Shown piece after piece: positions 1 to 64,000 of a stretch of DNA of 64,000 nt. Numbering within the stretch: position 1 is the stretch's first letter; each line of letters begins with the position of its first letter. Origin of the DNA: Geodermatophilus ruber (GTDB taxonomy: Bacteria; Actinomycetota; Actinomycetes; Mycobacteriales; Geodermatophilaceae); assembly GCF_900114385.1 (NCBI RefSeq), contig NZ_FOSW01000006.1, forward strand, positions 62,001-126,000. The letters are read 5' to 3'. Below the pieces are notes generated by a model. It saw only the letters and a program-made list of their open reading frames with translations, had not been told where the DNA came from and searched no databases. The translations under genes and the position numbers were made by a program.

Positions 1-633
1 GCCACCGACGACCACCGACTGGGTGCGGACGTTCTTGACCTTGAGCCACTCCGGGCCGCGCGAGCCGGGGCGGTAGGGCGAGTCCAGCCGCTTGGCGACC
101 ACTCCCTCGAGCCCGTTCTCCCGGCTCGCGGCGTGCACGTCGGCACCCCCGCCGCGGAACCAGGGGGTGGTGACCCAGCGGTGCCCGCCGGGCCCGAGCG
201 CGTCCAGCCGGCGCCGGCGCTCCGCGTACGGCGCGTGCAGCAGGTCCTCCCCGTCCCAGGCCAGCAGGTCGAAGACGAGGTAGGTGACCGGCGCGGCGGC
301 GGCCAGCCGGCGCACCTCCGGGCCGGTGCGGTGCATCCGGGTCTGCAGGGCACCGAAGTCGGGCCGGCCGCGGTCGTCGAGGGCCACCACCTCGCCGTCC
401 AGGACGGCGTCGTGCCCGGCCAGCGCGTCGGGCAGGCGGGCCAGCTCGGGGTAGCGGACGGAGATGTCGGTGCCGCTGCGCGCCCAGAGGGTGAGGGCTC
501 CGTCGTGGACGGCGGCGACCGCGCGGACGCCGTCCCACTTGAACTCGTAGCCCCACCGCCCGTCCTGCGCGGCCGGCGGCAGGTCGCCGGGGGTGGCGAG
601 CATCGGCGCGGGCACCGGGACCGGCGCGGGCAC
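1..633 (-). CDS. ATP-dependent DNA ligase, adenylation domain (3' end beyond window)
   Basis: This is the N-terminal part of an ATP-dependent DNA ligase of the LigC/LigD group, which seals breaks during bacterial non-homologous end joining. The adenylation motif EFKWDGVR holds the nucleotide-accepting lysine near residue 32. Further in are DGEVVALD, the GLEGVVAKR block and the motif V segment WLKVKN. The chosen GTG start lies one base after the Ku stop codon; an in-frame ATG at 603 is a possible later start. The gene begins directly with the ligase domain, so it is either a stand-alone ligase or a fusion in which polymerase or nuclease domains follow beyond the edge. Together with Ku it forms a two-gene repair operon. 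The ligase family is certain; the full architecture is not visible. Confidence 0.88.
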   Translation of the reverse strand, partial: MPAPVPVPAPMLATPGDLPPAAQDGRWGYEFKWDGVRAVAAVHDGALTLWARSGTDISVRYPELARLPDALAGHDAVLDGEVVALDDRGRPDFGALQTRMHRTGPEVRRLAAAAPVTYLVFDLLAWDGEDLLHAPYAERRRRLDALGPGGHRWVTTPWFRGGGADVHAASRENGLEGVVAKRLDSPYRPGSRGPEWLKVKNVRTQSVVVGG

Positions 634-634
634 G

Positions 635-1645
635 TCAGGCGGTGCGGCGGGCGCGCTTGGCCGGCTGCTTCCCCGTGGCGGTCGACTTCTTGGCGGCCGT
701 CGTCTTCTTCGCCGTCGTCTTCTTCGCGGGCGTCGTCCTGGTCGCCGCCGCCTTCGTCGCCTTCGGGGCTGCCGTCGCCGTCGTTGCCGTCGCCTTCGGG
801 GCTGCCGTCTTCTTCGCCGCGGTGGCCTTCCTGGCCGGCGCCTTCCGCGGCGTGCTCTCCGCCTCGGGCGCGCCGCCGCGGGCCTGCTCGACGCTGCGGC
901 GCAGCGCGCTCATCAGGTCGACGACCGCGGCACCGGAGTCCGCCGTCTCGGGCAGCGGCTGCACCTCACCGCCGGTCTGCTTGGCCTCCAGCAGCGCCGC
1001 CATCGCCTCGCGGTAGTCGTCGGTGAACGCGGCGGGGTCGAACTCGCCGGTCATCGAGGAGATGAGCGCCTCTGCCATCTGCAGCTCCTGCGGCCGCACC
1101 GCGACGTCCTCGTCGAGGAAACCGAAGTCCGGCGTCCGGATCTCGTCCGGCCAGCGCATCGTGTGCAGCACCAGCACGCCGTCGCGGACCCGCAGCGCGG
1201 CCAGCGACTCCCGCTGCCGGATCGCGATCTTGGTGATCGCCACCCGGCCGGCGTTCTCCAGGGCGTCGCGCAGCAGCACGTAGGGCCGGGTCGCTGACGC
1301 GTCGGGCTCGAGGAAGTAGGTCTTCTCGAAGTGGATCGGGTCGATCTGGTCCTGGTCGACGAACTCCAGCACCTCGATCTCCCGCCGGGAGGTCAGCGGC
1401 AGCTCCTCGAAGTCCTCGTCGGTGAGGATGACCAGCTGGCCGTCGGGCAGCTCGTAGCCCTTGGCGATCTCGCTGTACTCGACCTCCTCACCGTCGATCG
1501 AGCAGACCCGCTTGTACTTCACCCGGCCGCCGTCGGTGGCGTGCACCTGGTGGAACCGGATGTCGTGGTCCTCGGTGGCGGTGTAGAGCTTCACCCCGAT
1601 GCTGACCAGACCGAAGGACACCGCGCCGCGCCAGATCGACCGCAT
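635..1645 (-). CDS. ku: Non-homologous end joining protein Ku
   Basis: Bacterial Ku forms a homodimeric ring on broken DNA ends and recruits the ligase. The start MRSIWRGAVSFGLVSIGVKL is a hallmark of the family, and residues 1-255 are a full Ku core. Residues from about 262 to 336 form a lysine/alanine/threonine-rich tail built from KKTTA-like units. Such tails in other actinobacteria bind DNA and affect threading. The 336 residues exceed the usual 270-300 because of this tail. AGGAG lies six bases before the ATG. The ligase gene follows after one base, so co-transcription is very likely. Confidence 0.97.
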   Translation of the reverse strand: MRSIWRGAVSFGLVSIGVKLYTATEDHDIRFHQVHATDGGRVKYKRVCSIDGEEVEYSEIAKGYELPDGQLVILTDEDFEELPLTSRREIEVLEFVDQDQIDPIHFEKTYFLEPDASATRPYVLLRDALENAGRVAITKIAIRQRESLAALRVRDGVLVLHTMRWPDEIRTPDFGFLDEDVAVRPQELQMAEALISSMTGEFDPAAFTDDYREAMAALLEAKQTGGEVQPLPETADSGAAVVDLMSALRRSVEQARGGAPEAESTPRKAPARKATAAKKTAAPKATATTATAAPKATKAAATRTTPAKKTTAKKTTAAKKSTATGKQPAKRARRTA

Positions 1646-1774
1646 GCCGCACTCCTCCGAGAGACCCGTCCGGGACCGCGGGCGGGGAAGGCCGGGCGGT
1701 CAAGATCGCAGGATAGGTGCGCTCCGCGCACCGCGGCAGGCCGAGCGCCCCCTCTCTCCTCCGGACGGAGGACC

Positions 1775-2368
1775 TCACCGCACCCCGGCCGACTGCTCAC
1801 CGGGCGCGTGTCCCACCCCGTTCTGGAGGGCGTCGTAGGCGAACTGCAGGACGTCGGAACCGGCGACCAGGGTCATCGTCAGCGCCGCCATCCGGGTCGC
1901 GCGCGGCGCGGTCGCGTAGCCCAGCACCAGCGCGGTGGCCACCCACTGCGCCAGGCAGAACGGGCAGGTGAGCAGCTCACCGACGGCGTGCTTCACCCCG
2001 CCGTGCTCGCGGACCTCCTCGGCGACCTCGGCGTGCCCCGACGGCCCCTGGAACGCGGTGAAGGGGGCCCGGAGCGGGCTGGTCACCGGGTCCTTCGCGA
2101 TCCGCCGGGACAGCCGGAACGTGGCCACGGCCAGCAGCGCGACGTCCCCCGGTGGGATCCGCTTCGGCAGCTCCCGGCCCGAGGCCCGCACCGCGGCCAC
2201 GCCGGCCGACACCAGGCCCAGGTACACGCCCATGGCCCCGAGATCCCCGCCGAGGGGGCGGGCCTCCCCCCGCGAGTACTCGCGCTTCTGGGTGCGGGCC
2301 CAGCGGCGGGCCGGGGCCGCGAGCCGCTGCACCTCCTGTGCGATTGCCATGGTGAGCGCGCTACCCAC
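1775..2368 (-). CDS. DUF1360 family membrane protein
   Basis: This is a predicted small membrane protein of the DUF1360 family, whose function is unknown. It has a basic N-terminus, hydrophobic segments around residues 45-62 and 72-85, and a conserved block TCPFCLAQWVATALVLG near residue 134, where the cysteine pair and the following membrane helix are typical of the family. The longest frame starts with GTG at 2368. An ATG at 2350 removes six residues and is equally plausible because the purine-rich stretch sits awkwardly close to the GTG. The gene stands alone upstream of the Ku/ligase operon in the same direction, with about 130 bases between them. No role in repair can be inferred from position alone. 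Confidence 0.8.
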   Translation of the reverse strand: MGSALTMAIAQEVQRLAAPARRWARTQKREYSRGEARPLGGDLGAMGVYLGLVSAGVAAVRASGRELPKRIPPGDVALLAVATFRLSRRIAKDPVTSPLRAPFTAFQGPSGHAEVAEEVREHGGVKHAVGELLTCPFCLAQWVATALVLGYATAPRATRMAALTMTLVAGSDVLQFAYDALQNGVGHAPGEQSAGVR

Positions 2369-2515
2369 CCTTCCCGGCGCCCTACCGCGCGGCCCGCACC
2401 GATGCTGGGAGAACCCTCACGCATGGGCCCGGGAGCGGCGGGTAGGCGGGAGGCAGTCCGCGGCCGGCGTCCCGGCCGCATCGCGAGCACGCGGCTCACC
2501 GCACAGGAGGAACCC

Positions 2516-2944
2516 ATGACGCAGTTCGAGCGCCGCCGGAGCGAGGGCGAGACCGCCCGCGACGTCTTCCCCGAGGAGGAGGGGATCCCCGACATCATCA
2601 ACGACGACTCACCCACCCTGCATCGGACGGAGGACCCCCAGTTCGCCCCCGACCCCGGGCGCGACGAGCCCGGGGCCAGCGTCGACTACGGCACCACCGC
2701 CTTCGAGCAGTCCCAGGGCGAACCGCTGGACATCCGTCTGGGCCGCGAGGTGCCCGACGTGTTCCCCGACATCCGGCCCGCCGAGGACCCCGACCGCCCC
2801 CAGATGCAGCTGGAGCAGGACCTCGACACCGCCCCGGACACGGACTCCGGCACCAACCGGACCGCCGACGACGTCGAGGCGACCGCCGAGCAGGCGACCG
2901 GCGGTGAGGGCCCGGAGGAGGCCGCCGTCCATCCCCGCGACTGA
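2516..2944 (+). CDS. DUF5709-like acidic hypothetical protein
   Basis: This is a 142-residue, very acidic and probably disordered protein. A perfect AGGAGG lies five bases before the ATG, so it is likely well translated. The central region reads SVDYGTTAFEQSQGEPLD followed by IRLGREVPDV, the kind of block seen in actinobacterial DUF5709 proteins. The C-terminal third is rich in Thr, Glu, Asp and Ala. No membrane segment, signal peptide or cysteine is visible. It is transcribed away from the DUF1360 gene and faces the oxygenase gene, with a hairpin between. The function is unknown; the family name is from memory of the motif. Confidence 0.82.
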   Translation: MTQFERRRSEGETARDVFPEEEGIPDIINDDSPTLHRTEDPQFAPDPGRDEPGASVDYGTTAFEQSQGEPLDIRLGREVPDVFPDIRPAEDPDRPQMQLEQDLDTAPDTDSGTNRTADDVEATAEQATGGEGPEEAAVHPRD

Positions 2945-2947
2945 CCT

Positions 2948-2977
2948 GCGGTGGCCGGCCCCGCGGCCGGCCACCGC
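2948..2977. terminator. Hairpin between convergent genes
   Basis: A perfect 13-bp stem (2948-2960 with 2965-2977) closes a four-base loop. It sits just after the DUF5709-like stop codon and just after the stop of the oxygenase gene on the other strand, so it can serve both. There is no clear T tract, which is usual for high-GC actinobacteria. Confidence 0.6.
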
Positions 2978-2978
2978 C

Positions 2979-3905
2979 TCAGGCGGTGTTCTCCGGTCTG
3001 TCCTCCAGCGCCATCCGCTGCGCGAACGAGCCGGCGGTGTCGAAGGTGAGGCGGTGCACCCGGTCGTAGGTGTGCTCGCTCTTGCGGACCACGGTCCGGC
3101 CGTGCAGCCACTCCGCGTCGTCGACCAGGTAGCCCTCGCCGGGCCCGTACAGGATCCGCGTGGCCGCGGCGTCGCTCGCGGCGATGAGGCCCGAGTCGTC
3201 CGGCCGGTCGTGGTAGCCGAACACCTCCTCGTAGGCCTCCATGTCCCACGGGACCTCGCGGCGGACCAGCCGCAGGCTCCGCGCCGCCCACTCCGGGCCG
3301 AACGCGACCGCGGCCAGCTCCCCCCACTCCGCCACCGACATCAGCAGCGAGGCGCCCTGCTGGTCCGGCGCCGGCTGGTGGAAGACGTTGAGCAGGTAGC
3401 GCCCCGGAAAGATGTCGGCGTGCAGCGGGAAGGAGCCGTCCTCACTGCCCGACCCCATGCCGATGGGCGCCTTCATGCCCGTGGTGTGGTGCGCCGAGGC
3501 CTCGACGACCGCCCCCTTCAGCGCCGCGAGGAGGGCGCTGATGTGCCGGCCGACCGGTTGGGTCATGCCGGTCAGGTGCGCCAGGCCCCCGTCCGGGACG
3601 ACCCGCACCTGCCACAGCGATGCGCCCATCGCCCGGACCGCGGCGGCGACATCGGCCGGCAGCGCGTCGAGGTCGACGGTCTCGTCCGGCGGGGCGCCGA
3701 AGGACTCGTTGCGGTACCACTCCAGCGACTCCCACCGCGGCTGCGGCGGGTCGGCCGCCGCGAACGCCTCGAGGACCGGCACCCAGGCCGGGTGCCAGGT
3801 CATCAGCGGCCGGCCGAGGCGGGTCCCGACCGTGGTGAGGGCGGGGGTGCCCGCCGCCGGCACGACCAGCGCGGGCCGGCGCGCCACGAGCGGGGAGTGG
3901 TTCAC
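2979..3905 (-). CDS. Putative Fe(II)/2-oxoglutarate-dependent oxygenase
   Basis: This 308-residue protein resembles the TauD/clavaminate-synthase-like non-heme iron oxygenases, which use 2-oxoglutarate and O2 to hydroxylate a substrate. The iron-binding facial triad is visible as LHAD (His162, Asp164) and EWLHGR (His268). Arg285 in VHRLTF is placed to bind the 2-oxoglutarate carboxylate. The GTG start at 3905 has GGAGG four bases upstream; an open frame continues further up but lacks a comparable ribosome site. No partner gene is next to it, so the substrate is unknown. It could act on an amino acid or a small metabolite. The fold assignment is good; the reaction is inference. Confidence 0.72.
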   Translation of the reverse strand: MNHSPLVARRPALVVPAAGTPALTTVGTRLGRPLMTWHPAWVPVLEAFAAADPPQPRWESLEWYRNESFGAPPDETVDLDALPADVAAAVRAMGASLWQVRVVPDGGLAHLTGMTQPVGRHISALLAALKGAVVEASAHHTTGMKAPIGMGSGSEDGSFPLHADIFPGRYLLNVFHQPAPDQQGASLLMSVAEWGELAAVAFGPEWAARSLRLVRREVPWDMEAYEEVFGYHDRPDDSGLIAASDAAATRILYGPGEGYLVDDAEWLHGRTVVRKSEHTYDRVHRLTFDTAGSFAQRMALEDRPENTA

Positions 3906-4237
3906 GGGGCCTCCGGGAGGACGTCGGGACCGGCGTCGGCCGCGGTGTGCACCGCGGTGTGCACTGCGGTGCGGACCGTAACGGCACGCGGTGGTGCGAG
4001 TCAGCTCTCCACGCCCACGGCACCGGGAAACGCCCTCCGGGGCGGGGTGGCGTGCGGGAGAGCCGTTGTCTACGTTGGGGCGGCGGTTGAGCAGGCAGCC
4101 GTCGCCGTTCCGGATCGCGCGGACCGGGCCCGGGCACGGACGACGTGCGCGGGGCCGCCCGCACCGCACGATCCCGCAGCGGTAGATTGACCGAGCGGTC
4201 GTGCCGACGGGCACTGCCGTTGAGAGGAGCTCAGCCC

Positions 4238-4636
4238 GTGACCACATCCGACCTGCCTGCCGAAGGGCAGCCCGACGTGTCGACCGAGGGCACGGAGGCA
4301 CCCTTCGACGACGTGATCACGCTCTCGACCTCCACCGGTCAGGACGGCGCGGTCACGGTGACGGTCGTCGGCGAAGTGGACACGTTCACCGCCCCCGTCC
4401 TGCGGTCGTCGCTCGACACCCAGCTCGAGCAGCAACCGAAGGAGCTCGTGATCGACCTCTCCGGCGTCCAGTTCCTCGGCTCCGCCGGGCTGGCCGTCCT
4501 GGTGGAGACGCAGAAGTCGGCCCGCTCCCGCGAGGTCGACCTCCGGCTGATCGCCACCACCCGGGCGGTCACCCGCCCGCTCGAGGTCACCGGTCTGATC
4601 GACCTGTTCACGATCGTGGACGGCACCGCTCGCTGA
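4238..4636 (+). CDS. STAS-domain anti-sigma factor antagonist
   Basis: This 132-residue protein is an RsbV/SpoIIAA-type STAS domain. It would bind an anti-sigma kinase when unphosphorylated and so release a sigma factor. The core reads GEVDTFTAPVLRSSLD, then the signature DLSGVQFLGSAGLAVLVE. Ser82 lies at the position normally phosphorylated by the partner kinase. About 25 residues at the N-terminus are acidic and probably disordered. The GTG start at 4238 is preceded by GAGAGGAGC. The likely partner is the RsbW-like kinase and SigB-family factor encoded 1.5-3 kb downstream, though the topoisomerase gene on the other strand separates them. Confidence 0.9.
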   Translation: MTTSDLPAEGQPDVSTEGTEAPFDDVITLSTSTGQDGAVTVTVVGEVDTFTAPVLRSSLDTQLEQQPKELVIDLSGVQFLGSAGLAVLVETQKSARSREVDLRLIATTRAVTRPLEVTGLIDLFTIVDGTAR

Positions 4637-4663
4637 CCTGCGTCCGGGTGCGCCCGGACACCG

Positions 4664-4709
4664 ACGCACGGAGAAGGCCCCGCCACGTGGCGGGGCCTTC
4701 TCCGTGCGT
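4664..4709. terminator. 46-bp perfect palindrome, bidirectional terminator
   Basis: The two 23-base arms are perfectly complementary, with CACGTG at the centre and CCTTCTCC toward the outer end. It lies between the convergent STAS and topoisomerase genes and leaves only five bases before the topoisomerase stop codon. The symmetry means it can end transcription from both sides. Confidence 0.85.
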
Positions 4710-4714
4710 GCCCG

Positions 4715-5722
4715 TCAGCCGGTGAGCATCGCGCAGACGGCGGCCTCCACGACCTCCTGCCGCGCGCGGTCGTCGGTGGCCCTGGCCGCCTCCGCCAGCG
4801 CGTCCGCGACCGTCTCCCCCTGCTCGAACCGGTCCACCACCCGCGGGTCGACGTAGCTGGCCCGGCACACCGCCGGCGTGTTGCCCAGCTGCTCGGCGAC
4901 GGCCTTGTAGGCGGCGCTGACCGTCCTCTTCCGGGCGGTCCCGGTCCGCGGCTGCGGCGCCTCGGCGAGCCTCGCGGCCATGAGCACCGTGGCGCTCCAG
5001 GTGCGGAAGTCCTTCGCGGTCACCTCGGCATCGCTGATCTCCTTGAGGTACCCGTTGATCTCGTCGCTGGTGACGTCGTGCCAGGTGCCGTTCTCCAGCC
5101 GGTAGGCCAGCAGGTCCTCCCCCGCGTCGGCGGGCCGGGCGAGCAGCTTCCGGACGACGGCGGCCGTCGGCCGGTCCTTCACCTCGACCTCGCGTTCGAG
5201 GCCGCCCTTGGCGGTGTAGGAGAAGAAGGTGCGCTCCCCGCGCACGTGCACGTGGTCCCGCCGCAGCGTGGCCAGGCCGTAGGTGCCGTTGTCCTCCGCG
5301 TACTGCTCGCTGCCGACGCGGAAGTAGCCCAGGTCCAGCAGGCGGACCGCGGTGGCGAGCACCCGGTCGCGGGTGAGCCCGTCGGTGTCGATCGCGGCGA
5401 GGACCGCGTCGCGCACGTCTGGCAGCTGGGCGGCGATCTCCAGCACCCGCTCGTGCTTCTCCGCGTCCCGGCGGGCGCGCCAGGCGTCGTGATAGCGGTA
5501 CTGCCGCCGGCCCGCGGCGTCCACGCCGGTGGCCTGGATGTGCCCGTTCGGCCAGGGGCAGATCCAGACGTCCTGCCACGCCGGGGGGATGGCCAGGGCC
5601 TTGACCCGGTCCAGCCGGTCGTCCTTGATCAGGACGCCGTCCTCGTCGTAGTGGGCGAACCCGCGGCCGGCGCGGCGGCGCCCCCAGCCGGGGCCGTGCA
5701 CGTCGCTGCGGCGGAGTCTCAC
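4715..5722 (-). CDS. DNA topoisomerase IB (bacterial, poxvirus-type)
   Basis: This is a type IB topoisomerase, which relaxes DNA through a 3'-phosphotyrosine intermediate. The N-terminal RLRRSD..GPGWGRRRAGRGF block and the central NGTYGLATLRRDHV and SYTAKGG blocks match the bacterial family. The catalytic tyrosine is Tyr290 in RASYVDPRV, and the upstream LENGTWHDVTSDEINGYL region carries part of the active site. The GTG at 5722 gives 335 residues and starts exactly where family members begin. A TTG at 5755 would add eleven residues. It is a single gene between the STAS gene and the RsbW/SigB operon. Many actinobacteria carry this non-essential enzyme. Confidence 0.9.
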   Translation of the reverse strand: MRLRRSDVHGPGWGRRRAGRGFAHYDEDGVLIKDDRLDRVKALAIPPAWQDVWICPWPNGHIQATGVDAAGRRQYRYHDAWRARRDAEKHERVLEIAAQLPDVRDAVLAAIDTDGLTRDRVLATAVRLLDLGYFRVGSEQYAEDNGTYGLATLRRDHVHVRGERTFFSYTAKGGLEREVEVKDRPTAAVVRKLLARPADAGEDLLAYRLENGTWHDVTSDEINGYLKEISDAEVTAKDFRTWSATVLMAARLAEAPQPRTGTARKRTVSAAYKAVAEQLGNTPAVCRASYVDPRVVDRFEQGETVADALAEAARATDDRARQEVVEAAVCAMLTG

Positions 5723-6102
5723 GCCCGGAGGATGGGCACCGGATCCGTTCCTCAAACAGGCCGCCGGTCAGCGCAGCCCGACCAGGCCGGCGTCGGGCAG
5801 CAGCGGGAGGAACGGCGGCAGCACCGAGCGCTGCACCTGCTCCCGGGTGCCCGCGTCCTCCTCGGGACGGGACTCCGGCGGCAGGCTCTCCCCGGCTGGC
5901 GTTCATCCGGCGCCAGGGAACAACACGCCCCAGGGCTCGGCAACCGCGCGCTCCCAGGCCCGACGTGGGGGTTTACCGCCCGGCTGCCGGGCTATATCGG
6001 CACCTCAGGATTCCCACCCCCCGCGCCCGCGCTCTCGGGCGAACGGTCGGGCAGGATGGATGACGACCTCGTGCCCGCGACCCGCGGCGGGAGGCGGCGA
6101 CG
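5723..6102. other. 380-bp gap: short gene remnant and sigma-B-like promoter
   Basis: No complete gene is seen. On the minus strand at 5768-5896 a short open stretch ends with LPPFLPLLPDAGLVGLR and a TGA. It has no start codon with a ribosome site and is closed upstream by a TGA, so it looks like the end of a decayed gene. At 5971-5995 is a promoter resembling the general-stress sigma consensus, pointing into the RsbW gene. GGGAGG at 6089 is the ribosome site of that gene. Confidence 0.45.
5971..5996 (+). promoter_or_regulatory. Candidate SigB/SigF-type promoter of the rsbW-sigB operon
   Basis: GTTTA at 5971, then 14 bases after GTTT, then GGGCTAT at 5989 closely match the GTTT-N14-16-GGGTAT consensus of stress sigma factors. 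Transcription would start near 6003, about 100 bases before the RsbW gene. Autoregulation by the sigma factor encoded in this operon is the likely meaning. Confidence 0.58.
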
Positions 6103-6618
6103 ATGAGGAGCGAACGACGGATGGCGGATTCGAGGGGTGCCCTCGCACACGACGGCCGGCGCGCCGAACGACTGGAGCTGCGGCTGCCCACCACCCCCAC
6201 CCAGCTGCCCGCGGTGCGGGCCATGGCCGGCGACCTGGCCATCCGGATGGACTACGACCTCGACGCGGTGGAGGACCTGCGCCTGGCGGTTGACGAGGCC
6301 TGCGCCACGCTGGCCTCGATCGTCGCGGACGACCACCCGCTGACCGTCGTGTTCGAGACGACGCGGGCCGGCCTGCACATCGACGCGTGGGTGCCGACCA
6401 CCGAGGGCACCGACGTTCCTCGCGACGGTTTCGGCTGGGCGGTGCTGCACACCCTGGTCGACAACGTCGAGGCCGGCCCGGCCACCCAGGCCTCCGTTCC
6501 GGCCGGGGACGGCACGTCCGGTCCGGTCGCGCTCATCTCGATGGACAAGTTCCTCCCGGGACAGCACCCGGACCAGTTGCTCGGCGGGGCGGGCCAGAAC
6601 ATCTCGGTCGCTCGGTGA
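6103..6618 (+). CDS. RsbW-like anti-sigma factor (GHKL ATPase fold)
   Basis: This 171-residue protein belongs to the RsbW/SpoIIAB anti-sigma kinases, which hold a stress sigma factor inactive and phosphorylate a STAS antagonist. The N-box region is DLRLAVDEACATL (residues 58-70) and the G1 region is DGFGWAVLHTLVD (108-120). The asparagine that usually follows EAC-x in the N box is Thr69 here, so magnesium binding and kinase activity may be weakened or altered. The ATG at 6103 follows GGGAGG by eight bases. A second ATG at 6121 follows GAGGAG and is possible. The stop overlaps the GTG of the sigma gene, so the two products are translationally coupled. Confidence 0.88.
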   Translation: MRSERRMADSRGALAHDGRRAERLELRLPTTPTQLPAVRAMAGDLAIRMDYDLDAVEDLRLAVDEACATLASIVADDHPLTVVFETTRAGLHIDAWVPTTEGTDVPRDGFGWAVLHTLVDNVEAGPATQASVPAGDGTSGPVALISMDKFLPGQHPDQLLGGAGQNISVAR

Positions 6619-7586
6619 CCCGGGCGTCCGCCCCGAAGCCGACCACCGTCGAGGAGGACACCCTGCGCCACGACCAGTCCCCGCCCGCCCCCCACGGGGC
6701 GCAGGGGGAGCTCGCGCCGGACGAGCAGCCGGTCGAGGTCCCTGCCGTCACCCCGCGCGCACCCAGCCCGCGCCCCGCGGCCGACGAGGCCCCCGAACCC
6801 GACGCCGAGGCCGCCCCCGTGTCGGACAACCGGCGGCGGGCCGAGCGCACCGCCCCGCTGTTCGCCGAGCTGGCGACCCTGGAGAAGGACGACCCGCGCC
6901 GCGAGCGGCTTCGCGAGATCCTCGTCGAGGAGCACCTGCCGCTGGTACGGCACTTCGCCCGCCGGTTCAGCAACCGCGGTGAGCCGTTCGACGACCTGCT
7001 GCAGGTCGGCACGCTCGGCCTGATCGCGGCCATCGACCGGTTCGACCCGAACCGGGGCGTGGAGTTCCTGTCCTTCGCGGTGCCCACGATCACCGGGGAG
7101 ATCAAGCGGCACTTCCGCGACCAGGGCTGGTCGGTACGGGTGCCGCGGCGGCTGCAGGAGCTGCACCTGTCGCTCAACGCCGCCGTGGGCGAGCTGGCGC
7201 AGAAGAACGGCCGCGCGCCGACGCCGTCGGAGCTGGCCGAGCACCTGGGCATCCCGCGCGCGGAGGTGCTCGAGGGCCTGGCCGTGGCCAACGCCTACCG
7301 GTCGAGCTCCCTCGACGAGCGGCTCTCGGGCGAGGACGACTCCCCCACCCTGGCCGCCACGCTCGGCGAGGAGGACGCCGCGCTGGAGGGCGTGGAGTAC
7401 CGCGAGTCGCTGCAGCCGCTGCTGGCCACCATCCCGGCCCGCGAGCGTCGCATCCTGATCCTGCGGTTCTTCGGCAACATGACCCAGTCGCAGATCGCCG
7501 CCGACATCGGCATCTCGCAGATGCACGTCTCGCGGCTGCTGTCCCAGACGCTGGCCAAGCTCCGCGAAGGACTGCTCAAGGACTGA
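6615..7586 (+). CDS. RNA polymerase sigma factor, SigB/SigF/SigG subfamily
   Basis: This 323-residue protein is a group 3 sigma factor for stress or developmental genes. An acidic, proline-rich N-terminal extension of about 70 residues comes first. Region 2 includes LVRHFARRFSNRGEPFDDLL and the FLSFAVPTITGEIKRHFRD block. Region 3 includes VPRRLQELHLSLN. Region 4 ends with RILILRFFGNMTQSQIAADI and a helix-turn-helix ending SRLLSQTLAKLREGL. The GTG start overlaps the RsbW-like stop by four bases and no strong ribosome site is seen, as expected for coupling. The candidate GTTT/GGGCTAT promoter ahead of the operon suggests autoregulation. Confidence 0.93.
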   Translation: MTRASAPKPTTVEEDTLRHDQSPPAPHGAQGELAPDEQPVEVPAVTPRAPSPRPAADEAPEPDAEAAPVSDNRRRAERTAPLFAELATLEKDDPRRERLREILVEEHLPLVRHFARRFSNRGEPFDDLLQVGTLGLIAAIDRFDPNRGVEFLSFAVPTITGEIKRHFRDQGWSVRVPRRLQELHLSLNAAVGELAQKNGRAPTPSELAEHLGIPRAEVLEGLAVANAYRSSSLDERLSGEDDSPTLAATLGEEDAALEGVEYRESLQPLLATIPARERRILILRFFGNMTQSQIAADIGISQMHVSRLLSQTLAKLREGLLKD

Positions 7587-7627
7587 ATCCCTCGTCGGCC
7601 TACCGGTCGACACCGCCACCGGGTGCC

Positions 7628-7671
7628 GTCCCCGACCGGGCTGAGCCGCTGCCCAGGCCCCGGTCGGGGAC
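7628..7671. terminator. Hairpin between convergent sigma factor and SPFH genes
   Basis: A 13-bp stem (7628-7640 with 7659-7671) encloses an 18-base loop. It lies between two convergent stop codons and can end both transcripts. Confidence 0.6.
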
Positions 7672-7691
7672 TCCCGCAACCAGGTGTCTCG

Positions 7692-8903
7692 TCAGCGGGC
7701 GGGTGGCTCGGCCCCGCCGTCCTCCGCCTGGCCGGCCACCTCCTCGGCCGCCTGGTGCAGCGACGGGGTGGCCGGCATCTCCGGCGTCGGGACGCTCGGC
7801 GCGATGTCCGCGATGCTGGTCAGCTCGATCTTCGCCTCCGGCTGGTCGGCCGCCGGCGGCAGCGCCGACTCGAACCACCCGCTGGTGTCCATCTCCGCGG
7901 TGGGGCGGGCCGCCGGCGCGCCCGTCCCGCCGTCCGGGGACGACCCGACGTCCATCCACGACCGGCCCTCACCGGCCCCGCCCAGGTTGGCCAGGCCCTC
8001 CAACGCCTTGCTGAACTCGCTCGGGACGATCCACATCTTGTTCGCGTCGCCCTGCGCGATCTGCGGCAGCGTCTGCAGGTACTGGTAGGCCAGCAGCCCC
8101 TGGTCGGGCTTGCCGTCGTGGATCGCCTGGAACACCGTCTCGATCGACTTGGCCTGGCCCTGGGCCTGCAGGAACAGCGCGGCCCGCTCACCCTCGGCGC
8201 GCAGGATCCGGCTCTGCCGCTCGGCCTCGGCCTCCAGGATGGCCGCCTGCTTGCGACCCTCGGCGGAGAGGATCGCCGAGGCCTTCTCGCCCTCGGCGGT
8301 GGTGATCGCCGACTGCCGCGCACCCTCGGCCTGCAGGATGATGGCGCGCTTGTCGCGGTCGGCGCGCATCTGCTTCTCCATCGAGTCCTGGATGGACGGC
8401 GGCGGGTCGATCGCCTTGATCTCCACCCGCGCCACCCGCAGCCCCCACGGGCCGGTGGTGCCGTCGAGGACCTCGCGCAGCTGACTGTTGATGCCGTCCC
8501 GCCCGGTCAGGGCGCCCTCGAGGTTCAGCCCGCCCACCACGTTGCGCAGGGTCGTGGTGGTCAGCTGCTCCATGCCGGTGATGTAGTTCGCGATGCCGTA
8601 GACGGCCAGCCGCGGGTCGGTCACCTGGAAGTAGACGACGGTGTCGATGCCCACCTGCAGGTTGTCGGCGGTGATCACCGGCTGCGGCGGGAACGAGATG
8701 ACCTGCTCACGCAGGTCGATGGTGGCCCGCACCCGGTCCACGAAGGGCACCAGGAGCGACAGCCCCGGGGAGAGCGTGCGGCTGTACCGCCCCAGCCGCT
8801 CGACCACCTTGGCCTGCGCCTGCGGGACGATCGTCAGGCTCTTCGCCAGGACGATCACCACCAGCAGGGCGATCACGATGAGGGCGATCAGTGCGGGCTC
8901 CAC
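7692..8903 (-). CDS. SPFH/band 7 (stomatin-like, paraslipin) protein
   Basis: This 403-residue protein is an SPFH-domain membrane scaffold related to QmcA and paraslipins, which form large assemblies on membranes. Residues 3-21 are a hydrophobic anchor. The SPFH core follows (VERLGRYSRTLSPGLSLLVPF region, then VDRVRATIDLREQV). A long Ala/Glu/Arg coiled coil spans about residues 180-260 with repeats such as AEGEKASAILSAEGRKQAAI. The C-terminal 80 residues are acidic and proline-rich. The GTG at 8903 has AAAGGG upstream and begins just before the anchor. The NfeD gene lies 49 bases upstream in the same direction, the standard pairing for this family. Confidence 0.9.
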   Translation of the reverse strand: MEPALIALIVIALLVVIVLAKSLTIVPQAQAKVVERLGRYSRTLSPGLSLLVPFVDRVRATIDLREQVISFPPQPVITADNLQVGIDTVVYFQVTDPRLAVYGIANYITGMEQLTTTTLRNVVGGLNLEGALTGRDGINSQLREVLDGTTGPWGLRVARVEIKAIDPPPSIQDSMEKQMRADRDKRAIILQAEGARQSAITTAEGEKASAILSAEGRKQAAILEAEAERQSRILRAEGERAALFLQAQGQAKSIETVFQAIHDGKPDQGLLAYQYLQTLPQIAQGDANKMWIVPSEFSKALEGLANLGGAGEGRSWMDVGSSPDGGTGAPAARPTAEMDTSGWFESALPPAADQPEAKIELTSIADIAPSVPTPEMPATPSLHQAAEEVAGQAEDGGAEPPAR

Positions 8904-8952
8904 GGGTTTTCCCTTTCGTTGGAGAAGCGGGCCCGGACGGGCCGGGGGTGGG

Positions 8953-9396
8953 TCACTGCAGCTCGAGCGCATCGCCGACGACGGCCGTGGCCCCGTCGAC
9001 GTGGAGGATGCGCACGGTGGCGCCCACGGGGAACCGGTCGGCGTCGAACTGGCTGCGGGCGCTCCACTCGTCGGCGCCCAGCCGGATGCGGCCGCCGTGC
9101 CCGTCGACGGCGCGGGTCACCTGCGCCGTCCGGCCGATGACCGTGGCGACGCCGTCGACCTGCTCGGGCGTCCGCTGGGTGAGGTGGCGCTTGGCGAGCG
9201 GGCGGACGAGGAACAGCAGCAGCGCCGAGACGACGGCGAACGCGGCCAGCTGCAGCGCCACGGGTCCACCGAGCAGCGCGACGGTCATCCCGCCCAGCGC
9301 GCCGCCGGCGAACATGAGCAGCACGAGATCCAGGCCCGCCATCTCCCCGGCGGTGAACAGGCCCGACGCAATCAGCCACAGCAGCCAGGCGTCCAC
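8953..9396 (-). CDS. NfeD-like membrane protein with OB-fold
   Basis: This 147-residue protein has about three membrane helices (LLWLIASGLF, VLLMFAGGALGGM, LAAFAVVSALLLFLV) and then a soluble C-terminal NfeD OB-fold starting near the VDGVATVIGRTAQV stretch. NfeD proteins are operon partners of SPFH proteins and probably bind them at the membrane. No ClpP-class protease domain is present, so this is the short NfeD form. The GTG at 9396 puts the first helix at the N-terminus; upstream in-frame codons look non-coding. Confidence 0.85.
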   Translation of the reverse strand: MDAWLLWLIASGLFTAGEMAGLDLVLLMFAGGALGGMTVALLGGPVALQLAAFAVVSALLLFLVRPLAKRHLTQRTPEQVDGVATVIGRTAQVTRAVDGHGGRIRLGADEWSARSQFDADRFPVGATVRILHVDGATAVVGDALELQ

Positions 9397-9467
9397 CCCT
9401 CCACTCTGGCAGACCCGGACCGCTCGGTGATGGCTCGCCACATCGTCATCCGCCCGGGACGGCGGCA

Positions 9468-9473
9468 TAGCCT
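9468..9473 (+). promoter_or_regulatory. Possible -10 element of a leaderless gene
   Basis: TAGCCT ends six bases before the GTG at 9480. Transcription would start at or next to the start codon. No ribosome site is visible, which fits a leaderless message. The -35 region is weak. Confidence 0.4.
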
Positions 9474-9479
9474 CGCTGG

Positions 9480-10220
9480 GTGCACGACTTCCCCGCTGGC
9501 CGGTTCGCCGCCTGGGCGACCGCCTGGCTCACCGGCCGCAGCTCCTACGACGAGGCGCTGGACGCCCTGCTCGGCGACACCGCCCACCGGGTGGTGGGCC
9601 TGCCCGGCACCACCGAGGCGGTGCCGCTGGGCTGGGCGCTGACCGCGCTGCGCGGCCTCGGGGAGCACCGGTTCCGGCTGGTGCTGCCCGTGCCCGGCGA
9701 CGTGCGCGGGATCCCGCGCGTACCGGGGCTGACCGAGCTGGCGCTGGAGGCCGGGCAGCTGGCCGTGGGCGAGCGGCTGGCCCTGGTGCCGGAGCCCCTC
9801 GGGCCCGAGGTGGTGCAGTGGACGGCGGTCGTGCTGGACGGCGCCCCGCCGGTGCCCCCGCCGGTGGAGGGGAGGCTGCGCGCGGTGTCCGGGGCGCTCG
9901 ACCTCGCCGTCGGGGACGCGGCCCGCACCCTGGCCGAGCTGGACCTCGCCCGCTGGCACCCCGAGGTGCCGGCCCTGCTCGCCGGGCTGGCGAGGCCCGG
10001 CCGTGCGACGGGGCTGCCGGCCGATGCCGACCCGCTCGCGCTCTCGCTGCTCGCCCGGGCGCAGCGGCTGGCGAAGGTGCTCGACCTGGCCCTGACCGAC
10101 GCCCCGGGCGGGGCGGTCAACCACCGGCAGGCCGCCGCCCGCGACGAGGCGCTGCGCCCGCTGTCCGACGCGGTCCGCGAGGCGGTCACCGCCGCGTTCA
10201 ACGGGGAGCCGCGCTCCTGA
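9480..10220 (+). CDS. Conserved hypothetical protein (actinobacterial)
   Basis: This is a 246-residue soluble protein without membrane segments, signal peptide or a catalytic motif I can recognise. It begins HDFPAGRFAAWATAWLTG and contains a mixed middle domain (FRLVLPVPGDVRGIPRVPG) and a helical C-terminus rich in Arg, Ala and Leu. The start is GTG with no ribosome site but with TAGCCT six bases upstream, so it is probably leaderless. It is convergent with the ferrochelatase gene. Codon use is as in the neighbouring genes, so it looks real. I do not recognise its function. Confidence 0.75.
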   Translation: MHDFPAGRFAAWATAWLTGRSSYDEALDALLGDTAHRVVGLPGTTEAVPLGWALTALRGLGEHRFRLVLPVPGDVRGIPRVPGLTELALEAGQLAVGERLALVPEPLGPEVVQWTAVVLDGAPPVPPPVEGRLRAVSGALDLAVGDAARTLAELDLARWHPEVPALLAGLARPGRATGLPADADPLALSLLARAQRLAKVLDLALTDAPGGAVNHRQAAARDEALRPLSDAVREAVTAAFNGEPRS

Positions 10221-10259
10221 CCTGACCACTGTCCGAGCGAGCAGGGGCGGGCCGCGTCC

Positions 10260-11387
10260 TCAGGCCGTCGGACGGGCCGGCCGCGCGACGTGGCAACAGC
10301 TCGCCGGGCAGGCGGTGCCCAGCCTCGGCGGGCCGCCGGCGCGGCGCTCCTGCACCAGCTCGCGGACCGCGGCGACGAACGCGGGGTGGGTGCCCGCCGT
10401 GCCGGCCCGGGCGAACGCCAGGCCCAGCTCCTCGGCGGTCTGCCGCGCCTCGTGGTCGAGGTCCCAGATCACCTCGAGGTGGTCGCTGACGAACCCGATC
10501 GGGAAGAGCACGACGGCCCGCTCCCCCGCCGCGGCCAGCGCCCGCAGGTGGTCGTTGACGTCGGGCTCCAGCCACGGCATCGACGGCGGGCCGCTGCGGC
10601 TCTGCCACACCAGGTCGAAGCGCCGGCCCGGGACGGTGGCGTCGACGACCTTCTGCGCGGCGACCGTCAGCTCGGCCTCGTAGGCGTGGCCCGGCGGACC
10701 GGCCACCTCGGCCATCGCGACCGGGATGCTGTGCGCGGTGGCGACCAGCCGGGCGGTGTCACGGACATCCTCGGGCAGCGACGCCAGCGCCGCGGCGAGC
10801 GCCTCGGCGTTGGCCCGCAGGAAACCGGGGGCGTCGTAGTAGTGCGGCAGCTTCTCCGCGGTCGGCGCTCCGGGGCCGAACGCGGCGCGGGCCCGGGCCA
10901 CGTCCTCGTGGTACTGCCGGCAGCCCGACGCCGAGGCGTAGGCGGAGGTGGCGAAGACGTAGGCGTGCTCGATGCCGTCCTCGGCCATCTGCCGCCAGGT
11001 GTCCTCGACGTAGGGCGCCCAGTTGCGGTTGCCCCAGTACACGGGCAGGTCCACCCCGGCCGCGGCCAGATCCGCCTCGATCGCGGCGATCAGCGCCTTG
11101 TTCTGGTCGTTGATCGGGCTGACCCCGCCGAAGTGGTGGTAGTGCTCGGCGACCGCCGCGAGCCGCTCGCGCGGGATGCCGCGGCCGCGGGTGACGTTCT
11201 CCAGGAACGGCAGCACGTCCTCGGGGCCCTCCGGCCCGCCGAAGGAGAGCACCAGGAGCGCCTCCCGCCGTCCCGGCGGGGCGGGCTCGGCCGACGGCGG
11301 GACGCCGCCATTGTTGCGCACCGCCAGCGAGGGCTCCTCGTCGGGGCGCTGACCCGCGTGGATGTCGACGTCGGACGCCAACGGCAT
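10260..11387 (-). CDS. hemH: Ferrochelatase (probably coproporphyrin III ferrochelatase)
   Basis: This enzyme inserts Fe(II) into a porphyrin late in heme synthesis. In actinobacteria the substrate is usually coproporphyrin III. The 375-residue protein contains LVLSFGGPEGPEDVLPFLEN, the WGNRNWAPYVEDT region, FATSAYASASGCRQY and the metal-site histidine in ATAHSIPVAMAE. The C-terminus ends in CPASCC (360-365), a cysteine cluster that fits the 2Fe-2S centre known in actinobacterial ferrochelatases. The ATG at 11387 is 14 bases beyond the inhA stop. The order fabG-inhA-ferrochelatase is that of mycobacteria, so one transcript is expected. Confidence 0.95.
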   Translation of the reverse strand: MPLASDVDIHAGQRPDEEPSLAVRNNGGVPPSAEPAPPGRREALLVLSFGGPEGPEDVLPFLENVTRGRGIPRERLAAVAEHYHHFGGVSPINDQNKALIAAIEADLAAAGVDLPVYWGNRNWAPYVEDTWRQMAEDGIEHAYVFATSAYASASGCRQYHEDVARARAAFGPGAPTAEKLPHYYDAPGFLRANAEALAAALASLPEDVRDTARLVATAHSIPVAMAEVAGPPGHAYEAELTVAAQKVVDATVPGRRFDLVWQSRSGPPSMPWLEPDVNDHLRALAAAGERAVVLFPIGFVSDHLEVIWDLDHEARQTAEELGLAFARAGTAGTHPAFVAAVRELVQERRAGGPPRLGTACPASCCHVARPARPTA

Positions 11388-11401
11388 GACCGGCTCTCGC
11401 C

Positions 11402-12168
11402 CTACACGCCCACGGCGTGGAAGCCACCGTCGACATGGACGATCTCGCCGGTCGTGGCGGGGAACCAGTCCGACAGCAGGGCGACGACGGCCTTGCCGGC
11501 GGGCTCGGTGTCGGTGACCGACCAGCCGAGCGGGGCGCGGGTCTCCCACGCCTGCTCGAACTGCTTGCTCCCCGGGATCGACTTCATCGCCATGCTGCGC
11601 AGCGGCCCCGCGGCGACCAGGTTGACCCGCACGCCCTCGGGGCCGAGCTCGCGGGCGAGGTAGCGGGAGGTGGACTCCAGCGCCGCCTTGGCCGCGCCCA
11701 TCCAGCCGTAGACGGGCCAGGCGACGGTGGCGTCGAAGGTGAGCCCGACGACCGACGACTGCTCCTTGAACAGCGGGCGGCAGGCCTGGGTGAGCGAGGC
11801 CATCGACCAGGTGGACACCTGGAACGCCGTCGCCGCGTGCTCCCACGCCACCTCGGGGAAGCCGTCGCCCATCGCCTCCTGCGGCGCGAAACCGATGGAG
11901 TGCACGACGCCGTCGAGGGTGTCGACGTGCTCGCGCAGCCGGTCGGCCAGCGTGGCCAGGTGCTCGGTGTTCGTCACGTCCAGCTCGACGACGGGCGCCT
12001 CCTGCGGCAGCCGCTTGGCGATCCGCTGGCACAGCGACAGGGCGCGGCCGAAGTTCGACAGGACGACGGTGGCGCCCTGCTCCTGCGCGATGCGAGCGGT
12101 CGCGAACGCGATCGACGCCTCGGTGAGGACCCCGGTGACCAGGACCGTCTTGCTCTCGAGAATGCCCA

Positions 12169-12169
<1 letters not shown>
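11402..12169 (-). CDS. inhA: Enoyl-[acyl-carrier-protein] reductase, InhA type
   Basis: This NADH-dependent enzyme performs the last reduction of each fatty acid elongation cycle. The 255-residue protein starts MGILESKTVLVTGVLTEAS. The nucleotide pocket includes SIGF with Ser91 (the equivalent of mycobacterial InhA Ser94). The catalytic set is Tyr154 and Lys161 in VYGWMGAAKAAL, with Met157 between. The product length and order match InhA rather than FabG. Its ATG shares one base with the fabG stop (TGATG), so translation is coupled. It is the target family of isoniazid and triclosan in relatives. Confidence 0.95.
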
Positions 12170-13199
<1,030 letters not shown>

Positions 13200-13925
13200 A
13201 TGCCCACCAGACGCCGGCTCAAGGGCCGCACGATCGCCACCCTGGCGGCCGACGGCTTCGAGAAGGTCGAGCTGACCATTCCGATGCGCGCCCTGAAGGC
13301 AGCCGGCGCCAGGGTCGACGTCGTGTCCCTACGGCGCGGACGGATCCGCGGCGTGAATCTGCACATGCCGGCCAGCCGGGTCCGCGTGGACAAGGAGATC
13401 AGCGAAGCCGATCCGGGCGACTACGACGGCCTGCTGCTACCCGGCGGGTTCATCAATCCCGACCTGCTCCGGCAGTCCGCCCCGGCACGGGCGTTCGTTC
13501 GCGCGTTCGCCGCGACCGACAAGCCCATCGCCACCCTCTGCCATGGGCCGTGGGTACTCGCCTCGGCGGGACTCCTGGACGGACGGACCGTCACCTCCTG
13601 GCCCGGGATCCGCGACGATCTGGTCAACGCCGGCGCCACCTGGCTCGATCAGGAACTCGTCCGGGACCGGAACCTCACCACCAGCAGAGGGCCCCAGGAC
13701 ATGGCGGCCTTCGTCCCCGGAATGCTCGATGCCTTCGCCAAGACCGCGCCGGAGCCGGCGACGACAGCACCGCGTCGTCAATCGGATCCGCCGCGCGACG
13801 CACCCGTCGGCTGGGCCGTCGCCGCGCTGCGGTGGTCGCCGAAGCCGTCAGCCGCCGCCGTGGTGGGCATCGGCTTGGCCGCTGCCGCCCAGCGCGCCCT
13901 GCGTGGCCCGGCTGCGCAGAGCTGA
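13200..13925 (+). CDS. DJ-1/PfpI family protein with C-terminal extension
   Basis: This is a PfpI/YhbO-like member of the DJ-1 superfamily, linked in other bacteria to stress resistance, glyoxalase or deglycase-type activity. Residues 10-180 are the domain. The nucleophile elbow ATLCHGPWVL holds Cys114 followed by His115. The glutamate from the DGFEKVEL turn (Glu21/Glu24) completes the site. The GLLLPGGFINPD stretch is typical. After residue 185 comes an unusual tail of about 55 residues that ends with a hydrophobic alanine-rich segment (AVVGIGLAAAAQRAL), perhaps a membrane or packing helix. The ATG at 13200 has GGGGG upstream. A stress-sigma-like promoter precedes it. Confidence 0.88.
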   Translation: MPTRRRLKGRTIATLAADGFEKVELTIPMRALKAAGARVDVVSLRRGRIRGVNLHMPASRVRVDKEISEADPGDYDGLLLPGGFINPDLLRQSAPARAFVRAFAATDKPIATLCHGPWVLASAGLLDGRTVTSWPGIRDDLVNAGATWLDQELVRDRNLTTSRGPQDMAAFVPGMLDAFAKTAPEPATTAPRRQSDPPRDAPVGWAVAALRWSPKPSAAAVVGIGLAAAAQRALRGPAAQS

Positions 13926-14163
13926 CAGACGCGGGCGCCAGCTCGTGCCGAGTGATGCCGTCGCCGGTGGCGGAGGCCTGAGAGCCACCAGGTCGATCAG
14001 CCGCCGGTCGCGGGGCACGAGCCGGCCGGGTTCGCCGGCCATGCGGGCACGCATCGCCGCGCTGAACGAGATCGTCCGGCTGACCGCGTAGCCCGTGCCG
14101 GCCACCGCCGCGGCTGGGAGGTCCGCGGATCGAGGCGGGGGACGCCTTCGGGGCGGCGGGGCG

Positions 14164-14856
14164 TCACCGTGCGCGGGTCAGGCGGTCGAGGCTGATCCGC
14201 TTGTGCACCCCTTCGTCGTCACCGATCTGACGGAGAACGTCCGCGAGGGAGTCGTACGTGCCGTACTCAGGAGCGGCCAGGGACTGGAACGGCCTGTCGT
14301 CCCACTCCGGGTGCTCGGCGACGAACTGGGCGTACTCGTGCTCGGCGTGGTCTTCGATGTCTGCGTTGAACCGGTAGGCCCAGGACGGCCTGAACACGCG
14401 CATCAGCCAGAACTGCTGGTACACGGCGAAGGCGATCAGCTGCGGAAGGAGCCGGAAGCGCAACCAGCTCTCCTGTCCTCCCTCGGCGGCCTCGAGCTCA
14501 TCGAGGATCAGCACGTGCCACTTCTCGTTGTCCTGCTCCGCCCGGTCGACCTCGACGGTGTCGTGCAACTGGCGGGCGCGGGCGCTGCGCTCCTGCAGCT
14601 TGCCGGCGAGGTAGTAGGCAGCCTGTTCCCAGGCCTGGTAGGCAACCCGGTTGATGATCTCCAGGGCGCGGAATTTCGGCACGCTGCGCCCCCGGCCGAA
14701 GACGACGTCCTCCAGCCGGAACAGCAGCCGGGCCGGGATGCCGTACCGGAGGCGGGGCGAGTGGAGGGTGTTCTCCTGCCACTGACGGCGCTGCGCGGGG
14801 GTGAGCGATCGCATGGCGCCGTGCGGGCGGGCTTCGGCGGGTATGGGCTCCGACAC
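14164..14856 (-). CDS. Alternative-oxidase-like di-iron protein
   Basis: This 230-residue protein has the ligand pattern of the alternative oxidase/plastid terminal oxidase family. Those enzymes are membrane-surface di-iron quinol oxidases. Candidate ligands are Glu66 in ALEIINRV, Glu111 and His114 in DNEKWHVL, Glu168 in DIEDHAEHEY, and Glu215 and His218 in DDEGVH, the order and spacing of AOX. Long amphipathic stretches (residues 68-90, 135-155) could bind the membrane. The start is GTG at 14856 after GGGGGCG. It converges on the PfpI gene and has a strong hairpin just ahead of its ribosome site. AOX is uncommon in actinobacteria, so transfer is possible. Another ferritin-like enzyme cannot be fully excluded. 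Confidence 0.72.
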   Translation of the reverse strand: MSEPIPAEARPHGAMRSLTPAQRRQWQENTLHSPRLRYGIPARLLFRLEDVVFGRGRSVPKFRALEIINRVAYQAWEQAAYYLAGKLQERSARARQLHDTVEVDRAEQDNEKWHVLILDELEAAEGGQESWLRFRLLPQLIAFAVYQQFWLMRVFRPSWAYRFNADIEDHAEHEYAQFVAEHPEWDDRPFQSLAAPEYGTYDSLADVLRQIGDDEGVHKRISLDRLTRAR

Positions 14857-14869
14857 GGCCGCCCCCTAG

Positions 14870-14901
14870 CAGGCTCCGCGGTTGTGCCACCGCGGAGCCT
14901 G
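14870..14901 (-). promoter_or_regulatory. Strong hairpin in the leader of the AOX-like gene
   Basis: A 12-bp perfect stem (14870-14881 with 14890-14901; a thirteenth pair is possible) closes a short loop. It ends 14 bases before the GTG start, immediately upstream of the GGGGG ribosome site. No gene ends here on either strand, so it is more likely a leader structure than an ordinary terminator. Confidence 0.5.
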
Positions 14902-15152
14902 ACGCAGTGGCGGTGATGCGCCGCTCCGTCCGTGGCGGCCGCCTCCACCAACATGTCCCGGCCGGCTGATCGACGCACTCGGTAGAACAACCGATCTCGG
15001 CGGCCGGACGGCGCCGCGACGGAAGGGAGCTACGGGGCGGGCTCCAGACCGACGTTCAGCCCGCTGCGGGGAGACAGCCGGCCGGGCGAAGTGGTTCGGC
15101 CGCATTCGGGGCTCCCTCGCCTCCGCCCGACAGGACGAGTTGACCCGGCTCC

Positions 15153-15183
15153 TTGGTGCGGATCGTGGACCGGCCCCTAGCCT
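15153..15183 (+). promoter_or_regulatory. Candidate promoter of a leaderless oxidoreductase gene
   Basis: TTGGTG at 15153 and TAGCCT at 15178 are 19 bases apart. The hexamer ends seven bases before the ATG at 15191, so the transcript would begin at the start codon. No ribosome site is present. Confidence 0.45.
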
Positions 15184-15190
15184 GACCTGC

Positions 15191-16162
15191 ATGCGTGCCG
15201 TGCAGATCACCCGCTTCGGCGGGCCCGAGGTACTCGACGTCGTCGACCTGCCCGAGCCCGAGCCGGGCGACGGCCAGAAGCTCTACGACGTCTCCACCGC
15301 CGGCATCAACTTCGCCGACACCCACCAGATCGAGAACTCCTACCTCTCGGCGCAGACCCTCCCGCTCACCCCGGGCGCGGAGTTCGTCGGCACCCCGTCC
15401 GGCGGCGGGCAGCGGGTGGTCGGGCTGCTCGACGGCGGCGGCTACGCCGAGAAGGTCGTCGCGCACGACTTCCTCACCTGGGCGGTGCCCGACGGTGTCA
15501 CCGACGAGCAGGCGCTCGCCGTCGTCCTGCAGGGCGCCACCGCGTGGCACCTGCTGCGCACCAGCGCCCACCTGGTGGCCGGGGAGACCGTCGTCGTCAT
15601 CGCAGGCGCGGGCGGGGTGGGCTCGCTGGCCATCCAGCTGGCCCGGCGCTGGGGCGCCGGGCGGGTGATCGCCACCGCCTCCAGTCCGGAGAAGCGGGCG
15701 CTCACCGAGGAGCTCGGCGCCGACGTCTCGGTCGACCCCGCCCTGGCCGACGACGACCCCACGGGCTTCACCGCGGCCCTGCGCGAGGCCAACGGCGGCC
15801 GGCCGGTCGATGTCGTGCTGGAGATGACCGGCGGGCACGTGTTCGACGGCTCGCTGGCGGCGCTGGCACCGTTCGGCCGGCTGGTCACCTACGGCATGGC
15901 GAGCCGGACGCCGCCGCAGCCGGTGAACCCGACCTCCCTGATGGCCACGAGCCGCGCGGTGATCGGGTTCTGGCTGGCCCACTGCATGCGCCGACCGGAG
16001 ATGATGGACGCCGCGCTGGGCGAGCTGCTGCCGCTGGTCGCCGAGGGGGCGCTACGCCCGGTGATCGGCGGCCGCTACCCGCTCACCGCCGTCCGCGAGG
16101 CGCACCAGGACCTGCGCGCCCGCCGCACCACCGGCAAGCTCGTCCTCGACCCCACCCGCTGA
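15191..16162 (+). CDS. NADPH:quinone oxidoreductase / zinc-independent MDR dehydrogenase
   Basis: This 323-residue protein belongs to the medium-chain dehydrogenase/reductase superfamily, quinone oxidoreductase branch. The N-terminus MRAVQITRFGGPEVLDVVDL is typical. The nucleotide motif AGAGGVGSLAIQLA is at 138-151, followed by the ATASSPEKRAL fold element. The cysteine/histidine set that binds catalytic zinc in alcohol dehydrogenases is missing, which fits the quinone reductase type. It may reduce quinones or enals with NADPH. It is divergent from the AOX-like gene, so a shared redox role is possible but unproven. Confidence 0.9.
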   Translation: MRAVQITRFGGPEVLDVVDLPEPEPGDGQKLYDVSTAGINFADTHQIENSYLSAQTLPLTPGAEFVGTPSGGGQRVVGLLDGGGYAEKVVAHDFLTWAVPDGVTDEQALAVVLQGATAWHLLRTSAHLVAGETVVVIAGAGGVGSLAIQLARRWGAGRVIATASSPEKRALTEELGADVSVDPALADDDPTGFTAALREANGGRPVDVVLEMTGGHVFDGSLAALAPFGRLVTYGMASRTPPQPVNPTSLMATSRAVIGFWLAHCMRRPEMMDAALGELLPLVAEGALRPVIGGRYPLTAVREAHQDLRARRTTGKLVLDPTR

Positions 16163-16374
16163 GGCGAGAGGCTTTCCGCGGAACGCCCTCATCCCCCGGC
16201 CCCGTAGCGAAGCGTGACGGCGGTCTCACCCTGTACGGGTGTTGCGTTCGCCCCTTCCGGTGACGGACCCCCGATGCCCGCGGGTGATCGCTACGTTGGG
16301 TGACGGTCGCAGTCGGGGGAGCGCGTCCGGAGTCGTCCTCCCGTGCGGTCATCCGATCGAACACGGGGGAAGTC

Positions 16375-17019
16375 GTGCCACGACGCACACTCAGATCCGG
16401 CGCAGTCGCCGTCGGGGTCTCCATCGCCGCAGTCACCGGTCTCACCGGCTGCTCCTGGGCGGACCTCGGCATGAGCCCGGGGATCACCATGGACGCCGCC
16501 CACGACGAGGCCACGTCCACCGAGGAGGCCACCGAGGAGGTGGTCACCGAGACCGCGGAGGCCGCGGCCGTCTCTCCGGCGCGCCCGGCCGGGGAGCTCG
16601 ACAGCGGCTCGGTCACCCACTCGCTCGCCGCCGGCGACCGTTCGGTGGTCATCGACTACTGGACCGCCCAGGAGGCCAGCACCTGGACGGCGGAGGATGC
16701 CAAGACCGTCCAGCTCTCCGCGCACGTCGAGGGCGGCGAGAATGCCACGGTCATCACCGTCACCCGCTTCGTGACGACGGCCGACGACGGCGCCTCCCGC
16801 ACCGTCGTGGCCGAGGACCGCGGGGAGTTCGCGCTCACCCCGCCATTCAGCTACACGACCGCGTTGAGCCTGCCGGAGTCGTCGACCGACGCGACCTCGG
16901 TGACCCTGTACGTGCAGTTCGACCTTCTGGTCGAGACCGAGCCGGGGTCCGAGCGCTTCTACCGCCAGACGGTGCTCGACACCCTCGAGCTCCCGCTCCT
17001 CCAGGAGGACCCCCAGTGA
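16375..17019 (+). CDS. Putative lipoprotein, partner of downstream glycosyltransferase
   Basis: This is a 214-residue exported protein of unknown function. The N-terminus PRRTLRSGAVAVGVSIAAVTG leads to the lipobox LTGC, so the mature protein would be anchored by a lipidated cysteine. An acidic Thr/Glu-rich linker (about residues 45-75) is followed by a beta-rich domain (SVVIDYWTAQEASTWTAED onward). The GTG at 16375 follows GGGGGA. An in-frame ATG 75 bases upstream would bury the signal peptide and is rejected. The stop overlaps the glycosyltransferase start by four bases. Co-translation suggests a joint role at the cell surface. Confidence 0.82.
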   Translation: MPRRTLRSGAVAVGVSIAAVTGLTGCSWADLGMSPGITMDAAHDEATSTEEATEEVVTETAEAAAVSPARPAGELDSGSVTHSLAAGDRSVVIDYWTAQEASTWTAEDAKTVQLSAHVEGGENATVITVTRFVTTADDGASRTVVAEDRGEFALTPPFSYTTALSLPESSTDATSVTLYVQFDLLVETEPGSERFYRQTVLDTLELPLLQEDPQ

Positions 17020-18497
17020 CGCAAGTCGTTCTGCACGGCATGCGGCGGGCGACCGACCGCGTGCACCTCCTGCCCCGCGGCGTGCAGGACGTCCCGGACA
17101 TCAGCTCCCTCGTCCCCGCCGAGTTCGGCGGGGGTCAGGCCACCGACGAGCGCCGGCACGCGACGATCAGCTGCATCATCCCCGCCTACAACGAGGAGTC
17201 GACGATCGCCGACGTCCTCACCTCGCTGCTGGGGCAGACCCGGCCGCCGGACGCGATCCACGTGATCGTCAACAACACCGACGACGACACCGTGGAGATC
17301 GCCGAGCAGTTCAGCGGCGAGCACCTGCGGATGATCAAGAGCGAGCCGTTCACCACCCGCGTGCACGTGCACGACATCGGGGAGAACCCCGACAAGAAGG
17401 TCGGCGCGCTCAACTTCGGCTACTTCGTCAGCCGCGGACACGACTACGTCCTCGGCGTCGACGGCGACACGACCCTCGAGCGGCGCTGCCTCGAGTGGCT
17501 GGAGAAGGAGATGGTCAGCGACCCGCGCATCGGCGGGCTGTCGGCCATCTACACCTTCGACAAGTCCCGGGTGAAGGGCGCGATGGCCCGCTACCTGGTC
17601 GCCGGCCAGCGGGCCCAGTTCGCCGGGTTCAACATGGACAACCTGGTGCGCGGCCGGAACATGGCCGTGCTCGGTGGCCAGTGCAGCCTGTTCAGCATGC
17701 GGGCCCTGGAGTCGATCATGTACCGCAACCACCAGGCCGCGCCCTGGGTCCGCGACTCCGAGGTCGAGGACTCCAAGCTCTCCCTGCAGATCAAGGACGC
17801 CGGGTTCAGCACGAAGATCAGCGCCCGGGCGCGGGCCTTCGTGGGCCCGATGACCACCCTGCGGGCGCTGCACGGCCAGCAGGTGAAGTGGAACTTCGGC
17901 GGCATCGACCTGCTCTGGCCCGGTCAGCGCGGGGACACCAAGGGCCAGCCGCTGCACCCGAACCTGCGGCTGCGCTGGTACGAGAACGTCTCGATGTTCT
18001 TCAACATCACCACCCGCATGGCCTTCCTGCTCCTGCTGGCCGCGGCGCTGTCGATCGACGCCTTCGTCTTCAACCCGATCTGGCTGATCCCACCGGTGGT
18101 GGCCACGCTGCTCAACCTGCGGATCGCCGCGTCGATGCACGACAAGAGCGCGTCGGACATCTTCTATGCCCTCCTGTTCTTCCCCGCCGAGATGTACATG
18201 TGGGTCCGCATGGGCCACTTCATGACGGCGTGGGTGCAGTTCTTCGCCCGTGTGGAGAAGGACAACTGGGCCGCGCAGGCCGCCGCGGAGCGGGGCCGGG
18301 GATCGGCCTACGTCTTCCCGGCGATCTGTGCCATGGCGACCTTCCTCGTGCTGATCTTCGCCTGGAGCCAGCAGAGCATCGGGGTGCAGTCGGCGATCCT
18401 GTCGGTGGGCTGGCCGGTGCTCTACCTGATCACCGTGCTGCAGACCCTCTTCATGCTGAAGAAGCTGCTCCGCCGCCAGCGCGGCTTCACGGTCTGA
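17016..18497 (+). CDS. Membrane-bound family 2 glycosyltransferase (processive type)
   Basis: This 493-residue protein resembles cellulose/hyaluronan/poly-GlcNAc synthase catalytic subunits. It has ISCIIPAYNEESTIADVL (about 50-67), DGDT as the metal-binding DxD near 150, EVEDSKLS as the acceptor acid region and QQVKW as the QxxRW-like motif of processive enzymes. Five or so membrane helices follow from about residue 330 to 480 (for example MAFLLLLAAALSIDAFVF). It would polymerise or transfer a sugar from a UDP-sugar at the inner membrane face. AGGAGG lies seven bases before the GTG, which overlaps the lipoprotein stop. Product identity is unknown. No BcsB or deacetylase gene is nearby. Confidence 0.88.
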   Translation: MTQVVLHGMRRATDRVHLLPRGVQDVPDISSLVPAEFGGGQATDERRHATISCIIPAYNEESTIADVLTSLLGQTRPPDAIHVIVNNTDDDTVEIAEQFSGEHLRMIKSEPFTTRVHVHDIGENPDKKVGALNFGYFVSRGHDYVLGVDGDTTLERRCLEWLEKEMVSDPRIGGLSAIYTFDKSRVKGAMARYLVAGQRAQFAGFNMDNLVRGRNMAVLGGQCSLFSMRALESIMYRNHQAAPWVRDSEVEDSKLSLQIKDAGFSTKISARARAFVGPMTTLRALHGQQVKWNFGGIDLLWPGQRGDTKGQPLHPNLRLRWYENVSMFFNITTRMAFLLLLAAALSIDAFVFNPIWLIPPVVATLLNLRIAASMHDKSASDIFYALLFFPAEMYMWVRMGHFMTAWVQFFARVEKDNWAAQAAAERGRGSAYVFPAICAMATFLVLIFAWSQQSIGVQSAILSVGWPVLYLITVLQTLFMLKKLLRRQRGFTV

Positions 18498-18501
18498 CCC
18501 G

Positions 18502-18548
18502 GAGCGGAGTGGATTCGTGCGCGTGACGCGCACGAATCCACTCCGCTC
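18502..18548. terminator. 47-bp palindrome, bidirectional terminator
   Basis: The 23-base arms (18502-18524 and 18526-18548) are perfectly complementary around one central G. The right arm reaches into the stop codon of the VWA gene. It separates the convergent glycosyltransferase and VWA genes. Confidence 0.85.
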
Positions 18549-19503
18549 ACAGCAGGCGGTTGGTCCAGAGCAGGCTCAGGACGACGCCGAGCAGGGCGAA
18601 CAGCACCCCGCCGCGGACGAACCAGTAGCTGACGTCGCGGGGCTCGGTGGTGTAGCCGATCTGGCTGCCCAGGTCCTCGTAGACCTGCTCGAGCTCCGCG
18701 GCGCTGGCCGCCTCGCTGTAGCTGCCCCCGGTCTTGTCGGCGATCTCCTCCAGCGTCGCCCGGTCCACCGGCACCGGCACCCGCTCGCCGTCGAGGTCGA
18801 GGGTGCCGTAGTCGGTGCCGAAGGCGATGGTCGAGACCGGGATGCGGGCGTCGACGGCGGCGTTGACCGCCTGGGTGTCGTCGCGGCCGACGGTGTTGTA
18901 GCCGTCGGACAGCAGCACGATCCGCGCCGGTGGCAGGTCCTCCTCGCTGCTGTCCAGCGACGCCTGGAAGTTCTCGATCGCGGTCAGCGAGGTGAACACC
19001 GCCTCGCCGATCGCCGTCGACTCGGCCAGGTCCAGGTTGTCGATCGCGCTGCGCACCTGGCCGCGGTCGGTCGTCGGGGTCACCAGCGTGGTGGCGGTGC
19101 CGGCGAAGGAGACCAGGCCCAGGTTGATCCGCTCGGGCAGGACGTCGACGAACTCCTTGGCCGCCTTCTGCATCGCCTCGAAGCGGCTGGGCTCGATGTC
19201 GGTGGCCTGCATCGACAGCGAGATGTCGACGGCCATGACCACCGTCGCCCGTTCCCGCGGCACCCGCACCTCGGTGCTCGGCACCGCCAGCGAGATGATC
19301 AGCGCTCCGAGCGCCAGCGCGACCAGCCCGAAGGCCACGTGCCGCCGCCACCCCGGCCGCTTGGGGACGATGCTGCCCAGCAGGGCGACGTTGGTGAAGC
19401 GCGCCGCGTAGGCCCGCCGCCGCAGCTGGAGCACCACGTACAGCACGACCAGCGCCACGACGGCGAGGAGGCCGAGCAGCCACAGCGGGGCCTGGAAGGT
19501 CAT
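18547..19503 (-). CDS. VWA-domain membrane protein (BatA-like)
   Basis: This 318-residue protein has two N-terminal membrane helices (residues 6-25 and 56-75), a von Willebrand A domain, and a C-terminal helix (about 296-316). The metal-ion site is DISLS at 93-97, with the later Thr and Asp positions in the SFAGTATTLV and LLSDGYNT stretches. BatA-type proteins work with MoxR ATPases and DUF58 proteins in envelope or protein-assembly quality control. Its start overlaps the DUF58 stop (ATGA). It is the last gene of the moxR operon. Confidence 0.9.
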   Translation of the reverse strand: MTFQAPLWLLGLLAVVALVVLYVVLQLRRRAYAARFTNVALLGSIVPKRPGWRRHVAFGLVALALGALIISLAVPSTEVRVPRERATVVMAVDISLSMQATDIEPSRFEAMQKAAKEFVDVLPERINLGLVSFAGTATTLVTPTTDRGQVRSAIDNLDLAESTAIGEAVFTSLTAIENFQASLDSSEEDLPPARIVLLSDGYNTVGRDDTQAVNAAVDARIPVSTIAFGTDYGTLDLDGERVPVPVDRATLEEIADKTGGSYSEAASAAELEQVYEDLGSQIGYTTEPRDVSYWFVRGGVLFALLGVVLSLLWTNRLL

Positions 19504-20519
19504 CGAACGGCTCCCTGGCTGCCGGCGCGCCGGCGCTCGGCGACGTAGCGGACGACGTCCATCAGCCAGTCGCGGTCCGTGCGCAGCTGCAGGTGCCCGG
19601 CGCCGGCGCGGCGCAGCGCCCGGGCGACGGCCTGCCGCTGGGCGGCCGCCCCGGCAGCGAAGCGGGCGCGGAACTCCGCGTCGCCGGTCGGCACCTCGAG
19701 GGTCTGGCCGGACTCGGGATCGACGACGGTCAGCAGCCCGACGTCGGGCAGCTCCAGCTCCCGGGGGTCGACGACCTCGATGGCGAGCAGCTCGTGCCGC
19801 CCGGCCAACCCGCGCAGCGGGCGCTCCCAGTCGCTGTCGCCCAGGAAGTCGGAGACGACGACCACCAGGCCGCGGCGGCGCGGTGGCCGGCGCAGGCTCT
19901 CGAGGGCCATGGCGAGATCACCCCGCCGTCCCCCGGCCGCCCGCGGGGTGGCGACGACGGACCGCAGCAGCCGGTCGGCGGCCAGCCGCCCGGCCATGGC
20001 CGGGTAGCGGTCGACCCGCTCGCCGGTGGTGACGACGGCGCCCAGCCGGTTGCCGCCGCGGACGGTGAGATGGCTGACCGCGGCCAGCCCGGCGATCGCC
20101 AGGTCTCGCTTCTGGCAGGCGGCGGTGCCGAAGTCGAGGCTGGCCGAGAGGTCCACGACCGCCCAGGTCTCCAGCTCGCGGTCGGCGATCGTCTGGCGCA
20201 CGTGCGGCACCTGGGTGCGGGCGGTCACCGGCCAGTCCATCCGCCGGACGTCGTCGCCGGGGTGGTAGGTGCGCGAGTCGCCGGCCTCCGTGCCTGAGCC
20301 GGGGACGAGCCCGAGGTGGTCACCCTGCAGCAGCCCGTCGAGCCGGCGGCGGACCGTCAGCTCCAGCCGCTGCAGGAGGACGTCGGCCGGCCCCTCGGCG
20401 AAAGCCGGCGGCGCACCGTCGCCGGCGCCCGGGTCGATCCCGGAGCCGGGGGTCGGGGCGTGCTCGGGCGGCGCCGCGGCGGGCTGCCCGGCGGCGGCCG
20501 AGCGGCGGCGGAGGATCAC
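19500..20519 (-). CDS. DUF58 domain protein
   Basis: This 339-residue cytosolic protein is the usual middle gene of MoxR-DUF58-VWA operons. The first 45 residues are Pro/Gly-rich and probably flexible. The conserved DUF58 block is SRTYHPGDDVRRMDWPVTAR, followed by WAVVDLSASLDFG, which has the VWA-like DxSxS metal site. The start GTG at 20519 overlaps the moxR stop by four bases. The function of DUF58 proteins is not settled; they probably link the ATPase to the VWA protein. Confidence 0.9.
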   Translation of the reverse strand: MILRRRSAAAGQPAAAPPEHAPTPGSGIDPGAGDGAPPAFAEGPADVLLQRLELTVRRRLDGLLQGDHLGLVPGSGTEAGDSRTYHPGDDVRRMDWPVTARTQVPHVRQTIADRELETWAVVDLSASLDFGTAACQKRDLAIAGLAAVSHLTVRGGNRLGAVVTTGERVDRYPAMAGRLAADRLLRSVVATPRAAGGRRGDLAMALESLRRPPRRRGLVVVVSDFLGDSDWERPLRGLAGRHELLAIEVVDPRELELPDVGLLTVVDPESGQTLEVPTGDAEFRARFAAGAAAQRQAVARALRRAGAGHLQLRTDRDWLMDVVRYVAERRRAGSQGAVR

Positions 20520-21742
20520 GCCTGCTGGGGCCCGCGGGCGTAGCCGTTCGCGGCGGGCTCACCCTGCGGCCCCGCGCCGGGGTGGCCCGAGGGCACCGGC
20601 CCCTGCGGGCCCGGGCCCGGCTGGCCGTAGGCCGGCGGCCCGAACTGCGGGCCGGCCTGCGGTCCGAAGGACGGGACGCTGGGCCCGCCGGGAGCACTCG
20701 GGCCGAAGCCGTCGGCCCGCTGCCGCGGCGTGACCTGCGGCAGCGGCACGGTCTGCAGGATGCGCTTGACCACGTGATCGGCCGGCACCCCGTCGGCGAG
20801 CGCGTCGTAGGAGAGCACCAGCCGGTGGCGGAGCACGTCGACGGCGATGTCGAGCACGTCCTGCGGCAGCACGTAGTCCCGGCCGCGGACCAGGGCCAGC
20901 GCCCGGCTGGCCGCGATCAGGCCGAGGGAGGCGCGGGGGCTGGCGCCGTAGGACACCCACGAGGCGACGTCGTCCATGCCGTGCTCGCGCGGGGCGCGGG
21001 TGGCCACGACGAGGCGGACGACGTAGTCGACCAGGGCGTGGTGGACGAACACCTGCGAGGTGGTGTGCTGCATGCGGCGGAGGTCCTCGGGGCCGAGCAC
21101 CGTCTCGGCCACCGGCGGGATCGCGCCCATCCGGTAGATGATCTCCCGCTCCTCCTCCGGGGTCGGATAGTCGACGAGCACCTTCATGAGGAAGCGGTCG
21201 CGCTGGGCCTCGGGCAGCGGGTAGACGCCCTCGGACTCGATGGGGTTCTGGGTGGCCAGCACGAGGAAGGGGTCGGGCAGCGGGTGGGTGACCCCGCCGA
21301 TGGAGACCTGCCGCTCGGCCATGACCTCCAGCAGCGCCGACTGGACCTTGGCCGGCGCGCGGTTGATCTCGTCGGTGAGGACGAAGTTGGCGAAGACCGG
21401 GCCGAGCTCGGTGTCGAAGGCGTCCTGCCCGGCCTTGTAGATGCGGGTGCCGATGATGTCGGCCGGCACCAGGTCGGGGGTGAACTGGAGACGGGCGAAC
21501 TTCCCGCCCACGACGGTGGCCAGCGTCTCCACGGCGAGGGTCTTGGCCACGCCGGGCACGCCCTCGAGCAGCACGTGCCCGCGGGCCAGCAGCGACACCA
21601 GCATCCGCTCGACGAGGCGGTCCTGGCCGACGATCACGCGCTTGATCTCGAACAGGACCCGCTCCAGGCGGGCCGCGTCGACCGACGGCGGCACCGGCTG
21701 CGCGGCGCTGGTCTCGACGGGCGTGCTGGCGGCGCTGGTCAC
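20516..21742 (-). CDS. MoxR-family AAA+ ATPase
   Basis: MoxR ATPases act as chaperones that mature protein complexes together with VWA proteins. The 408-residue product has Walker A GVPGVAKT at 61-68, Walker B VLTDE at 121-125, and the sensor-like ATQNPIESEGVYPLPEAQ stretch. The C-terminal lid ends near residue 340. A tail of about 64 residues rich in Pro, Gly and Gln follows, which is not typical of the family and looks disordered. The GTG at 21742 has GAGGAGG four bases upstream. Its first bases overlap the stop of a small upstream ORF, so translation may be coupled to that ORF. Confidence 0.93.
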   Translation of the reverse strand: MTSAASTPVETSAAQPVPPSVDAARLERVLFEIKRVIVGQDRLVERMLVSLLARGHVLLEGVPGVAKTLAVETLATVVGGKFARLQFTPDLVPADIIGTRIYKAGQDAFDTELGPVFANFVLTDEINRAPAKVQSALLEVMAERQVSIGGVTHPLPDPFLVLATQNPIESEGVYPLPEAQRDRFLMKVLVDYPTPEEEREIIYRMGAIPPVAETVLGPEDLRRMQHTTSQVFVHHALVDYVVRLVVATRAPREHGMDDVASWVSYGASPRASLGLIAASRALALVRGRDYVLPQDVLDIAVDVLRHRLVLSYDALADGVPADHVVKRILQTVPLPQVTPRQRADGFGPSAPGGPSVPSFGPQAGPQFGPPAYGQPGPGPQGPVPSGHPGAGPQGEPAANGYARGPQQA

Positions 21743-21819
21743 GCGGCCTCCTCGCTGGTGCTCGTCGCCCGCGTGCCCAACGGTGCTGGGCTCATCGGTT
21801 CGCTCGCAGGCTCGCTCAC
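21739..21819 (-). CDS. Possible 26-residue leader peptide overlapping moxR
   Basis: A GTG at 21819, preceded by GGGAG at a short spacing, opens a frame of 26 codons. Its TGA overlaps the moxR GTG in the GTGA pattern seen between the real genes of this operon. The peptide is rich in Ser, Glu, Pro, Ala and Thr (starting VSEPASEPMSPAPL) and has no membrane or signal features. It could be a coupling leader or a chance frame. The overlap and ribosome site make it worth noting. Confidence 0.35.
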   Translation of the reverse strand: MSEPASEPMSPAPLGTRATSTSEEAA

Positions 21820-21942
21820 AAGGCTCCCTGGTCGTGCCGTTCCGCGGCCTCCGGGAGGCCGGTGCCGGGCGGAGCGCCCGTCCCTGCGCCAGTGTCCTAC
21901 ACGTTCCTGTGCGGGGGCTGTGCTCGGCGTCGGAGGAGGGCG

Positions 21943-22038
21943 GTGCGTCGCGGGCGGCGCACCGCGGCGGGACCGTGCGTCGCGGGCGGCGCACCCGGGC
22001 GGGACCGTGCGCCGCGGCGACGCGCCCGGGCACCGCGC
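21943..22038. repeat. 32-bp tandem repeat, about 2.5-3 copies
   Basis: Copies start at 21943, 21975 and 22007. The first two share GTGCGTCGCGGGCGGCGCAC and differ at only two or so positions near the end. The third is diverged after its first dozen bases. Each copy contains GTGCG and CGCAC, which can pair as a small hairpin. The repeat lies directly upstream of the 6C RNA gene. Confidence 0.75.
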
Positions 22039-22130
22039 GGCGCATGCAGACCCCTGCCCCCGAGGGCGGCGTGGCTGATAGCCTCCATACCGCGTCGGGC
22101 AGCTCCCCCCGTGGCTGCCCGACGCCTTTT
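22030..22130 (+). ncRNA. 6C small RNA with intrinsic terminator
   Basis: The 6C RNA is a small actinobacterial RNA with C-rich hairpin loops thought to pair with G-rich ribosome sites. The strong part is a 12-bp stem (22092-22103 with 22114-22125) whose loop carries six C in a row, followed by CTTTT, an ideal terminator on the plus strand. Upstream, GGCTGATAGCCTCCATACC and a second C-rich stretch (CCCCTGCCCCC at 22051-22061) fit the first domain of the motif. No protein gene on the plus strand needs this terminator. The 5' end is uncertain. Confidence 0.75.
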
Positions 22131-22173
22131 CCTGCCGGCGCCGACCGGCCGCCCCGAGGGTGAAATCCCCGGC

Positions 22174-23547
22174 TCAGCCCGTGGGTCGCACCGCGCCGAA
22201 GTAGTCCGCGCCGAAGCGCATGGACGAGACCTTCACGAGGTCGCCGCTCTGCGGCGCCTCGATCATCTGGCCGCCGCCCAGGTAGAGCGCCACGTGGTAG
22301 ATCGACGTGTACTCCGGACCGGAGGCCCAGAACACCAGGTCGCCCGGCTGGAGCCGGTCGGCGGCGACGGTCGCGCCGCGGAAGCGCCAGTACTGGTCCC
22401 GGCTGGTGCCGCCGATGGCGATGCCGGCCCGCGCGTAGGCGTACTCGGTCAGCCCGGAGCAGTCGAAGCCCACGATGTGCTGGTCGGGGTCCAGGCCCGC
22501 GGTGGGGCCGGAGCTGCCGCCGCCGCCCCAGCTGTAGGGCAGGCCGCGCTGCGACTGCGCGGCGGCGATCGCGGTCTGCACCGCCGACCCGGACGGCGCG
22601 CCCGCGGTCGTGCCGGGGCCGGCGGACCCACCCGCGACGCTGCCCGACGACGCCCCCCGGGGGGTGGAGGTCCCGGCCGGGGAAGAGGAGGTCCCGGCCG
22701 GGGAGTTGGTGGCCCCGGCCGAGCTGCCGGACCGGCCGGCCGGCGGGCGGGACGCTGCCGCCGCGGCCGCGGCGGCAGCGGCGGCGGCCGCCCGCTGGGC
22801 GCCCTCGAGCCCGTACAGGGTCTGCTGGGCGGCGGCGAGCTCGGCCTCCCAGGCGCCCCGCTGGACGGCGAGGTCCGCGGCCTGGGCACGGGCGGCGAGC
22901 TCCTGCTCGCGCGCCTGCGCGAGCGCCCCGGCGGCCTCCGCCTCGAGCGCGGCGGCGGCCTCGACCGCCGCAGTCGCTGCGGCTGCGGCGGCCGCGGCCT
23001 GCTGCTCGAGCACGGTCAGCCGGTCGACGACGTCGACCCGGTGCCGGCCGGCCGCCTCCAGCAGGGCGGCGCGCTCGATGAGCTGCGCCGGGCCGTGGGC
23101 ACTGACCAGCGCGGCGGCCCCGGGTGCGGTGCTGCCCTGCATGTAGCTGGACCGCGCGAAGGCGGCGACCTCGGCGCGGCCGCCGGCGAGGTCCGCCTCG
23201 GCCTGGGTCGCCGCCGCGGCGGCCACGTCCGCCTCGGCGCGCGCCGTCTGGAGGCCGGCCTGGCGCTCCTCGTACTCCTGCAGCGCGATCTGCGCGGTCT
23301 GGTGCGCGGCCGCGGACGCGGCCTCGGCCTGCGCGAGCTGGGCGCCGATCGCGCCGACCTGGGCGGCCGCGGCGTCCCGGGCGGCCCGCGCGTCGACGAC
23401 CTCGGCCCCGGTGGGGGCGGCGGCGGCCATCCCCGGGACGGCAACGGCGGCGACCAGCGTCGCGATCGCCGCCCCGACGGCCCGGAGGACCCACCGGGGC
23501 ACCGGCCCCCGGGCATGGATGTGCCGCCCGCCCGCACCGCTGTCCAC
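22174..23547 (-). CDS. Secreted NlpC/P60 peptidoglycan hydrolase (RipA-like)
   Basis: This 457-residue exported protein would cut peptide bonds in peptidoglycan during growth or division. A signal peptide (RAVGAAIATLVAAVAVPG to the AAAA cleavage region) is followed by a long alanine-rich coiled coil (about 45-270). A Ser/Pro/Gly linker runs from about 270 to 325. The NlpC/P60 domain has Cys363 in FDCSGL, His418 in YHVALYLG and an acidic third residue at about Glu430 in MIEAP. GTG at 23547 has GGGGAGG eight bases upstream and is preferred over an ATG at 23607. The coiled coil probably keeps the enzyme inactive until a partner binds, as in RipA. Confidence 0.92.
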   Translation of the reverse strand: MDSGAGGRHIHARGPVPRWVLRAVGAAIATLVAAVAVPGMAAAAPTGAEVVDARAARDAAAAQVGAIGAQLAQAEAASAAAHQTAQIALQEYEERQAGLQTARAEADVAAAAATQAEADLAGGRAEVAAFARSSYMQGSTAPGAAALVSAHGPAQLIERAALLEAAGRHRVDVVDRLTVLEQQAAAAAAAATAAVEAAAALEAEAAGALAQAREQELAARAQAADLAVQRGAWEAELAAAQQTLYGLEGAQRAAAAAAAAAAAAASRPPAGRSGSSAGATNSPAGTSSSPAGTSTPRGASSGSVAGGSAGPGTTAGAPSGSAVQTAIAAAQSQRGLPYSWGGGGSSGPTAGLDPDQHIVGFDCSGLTEYAYARAGIAIGGTSRDQYWRFRGATVAADRLQPGDLVFWASGPEYTSIYHVALYLGGGQMIEAPQSGDLVKVSSMRFGADYFGAVRPTG

Positions 23548-23568
23548 GAATCCGACCTCCCCGCGCGC

Positions 23569-23641
23569 GGCGACGTCCCGAGGGGACGTCGCCACGCGAC
23601 CCGTCACTGCCCGCGCCCTGACGGGCGCTCACTGTGACGGG
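23569..23641 (-). promoter_or_regulatory. Structured leader: two hairpins before the NlpC/P60 gene
   Basis: Nearest the gene is an 11-bp stem with a three-base loop (23569-23593), ending just before the ribosome site. Further up is a nested structure: an outer 8-bp stem (23600-23607 with 23634-23641) enclosing an inner 6-bp stem (23613-23618 with 23623-23628). They lie between the acyl-CoA ligase terminator and the GTG, so they belong to the leader. It does not match the c-di-AMP (ydaO) riboswitch consensus as I remember it. Confidence 0.5.
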
Positions 23642-23703
23642 GATCGACGGGATCGGCCGGTGGATTGAGCGGGCCCTCCCCCTTCCGGGTGAGCCCGGCA
23701 TGG

Positions 23704-23725
23704 CCCCTTCCCGAGGCCGGGAAGG
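23704..23725 (-). terminator. Hairpin after the acyl-CoA ligase gene
   Basis: An 8-bp stem (CCCTTCCC with GGGAAGGG) and a six-base loop lie just past the stop codon of the acyl-CoA ligase gene. It separates that gene from the NlpC/P60 gene in the same direction. Confidence 0.6.
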
Positions 23726-23732
23726 GTGCCTC

Positions 23733-25268
<1,536 letters not shown>

Positions 25269-25395
25269 GACGGCTCCAAGGTCCTCGGGTCACCGGCTGC
25301 CCGCGCGGGGTGCCCGACAGCCGCTCGACGTGGTCCCCGTCACGCTATCGGCCGCCCCGGGACGCGACGAGCGGAGCGCGGCCCGGGCCCCGCCG

Positions 25396-26145
25396 TCAGG
25401 AGGCCAGCAGGCGGGGCAGCGAGGTGCCGATCGGCTCCCGGACGACCAGGTCGGCCAGCCGGTCGTAGGGGGTGGGGTCGGCATTGACCACCACGACCCG
25501 CGCCCCGGCGCCGGCGGCGAGGTCGGTCAGGCCGGCGGCCGGGTGCACGGTGAGCGAGGTGCCGGCGGCGAGGAAGACGTCGCAGTCGACGGCGGCGGTC
25601 GCGGCCGCGTCGATGACCGCGGGGTCCAGCGCCTGACCGAAGCTGATCGTCGCCGACTTGAGGATGCCGCCGCAGGCCTGGCAGGCGGGATCGGGTTCCC
25701 CGGCGTCCACCCGGGCGAGCGCGGCGGCCATCGTCGTCCGGTCGCCGCAGGACAGGCAGGCCACCTCGTGCACCGTGCCGTGCAGCTCGTGGACCAGCTC
25801 CGGCGCGGACCCCGCCTGCTGGTGCAGCCCGTCGATGTTCTGGGTCACCAGCGCGCGCAGCCGGCCCCGGCGCTCGAGGTCGACCAGCGCACGGTGCGCC
25901 GCGTTGGGCCGCGCGCCCCACGGGTGCGCCCGCCGTGCCTGCCAGGCCCGGCGGCGGATCTCGGGGTCGGCGACGTAGTACTGCAGCGTCGAGAGCTCCT
26001 CCGCCTCGGGGTCGCGGGTCCACACACCCTGCGGCCCGCGGAAATCGGGGATGCCGCTGTCGGTGGAGATGCCGGCGCCGGTCAGCACGGTGATCCGGCG
26101 GGCGGCGGTCAGCCAGTCCGGCAGCGGCCGGGGGACGGCGCTCAC
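25396..26145 (-). CDS. NAD-dependent protein deacylase, Sir2 family
   Basis: Sirtuins remove acyl groups from lysines using NAD. The 249-residue protein has GAGISTDSGIPDFRG (23-37), the NAD/ribose motif TQNIDGLHQQAG (101-112), catalytic His122 in ELHGT, and zinc cysteines at 130, 133, 155 and 158. The C-terminal VFLAAGTSLTVHPAAG and VVVNADPTP complete the fold. GTG at 26145 overlaps the PAP2 stop by four bases (GTGA). Co-translation with a lipid phosphatase-like gene is unusual and may only reflect shared transcription. Confidence 0.95.
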   Translation of the reverse strand: MSAVPRPLPDWLTAARRITVLTGAGISTDSGIPDFRGPQGVWTRDPEAEELSTLQYYVADPEIRRRAWQARRAHPWGARPNAAHRALVDLERRGRLRALVTQNIDGLHQQAGSAPELVHELHGTVHEVACLSCGDRTTMAAALARVDAGEPDPACQACGGILKSATISFGQALDPAVIDAAATAAVDCDVFLAAGTSLTVHPAAGLTDLAAGAGARVVVVNADPTPYDRLADLVVREPIGTSLPRLLAS

Positions 26146-27164
26146 CCCTCCACGGTAGGTGTGGCGGGCGCGCTCTCCGGGTCCCGCGCTCCCGGCCGCA
26201 CCCGGCGCGCGACCCCGGCCAGCACCGGCCCGGCCCGGGCCGCCACGAGGACGACCCCGCCGGCGTAGAGCGCCCCCAGCACCGTGTCGATCACGTAGTG
26301 CTCCCCGGCCCACACCAGGACCAGCGGCATCAGCACCGCGTAGGCGACCAGCGCGGCGCGCTGCCAGACCCGCCGCGCGGCCGGGAAGAGCACCAGGCAG
26401 GTCAGCACCGCGAACGCCGTGTGCAGGGAGGGCACCGCCGCCACCTGGTTGACCTGCCCCTGGCCGGCGGCCAGCAGCGCGCCGGCCCGGGGCAGGCCGA
26501 GCGCCTCCCAGCCCACGCCGCTGAGCCGCTCGACCGGCTCGATGACCCCGTCGCGGGCGGCCAGCCACGGGGGCGCGGCCGGGTAGAGGACGTAGGTGAC
26601 CAACCCGGCGGCGGAGAGGGCGACGACCAGCCGGGCGAACCGCAGCCAGCGTGCCCGGTCCCGCACCCACAGCACCGCGAGCACCAGCGGGGTGACGACG
26701 AAGTGGCTGCCGTAGACCAGCGCCGCGAACGCCTCCCACCAGGTGGCGGCCCAGTGCTGCTGCAGCACGACCGTCGGGAGGGCGCCGCCGGCGAGCCACC
26801 GGTCGACCGCCGCGGGCTCCGTGATGTGCACGGGCACCCCCAGCCCGTCCGCCAGTCCCCGGCTCACGTCGTAGACGAGCAGCAGGGCCACCAGGGGCAG
26901 CCAGTCGGCGAGCAGCCGGTAGACCGAGCGGAGCCCCCCGGCGACGGCGTGCACCGCCAGCCCGGCCAGCACCCAGCCCAGCAGGACGACGCGGTCGGTG
27001 GGGAGCCCCGTGACCAGGCAGGTGGTGGCGAAGGCCAGGGCCAGCCCGGCCCAGAGCAGTCGCCGCAGGTGCCGGCTGCGCGGGCTCGGGTTCCCCGCCC
27101 CCTCGACCGCCATGGGGGTGGCTGGGATCGCCGTGGTCGGCGCCGTGGGGTCGACCGCGGTCAT
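26142..27164 (-). CDS. PAP2-superfamily membrane phosphatase / inositolphosphotransferase-like
   Basis: This 340-residue integral membrane protein has about six or seven helices and the PAP2 signature. The conserved histidines are in PSLHTAFAVL (residues 245-254) and GEHYVIDTVLG (287-297). The long N-terminal part and the VYDVSRGLADGLG region resemble the inositol phosphorylceramide/phosphatidylinositol-type PAP2 proteins of actinobacteria (Aur1-like) rather than short phosphatidate phosphatases. It would act on a lipid phosphate or transfer a phospho-headgroup at the outer membrane leaflet. ATG at 27164 has TAGCGT eight bases upstream, so it may be leaderless. The substrate is unknown. Confidence 0.87.
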   Translation of the reverse strand: MTAVDPTAPTTAIPATPMAVEGAGNPSPRSRHLRRLLWAGLALAFATTCLVTGLPTDRVVLLGWVLAGLAVHAVAGGLRSVYRLLADWLPLVALLLVYDVSRGLADGLGVPVHITEPAAVDRWLAGGALPTVVLQQHWAATWWEAFAALVYGSHFVVTPLVLAVLWVRDRARWLRFARLVVALSAAGLVTYVLYPAAPPWLAARDGVIEPVERLSGVGWEALGLPRAGALLAAGQGQVNQVAAVPSLHTAFAVLTCLVLFPAARRVWQRAALVAYAVLMPLVLVWAGEHYVIDTVLGALYAGGVVLVAARAGPVLAGVARRVRPGARDPESAPATPTVEG

Positions 27165-27172
27165 GGCGGGGG

Positions 27173-27178
27173 ACGCTA
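27173..27178 (-). promoter_or_regulatory. Possible -10 element of the PAP2-sirtuin operon
   Basis: TAGCGT on the minus strand lies eight bases before the ATG at 27164. No ribosome site is seen, which suggests a leaderless transcript. Confidence 0.4.
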
Positions 27179-27410
27179 GGGCGCGGACGGGCCCCCGACC
27201 AGCGACTCACCGTTCCGTTCACCCGGTGGCGTCATCCCTGGTGCGCCCGGGGCGGTTGGGACGAGGCCGGCCCCGCGCCCGTCGCCAGGACCAGTGAGCG
27301 GGGTCACGGGCGAAGGTCAGGGTCGCCTCACCGCGTGCTGCCGCTGCCGGGCTGGGATGATCGGGGGTGGTCAAGAGGCCGCAGCGATCCAGCGAGGGGT
27401 AGGCGCAGCA

Positions 27411-30239
<2,829 letters not shown>

Positions 30240-30245
30240 TCCCGG

Positions 30246-30992
30246 ATGGACCTGGGTCTGGGCGGTCGCGGTTACCTGCTCACCGGCGCGAGCCGAGGGC
30301 TGGGTTTCGCGACCGCCCGGGCCCTGGTCGACGACGGGGCGCGGGTGCTGGTCAGCTCGCGCTCGCAGGACTCCGTGGCCGCCGCCGTCGCCGCGCTCGG
30401 CGGGGCGCCGGCGGCGCACGGGCTGGCCGGCGACCTGGCCGATCCCGGCGCCGCCGAGCGGCTGGTGGACGGCGCCCGGGAGCGGCTCGGCCGGGTCGAC
30501 GGCGCGCTGATCTCGGTGGGCGGCCCGCCGGCCGGCACCGTGCTCGAGACCGGGGAGGAGGACTGGCGGGCCGCCTTCGAGAGCGTCTTCCTGGGCACGT
30601 TGCGGGTGGTCAGGTGCCTGGTCCCGCACCTGGGCGAGGGCGCTGCCATCGCCCTCGTGCTCTCCACGTCGGTCCGCCAGCCGATCCCGCACCTGGCGAT
30701 CTCCAACGGGCTGCGTCCGGGGCTGGCGATGACGGCGAAGGCCCTGGCCGACGAGCTGGGGCCCCGCGGCATCCGGGTGCTCGGGCTGCTGCCCGGCACG
30801 ATCGCCACCGACCGGACCACCAGGGTGTACGGCACCGAGGGGCTCTCCCGGGTGGCCGCCGATATCCCGCTGCGCCGCGTCGGCCGCCCGGAGGAGTTCG
30901 GCAAGGTCGCGGCCTTCCTCCTCTCCCCCGCCGCGTCGTTCGTGACCGGGACGATGGTCCCGGTGGACGGCGGCATGCTGCGGTCTCCCTGA
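30246..30992 (+). CDS. SDR-family oxidoreductase with altered catalytic motif
   Basis: This 248-residue protein has a classical short-chain dehydrogenase fold. The cofactor motif is TGASRGLG at 13-20. The C-terminus is PVDGGMLRSP. The expected YxxxK is replaced: the region reads PHLAISNGLRPG, with Ser153 and Arg157 at the Tyr and Lys positions. It may use another mechanism or bind without reducing. Related proteins without the canonical tetrad exist among BKR-like SDRs. It starts six bases after aconitase and its stop overlaps the next start (TGATG), so all three form an operon. Confidence 0.86.
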   Translation: MDLGLGGRGYLLTGASRGLGFATARALVDDGARVLVSSRSQDSVAAAVAALGGAPAAHGLAGDLADPGAAERLVDGARERLGRVDGALISVGGPPAGTVLETGEEDWRAAFESVFLGTLRVVRCLVPHLGEGAAIALVLSTSVRQPIPHLAISNGLRPGLAMTAKALADELGPRGIRVLGLLPGTIATDRTTRVYGTEGLSRVAADIPLRRVGRPEEFGKVAAFLLSPAASFVTGTMVPVDGGMLRSP

Positions 30993-31699
30993 TGACCGCA
31001 CCGGTGCTGGTCGCCTGCGCGCACGGCACCCGCAACGCCACCGGGCGGCGGCTCGTCGCCGAGCTGGCGCTCGCCGCGCGGGCGCAACGGCCCGGCCTGG
31101 TGACGACGGCGGCCTTCGTCGACGTCCAGCCCCCCACCGTGGCCGACGTCGTGGCCGGGCTCACCGCGGAGGGCCGGCCCGCCGTCGTCGTGCCCCTCCT
31201 GTTGTCCGGGGGCTACCACGTGCACGTCGACATCGCGCGGGCCGTGGAGTCGGCGCCCGGTGCCCGCGCCGCGCGGCCGCTGGGGCCCGACCCGCGGCTG
31301 GTCGACGTCCTGCACGACCGGCTGCTCGATGCCGGCGCCGACCCCGGCGCCCCGCGGACGGCGGTCGTCCTGGCCGCCGCCGGCTCCAGCGATCGCCGGT
31401 CGGTCGCCGACGTGGAGCGCACCGCGGCCCTGCTGCAGCAGCGCTGGGCCGGGCCGGTGACGATCGGCTACGGCTCGGCGGCGCGGCCGGCGGTGCCCGA
31501 CGCGGTCGCCGCGGCCCGCCGGGCGGGCGCGGACCGGGTCGTGCTGGCCGCCTACCTGCTGGCGCCGGGGCACTTCCACGACAAACTGGCCGCGGCCGGC
31601 GCCGACGCGGTCACCGCCCCGCTGCTGCCCGACCAGCGGATCGCCGCCGTGCTGCTCGACCGCTACGACGCGGCCCTCGCCCCACCCCCGCCCGCCTGA
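30992..31699 (+). CDS. Sirohydrochlorin chelatase-like protein (CbiX/SirB family)
   Basis: The 235-residue protein resembles CbiX/SirB chelatases, which insert cobalt or ferrous ions into sirohydrochlorin. The metal histidine is in ACAHGTRN (His11), and a second histidine pair lies in LLSGGYHVHVDIA. The C-terminal half repeats the fold with VVLAAAGSSDRRS and YLLAPGHFHDKLAA. No siroheme or cobalamin gene is adjacent, so the physiological metal is unclear. The start overlaps the SDR stop by one base. The preceding aconitase also handles iron-dependent chemistry, but a link is only inference. Confidence 0.83.
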   Translation: MTAPVLVACAHGTRNATGRRLVAELALAARAQRPGLVTTAAFVDVQPPTVADVVAGLTAEGRPAVVVPLLLSGGYHVHVDIARAVESAPGARAARPLGPDPRLVDVLHDRLLDAGADPGAPRTAVVLAAAGSSDRRSVADVERTAALLQQRWAGPVTIGYGSAARPAVPDAVAAARRAGADRVVLAAYLLAPGHFHDKLAAAGADAVTAPLLPDQRIAAVLLDRYDAALAPPPPA

Positions 31700-31797
31700 C
31701 CCCGCCCGCCCGACCCGCCCTGCGCCGTGGCCACGGCCTGCCCGGGGAAGCCGCCTGCGCCGGTGGTGAGAGCATGAGTGCGGGCCCCGACCGGCCC

Positions 31798-31840
31798 CCG
31801 GACGAGCGGTGCCGTACCCGGTGAGCGACAAGACGGCGCC
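31798..31840 (+). promoter_or_regulatory. Guanidine-III riboswitch (ykkC-III) upstream of sugE
   Basis: The guanidine-III aptamer binds guanidinium and turns on exporters. The segments CCGGACGAG, GCCGTACCCGG and GACAAGACGGCGCC appear in the right order over 43 bases and match the known class almost exactly. The two helices form a compact pseudoknot. The last bases lie three positions before the GGAGG ribosome site at 31844, so ligand binding probably controls translation of the downstream exporter. Confidence 0.9.
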
Positions 31841-31852
31841 CGTGGAGGCGTC

Positions 31853-32167
31853 GTGGCCTGGGTTGTCCTGGTGCTGTCGGGTGTGCTGGAGGCCGTCTGG
31901 GCCACCGCGCTCGGCCGCTCGGAGGGTTTCAGCCGGTTGACCCCCTCGATCGTCTTCGCCGTCGGGCTCGTGCTGAGCATGGCCGGGCTGGCCTACGCGA
32001 TGCGCGAGCTGCCGGTGGGGACGGCCTACGCCGTGTGGGTCGGCATCGGCGCGGTGCTCACCGTGGTCATCGCCATGGTCTCCGGCCAGGAGGCGGTGAC
32101 CGCGGTGAAGGTGCTGCTCCTGGCCGGCATCATCGGCTGCGTGGTCGGGCTCAAGCTGCTGCACTGA
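31853..32167 (+). CDS. sugE: Guanidinium exporter, SMR family (SugE/Gdx)
   Basis: This 104-residue protein has four membrane helices and the small multidrug resistance signature. The conserved glutamate is in LSGVLEAVWATALG near residue 13. The motif MRELPVGTAYAVWVGIGAV is typical of the SugE/Gdx branch. It exports guanidinium against protons as an antiparallel dimer. The GTG at 31853 follows GGAGG by four bases. The guanidine-III riboswitch directly upstream confirms the substrate better than sequence alone. Confidence 0.95.
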   Translation: MAWVVLVLSGVLEAVWATALGRSEGFSRLTPSIVFAVGLVLSMAGLAYAMRELPVGTAYAVWVGIGAVLTVVIAMVSGQEAVTAVKVLLLAGIIGCVVGLKLLH

Positions 32168-32210
32168 GCCGGGGCCTCCCCGCTCCCCGCTGACCCGGCC
32201 GCCGGGCCGG

Positions 32211-33044
32211 TCAGCCCGGTTCGGGGCCGGTGGCCGCCGGGCGGGCGGGGTCGTTCGCCCACTGCGACCACGACCCCGGCCACAGCGCCGCCTCGATCCC
32301 GGCCACCGCCAGCGCCGCCACTGCGTGGGCGGCCGCGACCCCGGAGCCGCAGTAGGCGGCGACCGGCTGTCCCGGCCGCGCCCCCAGCTCGGCGAACCGC
32401 TCACGGAGTACAGCGGCTGGAAGGAACGTGCCGTCGCCGGCCAGGGTGTCCGTCGCCGGTGCACTCACCGCACCCGGCACGTGGCCCGCCCGCGGATCGA
32501 CCGGCTCGACCTCCCCGCGGTACCGCTCGCCGGCCCGGGCGTCCAGCAGGGCGCCGCCGGAGGTCGGCAGCGCGGCCGCCTCGTCGATCGAGACGACCGG
32601 CATGCCCCCGCCGGTGAGGGTGACGTCGCCCGGCGCGGGCTGCACGTGCCCGGACTCGATCGGGCCGCCGGCGCGGCGCCAGGCCGCCAGCCCGCCGTCC
32701 AGCAGCCGGACGTCCTCCAGCCCGGCCCAGCGCAGCAGCCACCAGGCCCGTGCCGCCGCCGATCCCCCGGCGTCGTCGTAGACCACCACCGGATCACCGT
32801 CGCGCAACCCCCACCGCCGCGCCGCGGACTGCAGCCGCTGTAACGACGGCAGCGGGTGCCGGCCCTCCGCGGCCGACGGCGGATCGCTCAGCTCGGTGTC
32901 GAGGTCGACGTAGACCGCCCCGGGCAGGTGACCGGCGAGGTAGCGGTCGTGGCCGTGTGGGTCCCCGAGGGCCCAGCGGACGTCGAGCAGCACGCCCCGG
33001 TCAGGACGCCCGAGCAGCTCCCCCGCCGGCACCAGCACGCTCAT
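32211..33044 (-). CDS. Thiosulfate/3-mercaptopyruvate sulfurtransferase
   Basis: This 277-residue protein has two rhodanese domains. The N-terminal domain begins with LLDVRWALGDPHGHDRYLAG and is inactive. The C-terminal domain holds the active cysteine in YCGSGVAAAH, the CGSG(V/T) loop typical of mercaptopyruvate sulfurtransferases. It transfers sulfane sulfur to cyanide or thiols in cytosolic detoxification or sulfur trafficking. The start overlaps the preceding small protein's stop (ATGA), so they are co-translated. Confidence 0.9.
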   Translation of the reverse strand: MSVLVPAGELLGRPDRGVLLDVRWALGDPHGHDRYLAGHLPGAVYVDLDTELSDPPSAAEGRHPLPSLQRLQSAARRWGLRDGDPVVVYDDAGGSAAARAWWLLRWAGLEDVRLLDGGLAAWRRAGGPIESGHVQPAPGDVTLTGGGMPVVSIDEAAALPTSGGALLDARAGERYRGEVEPVDPRAGHVPGAVSAPATDTLAGDGTFLPAAVLRERFAELGARPGQPVAAYCGSGVAAAHAVAALAVAGIEAALWPGSWSQWANDPARPAATGPEPG

Positions 33045-33505
33045 GACGGGGCCAGCAGCCCGCGCAGTTCCCGGGTGAGGGCGTCGCGGGCCGCCGTCCG
33101 GCCGTGCCAGGCCGCCGGGGTGGCCTGGAGCAGGGCGATCCGCCAGCGTTCGCTGCCCTCGTCGACCGCGACCATCGTGTGCACCGTGTGCAGGTCGGGG
33201 TCCAGGTCGCTGCCGCCCGGCGGGATCATCCCCGCGTGGGCCAGCAGCATCGCCGCCCCCGGGGCGACCGGCCGCACGGAGCGGACGAGGGCCACGTAGG
33301 AGGGCGTCTGGTGGCTGCCGAAGACCTGCCGCAGATCGGCCGCGATCGACAGCCGGCCGCGGTGGTGGGTGCCGTCGAACCCGATGATGTCCCCGTCGTC
33401 GGCGAACCCGGCAGCGACCGCTGCGCCGCTCCGCCTGTTCCAGCCGTCGATGAACTGGGTGTAGAGCGCGGTGATCCGGTCCTCGGCGGGGTGTACGGCT
33501 GTCAC
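33041..33505 (-). CDS. NTF2-like (SgcJ/EcaC, DUF4440-type) protein
   Basis: This 154-residue protein has the cone-shaped NTF2-like fold, judged from ITALYTQFIDGWNRRSGAAV at the start and the FADDGDIIGFDGTHHRG block. Members bind small molecules or act in various isomerase or polyketide reactions, but many are of unknown role. The start is GTG at 33505 with TAGCGT seven bases upstream and no ribosome site. The downstream sulfurtransferase overlaps by four bases. Function not recognised. Confidence 0.82.
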   Translation of the reverse strand: MTAVHPAEDRITALYTQFIDGWNRRSGAAVAAGFADDGDIIGFDGTHHRGRLSIAADLRQVFGSHQTPSYVALVRSVRPVAPGAAMLLAHAGMIPPGGSDLDPDLHTVHTMVAVDEGSERWRIALLQATPAAWHGRTAARDALTRELRGLLAPS

Positions 33506-33512
33506 GGGAGTG

Positions 33513-33518
33513 ACGCTA
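33513..33518 (-). promoter_or_regulatory. Possible -10 element of the NTF2-like/sulfurtransferase operon
   Basis: TAGCGT on the minus strand is seven bases from the GTG at 33505. It lies directly after the stop of the ABC exporter gene. No ribosome site is visible, so a leaderless message is likely. Confidence 0.4.
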
Positions 33519-33522
33519 GTGG

Positions 33523-35415
33523 TCAGGCCGCGCCGACCGTTCGATGCTCGCCGTCGGCGAACTGGGTGCGGTACAGGTCGGCGTAGCGCCCCCCGAGCGC
33601 CAGCAACTCTTCGTGCGTGCCCGACTCCATGATGCGACCGTCGTCGACCACGAGGATCCGGTCGGCGCTGCGGATGGTGGACAGCCGGTGGGCGATGACC
33701 AGCGAGGTCCGGCCGGTGAGGGCGGTGTCCAGCGCGTGCTGCACCGCCACCTCCGACTCGCTGTCCAGGTGCGCCGTCGCCTCGTCGAGGATGACGATCC
33801 CCGGCGCCTTGAGCAGCACCCGGGCGATCGCCAACCGCTGCTTCTCACCGCCGGAGAGCCGGTACCCCCGGTCCCCGACGACGGTGTCCAGGCCGTCGGG
33901 CAGCGAGCGCACCAGGCCGGCGATCCGGGCCCCGGCGAGGGCCGCCCACAGCTCCTCGTCCGTCGCCTCCGGCCGCGCGTAACGCAGGTTGGCGCCGATC
34001 GTGTCGTGGAACAGGTGGGCGTCCTGGCTGACCACGCCGATCGCGTCGCGCAGCGAGTCGAGCGTGACCCGCCGGACGTCCACCCCACCGACGCGCACGG
34101 CGCCGCCGGTGACGTCGTAGAGCCGTGGCACCAGGTGGGCGATCGTCGACTTGCCCGCGCCCGAGTGCCCGACCAGCGCGACCAGCTGGCCGGGTTCGAC
34201 GCGGAAGGAGACGTCGTGCAGCACCGCCGTGGGCCCGCCGTGCTCGGGCAGGGAGACCTCCTCCAGGGAGGGCAGGGAGACCTCGGCGGCCGCCGGGTAG
34301 CTGAACGACACGTGCTCGAACTCGATCGACCGGTCCCCGGCCGGGACCGGCACCGCGTCGTCGGCCTCGCGGATCATCGGCGGGAGGTCGAGCACCTCGA
34401 AGACCCGGTCGAAGCTGACCATCGCGCTCATGACGTCGACCCGGACGTTGGACAGCGCCGTCAGCGGGCCGTACAGCCGCGAGAGCAGCAGCGCCAGGGC
34501 GACGACGTCACCGGGGCTGAGCGACCCGGTGAAGGCCAGCCAGCCGCCCATGCCGTAGACCAGGGCCGTCGCCAGCGCCGCGACCAGGGTCAGCGCGGTG
34601 AAGAAGGTGCGCCCGTACATCGCCGACAGGACGCCGATGTCGCGCACCCGGGCCGCCCGGCCGCGGAACCCCTCGGCCTCGACCGCGGGGCGGCCGAACA
34701 GCTTGACCAGCAGCGCCCCGGCGACGTTGAACCGCTCGGTCATCGTCGCGTTCATCGACGCGTTGAGCCCGTAGGACTCCCGGGTGATCTCCTGCAGCCG
34801 CCGGCCGATCCGCCGCGCGGGCAGCACGAAGACCGGCACCAGCACCAGCGAGAGGGCGGTGATCTGCCAGGACAGCGAGAACATCACCGCGGCGGTGAGC
34901 ACCAGCCCGATGACGTTGGACAGCACGCCGGACAGGGTCGAGGTGAACGCCTGCTGGGCGCCGATGACGTCGTTGTTGAGCCGGCTCACCAGCGCGCCGG
35001 TCTGGGTGCGGGTGAAGAAGGCCACCGGCATCCGCTGGACGTGCTCGAAGACCCGGCTGCGCAGGTCGTAGATCACGCCCTCGCCGATGCGGGCGGAGAA
35101 CCACCGGGTGGCCAGCGAGATGCCGGCGTCGAGCACCGCCAGCCCGGCGATGACCAGCGCGATCCGGACGATGTCGCCCGCCGTCCCGTCCAGACCGGCG
35201 ATCCGGTTGATGATCTGCCCGGCCAGCAGCGGGGTGAGCACCCCGATGACCGAGGAGCCGATCACGAGCAGCACGAAGAACGTGAGGTCCCGCCGGTAGG
35301 GGCGGGCCACGCCGAGGATGCGGCGCACCGTGCCCCTGGGCAGCTCGCGCGCGGTCACCGAGGGGTCCCGGCGGAAGGAACGCATCGCTGCCATGGAGGT
35401 CATGGAGCCGTTCAT
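33523..35415 (-). CDS. ABC exporter, fused permease-ATPase
   Basis: This 630-residue half-transporter has six membrane helices (residues about 40-320) and a C-terminal ATPase. The ATPase shows Walker A GHSGAGKST, the Q loop GVVSQDAHLF, signature LSGGEKQRLAIARVL, Walker B GIVILDEATAHLD and the AHRLST switch histidine. Between FSYPA and the ATPase core is an insert of about 18 residues (the LPSLEEVSLPEHGG region), which is unusual. It works as a homodimer and exports a drug or lipid; the substrate is unknown. The ATG at 35415 has an ideal AAAGGAGGTGG upstream, the strongest ribosome site in the window. Confidence 0.92.
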   Translation of the reverse strand: MNGSMTSMAAMRSFRRDPSVTARELPRGTVRRILGVARPYRRDLTFFVLLVIGSSVIGVLTPLLAGQIINRIAGLDGTAGDIVRIALVIAGLAVLDAGISLATRWFSARIGEGVIYDLRSRVFEHVQRMPVAFFTRTQTGALVSRLNNDVIGAQQAFTSTLSGVLSNVIGLVLTAAVMFSLSWQITALSLVLVPVFVLPARRIGRRLQEITRESYGLNASMNATMTERFNVAGALLVKLFGRPAVEAEGFRGRAARVRDIGVLSAMYGRTFFTALTLVAALATALVYGMGGWLAFTGSLSPGDVVALALLLSRLYGPLTALSNVRVDVMSAMVSFDRVFEVLDLPPMIREADDAVPVPAGDRSIEFEHVSFSYPAAAEVSLPSLEEVSLPEHGGPTAVLHDVSFRVEPGQLVALVGHSGAGKSTIAHLVPRLYDVTGGAVRVGGVDVRRVTLDSLRDAIGVVSQDAHLFHDTIGANLRYARPEATDEELWAALAGARIAGLVRSLPDGLDTVVGDRGYRLSGGEKQRLAIARVLLKAPGIVILDEATAHLDSESEVAVQHALDTALTGRTSLVIAHRLSTIRSADRILVVDDGRIMESGTHEELLALGGRYADLYRTQFADGEHRTVGAA

Positions 35416-35478
35416 GTCCACCACCTCCTTTCGAGCGGCCAACACCGCGGGTGGTCGGCCTGTTCCGGGGGCAGTGTC

Positions 35479-36255
35479 TCAGCGTCCTCCGACGAGATCG
35501 TGCAGCCGCCGGACCTGCGCGGCGCGCTCGGCGGCGTCCTGGGCCACCGCGCCGTTGTGCACGGCGGAGCGGATCAGCGCCGCGGTCTCCCGGCTGGCGC
35601 CGGCCGGCGGCGCGCACACGGCCGAGACGAACCCGGCGACGGCGGCGTCGAGCTCGTCCCGCGGGACGACGGCGTTGGCCAGGCCCATGGCCCGGGCCTC
35701 GGCGGCGTCGACGGGACGCCCGGTCAGGCACAGCTCCAGCGCGCGGGCGTAGCCGACCAGCTCGACCAGCGTGCTGGTGCCGGTGAGGTCGGGCACCAGG
35801 CCGAGGGTGACCTCGGGCAGCCGCAGCTGCGCGTCGTCGGTGAGGACCCGCAGGTCACAGGCGAGCGCCAGCTGCGCGCCCGCGCCGATCGCGTGCCCCT
35901 GCACGGCCGCGATCGACACGATGCCGGGCGAGCGCAGCCACCGGAAGCCGGCCTGGTAGCCGCGGATGCGCTCCTGGGCCTCCTCGGCGGGCAGCGCGAC
36001 CAGCTCGGCGAAGCCGGCGGCGAGCGGATGCCCGGGCGTGAGGTGGCCCCGGTCCAGGCCGGCGGAGAAGGACCGGCCGGCCCCGCGCAGCACCACCACC
36101 CGGACCTCGTCGTCGAGGGAGTCCCCGACGGCGGCCAGCGCCTGCCAGGTGGCCGCCGTCTGCGCGTTGAGCTGGTCGGGGCGGTCCAGCGTGACGGTGA
36201 GGACGGCCCCCGCACGGTCCGCCCTCACCCAGCCGTCTGCTTCTCCTCCGGTCAC
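35479..36255 (-). CDS. Enoyl-CoA hydratase/isomerase family protein
   Basis: This 258-residue crotonase-fold protein has the oxyanion region GAGAQLALACDLRV and the catalytic-loop segment LPEVTLGLVPDLTG. One active glutamate is present (PEV), while the other acidic position is less clear. It would hydrate or isomerise an acyl-CoA in lipid metabolism. The GTG start overlaps the HTH gene stop by four bases. The coupling suggests that the HTH protein is expressed with it and possibly regulates it. Confidence 0.88.
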   Translation of the reverse strand: MTGGEADGWVRADRAGAVLTVTLDRPDQLNAQTAATWQALAAVGDSLDDEVRVVVLRGAGRSFSAGLDRGHLTPGHPLAAGFAELVALPAEEAQERIRGYQAGFRWLRSPGIVSIAAVQGHAIGAGAQLALACDLRVLTDDAQLRLPEVTLGLVPDLTGTSTLVELVGYARALELCLTGRPVDAAEARAMGLANAVVPRDELDAAVAGFVSAVCAPPAGASRETAALIRSAVHNGAVAQDAAERAAQVRRLHDLVGGR

Positions 36256-36479
36256 GCCTTCTTACTATTCCGGTTGGCACCCCCGCGGCTGCGGAGGGTC
36301 GCCCCGGACTCCGACAGGAGACGGTGGACGAAGCCGTAGGACCGGTTGGTGGAGGTCGCCAGCGAGCGGATGCTCTCCCCGCCGTCGTACCGCTTGCGCA
36401 GCTCGTCGGCCAGGGAGCTCCGGTCGCCCCCGGTGATGCGCTTGCCCTTGCCGAGGTCCGCAGTGTTCGAGTCGGCCAT
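36252..36479 (-). CDS. Small helix-turn-helix protein
   Basis: This 75-residue basic protein is a conserved actinobacterial small HTH protein. The helix-turn-helix is in RKRYDGGESIRSLATSTNRS followed by YGFVHRLLSESG, with a lysine/arginine-rich end. It resembles resolvase-type HTH domains that recognise DNA. ATG at 36479 follows GGAGGGG. Its target is unknown. It may act as a nucleoid-associated or autoregulatory protein. Confidence 0.85.
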   Translation of the reverse strand: MADSNTADLGKGKRITGGDRSSLADELRKRYDGGESIRSLATSTNRSYGFVHRLLSESGATLRSRGGANRNSKKA

Positions 36480-36677
36480 GACTCCCCTCCGTCAGCGGCC
36501 GTCCGCGGACCGGGGTGATCCGCCGAGGCTGCTCGTCCCCATGGCGCCGGGTCCGGGTGACCTCGGCATCCCGCGACCCATGATCACCCAGGCCCGCGAC
36601 TCCGGCCACGTGAAGAGCGACGACGTCCCCGGCGGGACGGCAACCGACCGCGGTGACGTCCGGAGGACGACGAGGTG

Positions 36678-38279
<1,602 letters not shown>

Positions 38280-38286
38280 TGATCCC

Positions 38287-38292
38287 AGGATA
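38287..38292 (-). promoter_or_regulatory. Possible -10 element of the ABC-F gene
   Basis: TATCCT on the minus strand lies seven bases from the GTG at 38279, so the transcript would begin at the start codon. Confidence 0.42.
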
Positions 38293-38404
38293 GGCGGTCT
38301 TCCCGCCCGCTTCCCCGAATGGCCGGGTGACATGGGCAGCACGGTTGTCCACAGGCGCGCTCCCGGCCCTCCCGCGCGGGCGCGCGGCACGCCACGATCC
38401 CCGC

Positions 38405-40513
38405 ATGACCTCGCCGAACGGTCCGGCCTGGGCACCGCCGTGCCCGGTGTGCGGCGCGCCGAGCACCGGTGCGGGGCCGGCGCCCTGCCCGTCGTGCGGC
38501 CTGCCGGCCGCCGGCGAGGCGGCGCGTGTGGTGGCCCGCATCGGCGCGACCATCGACGAGCTGGCCCGCGACCGCGACCGGCTGGTGGCCACGCTGCGGG
38601 CCGCCGCGGCTCCCCCGGCGCCGCCGCCCTCCCCGGTCCCCGGACCGGTCGCCCCGGCGCCGCAGCCGCCCGCCCCGGCGCGGCGGCTCTCGATCGAGGA
38701 ACCGCTGCCCGCCGTCCCGCCGTCACCGGCGAGCCGGGTCAGCCCGCAGCAGGTGCTCCTGGGCCTGGGCGCGCTGCTCGTGGTGGCCGCCGCTCTCGCC
38801 TTCGTCGCGGTGGCCTGGACCCGGCTCGGCCTGGTCTTCCAGGCGGCGGTGATGGGCACCGTCACGGCGACGGCCTGCGGCGCCTCGGCGTGGACGGCCC
38901 GTCGCGGCCTGCGGGCCACCGAGGAGGCGCTGGCCGGGGCCGGGGCAGCGCTGCTGGCCGTCGACCTCGGCGCGGCGCACGCACTCGGGCTCTGGGGCCT
39001 CGACGGCGTGCCGCCGCGGCTGTGGACGGCGGTCTCGTGCCTCACCGTCGCGGGCGCCGCGCTGGCCCTCGGCCGGCTGACCCGCAGCACGGTCACGTGG
39101 CCGCTGGCCGCCCTGCTGGCCGCCCAGCCGGTGCCGCTGCTGCTGGTGCCCGCGGGTGCCGAGGCGGCCGCGGTCGCCGCCGCCCTCGGCACCGCGCTGC
39201 TCGACGTGATCGTGCTGGTCCGGCTGCGGCCGGTCCTGGCGCCGGTCGCCCAGGTGCTGGCGGGGCTGGCCGGGGTGATCGCGGCGCTCGGCGGCGCGGC
39301 CGTCGCCTGGGCCGGCACGACGGTCGACGCGTGGACCGTCACCGCGCTGCTCGGCGGGGCGGGGGCGGTCGTGCCGCTGCTGCGGCGGGAGCCGCGGCTG
39401 GCGCAGCGGCTACCGGGGGCCGTGCCGGCCGCGGGGGCCGGTGCCGCGGTGCCCGCCGTCGCGCTGGCCGGGTCACTGGCCCGCTACGACGTCGCCGGCT
39501 GGACCGCGGCCGCGGCGACGGGCGTCGTCCTGCTCACTGCGGCGGTCGTCGTCGTGCGCCGGCCGGTGGCGCCGGCCGCGCTGCTTCCCGGCGGCGGGGT
39601 GCTCACCCTGCTCGGTGGAAGCCTGCTGGCGCTGGAGGGCCGGTACGGCGTGCTGGCCCTCGTCGTGCTCGCGGGCACCGTGCCCGCGGCGCTGGCCGCG
39701 GTCCGGCTGCCCGGCCTGCGCCCGCGGGCCGTGGTCGCCGCGCTGCTGTGCCCGGCCGGGGCGGTGCTGCTCGCCCGGGAGGAGGGCTGGTTGGGCACCG
39801 CCGTCGCCGGGCTGCTCGGCGTGCTGGTGGCCGTGGCCGGGTTCGCGCTGGCCGCCGTCCGGGCCGCCACCCCCGAGGAACGGGCCGCCGCCGGGGCGGC
39901 CGCCCTGGCCACGCTGGTCGCGGCGCTGACGACGGCCGAGAGCGGGGCGTGGGGGCAGACGGCCCTGCAGCTGGGCCTGGCCGGCGCCGCGGCCGGGGGC
40001 TACGCGCTGGTCGCCCACCGCCGCGATGTCGCGGCGCTCGCGGTCGCCGACCTGGTGGTCGCGAGCTGGGTCGCGGCGGCCGGTGCCGCGGTGGAGACGC
40101 CGGAGGCCTACACGCTGCCGGCCGCGGCGGGGCTGCTGCTCGTCGCCGTCCCCCAGCTGCGGGCCGGCCCCCGGTCGTGGGCGGCGGAGGGGCCGGCCGC
40201 CGGGACCGCCCTGGTGCCCTCGGCGCTGGTCGCGGTCGCCGAGCCGTCCGCGCTGCGCCTGCTGCTCGTCGTCGTGGCCGCAGCGGCGGTGACCGTGGCC
40301 GGCGCGCTCACCCACCGCCAGGCGCCGTTCGTGGTGGGCGCCGCGGCGCTGGCCTTCGTCGTCGTGGGGCGGCTGTCGCCGTACGCCCCGCTGGTCCCGC
40401 GCTGGCTGACGCTCGCCGTCGTGGGGCTGGCGCTGCTGCTGGCGGGCGCGACCTACGAGCGCCGGCGTCAGCAGGCCCGCGAGGCGTTCGCCTGGGTGGT
40501 GCAGATGCGCTGA
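38405..40513 (+). CDS. Large polytopic membrane protein, SCO7613-like, with zinc ribbon
   Basis: This 702-residue protein has a zinc ribbon at the N-terminus (CPVCGAP near 14-20 and CPSCGLP near 28-34). A short coiled stretch and a proline-rich linker follow (about 60-105). From about residue 118 to 690 there are many hydrophobic helices, perhaps 18-20, rich in Ala, Leu, Val and Gly. The C-terminus ends FAWVVQMR. It resembles SCO7613-type membrane proteins of unknown function. The next gene is a clear paralog. No catalytic residues stand out. Confidence 0.8.
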   Translation: MTSPNGPAWAPPCPVCGAPSTGAGPAPCPSCGLPAAGEAARVVARIGATIDELARDRDRLVATLRAAAAPPAPPPSPVPGPVAPAPQPPAPARRLSIEEPLPAVPPSPASRVSPQQVLLGLGALLVVAAALAFVAVAWTRLGLVFQAAVMGTVTATACGASAWTARRGLRATEEALAGAGAALLAVDLGAAHALGLWGLDGVPPRLWTAVSCLTVAGAALALGRLTRSTVTWPLAALLAAQPVPLLLVPAGAEAAAVAAALGTALLDVIVLVRLRPVLAPVAQVLAGLAGVIAALGGAAVAWAGTTVDAWTVTALLGGAGAVVPLLRREPRLAQRLPGAVPAAGAGAAVPAVALAGSLARYDVAGWTAAAATGVVLLTAAVVVVRRPVAPAALLPGGGVLTLLGGSLLALEGRYGVLALVVLAGTVPAALAAVRLPGLRPRAVVAALLCPAGAVLLAREEGWLGTAVAGLLGVLVAVAGFALAAVRAATPEERAAAGAAALATLVAALTTAESGAWGQTALQLGLAGAAAGGYALVAHRRDVAALAVADLVVASWVAAAGAAVETPEAYTLPAAAGLLLVAVPQLRAGPRSWAAEGPAAGTALVPSALVAVAEPSALRLLLVVVAAAAVTVAGALTHRQAPFVVGAAALAFVVVGRLSPYAPLVPRWLTLAVVGLALLLAGATYERRRQQAREAFAWVVQMR

Positions 40514-40579
40514 CGGCGGGCGGGCCGGGTGTGGTCCCCCTAGCGTGGACCGCACGCACGGACGCGGGAGGGGGACGTC

Positions 40580-42346
40580 GTGGGCTCTGCGCCGGTGCCG
40601 CCGCTCCCCTACCGCGCCCGCCCGGCCCAGCTGCTGCTCGTTGTCGGCGCGGTGCTCGTGGTCTGCGCCGGGGCGACGGCGGCCGCGGTGTTCGGCGGCG
40701 GCTCGGCGCGGATCCTGCTGCTCGCGCTGGCCGCCGCTGCGGCGGGCGCCTCGGCGTGGGCATCCCGGCTCCGGCTGCGCAGCACCGAGGAGATCCTGGC
40801 CGCCGCCGCCGTCGCGCTCGCCGTGCTGGGCGCCGCTGCCGAGACCTCACTGCTGGGCGGCTCGGTCCTCCCACCGCTGGCGCTGGGAGGGGTGTTCCTC
40901 CTGCTCTCCCGGCTGCTGCCCCGCCCGGTGAGCTGGCCGCTGGCCGCCTGGGCCGTGGGGCAGCTGGCCGCGCTGCGCGCCCTGGACGCCGGGCCCGCCG
41001 GCGTCCCGCGGACCCTCGCGCTGCTGACCGTCGCGCTCGTCGGGCTCGGCGTCGCGCTGACCGGACGGCGGCTGGTGGCCCGCGCCGCGCTGGTCACCAC
41101 GGCGCCGTGGTGGGCCGCCGGGGCCCTCGGCGGTGTGGCGACCGCCTGGACCGGGGCCGCACCCGACCGCTGGGCGTGCGCCGCCTTCACGGTGGTGGCG
41201 GCCGCGGGGCTGCTCGTCGCCCGGCTGGCGCGGGACCTCGAGCCGCTGCTCGGCCCCCCGGTCACCGTCCCGGCGCTGGCCGGCGCGGTCGCCGCGGCCG
41301 GGGCCGGCGGCGCGCTGTCCGCCCCCGGGCCGGGCGGCGTCGTCCTCGCCGGGTACGCCGGGGTGCTGCTGACCGCGTGGGCGGCGGCGCGGCTGACCGG
41401 CTGGCCGCGCGGTCTGCTGCTGCCGGCGGCCGCCGCGGCCGGCGGCACGCTGGTCGCGCTGAGCGTCGGGCAGCTGGTCGCCGGGGGCCGGTGGCCGGCG
41501 CTGGCGCTGCTGCTCGTGCTCACCGCGCTGCCATGCCAGCTGGTGGCCGTCCTGCGGCCCGACGAGCGGCCGGCGGCCGTGCCGACCGCGGTCGGCTGCC
41601 TGGCCGGCGCCGCGCTGGTCGCGGTGCCGGCAGAGGTGCTGAGCCCCGCCGCGGCGGCCGGGGCGCTCGGCGTCCTGTACGCCGCCGCCCTCGGTGCTGC
41701 GTGGGTGCTGGAGCGGTCCGCCCGCCGGCCCACCCTCGCCGTGGGAGCGGTGTGCGCGGCCCTGGCGGTCGCCGTGCTCGTCGCCGCCGGCGCCCGGGGG
41801 CCGCTGGCCGCACTGCTGGCCGTCCAGGGCACGCTCACCTGCGTGTGGGCCCGCGCGGCGGGGCACGGCGCGTTCGCCCTCCGGGCCGGGGCCGCCCAGC
41901 TGGTGCTGGCCGCCTGGACGACCACCGCACTCGCCGGCTGGTCGGTCCCCGAGGTCTGGACGCTGCCGGCCGCGCTGGGGGTGCTGATCGCCGCCGGCCC
42001 GCGGCTGGTCAGCGGGCCCTCCTGGCCCGCGTGGGGGCCGGGCCTGCTGGTCGCCGCCGTGCCCTCGGTGGTCGCAGCGGTGGCCGCGCCGGGCAGCGTC
42101 CGGCCGGTGCTGGTGCTGCTGGTCGCGGCCGGGGTGATGAGCCTTGCGGCGTGGCGGGCGGTGCGCGCTCCGCTGGTGGTCGGCGCCGGTACCGCGCTCG
42201 CGCTGGCCGCGGGGCTGGCGCTGGTCGCGCTGCCGGCGCCGGTCACCGGCGCGCTGCTCGTGGGCGCCGCGCTCGTGGCGGTGGGCGCCCGGCGGGAGCG
42301 CCGTCCGGTCGCCGGCTTCGGCGCCCGCCTCGCCGAGATGCGCTGA
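40580..42346 (+). CDS. Polytopic membrane protein, tandem paralog of the upstream gene
   Basis: This 588-residue protein has about 16-18 hydrophobic helices and no zinc ribbon. It matches its neighbour in blocks such as LRSTEEILAAAAVALAVL against LRATEEALAGAGAALLAV. Near the end VWTLPAALGVLIAAGPRL matches YTLPAAAGLLLVAVPQLR. Both end with MR. It appears to be a duplication that lost the N-terminal zinc ribbon. GTG at 40580 follows GGGAGGGGG, and TAGCGT at about 40540 may be its -10 element. Function unknown. Confidence 0.78.
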   Translation: MGSAPVPPLPYRARPAQLLLVVGAVLVVCAGATAAAVFGGGSARILLLALAAAAAGASAWASRLRLRSTEEILAAAAVALAVLGAAAETSLLGGSVLPPLALGGVFLLLSRLLPRPVSWPLAAWAVGQLAALRALDAGPAGVPRTLALLTVALVGLGVALTGRRLVARAALVTTAPWWAAGALGGVATAWTGAAPDRWACAAFTVVAAAGLLVARLARDLEPLLGPPVTVPALAGAVAAAGAGGALSAPGPGGVVLAGYAGVLLTAWAAARLTGWPRGLLLPAAAAAGGTLVALSVGQLVAGGRWPALALLLVLTALPCQLVAVLRPDERPAAVPTAVGCLAGAALVAVPAEVLSPAAAAGALGVLYAAALGAAWVLERSARRPTLAVGAVCAALAVAVLVAAGARGPLAALLAVQGTLTCVWARAAGHGAFALRAGAAQLVLAAWTTTALAGWSVPEVWTLPAALGVLIAAGPRLVSGPSWPAWGPGLLVAAVPSVVAAVAAPGSVRPVLVLLVAAGVMSLAAWRAVRAPLVVGAGTALALAAGLALVALPAPVTGALLVGAALVAVGARRERRPVAGFGARLAEMR

Positions 42347-42369
42347 CCCAGCCGCGGGGGTGGGACGAC

Positions 42370-42405
42370 GACGGCCCGCGTCCCCGGGCGGGGACGCGGG
42401 CCGTC
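42370..42405. terminator. 16-bp stem terminator between convergent genes
   Basis: A perfect 16-bp stem (42370-42385 with 42390-42405) closes a four-base loop. It separates the membrane protein gene and the end of the SUF operon, and can act from both sides. Confidence 0.82.
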
Positions 42406-42417
42406 AGGAGGCCGGGA

Positions 42418-42804
42418 TCAGACGCGGAAGCCCAGGGCCCGCAGCTGCTCGCGACCGTCGTCGGTGATCTTGTCCGGGCCCCACGGCGGCATCCAGACCC
42501 AGTTGATCCGGATGTCGTCGACCAGGCCGGGGCCGGGGCCGCCGGTCAGCGCCTGGCGGGCCTGGTCCTCGATGACGTCGGTCAGCGGGCAGGCCGCCGA
42601 GGTCAGCGTCATGTCCAGGACCGCGACGTTGTTGTCGTCCACGTCGATGCCGTAGACCAGACCGAGGTCGACGACGTTCACGCCGAGCTCGGGGTCGACG
42701 ACGTCGCGCATGGCCTCCTCGACGTCCTCGAGGAGGGCCGACTTGTACGCCGGCAGCTCGGCCGAGGTCCCGTGGCCGGTGGCGTTCTCGGTCGTCTCGC
42801 TCAT
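42418..42804 (-). CDS. sufT: SufT-like iron-sulfur assembly factor (DUF59)
   Basis: This 128-residue protein is a MIP18/DUF59 family factor used in late steps of Fe-S protein maturation. The family core is MRDVVDPELGVNVVDLGLVY, then MTLTSAACPLTDVIEDQ, whose cysteine is conserved, and INWVWMPPWGPDKI. ATG at 42804 overlaps the SufU stop (ATGA) and follows GGAGGAA. It is the last gene of the SUF operon, the usual position in actinobacteria. Confidence 0.93.
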   Translation of the reverse strand: MSETTENATGHGTSAELPAYKSALLEDVEEAMRDVVDPELGVNVVDLGLVYGIDVDDNNVAVLDMTLTSAACPLTDVIEDQARQALTGGPGPGLVDDIRINWVWMPPWGPDKITDDGREQLRALGFRV

Positions 42805-43283
42805 GCGGTGCTTCCTCCGGTCGGGGTGGTGGGGTGGGCGACCGACAGAGCCCGGGCGCTGGCGTCCTTCAGGGCCATCCAGCTCATCAGTGCGCACTTG
42901 ATGCGTGCGGGGTACTTCGACACCCCGGCGAAGGCGACGGCGTCCTCGAGGGAGTCCTCGAGCTTGTCGGCGACGGTGGTGTCCCCCTTGGACTGCATGA
43001 GGGTCATGAAGTCCTCACCGACGGCCAGCGCCTCCGGGACCGTCTTCCCGATCACCAGGTCGTACATCGCCGAGACCGACGCCTGGCTGATCGAGCAGCC
43101 CATGCCCTCGTAGGACACGTCGGCGAGCGTGTCACCGTCCAGGTGCACCCGCAGGGTCACCTCGTCCCCGCAGGTCGGGTTGACATGGTGCACCTCGGCC
43201 TCGAACGGCTCGCGCAGCCCGCGGCCGTGCGGGTTCCGGTAGTGGTCCAGGATGATCTCCTGGTACATCGACTGCAGCTGCAA
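42801..43283 (-). CDS. sufU: SufU, zinc-dependent sulfur acceptor for SufS
   Basis: SufU takes sulfur from the SufS persulfide. The 160-residue product has the expected metal ligands: cysteine in NPTCGDE (with the nearby Asp), cysteine in GMGCSISQAS and cysteine in RIKCALMSW. TTG at 43283 gives the usual SufU beginning LQLQSMYQEIILDHYRNP and has GGAGG ten bases upstream. An ATG at 43268 would remove five residues. The stop overlaps SufT by four bases, and SufS ends just upstream. Confidence 0.93.
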   Translation of the reverse strand: MQLQSMYQEIILDHYRNPHGRGLREPFEAEVHHVNPTCGDEVTLRVHLDGDTLADVSYEGMGCSISQASVSAMYDLVIGKTVPEALAVGEDFMTLMQSKGDTTVADKLEDSLEDAVAFAGVSKYPARIKCALMSWMALKDASARALSVAHPTTPTGGSTA

Positions 43284-43285
43284 GC

Positions 43286-45393
<2,108 letters not shown>

Positions 45394-45408
45394 TCTTCTT
45401 CTCGCTCC

Positions 45409-45762
45409 TCAGTTGCTGGCCGCGGCGGGGAGGCTGTCGTCGACCGACACGTCGACGTACACGTCCTCCCCCTCCACGCGGACCGGGTAGACGGGGACCG
45501 GCTCGGTGGCCGGCGGGTTGATGGGTGCGCCGCTGCGCAGGTCGAAACACGACCCGTGCAGCCAGCACTCGATGGTCGGGGCGCCCTTGAACTCCTCGAC
45601 CTCGCCCTCGGACAGGGGGACCTCGGCGTGCGAGCAGACGTCCTCGAGCGCGTAGATCTCGCCCTCGAACCGGACGACGGCGATGTCGACGTCGTCCAGC
45701 TCCACCCGCAGCGCGCCCGGCTCGGGGACGTCGGACAGCGCGCAGACCCGCTCGAAGGCCAT
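45409..45762 (-). CDS. Rieske-type ferredoxin within the SUF operon
   Basis: This 117-residue protein is a Rieske 2Fe-2S domain. The ligands are in VCSHAEVPL (CxH) and ECWLHGSCFD (CxxH). It starts two bases past the SufD stop with ATG at 45762. Such small Rieske proteins are frequent in actinobacterial SUF operons and may supply electrons for cluster building. Role inferred from place. Confidence 0.93.
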   Translation of the reverse strand: MAFERVCALSDVPEPGALRVELDDVDIAVVRFEGEIYALEDVCSHAEVPLSEGEVEEFKGAPTIECWLHGSCFDLRSGAPINPPATEPVPVYPVRVEGEDVYVDVSVDDSLPAAASN

Positions 45763-45764
45763 GA

Positions 45765-46982
45765 TCAGGCCACCTCGACCGGCTGTTCGTCCAGGCCCGG
45801 CAGGGCACCGAGGCGGGCCTCGATCGAGCCCATCAGGCGGTCCTGCAGCGCCGGGACGCCGATGTGCTGGACGACGTCGGCGAAGAAGCCGCGCACCACC
45901 AGGCGGCGGGCGGTCTCGGCGTCGATGCCGCGCGAGCAGAGGTAGAACAGCTGCTCGTCGTCGAACCGGCCGGTGGCGCTGGCGTGGCCGGCGCCGACGA
46001 TCTCGCCGGTCTCGATCTCCAGGTTGGGCACCGAGTCGGCGCGGGCGCCGTCGGTGAGCACCAGGTTGCGGTTGAGCTCGTAGGTGTCGGTGCCGGTGGC
46101 CGCCGGGCGGATGCGGACGTCGCCGATCCACACGGTGTGCGCGTCCTCGCCCTGCAGCGCGCCCTTGTAGAGCACGTTGCTGGTGCAGTTGGGCACCGCG
46201 TGGTCGACCCAGAGCCGGTGCTCCTGGTGCTGGGTCTCGTCGGCGAAGTAGACGCCGTACAGCTCGGCGGTGCCGCCGGGGCCGGCGTACTGCACGTTGC
46301 TGACCAGCCGGACCAGGTCGCCGCCGAGGGTGACCACGACCTGCTTGACGGTCGCGTCCCGGCCGACGACGGCGTCGAACTGCCCGCCGTGCACCGCGCC
46401 CGGGGCCCAGTCCTGGACCGACACCACGGTGACCTGCGCGCCGTCGCCGGCGAGCACGGCCACGCCGCCGGAGTAGCGGGCCAGGCCGGCGTGGTCGAGG
46501 ACGACCGTCGCCTCGGCGAAGGCGCCGACCTCGACGACCAGCTGACCCCAGACGACGTCGTCGGAGCCGGTGCCCGACAGCCGCAGGGTGACCGGGCGGT
46601 CCAGCTGCGCCTCGGCCGGCACGCGGATGACGGCGGCGCCGCCGCTGCGCTGCCGGGTGAGCGCGGCCAACCGGTCGACCGGCTCGGGCAGGCCCTTGAG
46701 CAGTGGGTCGTCGGCCTCGACGCGGGTCAGCTCGACCCCCTCGGGCAGGTCGGTGTCCCACTGCAGGGAGGCGTCCGACGGCGCACCCTTCAGCAGCGGG
46801 CGGACGCGGCGCATCGGGGTGAAGCGCCACTCCTCCTCCCGGCCGGTGGGCTCGCCGAAGGCGTCGGGGTCGGTCGAGGTGAACCGCTCGGCCGGCGAAC
46901 CGGTCGGCACCGGCCCGCCGTGCGAGTGGGCGCCCGCGGGAAGGCCCTCGGACGTGGTGCTGGTGTTTGCAGGGGCTGACAT
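45765..46982 (-). CDS. sufD: SufD scaffold protein
   Basis: SufD pairs with SufB to form the assembly scaffold. The 405-residue protein has a beta-helix core and the conserved end ASATGRFDDEQLFYLCSRG, then ARRLVVRGFFADVV. The N-terminus (about 45 residues) is flexible. ATG at 46982 shares one base with the SufB stop (TGATG). The Rieske gene follows two bases later. Confidence 0.95.
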   Translation of the reverse strand: MSAPANTSTTSEGLPAGAHSHGGPVPTGSPAERFTSTDPDAFGEPTGREEEWRFTPMRRVRPLLKGAPSDASLQWDTDLPEGVELTRVEADDPLLKGLPEPVDRLAALTRQRSGGAAVIRVPAEAQLDRPVTLRLSGTGSDDVVWGQLVVEVGAFAEATVVLDHAGLARYSGGVAVLAGDGAQVTVVSVQDWAPGAVHGGQFDAVVGRDATVKQVVVTLGGDLVRLVSNVQYAGPGGTAELYGVYFADETQHQEHRLWVDHAVPNCTSNVLYKGALQGEDAHTVWIGDVRIRPAATGTDTYELNRNLVLTDGARADSVPNLEIETGEIVGAGHASATGRFDDEQLFYLCSRGIDAETARRLVVRGFFADVVQHIGVPALQDRLMGSIEARLGALPGLDEQPVEVA

Positions 46983-48424
46983 CAGCCGACGGCACCTTCC
47001 ATCTGCAGCTCGATCAGGCGGTTCAGCTCGAGGGCGTACTCCATGGGCAGCTCGCGGGCGATCGGCTCCACGAAGCCGCGCACCACCATCGCCATCGCCT
47101 CGTCCTCGGACAGGCCGCGGCTCATCAGGTAGAACAGCTGGTCCTCGCTGACCCGGGAGACGGTCGCCTCGTGCCCCATGGCCACGTCGTCCTCGCGGAC
47201 GTCGACGTAGGGGTAGGTGTCCGACCGGCTGATCGTGTCGACCAGCAGCGCGTCGCACTTCACCGTCGACTTGGAGCCGTGGGCGCCCTCGTCGATCTGG
47301 ACCAGGCCGCGGTAGGAGGTGCGGCCGCCGCCGCGGGCCACCGACTTGCTCACGATGGTCGAGGAGGTGTTCGGGGCGGCGTGCACCATCTTGGCGCCGG
47401 CGTCCTGGTGCTGGCCCTCGCCGGCGAAGGCGATCGAGAGCACCTCGCCCTTGGCGTGCTCGCCGGTCATCCAGACCGCGGGGTACTTCATCGTCACCTT
47501 GGAGCCGAGGTTGCCGTCGACCCACTCCATGGTCGCGCCCTCGTGGGCGATCGCCCGCTTGGTGACCAGGTTGTAGACGTTGTTCGACCAGTTCTGGATG
47601 GTCGTGTACCGGCAGCGGGCGTTCTTCTTGACGATGATCTCGACGACCGCGGAGTGCAGCGAGTCCGACTTGTAGATCGGCGCGGTGCAGCCCTCGACGT
47701 AGTGCACGTAGGCGCCCTCGTCGACGATGATCAGCGTCCGCTCGAACTGGCCCATGTTCTCGGTGTTGATCCGGAAGTAGGCCTGCAGCGGGATCTCCAC
47801 GTGCACGCCCTTCGGCACGTAGATGAACGAGCCACCCGACCAGGTGGCGGTGTTCAGCGCGGCGAACTTGTTGTCGCCGGACGGGATGACCGAGCCGAAG
47901 TACTCCTTGAAGAGGTCCTCGTGCTCCCTCAGCGCCGTGTCGGTGTCGAGGAAGACGACGCCCTGCTCCTCGAGGTCCTCACGGATCTTGTGGTAGACGA
48001 CCTCGGACTCGTACTGGGCGGCGACACCCGCGACCAGCCGCTGCTTCTCGGCCTCCGGGATGCCCAGCTTGTCGTAGGTGTTCTTGATGTCCTCGGGCAG
48101 CTCCTCCCACGAGGTCGCCTGGGCCTCGGTGGAGCGCACGAAGTACTTGATGTTCTGGAAGTCGATGCCGGAGAGGTCCGAGCCCCAGTCGGGCATGGGC
48201 TTCCGGTCGAAGAGCTTCAGGGCCTTGAGCCGCCGCTCGAGCATCCACTCGGGCTCGTTCTTGCGGCGCGAGATGTCGCGGACCACGTCCTCGGAGAGGC
48301 CGCGGCGGGCGGAGGCACCGGCAACGTCGGCGTCAGCCCAGCCGTACTGGTAGCGGCCGAGCTGATCGATCTGCTCGTCCTGCGTCAGCGGCGCGCTGGT
48401 CACCGGCTGCTGGGTGCTGGTCAT
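46982..48424 (-). CDS. sufB: SufB scaffold protein
   Basis: SufB is the main scaffold on which Fe-S clusters form. The 480-residue protein contains [33 protein letters not shown] with the conserved cysteine, the [17 protein letters not shown] region and [17 protein letters not shown] near the end. Its ATG overlaps the SufR stop by four bases (ATGA). It is the first structural gene of the operon. Confidence 0.96.
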
Positions 48425-49254
48425 GCGGGCGTCCTCTCCCGATTCGTGGGGGTGAAGCTGGTGGACTGTGCGGTGCGCGGAGTCCGCGCTCCCTGCTCAC
48501 CTGGTACAGGGCGCGCGGGGGCGGATCTGTTCCCCGTACGCGTGTGGTCCCGGCCGCCTGCATCCGCCGGCACGGGGCCGGGGATGTGTGTGGTGCAGAC
48601 GCCGTCGCCGTGGGCGATCGTGGCCAGCCGCTGCACGTGGGTGCCCACGAGCCGGCCGATCACCTCGGTCTCGGCCTCGCACAGCTGCGGGAACTCCGCC
48701 GCCACGTGCGCCACCGGGCAGTGGTGCTGGCAGAGCTGCCCACCACTGGAGATGGCCGAGGCCGAGGCAGCGTAGCCCTCGGCCGTCAGCGCCGCGGCCA
48801 GTACCTGAGCCCGGTCGACCGGGGCCCCCGCGCCGTCGCTCGTGGCTCGCTCCACCGCGGTCGAGCAGCGCTGTTCCAGGCCGGAGAGCTGCTGCTCGGC
48901 CACCTCCCGCACCGCCTCGGGGCCGCCGTGCGCGGCGACGTGGCGCAGCGCGGTCAGCGCGAGGTCGTCGTAGGCGTGCGGGAACGCCGAGCGGCCGGCG
49001 TCGGTCAGGTGGAACAGGCGGGCCGGGCGGCCGCGACCGCGCCGGGTACCCGGCGCGTGCCACTCCTCGACCCGGCCGGCGGCCACCAGCGCGTCGAGGT
49101 GCCGGCGGACGGCGGCCGGCGAGACGCCCAGCCGCGTGGCGAGCTCGGCGGCGGTCTGCGCCCCGTGCTCGAGGAGGAGTGCGGTGACGCGGGCACGCGT
49201 GCGCCCGTCGTCGGCCGCGACCGACGGGCGCAGGTGCACCGCGAGGCTTTCCAC
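48421..49254 (-). CDS. sufR: SufR, iron-sulfur repressor of the suf operon
   Basis: SufR is a winged-helix repressor that senses cluster status. The 277-residue protein has an HTH at about residues 34-60 ([20 protein letters not shown]) and cluster cysteines 175, 179 and 192 in CQHHCPVAH and FPQLCEAE. Cys220 lies in DGVCTTH. A C-terminal tail of about 50 residues after the PG is Pro/Arg/Thr-rich and unusual. The start is GTG at 49254. The gene is first in the operon and its product probably represses it. The inverted repeat at 49256 could be its operator. Confidence 0.94.
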
Positions 49255-49255
49255 A

Positions 49256-49267
49256 ACACAAGTGTGT
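49256..49267 (-). promoter_or_regulatory. Candidate SufR operator / suf promoter
   Basis: ACAC and GTGT face each other across four bases, directly before the SufR start codon. On the minus strand TAGGAC (near 49268-49273) and TTGCTT (near 49289-49294) are possible -10 and -35 elements about 15 bases apart. Mycobacterial SufR sites have similar ACAC/TGTG half-sites. The repeat would overlap the transcription start. Confidence 0.5.
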
Positions 49268-49357
49268 CCTATTTCGGCGACCTCGCAAGCAAGGGTGACC
49301 TAAGCCGCGCCTGGCCCATGATCTGCGTCACCGCCCCCGGACCGGGCTCCGGCCGGT

Positions 49358-51877
49358 TCAGGTCTGGCCGGAGGCCGCCGGCTCCCGCTCCTCGACCACG
49401 TCGAAGGCCAGGGCGTCGTCCCGGACGGTGACGCGCACCCGCTGACCCTGCTGCACCCGCCCCTCCAGCAGCAACCGGGAGATCGGGTTCTCGACCTCGC
49501 GCTGGATCAGCCGGCGCAGCGGCCGCGCGCCGAACTCCGGTTGATAGCCGTGCTCGGCCAGCCAGTCCACCGCCTCAGGGGTGAACTCGACCTGCAGCCC
49601 CTGGTTCGTCATCCGGCGGCGCGTCCGGTCGAGCAGCAGGTCCGTGATCTGCCGGAGCTGCTCGGCCTCCAGTCGCTGGAAGACGACGATCTCGTCGATC
49701 CGGTTGAGGAACTCCGGCCGGAACGACTCCCGCAGCCGCCGCATGAGCTGCTCGCGCAGCGTGTCCTGCTGCTGCACGCCGCTGCCGGTGAAGCCCAGAG
49801 GCTCCCGGCGCCCGACGATCAGCTCCGAGCCGAGGTTGCTGGTCATGATCAGGACGGTGTTCCGGAAGTCGACGGTGCGGCCCTGGGAGTCGGTGAGCCG
49901 ACCGTCGTCGAGCACCTGCAGCAAGGTGTTGAAGAGATCGGGATGGGCCTTCTCGATCTCGTCGAGGAGCAGCACCGAGTAGGGGCGGCGGCGCACCGCC
50001 TCGGTGAGCTGCCCGGCGTCCTCGTACCCGACGTAGCCGGGCGGCGAGCCGACGAGCCGGCTGACCGTGTGCCGCTCCTGGAACTCGCTCATGTCCAGCC
50101 GGATCATCCGGTCCTCGGAGCCGAACAGGGCGGCGGCCAGCGCCCGCGCCAGCTCGGTCTTCCCCACACCTGTCGGGCCGAGGAACAGGAAGCTGCCGAT
50201 CGGCCGGTTCGGATCCCCCAGGCCCACCCGGGAACGGCGCACCGCCTCGGCCACCACCTCGACCGCCTCGTCCTGCCCGATCACCCGCTCGTGCAGGTGC
50301 TGCTCCAGGTGCAGCAGGCGCTCCATCTCCTCCTCGGTGAGCTGGCTGACCGGGATGCCGGTGGCCCGCGACACGACCTCGGCGATGTCCTCCACCCCGA
50401 CCTCCGGGACGACGGTCTCCCCGCTCCCACGGGCCTCGTCCAGGCGCTGCTGCGCCACGGTGAGCTGCTCCTTGAGCTGGGAGGCGCGCGCGTACTGCTC
50501 CGCTGCCACCGCCTGGTCCTTCTCCCGGTGCAACCGGGAGACCTCGTACTCGAGGCCCCGCAGGCCGGTCGGTGGGGTCTTGACCCGCCGCCGCACCCGC
50601 GCCCCGGCCTGGTCGATGAGGTCGATCGCCTTGTCGGGCAGGTACCGGTCGGTGATGTAGCGGTCCGACAGCTCTGCCGCCGCCACGAGCGCCTCGTCGG
50701 TGAACCGCACCTCGTGGTGGGCCTCGTAGCGGTCGCGCAGCCCCCGGAGGATCTCGACGGTCTCCTCGACGCTCGGCTCGGAGATCAGGACCGGCTGGAA
50801 CCGCCGCTCCAGCGCCGCGTCCTTCTCGATGTTGCGGCGGTACTCCTCCAGCGTCGTGGCGCCGACGATGTGCAGCTCGCCGCGGGCGAGGGCCGGCTTG
50901 AGCATGTTCCCCGCGCCGGCCGATCCCTCGGAGCTACCCGCCCCGACGACGGTGTGCAGCTCGTCGATGAAGACGAGCAGCTCGTCGGAGTGCTCCCTGA
51001 TCTCCTCGATGACCTTCTTGAGGCGCTCCTCGAAGTCACCGCGGTAACGGGTGCCGGCGACCAGGCCGGTCAGGTCGATCTCCACCACCCGCCGGCCGCG
51101 CAGCGTCTCGGGGACGTCGTCGTCGGCGATCTGCGCGGCGATCCCCTCGACGATCGCGGTCTTGCCGACGCCGGCCTCGCCGATCAGCACCGGGTTGTTC
51201 TTGCGCCGCCGGGAGAGAACCTCGAGGGTCTGCTCGATCTCGTCGTCCCGCCCGACCACCGGGTCGATCTTCCCGTCGCGGGCCAGCGCGGTCAGGTCAC
51301 GGCCGAACTCGTCCAGCGTCGGCGTGCTGGACGGCGGCTGCCCGCCCCCGGGCGCCATCCCCCCGCCCATGGCCGCCTGGCGCAACGTCTCCGGCGTGAT
51401 GTTCATCGCCCGCAGGATCCGGCCGCCCGGCGAGTCCGGGTTGACGGCGAGGGCGAACAGCAGGTGTTCGGGGCCGATGTAGGTCGAGCCCAGCGCCCGC
51501 GCGATCTGGTGGGCGTCGAGCAGGGCGCGCTTGGCGGCCGGGGTGAGGGCCGGCGGCTCGGTGCGCGGCTCGCCGCGCCGGCCCAGCCCGTCGAGCTGCT
51601 CCCGCAGGTGGTCGGGGTCGGCGCCCGCCCGCATGAGCAGGTGCCGCGTCGACTCCTCCTCGGTCAGCGCCCAGAGCAGGTGCTCGGTGTCCAGATCGGG
51701 GCTGCCGGTCTCCGCAGCCCGCCGCGCGGCCGCGTTCACCAGCTCCCGGCCCTGCTCGCTCAGCAGCTGGCCGAGGTCGATCCGGTGCCTGGGTTGTCCC
51801 GGGCCACCGCTGAGGTAGCGCGAGATGAAGTCGTCGTACGGGCCGCCGTAGCCGCCGGGAAAGGTGCCGCTGCTCAT
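49358..51877 (-). CDS. ClpC-like AAA+ chaperone ATPase, glycine-rich N-terminus
   Basis: This 839-residue double-ATPase is a Clp/Hsp100 protein. After a Gly/Tyr-rich start ([14 protein letters not shown]) there is a Clp N-domain (about 35-165). The first AAA module has GEAGVGKT and [15 protein letters not shown] short ClpC-type middle domain has [20 protein letters not shown]. The second AAA module has [11 protein letters not shown] and [12 protein letters not shown]. The loop [10 protein letters not shown] contains LGF, the ClpP-binding tripeptide, so it likely delivers substrates to ClpP. It looks like a second ClpC paralog rather than the main one. No clear heat-shock operator is seen upstream. 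Confidence 0.93.
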
Positions 51878-51954
51878 GCGAGCCCTCCACAGGACGGTCG
51901 TCCGGGGCCCACGGCTGAGCTCGACACCGACCCTACCCAGCTCGGAGCTCCGCC

Positions 51955-51960
51955 TAGCAT
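51955..51960 (+). promoter_or_regulatory. Possible -10 element of leaderless ctaA
   Basis: TAGCAT ends six bases before the GTG at 51967. No ribosome site precedes the gene, so the transcript likely starts at the codon. Confidence 0.45.
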
Positions 51961-51966
51961 CGAACC

Positions 51967-52911
51967 GTGCCGGTCCTCCCCACCGCCTTCTCCTCCACCG
52001 CCGTCTCCCGCCTGGCGCTGGCCAACGTCGTCGCCAACGGGCTCATCGTGGTGACCGGCGGCGCCGTCCGGCTGACCGGTTCCGGGCTGGGCTGCCCGAC
52101 CTGGCCGCGGTGCACCGACGAGAGCCTCGTCACCACGCCGGAGATGGGCGGCCACGGGATCATCGAGTTCGGCAACCGGCTTCTGACGTTCGTCCTCACG
52201 GCGGTGGCCGTGGCGACCGTGGTGGCGGTGTGGCGCTCGACCCGTCGGGACCTGCGCCCGCTCGCGGCGCTGAGCTTCCTCGGCATCCCCGCGCAGGCGC
52301 TGCTCGGCGGGGTCACCGTGCTGACCGGGCTCAACCCGTGGACCGTCGCGGCGCACTTCCTGCTCTCGATGCTGCTCGTCGCGGTCGCCACGGTCCTCTG
52401 GCTGCGCTCCCGCGAGCCCGGGGTCGGCCAGCCGCTGCTGCGCCGTCCGCTGGCCCTGCTGGTGTCCGCGATCGCCGCGGTGACCGCGGTGGTGCTCGTG
52501 CTCGGCACGCTGGTGACCGGCAGCGGGCCGCACAGCGGGGACGTCGACGAGAACGACGTCCCGACCGGTGACCGGATGGGCTTCGACCTGCAGCTGATCA
52601 GCCAGCTGCACGCCGACGCGGTCTTCCTGCTGCTCGGGCTCACCGTCGCGCTGCTGGTGACGCTGTACGCCACCGACTCCCCCGGCCGCGTCCGCCGGGC
52701 CGCCCGCGATCTGCTGCTCGTCCAGCTCGCGCAGGGTGTCATCGGTTACCTGCAGTACTTCACCGGGCTGCCGGTCGTCCTCGTGCTGCTGCACATGCTC
52801 GGCGCGGTGCTCATCAGCGTCTGCACGGCCCGGCTGGTGTGGGCGGTCCGCGGCCCGTCGGCCGAGCTGCCGCTGGACACCCCGGCCGAGCCCGCAGCCC
52901 TTCCCCGCTGA
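51967..52911 (+). CDS. ctaA: Heme A synthase CtaA/Cox15
   Basis: CtaA oxidises heme O to heme A for cytochrome oxidase. The 314-residue protein has eight membrane helices. It shows a cysteine pair in GCPTWPRC, the conserved EFGNRLL acid, and heme histidines in VAAHFLL, LHADAV and LLHMLGA. It ends with an acidic/proline tail. The GTG at 51967 and TAGCAT suggest leaderless expression. It converges on ctaB, the preceding enzyme in the pathway. Confidence 0.94.
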   Translation: MPVLPTAFSSTAVSRLALANVVANGLIVVTGGAVRLTGSGLGCPTWPRCTDESLVTTPEMGGHGIIEFGNRLLTFVLTAVAVATVVAVWRSTRRDLRPLAALSFLGIPAQALLGGVTVLTGLNPWTVAAHFLLSMLLVAVATVLWLRSREPGVGQPLLRRPLALLVSAIAAVTAVVLVLGTLVTGSGPHSGDVDENDVPTGDRMGFDLQLISQLHADAVFLLLGLTVALLVTLYATDSPGRVRRAARDLLLVQLAQGVIGYLQYFTGLPVVLVLLHMLGAVLISVCTARLVWAVRGPSAELPLDTPAEPAALPR

Positions 52912-52919
52912 GCGACGTG

Positions 52920-52948
52920 CGGCTGTGGCGGGTTGTCGGCCACAGCCG
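52920..52948. terminator. Hairpin between ctaA and ctaB
   Basis: A 10-bp perfect stem (52920-52929 with 52939-52948) and nine-base loop lie just after the ctaA stop. The remaining 120 bases to ctaB show no gene. Confidence 0.6.
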
Positions 52949-53075
52949 GCTCCGGCCGTACCCGGTCCTCCGGTTCAGCCACCGGCGGCGGACGACCGAG
53001 CCCGACACCGGCCACCGCCGGCCCCCTCGTCGGCGTCCCCGACGCCTGTGAGGGGACCCAGCAGGGGGCCCTTGT

Positions 53076-53996
53076 TCAGACGAGGACGTCGACGACGATC
53101 GCGATCGACAGCAGCGCCATGTAGGTGATCGAGATGTGGAACAGCTGCATCGGCTTGGTCTCCGCGCCGGAGCGGATCCGCGCGAGCAGCCGGTGCGCCT
53201 CGACGGCGAACCACAGGCCCAGGGCGGCTGCCGTGGCGGTGTAGATCCAGCCGATGCCGTACTCCCCCGCCACCGGCCACAGCAGCAGCGAGACGGCGAC
53301 GGTCAGCCACGTCCAGGCGACGGTCTGCCGGCCCACCGACAGGGCGGTCGCGACCACCGGCAGCATCGGGACGTCGGCGCGGGCGTAGTCGGCGCGGAAG
53401 CGCATCGCCAGCGCCCAGAAATGCGGCAGCTGCCAGCAGAAGACGACGCCGAAGAAGACCACCGCCGGCCAGGCCAGCGAACCGGTCACCGCGGCCCAGC
53501 CGATGAGCACCGGCGCCGCGCCGGGCACGCCGCCGAACAGGGTGCTGTGCCGGGTGTGCCGCTTGAGCACGATCGTGTACAGCACCGCGTAGTAGACGAT
53601 CGCGGCGAGCGCGAGCCCCGCGGCCAGCAGCGTCGTCGTCGCCGCGAGCAGGGTGATCGAGACGACGGTGAGCACCACCCCGAAGACCAGCGCCCCCCGC
53701 GCGCTCACCTCGCCCATCGGCAGCGGCCGCCGCTCCGTGCGGTGCATCAGCCGGTCGATGTCGCGGTCGTACCAGCAGTTGAAGACGTTGGCCGCGCCGG
53801 CGGCGAGCGTGCCGCCGACCATCGTGGCGATCAGCAGGCCCCAGGAGGGCCAGCCGCCGTCGGCCAGCATCATCGCCGGCAGCGTGGTGACCAGCAGGAG
53901 CTCGATGATCCGCGGCTTGGTGAGCGCCACGTAGGCACGCACCGTCGCGGAGAGACGTCGGGTCTGGACGGCCGGACGCTCGGAGAGCGCCGTCAC
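53076..53996 (-). CDS. ctaB: Protoheme IX farnesyltransferase (heme O synthase) CtaB
   Basis: CtaB adds farnesyl to heme B. The 306-residue UbiA-family membrane protein has eight or nine helices. The first aspartate-rich motif is FNCWYDRDIDRLM near 75-87. The second loop includes FRADYARADVPMLP. The start is GTG at 53996 with GAGG upstream; longer frames upstream lack the conserved helix pattern. Its 3' end faces ctaA. Confidence 0.93.
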   Translation of the reverse strand: MTALSERPAVQTRRLSATVRAYVALTKPRIIELLLVTTLPAMMLADGGWPSWGLLIATMVGGTLAAGAANVFNCWYDRDIDRLMHRTERRPLPMGEVSARGALVFGVVLTVVSITLLAATTTLLAAGLALAAIVYYAVLYTIVLKRHTRHSTLFGGVPGAAPVLIGWAAVTGSLAWPAVVFFGVVFCWQLPHFWALAMRFRADYARADVPMLPVVATALSVGRQTVAWTWLTVAVSLLLWPVAGEYGIGWIYTATAAALGLWFAVEAHRLLARIRSGAETKPMQLFHISITYMALLSIAIVVDVLV

Positions 53997-54336
53997 CGGG
54001 TGGCCTCGGGCGCACAGGCGCGCGGGCAGGGCACCACCGGGCACCTGGACAGCACGGGGTCCCTTCCAACTGGGGACAGGAGAACGGATCAACTGTAGCC
54101 CGCGGCCGACGGGCGCCCGTGCGGACATGACTAGGGTCTCGTCACGTTGGTGCTGCGGGTGCAGCGGGTAGGGCCGACGTCGACGACGACGGTGCGTCCG
54201 GTTCCGGCGCGTCGGGGCCGGGGGGCGCGGGCCGGTCGCTGGGGCCGCGCACCGCCGTCCGCCCGGGGTCGGGTCCGCACCCGCCGGCAGTCCCGGGCGG
54301 TTTCGCACAGCCCGACCCCGAGGGAGCACCAGCACG
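53997..54336. other. 340-bp divergent region between ctaB and tkt
   Basis: The gap should carry the promoters of ctaB (leftward) and of the pentose-phosphate operon (rightward). TAGGGT at 54132-54137 is a possible rightward -10 element, giving a leader of nearly 200 bases. TACAGT on the minus strand near 54095 is a possible leftward one. No gene or strong hairpin is evident. Confidence 0.45.
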
Positions 54337-56547
<2,211 letters not shown>

Positions 56548-56582
56548 GGCGCCTGACACCACCGAGTCCGAAAGGCAGAGAC

Positions 56583-57689
56583 ATGGCTCAGAACGAGAGG
56601 CTGGCCGAGCTGTCGGCCGCCGGGGTCGCCGTCTGGCTGGACGACCTCTCGCGCGACCGCATCCGCACCGGGAACCTGCAGACCCTGATCGACGAGGACT
56701 GCGTCGTGGGCGTCACGACCAACCCGACGATCTTCGCCGGGGCGATCCACGGCTCGGACTCCTACAACGACCAGCTGCACGCCCTGGCCGTCCGCGGGGT
56801 CAGCGTCGAAGAGGCGCTGCGCACCATCACCGCCTCCGACGTCCGGGATGCCTGCGACGTGCTCGCCCCGGTCGCCGCGCGCACCGGCATCGACGGGCGG
56901 GTGTCCCTCGAGGTCGCCCCCGGGCTGGCGCACGACACCGACGCGACGGCGGCCGAGGCGGCGCACCTGTGGTGGCTGGTCGACCGGCCGAACCTGTTCA
57001 TCAAGATCCCCGCGACCGAGGCCGGGCTGCCGGCGATCAGCGCGACGATCGCCCGCGGGATCAGTGTCAACGTCACGCTGATCTTCAGCCTCGAGCGGTA
57101 CCGGGCGGTCATGGATGCCTACATGACCGGCCTCGAGCAGCGGCTGGCCGCGGACCCCACGGCGGGCCTGGGCGGCATCGAGTCGGTGGCGTCCTTCTTC
57201 GTCTCCCGGGTGGACACCGAGATCGACAAGCGGCTGGACGCGCTGGGGGCCGACCCCTCGCTCAAGGGCAGGGCGGCCGTCGCCAACGCGCGGCTGGCCT
57301 ACCGGGCCTTCGAGGAGGTCCTCGCCTCCGACCGCTGGCGGGCCCTCGAGGCCCGGGGCGCCCGCCCCCAGCGGCCGCTGTGGGCCTCGACCGGGGTGAA
57401 GAACCCGGACTACCCGGACACGCTCTACGTCAGCGAGTTGATCGCACCGGGAACGGTCAACACGATGCCGGAGAAGACGCTGATGGCCTACGCCGACCAC
57501 GGCAGCCCCGGCACCCCGGTGCAGAAGGCCTACGACGAGGCCGCCGCGGTGATGAAGTCGGTCCGCGACGCCGGGGTCGACCTCGACGACGTCTTCCGGG
57601 TGCTCGAGGAGGAGGGCGTGCAGAAGTTCGTCGACTCCTGGGACGAGCTCACCGAGTCGGTCCGCAGCGAGCTCGAGGCCAACAAGTGA
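56583..57689 (+). CDS. tal: Transaldolase
   Basis: Transaldolase moves a three-carbon unit via a Schiff base. The 368-residue protein has [11 protein letters not shown] near 42-52 and the catalytic lysine in [12 protein letters not shown] near residue 143. Its size and sequence match the actinobacterial long form. ATG at 56583 follows AAAGG. The stop overlaps pgi by four bases (GTGA). Confidence 0.96.
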
Positions 57690-59290
57690 GCCTTGAGTTC
57701 ACCACCGTCGGCCTGGACGTGCCCGCCCCGGTGCGGGCGCCGCTCGTCGAGGACGACGTCGCCGCCCGGCTCGTGCGGAAGGACCCCACGCTGTGGGGTC
57801 CCGACGCGGTACCCGAGGCGACGGTCCGGCTGGGCTGGCTGGACCTGCCGGCCAGCTCGCGGGAACTGGTGTCCCGGCTCGCGGAGCTGCGCACCGAGCT
57901 GGTCGCCGCGGGCCTGGACCGGGTGGTGCTGTGCGGCATGGGCGGCTCCTCCCTGGCGCCGGAGGTCATCTGCCGGGCCGCGGGGGTGCCGCTGGTCGTC
58001 CTGGACGCCACCGACCCGGGCCAGGTGGCCGCGGCGCTGACCGACCTGGACCGCACGGTCGTCGTCGTCAGCTCCAAGTCCGGCGGCACGATCGAGACCG
58101 ACAGCCAGCGCCGGGCCTTCGTCGCCGCCTTCGCCGAGGCCGGGCTGGACGAGCGGGAGATCGGGGCGCGCTTCGTCGTCGTCACCGATCCCGGCTCGCC
58201 GCTGGCCGACATCGCGGCGGCGATGGGGGCCCGCGCGGTTTTCCTCGCCGACCCCACCGTCGGCGGGCGCTACAGCGCGTTGTCGGCGTTCGGCCTGGTC
58301 CCGGCCGCGCTGGCCGGGGCCGACGTCGGCGCGCTGCTCGCCGAGGCGGAGGGGCTGGCCGAGCAGCTGTCGGCCCCGGACAACCCGGCGCTGGAGCTCG
58401 GCCTCGCGCTGGGCGCGGGGTTCCGCGCCGGCCGGGACAAGCTGGCCCTGGCGCCGGCCGCGCCGGACAACACCCTCCCGGGCTTCGGCGACTGGGCCGA
58501 GCAGCTGATCGCCGAGTCCACCGGCAAGCAGGGGCGCGGCATCCTGCCCGTCGTCGTCGAGGACATCGGCGCCCCGGGTGCCCGGGGCGCCGACGTCCTG
58601 CTCGCGGTGGCCGGCGGCAAGGCCCCGCCGGAGGAGCCGTCGGTCGGCGTCGCCGGCCCGCTCGGCGCGCAGTTCCTCGGCTGGGAGTACGCCACGGCGG
58701 TCACCGGGCGGATCCTGGGGATCAATCCCTTCGACCAGCCCAACGTCACCGAGAGCAAGGAGAACACCCGGCGGATCCTCACCGAGGGCCTCCCCGAGGA
58801 GCGGCCGGCGGCGACGATCGGGGCGATCGAGGTGCACGGCAGCGGCGGCCTGCTCGACCGCGTCGATCTCAGCGCGCACGACGGGGTGGCACTGGCCCTG
58901 GACGCCCTGCTGGCCTCGATCCCGCCCCGCGGCTACCTGGCCGTGATGGCCTACCTGGACCGGGAGCGCGACGCCGCTGCGGCGGCGCTGCGCGCCGTCC
59001 TGGCCCGGCGCACGGAGCGCGCGGTCACGTTCGGGTGGGGCCCGCGGTTCCTGCACTCGACCGGGCAGTACCACAAGGGCGGCCCGCAGCTCGGGGCCTT
59101 CCTGCAGCTGACCGGCGCGGTGGCGCAGGACCTGCCGGTGCCCGACCGGCCCTACAGCTTCGGTGCGCTGCAGGCCGCCCAGGCCGCCGGGGACCGCGCG
59201 GCCCTGGCCGACCGCGGCCGCCCGCTGCTGCGGCTGCACCTGACCGACCGCGCCGCCGGGATCGAGCAGCTCCGCTCGGCGGCCTCCTGA
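57686..59290 (+). CDS. pgi: Glucose-6-phosphate isomerase
   Basis: This enzyme interconverts glucose-6-phosphate and fructose-6-phosphate. The 534-residue protein has [13 protein letters not shown], the phosphate-binding [11 protein letters not shown] and the [11 protein letters not shown] block, then [16 protein letters not shown] near the C-terminus. The sequence belongs to the transaldolase-associated PGI branch of actinobacteria. GTG at 57686 overlaps the tal stop. Confidence 0.93.
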
Positions 59291-59351
59291 GCCCCGCGAG
59301 CGGGCCCAGCTCCCCGGCCCGACGGCAGCCCCCCGACCCGAGGGACGAACC

Positions 59352-60869
59352 ATGATTCTCAACCCGCTGAGGGATCCACGGGACCGGCGGCTGCCCCGCG
59401 TACCCGAACCGTGCGCCCTGGTGGTGTTCGGGATCACCGGCGACCTGGCCCGCAAGAAGCTGCTGCCCGCGGTCTACGACCTCGCCAACCGCGGCCTGCT
59501 GCCGACGAACTTCGCGCTGCTCGGCTTCGCCCGCCGGGACTGGGGGGACACCGAGTTCGCCGAGCTGGCCCGGGACGCTGCCCGCGCGCACGCCCGCACC
59601 CAGTGGCGCGAGGAGGTGTGGGAGCGGCTGGCCGAGAGCGTCCGCTTCGTGCCGGGCTCCTTCGACGACGACAATGCGTTCGACGAGCTGCGCCAGGTCC
59701 TCGACGAGCTGGAGGGAACCCACGGGATCGGGGGGAACGCGGCGTTCTACCTGTCGATCCCGCCGGAGATGTTCCCGCCGGTGCTCAAGCAGATGCAGCG
59801 CACCGGTATGGCCGAGAGCACGCCCGACCGGTGGCGCCGGGTCGTGGTGGAGAAGCCCTTCGGCTACGACCTGCCCTCCGCCCGGGCGCTCAACGAGCTG
59901 GTCGACTCGGTGTTCGGCCCCGACGACGTCTTCCGCATCGACCACTACCTGGGCAAGGAGACCGTCCAGAACCTGATGGCCCTGCGGTTCGCCAACACCC
60001 TGTTCGAGCCCATCTGGAACGGTCACCACGTCGATTCGGTGCAGATCACGGTGGCCGAGGACGTCGGCATCAGCGGGCGGGCGGCCTTCTACGAGAAGAC
60101 CGGCGCCGCGCGTGACGTGCTGCAGAACCACCTGCTGCAGCTGCTGGCGCTCACCGCCATGGAGGAGCCGGTCGAGCTGTCCGCGGAGGAGATCCGCACC
60201 GAGAAGCTCAAGGTGCTGCGCGCCATCTCGCTGCCCGAGAACCTCGCCACCTTCGCCGTCCGCGGCCAGTACGAGCAGGGCTGGCTGGCCGGCGAGCGGG
60301 TCCCCGGCTACCGCCAGGAGGAGGGCGTCGCGCCCGACTCGCGGACCGAGACCTTCGTCGCCGTCCGGTTCGGCGTGGAGACCCGCCGGTGGGCCGGGGT
60401 GCCGTTCTACCTGCGCACCGGCAAGCGGCTGCCCCGCCGCGTCTCCGAGATCGCGCTGGTGTTCAAACGCGCCCCGCACCTGCCCTTCGCGCCGACCGAC
60501 ACCGAGGAGCTGGGCAACAACCAGCTCGTCGTCCGGGTGCAGCCGGACGAGGGGGTAACCCTCAAGTTCGGGTCGAAGGTGCCCGGCAGCGTCATGGAGG
60601 TCCGGGACGTGTCCATGGACTTCCTCTACGGCGAGAAGTTCACCGAGGCCAGCCCCGAGGCCTACGAGCGGCTGCTGCTCGACGTGCTGCTGGGCGACGC
60701 GACGCTGTTTCCCCGCAACGCCGAGGTGGAGGCGTCGTGGGCGGCCATCGACCCGCTGGAGGAGTTCTGGGCGGACACGCGTCCGTATCCCTACCGGGCC
60801 GGTGAGTGGGGCCCCCGCGCCGCCGACCGGATGCTCGCCGCCGAGGGCCGCAAGTGGCGCCGGCCGTGA
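59352..60869 (+). CDS. zwf: Glucose-6-phosphate 1-dehydrogenase
   Basis: Zwf makes NADPH and gluconolactone 6-phosphate. The 505-residue protein has the nucleotide motif FGITGDLARKKLLP (25-38), the substrate motif RIDHYLGKE (196-204), and EKPFGYDLPSA. It is followed by opcA, its activity partner. A spacer of 61 bases before the ATG may hold an internal promoter. Confidence 0.97.
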   Translation: MILNPLRDPRDRRLPRVPEPCALVVFGITGDLARKKLLPAVYDLANRGLLPTNFALLGFARRDWGDTEFAELARDAARAHARTQWREEVWERLAESVRFVPGSFDDDNAFDELRQVLDELEGTHGIGGNAAFYLSIPPEMFPPVLKQMQRTGMAESTPDRWRRVVVEKPFGYDLPSARALNELVDSVFGPDDVFRIDHYLGKETVQNLMALRFANTLFEPIWNGHHVDSVQITVAEDVGISGRAAFYEKTGAARDVLQNHLLQLLALTAMEEPVELSAEEIRTEKLKVLRAISLPENLATFAVRGQYEQGWLAGERVPGYRQEEGVAPDSRTETFVAVRFGVETRRWAGVPFYLRTGKRLPRRVSEIALVFKRAPHLPFAPTDTEELGNNQLVVRVQPDEGVTLKFGSKVPGSVMEVRDVSMDFLYGEKFTEASPEAYERLLLDVLLGDATLFPRNAEVEASWAAIDPLEEFWADTRPYPYRAGEWGPRAADRMLAAEGRKWRRP

Positions 60870-60914
60870 CCGGAGGGGCCCGATGAACGTCCCGACCCGA
60901 CCCGAGGAGGCACC

Positions 60915-61988
60915 GTGACGACCCTCTGGGACACCACCGGCACGGCCGTGGTCAAGGAGCTCGCCGCGCAGCGACGCACCGGTGGCGCGGTGGTCGCCGG
61001 CGTGGCGCTGACCATGGTCATCGTCGCCGACGAGGGCCGCGTGGCCGAGGCGGAGGACGCAGCCGCCACCGCCGCCGAGCAGCACCCCTTCCGGCTGCTG
61101 GTGGTCGTCCGCCGGCAGGTCGAGAGCGCGATCCCCCGCCTGGACGCCGAGGTGATCATCGGCGGGCGGCTGGGCCCCTGCGAGGCCGTCGTCATGCGAA
61201 TGTACGGCCGGCTCGGGCTGCACGCCGAATCGGTGGTGCTGCCGCTGCTGGCCGCCGACGCCCCGGTGGTGACCTGGTGGCACGACCGGCCGCCGAGACG
61301 GCTGGCCACCGACGCGCTGGGCGTCATCGCCGACCGGCGGATCACCGACATCTCGCTCGCCCCGGACCCGCACGACGCCCTGCGCGTCCGCGCGGACGAC
61401 TACGCCCCGGGCGACACCGACCTGTCGTGGACGCGGGGCACGCCCTGGCGGGCCACGCTGACCACCACGCTGGACTCGGTCGCCGGGCGCCGGGGCGAGC
61501 CCGTGCGCATCCTCGGCGGCAGGGTCGAGGGCGACCCGGGCAACGCCACCGCAGCCCTGCTGGCCGGCTGGCTGATCTCGCGCTGCGGCTGTGGCATCGA
61601 CGTGGTCAAGAGCGAGCGGAGGCCGGGCGCCAGCGGGGTCGACCAGGTCGTCCTGCAGCTGGACGAGAACGAGGAGGTTCGGGTGCAGGCCGACCGGCGG
61701 GGCGGCGCGGTGGTCATCCAGCCCTACCGGCCGGACACCAGAGTGGCACTGCGCGACCGCCCGCTCGGCGACCTGCTCGGCGAGGAACTGCGCCGGCTGG
61801 ACCCCGACGAGCCCTACAGCGAGGCGCTGGGGGCGGCCACCCGCACGACCGGGCTCGCCGAGCGCTCCCCCGTGCGCCAGCACATCTGGGTCGACCCGGC
61901 CCAGCCTGACGCGCTGCCGGTCGACCCGGAGAGCCCGGACGAGGAACTCCGACAGAGCCCGCGGGACGCCGGGGCGGCGAACCGATGA
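60915..61988 (+). CDS. opcA: OpcA, glucose-6-phosphate dehydrogenase assembly protein
   Basis: OpcA is required for active Zwf in actinobacteria and cyanobacteria. The 357-residue protein starts LWDTTGTAVVKELAAQRR, and contains VVTWWHDRPPRRLATDALG and GWLISRCGCGIDVV. The GTG at 60915 follows GGAGG. Its stop overlaps pgl by four bases. Confidence 0.95.
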   Translation: MTTLWDTTGTAVVKELAAQRRTGGAVVAGVALTMVIVADEGRVAEAEDAAATAAEQHPFRLLVVVRRQVESAIPRLDAEVIIGGRLGPCEAVVMRMYGRLGLHAESVVLPLLAADAPVVTWWHDRPPRRLATDALGVIADRRITDISLAPDPHDALRVRADDYAPGDTDLSWTRGTPWRATLTTTLDSVAGRRGEPVRILGGRVEGDPGNATAALLAGWLISRCGCGIDVVKSERRPGASGVDQVVLQLDENEEVRVQADRRGGAVVIQPYRPDTRVALRDRPLGDLLGEELRRLDPDEPYSEALGAATRTTGLAERSPVRQHIWVDPAQPDALPVDPESPDEELRQSPRDAGAANR

Positions 61989-62815
61989 CCCTGCCGCCCG
62001 GAGAGCGGATCGCCGAGGAGCTGGCCGCCGAGGGCCGTCCGGTGCCCGACATCGTCATCGCGCCCGACGCCGACCACCTCGCCCGGGCCGTCGCGGAGGC
62101 GCTGATCACCCGCGTGGCGACCGCCCAGCACGTGCACGGCACCGCGTCGGTCGTGCTCACCGGCGGGGGGATCGGCACCGCCGTCCTCGAGCGGGTCGCC
62201 GCACTGGCGGCGGACCCGCCGCGCCACCGGGTCGACTGGACCGCCGTGGACTTCTGGTGGGGCGACGAGCGCTGGCTGCCCGCCGGCGACGCGGAGCGCA
62301 ACGAGACCGCCGCCCGCCGCGTGCTGCTCGACCCGGTCGGCGTCCCGGCCGGACGGGTGCACCCCGTGCCCCCGTCGGACGGGCCGTTCGCCGACCCCGA
62401 GGAGGCGGCGGCCTGGTACGCCGGGGAGCTGGCCGCCGCGGCACCGGAGGGCCGTGACCTCGCGCGCTTCGACGTCCTGCTGCTCGGCGTGGGCGCCGAG
62501 GGCCACGTGGCCTCGATCTTCCCGGGGTCCCCCGCCGTGCACGACCGGCGCACGGTGCTGGCGGTGCGCGACTCCCCCAAGCCGCCGCCCACCCGGATCA
62601 GCCTGGGCTTTCCGGCGATCAACTCGGCCGAGGAGGTCTGGCTGCTGGCCGCCGGCTCGGAGAAGGCCCCCGCCGTCGCCGCGGCCCTGCGGGGCGACGT
62701 GGGGCCCGACCAGCTGCCCGCCGCCGGGGTGCACGGGCGGCGGGCCACCCGCTGGCTGCTCGACGAGGCCGCGGCCGGGCAACTGCCCCGGTCGCCGGAG
62801 CCGGCCGGCCGGTAG
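61985..62815 (+). CDS. pgl: 6-phosphogluconolactonase
   Basis: Pgl hydrolyses 6-phosphogluconolactone after Zwf. The 276-residue protein has the VDFWWGDERWLPAGDAERN motif near 83-101, LLLGVGAEGHVASIFPG near 177, and the C-terminal substrate loop. It ends the PPP operon three bases before the convergent rbpA stop. Confidence 0.95.
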   Translation: MTLPPGERIAEELAAEGRPVPDIVIAPDADHLARAVAEALITRVATAQHVHGTASVVLTGGGIGTAVLERVAALAADPPRHRVDWTAVDFWWGDERWLPAGDAERNETAARRVLLDPVGVPAGRVHPVPPSDGPFADPEEAAAWYAGELAAAAPEGRDLARFDVLLLGVGAEGHVASIFPGSPAVHDRRTVLAVRDSPKPPPTRISLGFPAINSAEEVWLLAAGSEKAPAVAAALRGDVGPDQLPAAGVHGRRATRWLLDEAAAGQLPRSPEPAGR

Positions 62816-62818
62816 CCG

Positions 62819-63160
62819 TCAGGCGCCGCGGCGCGCCCGCAGCTTGCTCAGGGCCTCCTCGAGCAGCGCGTCGCCGTCGGCGTCGCTGCGTCGCTCGCGG
62901 ACGTAGGCCAGGTGGGTCTTGTAGGGCTCGCTCCGGGGGGCCGGCGGCGGTGCGGCGTGGTCCTGCCCCGCGGGCAGCCCGCATCGGGGGCAGTCCCACG
63001 TCTCGGGCGCCTCGGCCTCGGAGGCGAAGGCCACCCGGGTCTCGTGTCCCTGCGAGCACCAGAAGGCGACGCGGCGCCGCGGCGCGGACTCACCGCGTTC
63101 GGCCTCCCCCATCGGCCCTGCGCCTACCCGCGTCCCCCGGATCGCGTTGCCACCAGCCAC
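62819..63160 (-). CDS. rbpA: RNA polymerase-binding protein RbpA
   Basis: RbpA binds RNA polymerase and the principal sigma factor and stabilises open complexes; it is specific to actinobacteria. The 113-residue protein begins AGGNAIRGTRVGAGPMGEAE, has zinc cysteines in FWCSQGHE and CPRCGLP, and a sigma-interaction tail (YVRERRSDADGDALLEEALS). GTG at 63160 follows AGGGAG. An 8-bp hairpin (63187-63208) and a -10-like TAGACT (63216-63221) lie upstream. Confidence 0.95.
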   Translation of the reverse strand: MAGGNAIRGTRVGAGPMGEAERGESAPRRRVAFWCSQGHETRVAFASEAEAPETWDCPRCGLPAGQDHAAPPPAPRSEPYKTHLAYVRERRSDADGDALLEEALSKLRARRGA

Positions 63161-63186
63161 GTGCGCTCCCTGCGGTCGGAGAGTGT

Positions 63187-63221
63187 GCGCGGCCTGGTGT
63201 GGCCGCGCCGCGCGCAGTCTA
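63187..63221 (-). promoter_or_regulatory. rbpA promoter -10 and leader hairpin
   Basis: TAGACT on the minus strand (63216-63221) would start transcription near 63209. The first transcribed bases form an 8-bp stem with a six-base loop (63187-63194 with 63201-63208). No sigma-R style GGAAT element was found in the expected place. Confidence 0.4.
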
Positions 63222-63259
63222 GGGCCTGAGGAGTGAGATTTCGGGCACGTCCGTCGCGA

Positions 63260-63277
63260 CGGAACAGGGCTGTTCCG
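63260..63277 (-). terminator. Hairpin after secG
   Basis: CGGAACAG and CTGTTCCG pair across a two-base centre, two bases beyond the secG stop on the minus strand. It would separate secG from rbpA. Confidence 0.5.
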
Positions 63278-63279
63278 GA

Positions 63280-63510
63280 TCAGACCTTCAGCAGGATGCC
63301 CAGCCCGACGACGCAGACGGCCCAGATGAGCGCCGTGAAGATCGTCAGCCGGTTGAGGTTCTTCTCGACGACGGAGGACCCGGACAGCTGCGAGGAGACC
63401 GCGCCGCCGAACATCGAGGACAGGCCCCCGCCCTTGCCCCGGTGCAGCAGGATCAGCACCACGAGGAGCACGCTGGTGAGCACCAGCAGCACGTTGAGGA
63501 CCAGTTCCAT
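63280..63510 (-). CDS. secG: Preprotein translocase subunit SecG
   Basis: SecG is the small non-essential part of the SecYEG channel. The 76-residue protein has two helices (LNVLLVLTSVLLVVLILLH and LTIFTALIWAVCVVGLGILL) and the conserved GKGGGLSSMFGG loop between. ATG at 63510. The usual neighbour tpiA is not next to it; a solute-binding protein gene lies upstream instead. Confidence 0.94.
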   Translation of the reverse strand: MELVLNVLLVLTSVLLVVLILLHRGKGGGLSSMFGGAVSSQLSGSSVVEKNLNRLTIFTALIWAVCVVGLGILLKV

Positions 63511-63561
63511 GCGTCGAGCGTAACCGACCCGCTCCGCCGGCCCGGCCGACGCGGCCGAGGG

Positions 63562-64000
63562 TCAGCGGACGCCGGCGGTCGCCAGGTCGTACCCGGTGAA
63601 CGGGGTCATCACCACGCCGTTGCGCAGCCGCTGGCCGGCGAGCAGCTGCACCCGGGTCTCGGTCAGCGGCACGTACGCGCCGGTGTCCCCGGCCGCCGCG
63701 GCGACCTCCTGCCACGCGGACCGCGCCGCCGCCGGATCACCGGCCGCCCGGGCGGCGTCGATCAGCCCGTCGATCGCCGGATCGGCCAGGCGGGCGAAGT
63801 TGGTGTTCCCGACCGGGCTCACCGAGCGCCCGTCGACCAGCGGCACCAGGAAGGAGCCGGGGGTCGGGAAGTCGGCGGTCCAGGTGGCCAGGACGATGCC
63901 GAAGCCGTTGGCGGCCACGTTGTCCGGGTTGCCCACGTCGGTCGCGTAGAAGCTGGGCGCGGCCAGCGGGCGAACCTCGGCCCGGATGCCGATCTCGGCC
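63562..64000 (-). CDS. ABC transporter substrate-binding protein, family 5 (partial)
   Basis: This is the C-terminal 145 codons of an extracellular solute-binding protein of the oligopeptide/nickel family. The visible part starts AEIGIRAEVRPLAAPSFYAT and includes ATWTADFPTPGSF and YVPLTETRVQLL, typical of the last third. The N-terminus and lipoprotein signal are beyond the window edge. No other transporter gene is visible here. Confidence 0.85.
   Translation of the reverse strand, partial: AEIGIRAEVRPLAAPSFYATDVGNPDNVAANGFGIVLATWTADFPTPGSFLVPLVDGRSVSPVGNTNFARLADPAIDGLIDAARAAGDPAAARSAWQEVAAAAGDTGAYVPLTETRVQLLAGQRLRNGVVMTPFTGYDLATAGVR

Follow-up and report, generated by a model that had tools for sequence, protein, structure and literature searches.

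A separate clade of alternative oxidase superfamily proteins with a member in Geodermatophilus ruber and a putative role in menaquinol oxidation

In our study, the window (the whole stretch of 64,000 nucleotides analysed, from Geodermatophilus ruber, assembly GCF_900114385.1, contig NZ_FOSW01000006.1, positions 62,001-126,000 of the forward strand) was found to carry a gene for a protein of the alternative oxidase (AOX) superfamily, which belongs to a clade apart from the proteobacterial and trypanosome AOX and from the cyanobacterial PTOX. The open reading frame pointed out in the initial annotation exists on the minus strand at 14164..14856, with a GTG start at 14856, and encodes 230 amino acids. 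We consider it reasonably probable that this protein is a membrane-interface non-heme di-iron menaquinol:O2 oxidoreductase representing a third branch of the superfamily. Menaquinol:O2 oxidoreduction is our best reading of its putative activity, and the protein would probably move electrons from menaquinone to oxygen.

Membership in the superfamily is supported by the profile, the fold and the register of the ligands. The Pfam AOX model (PF01786) matched the protein with 35.2 bits against a cut-off of 22.7 over residues 95-221, a stretch which leaves Glu66 outside, whereas the COQ7 model (PF03232) gave 15 bits and stayed under its cut-off of 23.5. The initial annotation had proposed an AOX-like protein and had named a match to ferritin-like or rubrerythrin families only as the contrary outcome; this outcome did not occur, as neither Pfam nor NCBIfam assigned a ferritin or rubrerythrin family to the window protein at E<=10, and NCBIfam had no model for it. 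In the alignment of the window protein with 52 relatives (53 rows), the AOX model was matched by all 53 members at E<=0.1, with a best E value of 2.4e-13, and the COQ7 model by 17 of them, with a best E value of 0.0053; one member also matched an NCBIfam ferritin model (E 0.0094). The Pfam AOX model further matched three of 98 relatives (own included) and none of 14 controls. Because of these Pfam matches, the database labels for members of the clade may already read "alternative oxidase".

The AlphaFold2 model built from the same 53-row alignment is helical (pLDDT 93, pTM 0.89), and the ligands are located on its predicted helices 59-85, 92-125, 157-181 and 204-228. When this fold was compared with the PDB by Foldseek, the 14 best matches were all Trypanosoma brucei AOX, with E values of 7.6e-5 to 7.6e-4, a probability of 1.00 and TM scores of 0.61-0.69 by query; the next match was COQ7 at E 0.42. 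In the viral fold library a cyanophage plastoquinol oxidase came second (E 6.7e-6) after one unnamed entry. By sequence the two are far apart: no PDB chain was found by phmmer with the window protein alone, and a clade-only profile reached the trypanosome AOX only at E 0.49, ranking below a ribosomal protein matched by chance at 0.021. A profile of five PTOX and seven clade sequences recovered the trypanosome protein, with E values of 1.3e-8 to 2.2e-8.

This combined profile places the ligands of the window protein in the same register as those of the trypanosome AOX (PDB 3vv9). Glu66 (14659..14661) is paired with Glu123, Glu111-x-x-His114 (14515..14526) with Glu162 and His165, Glu168 (14353..14355) with Glu213, and Glu215-x-x-His218 (14203..14214) with Glu266 and His269, all coordinates being on the minus strand. 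The six residues are at the positions given in the initial annotation, and in the residue alignment of 56 relatives with six AOX and five PTOX rows they are kept in 56/56 relatives; this invariance argues that the ligand pattern is not due to chance. From the match to the AOX fold and the register of the sequence, the six ligands are predicted to meet at one metal site. Asn110, Tyr175 (14332..14334, minus strand) and Asp214 are likewise kept in all 56 relatives and correspond, by register and alignment, to Asn161, Tyr220 and Asp265 of the trypanosome AOX, of which we take Tyr220 to be the catalytic tyrosine and the other two to be second-shell residues.

The clade differs at the positions R118, E215 and T219 (trypanosome AOX numbering), which presumably belong to the quinone site of AOX. 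The R118 position is Lys and the E215 position is His in 56/56 relatives, the His being also found in four of the five PTOX rows. The T219 position, residue 174 of the window protein, is Glu in 54/56 relatives and Thr or Ser in 10 of the 11 AOX and PTOX rows. Among the columns of the six ligands and of the Asn161, Tyr220 and Asp265 equivalents, one AOX row deviates at three, so that the AOX count there is 5/6. Arg216 is present in 52/56 relatives, and Gly takes its place in the window protein and in L010, the relative nearest to it. In six actinobacterial sequences (L029, L043, L058, L064, L067 and L089), the AITH stretch shortly after Trp76-Glu77 was seen to be altered. The membrane binding is uncertain, since the most hydrophobic 19-residue stretch of the window protein is weak, with a Kyte-Doolittle mean of 1.07 as compared with a clade median of 1.39 and ranges of 1.74-2.27 for AOX and 1.42-2.01 for PTOX.

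Phylogenetic analysis with IQ-TREE on 51 rows placed the 40 clade rows on one side of a branch with a support of 100/99 in a run for which the program warned of long branches and unsettled bootstrap; it was 99/94 for the 48 rows left when three that were long or odd had been removed. These trees are unrooted and represent the eukaryotic AOX solely by the trypanosome stretch. The window row pairs with L010, from an Actinomycetes MAG, with a support of 100/100, the two proteins being 59-60% identical. Over the 48 rows the mean identity is 20.5% between the clade and AOX, 27.3% between the clade and PTOX, and 23.2% between AOX and PTOX. For the window protein itself, identity is 18-20% with the AOX rows and 21-27% with those of PTOX; no clade row exceeds 26.5% and 33.1%, respectively.

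The clade shares with the mitochondrial and Pseudomonadota AOX the Pfam model, the fold, the ligands and the equivalents of Tyr220, Asn161 and Asp265. Assignment to this subfamily was rejected on account of the separate position in the tree and the Lys, His and Glu residues at the three quinone-site positions. PTOX is the nearer of the two by mean identity, and the clade resembles the cyanobacterial and cyanophage PTOX in the six ligands, the equivalents of R70 and Y73 and the His at the E215 position. It was not assigned to PTOX either: besides the supported branch, the clade has Lys for Arg at R118 and Glu for Thr or Ser at T219, and it is without the insert that precedes the last ligand helix in Nostoc and Acaryochloris PTOX, although two short phage rows also lack it.

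A pattern scan covering the 84,980 species of genome_contigs recovered 348 relatives (E<=1e-3). The 80 kept comprise 56 from Actinomycetota, eight from Rokuibacteriota, four from Myxococcota, three each from Methylomirabilota and Omnitrophota, two each from Nitrospirota and Elusimicrobiota, and two named only Deltaproteobacteria. As the Rokubacteria are now placed within Methylomirabilota, according to the available part of PMC8780371, the kept relatives represent five or six phyla besides Actinomycetota. The rarity in actinobacteria remarked upon earlier agrees with our count of 6/396 Actinomycetota genomes at E<=0.001, own included and one of them spurious; the weak hit G224/L009, with E 6e-4 in this search, is discounted, its best local tblastn E value being 1.3. 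The gene is carried by isolates of Actinomadura, Pseudonocardia, Mycolicibacter and Aquihabitans, and the clade is therefore not a MAG artefact. In one Pseudonocardiales MAG (L002/L023) the oxidase copy contains an in-frame TAG, which reflects either a pseudogene or an assembly error. The phage records gave no match to the oxidase, and none of 14 pattern hits in viral_contigs was confirmed, so that carriage on phages is not indicated. Matches to the window protein on plasmids were confined to three Nostoc places with 27-30% identity. Separately, plasmid-borne proteobacterial AOX genes of Sphingomonas (L164) and Azospirillum (L165) were observed to be followed by a globin gene, with a gene for an Rrf2-family regulator upstream in the latter.

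In the text available to us, a 2025 survey of O2 reductases (PMC7618691) confines AOX to Pseudomonadota and PTOX to Cyanobacteriota, with one cyanobacterial AOX hit set aside, and builds scenarios of origin and transfer on this distribution. The hits were collected, as described in that text, by Diamond at E<=1e-10 and 25% identity, followed by an annotation check. This method probably misses the present clade, as the identities are low and tblastn of the window protein against Nostoc PTOX reaches 2e-7 at best. In the accessible portions of two further papers, AOX was not detected in acidobacterial genomes (PMC5900883), and Morris and Schmidt are cited for the presence of oxidases other than AOX across many phyla (PMC6431628). 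In the parts of the open-access literature available, subscription papers and preprints being outside this scope, no AOX-family protein was described for Actinomycetota or for the other phyla of the clade.

The quinone of the carriers was approached through their biosynthetic genes. In the window genome MenD was found above the cut-off together with three cytochrome bd subunit I matches, and COQ7 was not matched. A survey of six other carrier genomes for MenD and MqnC found MenD above the cut-off in three and MqnC in two others; only matches above the cut-off were used, since both models also match controls below it. The clade thus co-occurs with menaquinone-pathway genes in five of the six carriers surveyed, which is unlike PTOX. 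In the remaining one, Manganitrophus (G490), neither MenD nor MqnC was above the cut-off. The available text of PMC13386864 reports methyl-plastoquinone in recent Nitrospirota lineages, and this quinone could be the reason for the exception.

In the mechanism which we infer, two irons would be bound by Glu66, Glu111, His114, Glu168, Glu215 and His218, and the di-iron site would take electrons from menaquinol to turn O2 into water, Tyr175 acting as a putative redox tyrosine. The attachment to the membrane and the physiological role are inferred along with it. The oxidase would not pump protons, and it may for this reason act on the menaquinone pool as a valve for overflow or for the scavenging of O2.

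The gene neighbourhoods in other carriers suggest redox or iron contexts which differ by lineage. In this comparison, the domain names come from a Pfam scan of one locus each, and the approximate distances from tblastn of seeds against the 80 loci, many of which have short flanks, and the window. Genes of the fdhD type encode a formate-dehydrogenase accessory protein, and NrfD proteins are membrane subunits exchanging electrons with quinones. In six of the eight Rokuibacteriota loci (L020, L037, L038, L044, L065 and L087, with Pfam names from L037), fdhD lies within about 2-90 bp of the oxidase gene, in two gene orders. Four loci have the order Fe-S protein, NrfD, AOX, fdhD, with NrfD about 21-67 bp upstream of AOX; in the other two fdhD precedes AOX and the Fe-S and NrfD genes are found 3.9-4.7 kb downstream. 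The large subunit of this formate-dehydrogenase-type cluster was recognized by eye, in five of these six loci.

Such an arrangement would also suit an oxygenase or hydroxylase with the AOX fold and a di-iron site which is not a terminal oxidase, either a COQ7-like hydroxylase of quinones or aromatic compounds, or an enzyme whose formate product is cleared by the adjoining Rokubacterial formate dehydrogenase. COQ7 (demethoxyubiquinone hydroxylase) is a four-helix di-iron protein of a related superfamily in which the ligands come in the same order, and both its sub-threshold match to the window protein and to 17 of the 53 members, and the changed quinone-site positions, are in keeping with this reading. 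On the other hand, the AOX model is matched by every member scanned and has a far better best E value, COQ7 ranks well behind AOX when folds are compared, and the equivalents of Tyr220, Asn161 and Asp265 are kept throughout the 56 relatives. Moreover, the FdhD seed was found in 6/81 stretches (80 loci and the window), and formate is therefore not a general link. An oxygenase is thus judged unlikely, and the menaquinol oxidase is preferred.

Four loci (L026, L034, L047 and L074) have a Fur-family gene upstream of the oxidase, at a distance of about 47-171 bp, and in L034 and L026 a gene for a solute-binding protein follows directly downstream, both types of gene having been Pfam-scanned in L034 only (L034:5355-7757). 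A haem peroxidase, by eye a catalase-peroxidase, adjoins the oxidase in L039, a 1-Cys peroxiredoxin lies 1.6 kb from it in L031, and in the window a DJ-1/PfpI family gene is its neighbour. From these neighbours, the protein could be read as a stress or iron protein, namely a quinol- or thiol-driven scavenger of O2, peroxide or NO whose expression is governed by iron or peroxide and which contributes little to respiration. This possibility is considered to be slight, because the neighbours vary by lineage (the KatG seed occurs in 1/81 stretches, and the PfpI seed in none but the window), and such a role is also compatible with quinol oxidase activity. In six of nine Actinomadura loci, a NuoM-type antiporter gene is situated 1.4-2.8 kb off and oriented towards the oxidase; among the Actinomycetota loci inspected by eye, no shared respiratory partner was seen.

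In the window genome, the oxidase gene is accessory and occupies a site that varies within the genus. The gene diverging from it (15191-16162, plus strand) does resemble a zinc-type dehydrogenase or quinone oxidoreductase by Pfam, as had been noted, but the proposal that the two form a unit was rejected in view of the distribution in the genus and of one sister locus. The reductase is present in 25/26 genus genomes (E<=1e-60) and AOX in 1/26, and in the sister genome G012 the reductase adjoins fabG with no AOX between. The interval from fabG to the reductase is 107 bp in G012 and 2317 bp in the window (12874-15190); by local alignment, the extra stretch of about 2.2 kb has its approximate ends at 12938..15175. 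It also carries the DJ-1/PfpI gene (13056..13925, plus strand, PF01965 with 168 bits), which is convergent with the AOX gene and whose true start is possibly further in. When the sequence before the reductase (up to 8 kb) was compared in 24 sister genomes, five sisters besides G012 had intervals of 4.0-7.8 kb, and in the other 18 fabG was outside the compared stretch. As the site is variable and AOX occurs in one genome of 26, the oxidase appears to be accessory and its divergent pairing incidental. Across those species of the genus in which both genes were seen (the window and L139, L140, L144, L145, L146 and L152), the interval ranges between 107 bp and about 7.8 kb, making it a variable insertion site. 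In the sister G010 (L149:5280-5993), a DJ-1/PfpI gene with 84% identity lies about 3.8 kb from the reductase, and no oxidase match was found beside it in that stretch.

That the window copy is transient cargo without function in its host is very improbable: its presence in a single genus genome on a stretch absent from G012, the Gly in place of Arg216 and the in-frame TAG of one relative would fit this, but the reading frame is intact, keeps every ligand and is preceded by a Shine-Dalgarno-like sequence, and L010, from another genome, has the same sub-branch features, which suggests that the sub-branch of the two proteins is maintained.

The Shine-Dalgarno-like AGGGGG was read at 14862..14867 on the minus strand, 5 nt 5' of the GTG and between the start and a hairpin at 14870..14901 (minus strand) in the presumed 5' leader of the AOX gene. 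The hairpin, placed before the ribosome site in the initial annotation, is real, with perfect arms of 13 nt (14870-14882 and 14889-14901) and a loop of 6 nt. Folded as RNA, the 91 nt that include it have z = -4.35 and do better than 200/200 shuffles, and the pattern of the hairpin has one site in the window and none in 100 shuffles. Hairpins of this kind are common in the window, as 11 perfect inverted repeats with arms of at least 11 nt were counted against 0-4 in eight simulated windows, five of the 11 having arms of at least 13 nt (0-1 in the simulated windows). The inverted repeats at 4664-4709 and 18502-18548 are likewise perfect and have longer arms, of 21 and 22 nt. A conserved leader was rejected: the closest relative has no such hairpin, a perfect repeat of at least 9 nt within 100 upstream bases was found in 1/70 relatives scored (L041; 10 of the 80 loci were skipped for want of a start codon or for short upstream DNA), and no Rfam match was obtained at E<=1. 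There is thus no sign of conservation in the sequences compared. Searches for a U-tract terminator and a sigma-70 promoter gave no match for the hairpin. Copies with 2-3 mismatches occur in five of 25 other genus genomes, and these look like chance because a reversed control pattern also matches in one genome.

Taken further, there is about an even chance that the clade is a third, unrecognised AOX subfamily which is specific for menaquinol, perhaps also methyl-plastoquinol, is spread over at least six bacterial phyla outside Pseudomonadota and Cyanobacteriota and, in Rokubacteria, ends a short chain without proton pumping that leads from formate to O2 and has its genes in a single cluster. 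If this is true, the single-subunit AOX chemistry arose in, or was passed to, lineages far outside those with ubiquinone or plastoquinone to which surveys restrict it. A conserved third branch among phyla with menaquinone as the predominant quinone would add a type of terminal oxidase to Actinomycetota and several uncultured phyla and would change the history of AOX. Further, a natural series of ubiquinol, plastoquinol and menaquinol enzymes would help to find the determinant of quinone specificity, for which position 174 (Glu as against Thr or Ser) is a direct candidate.
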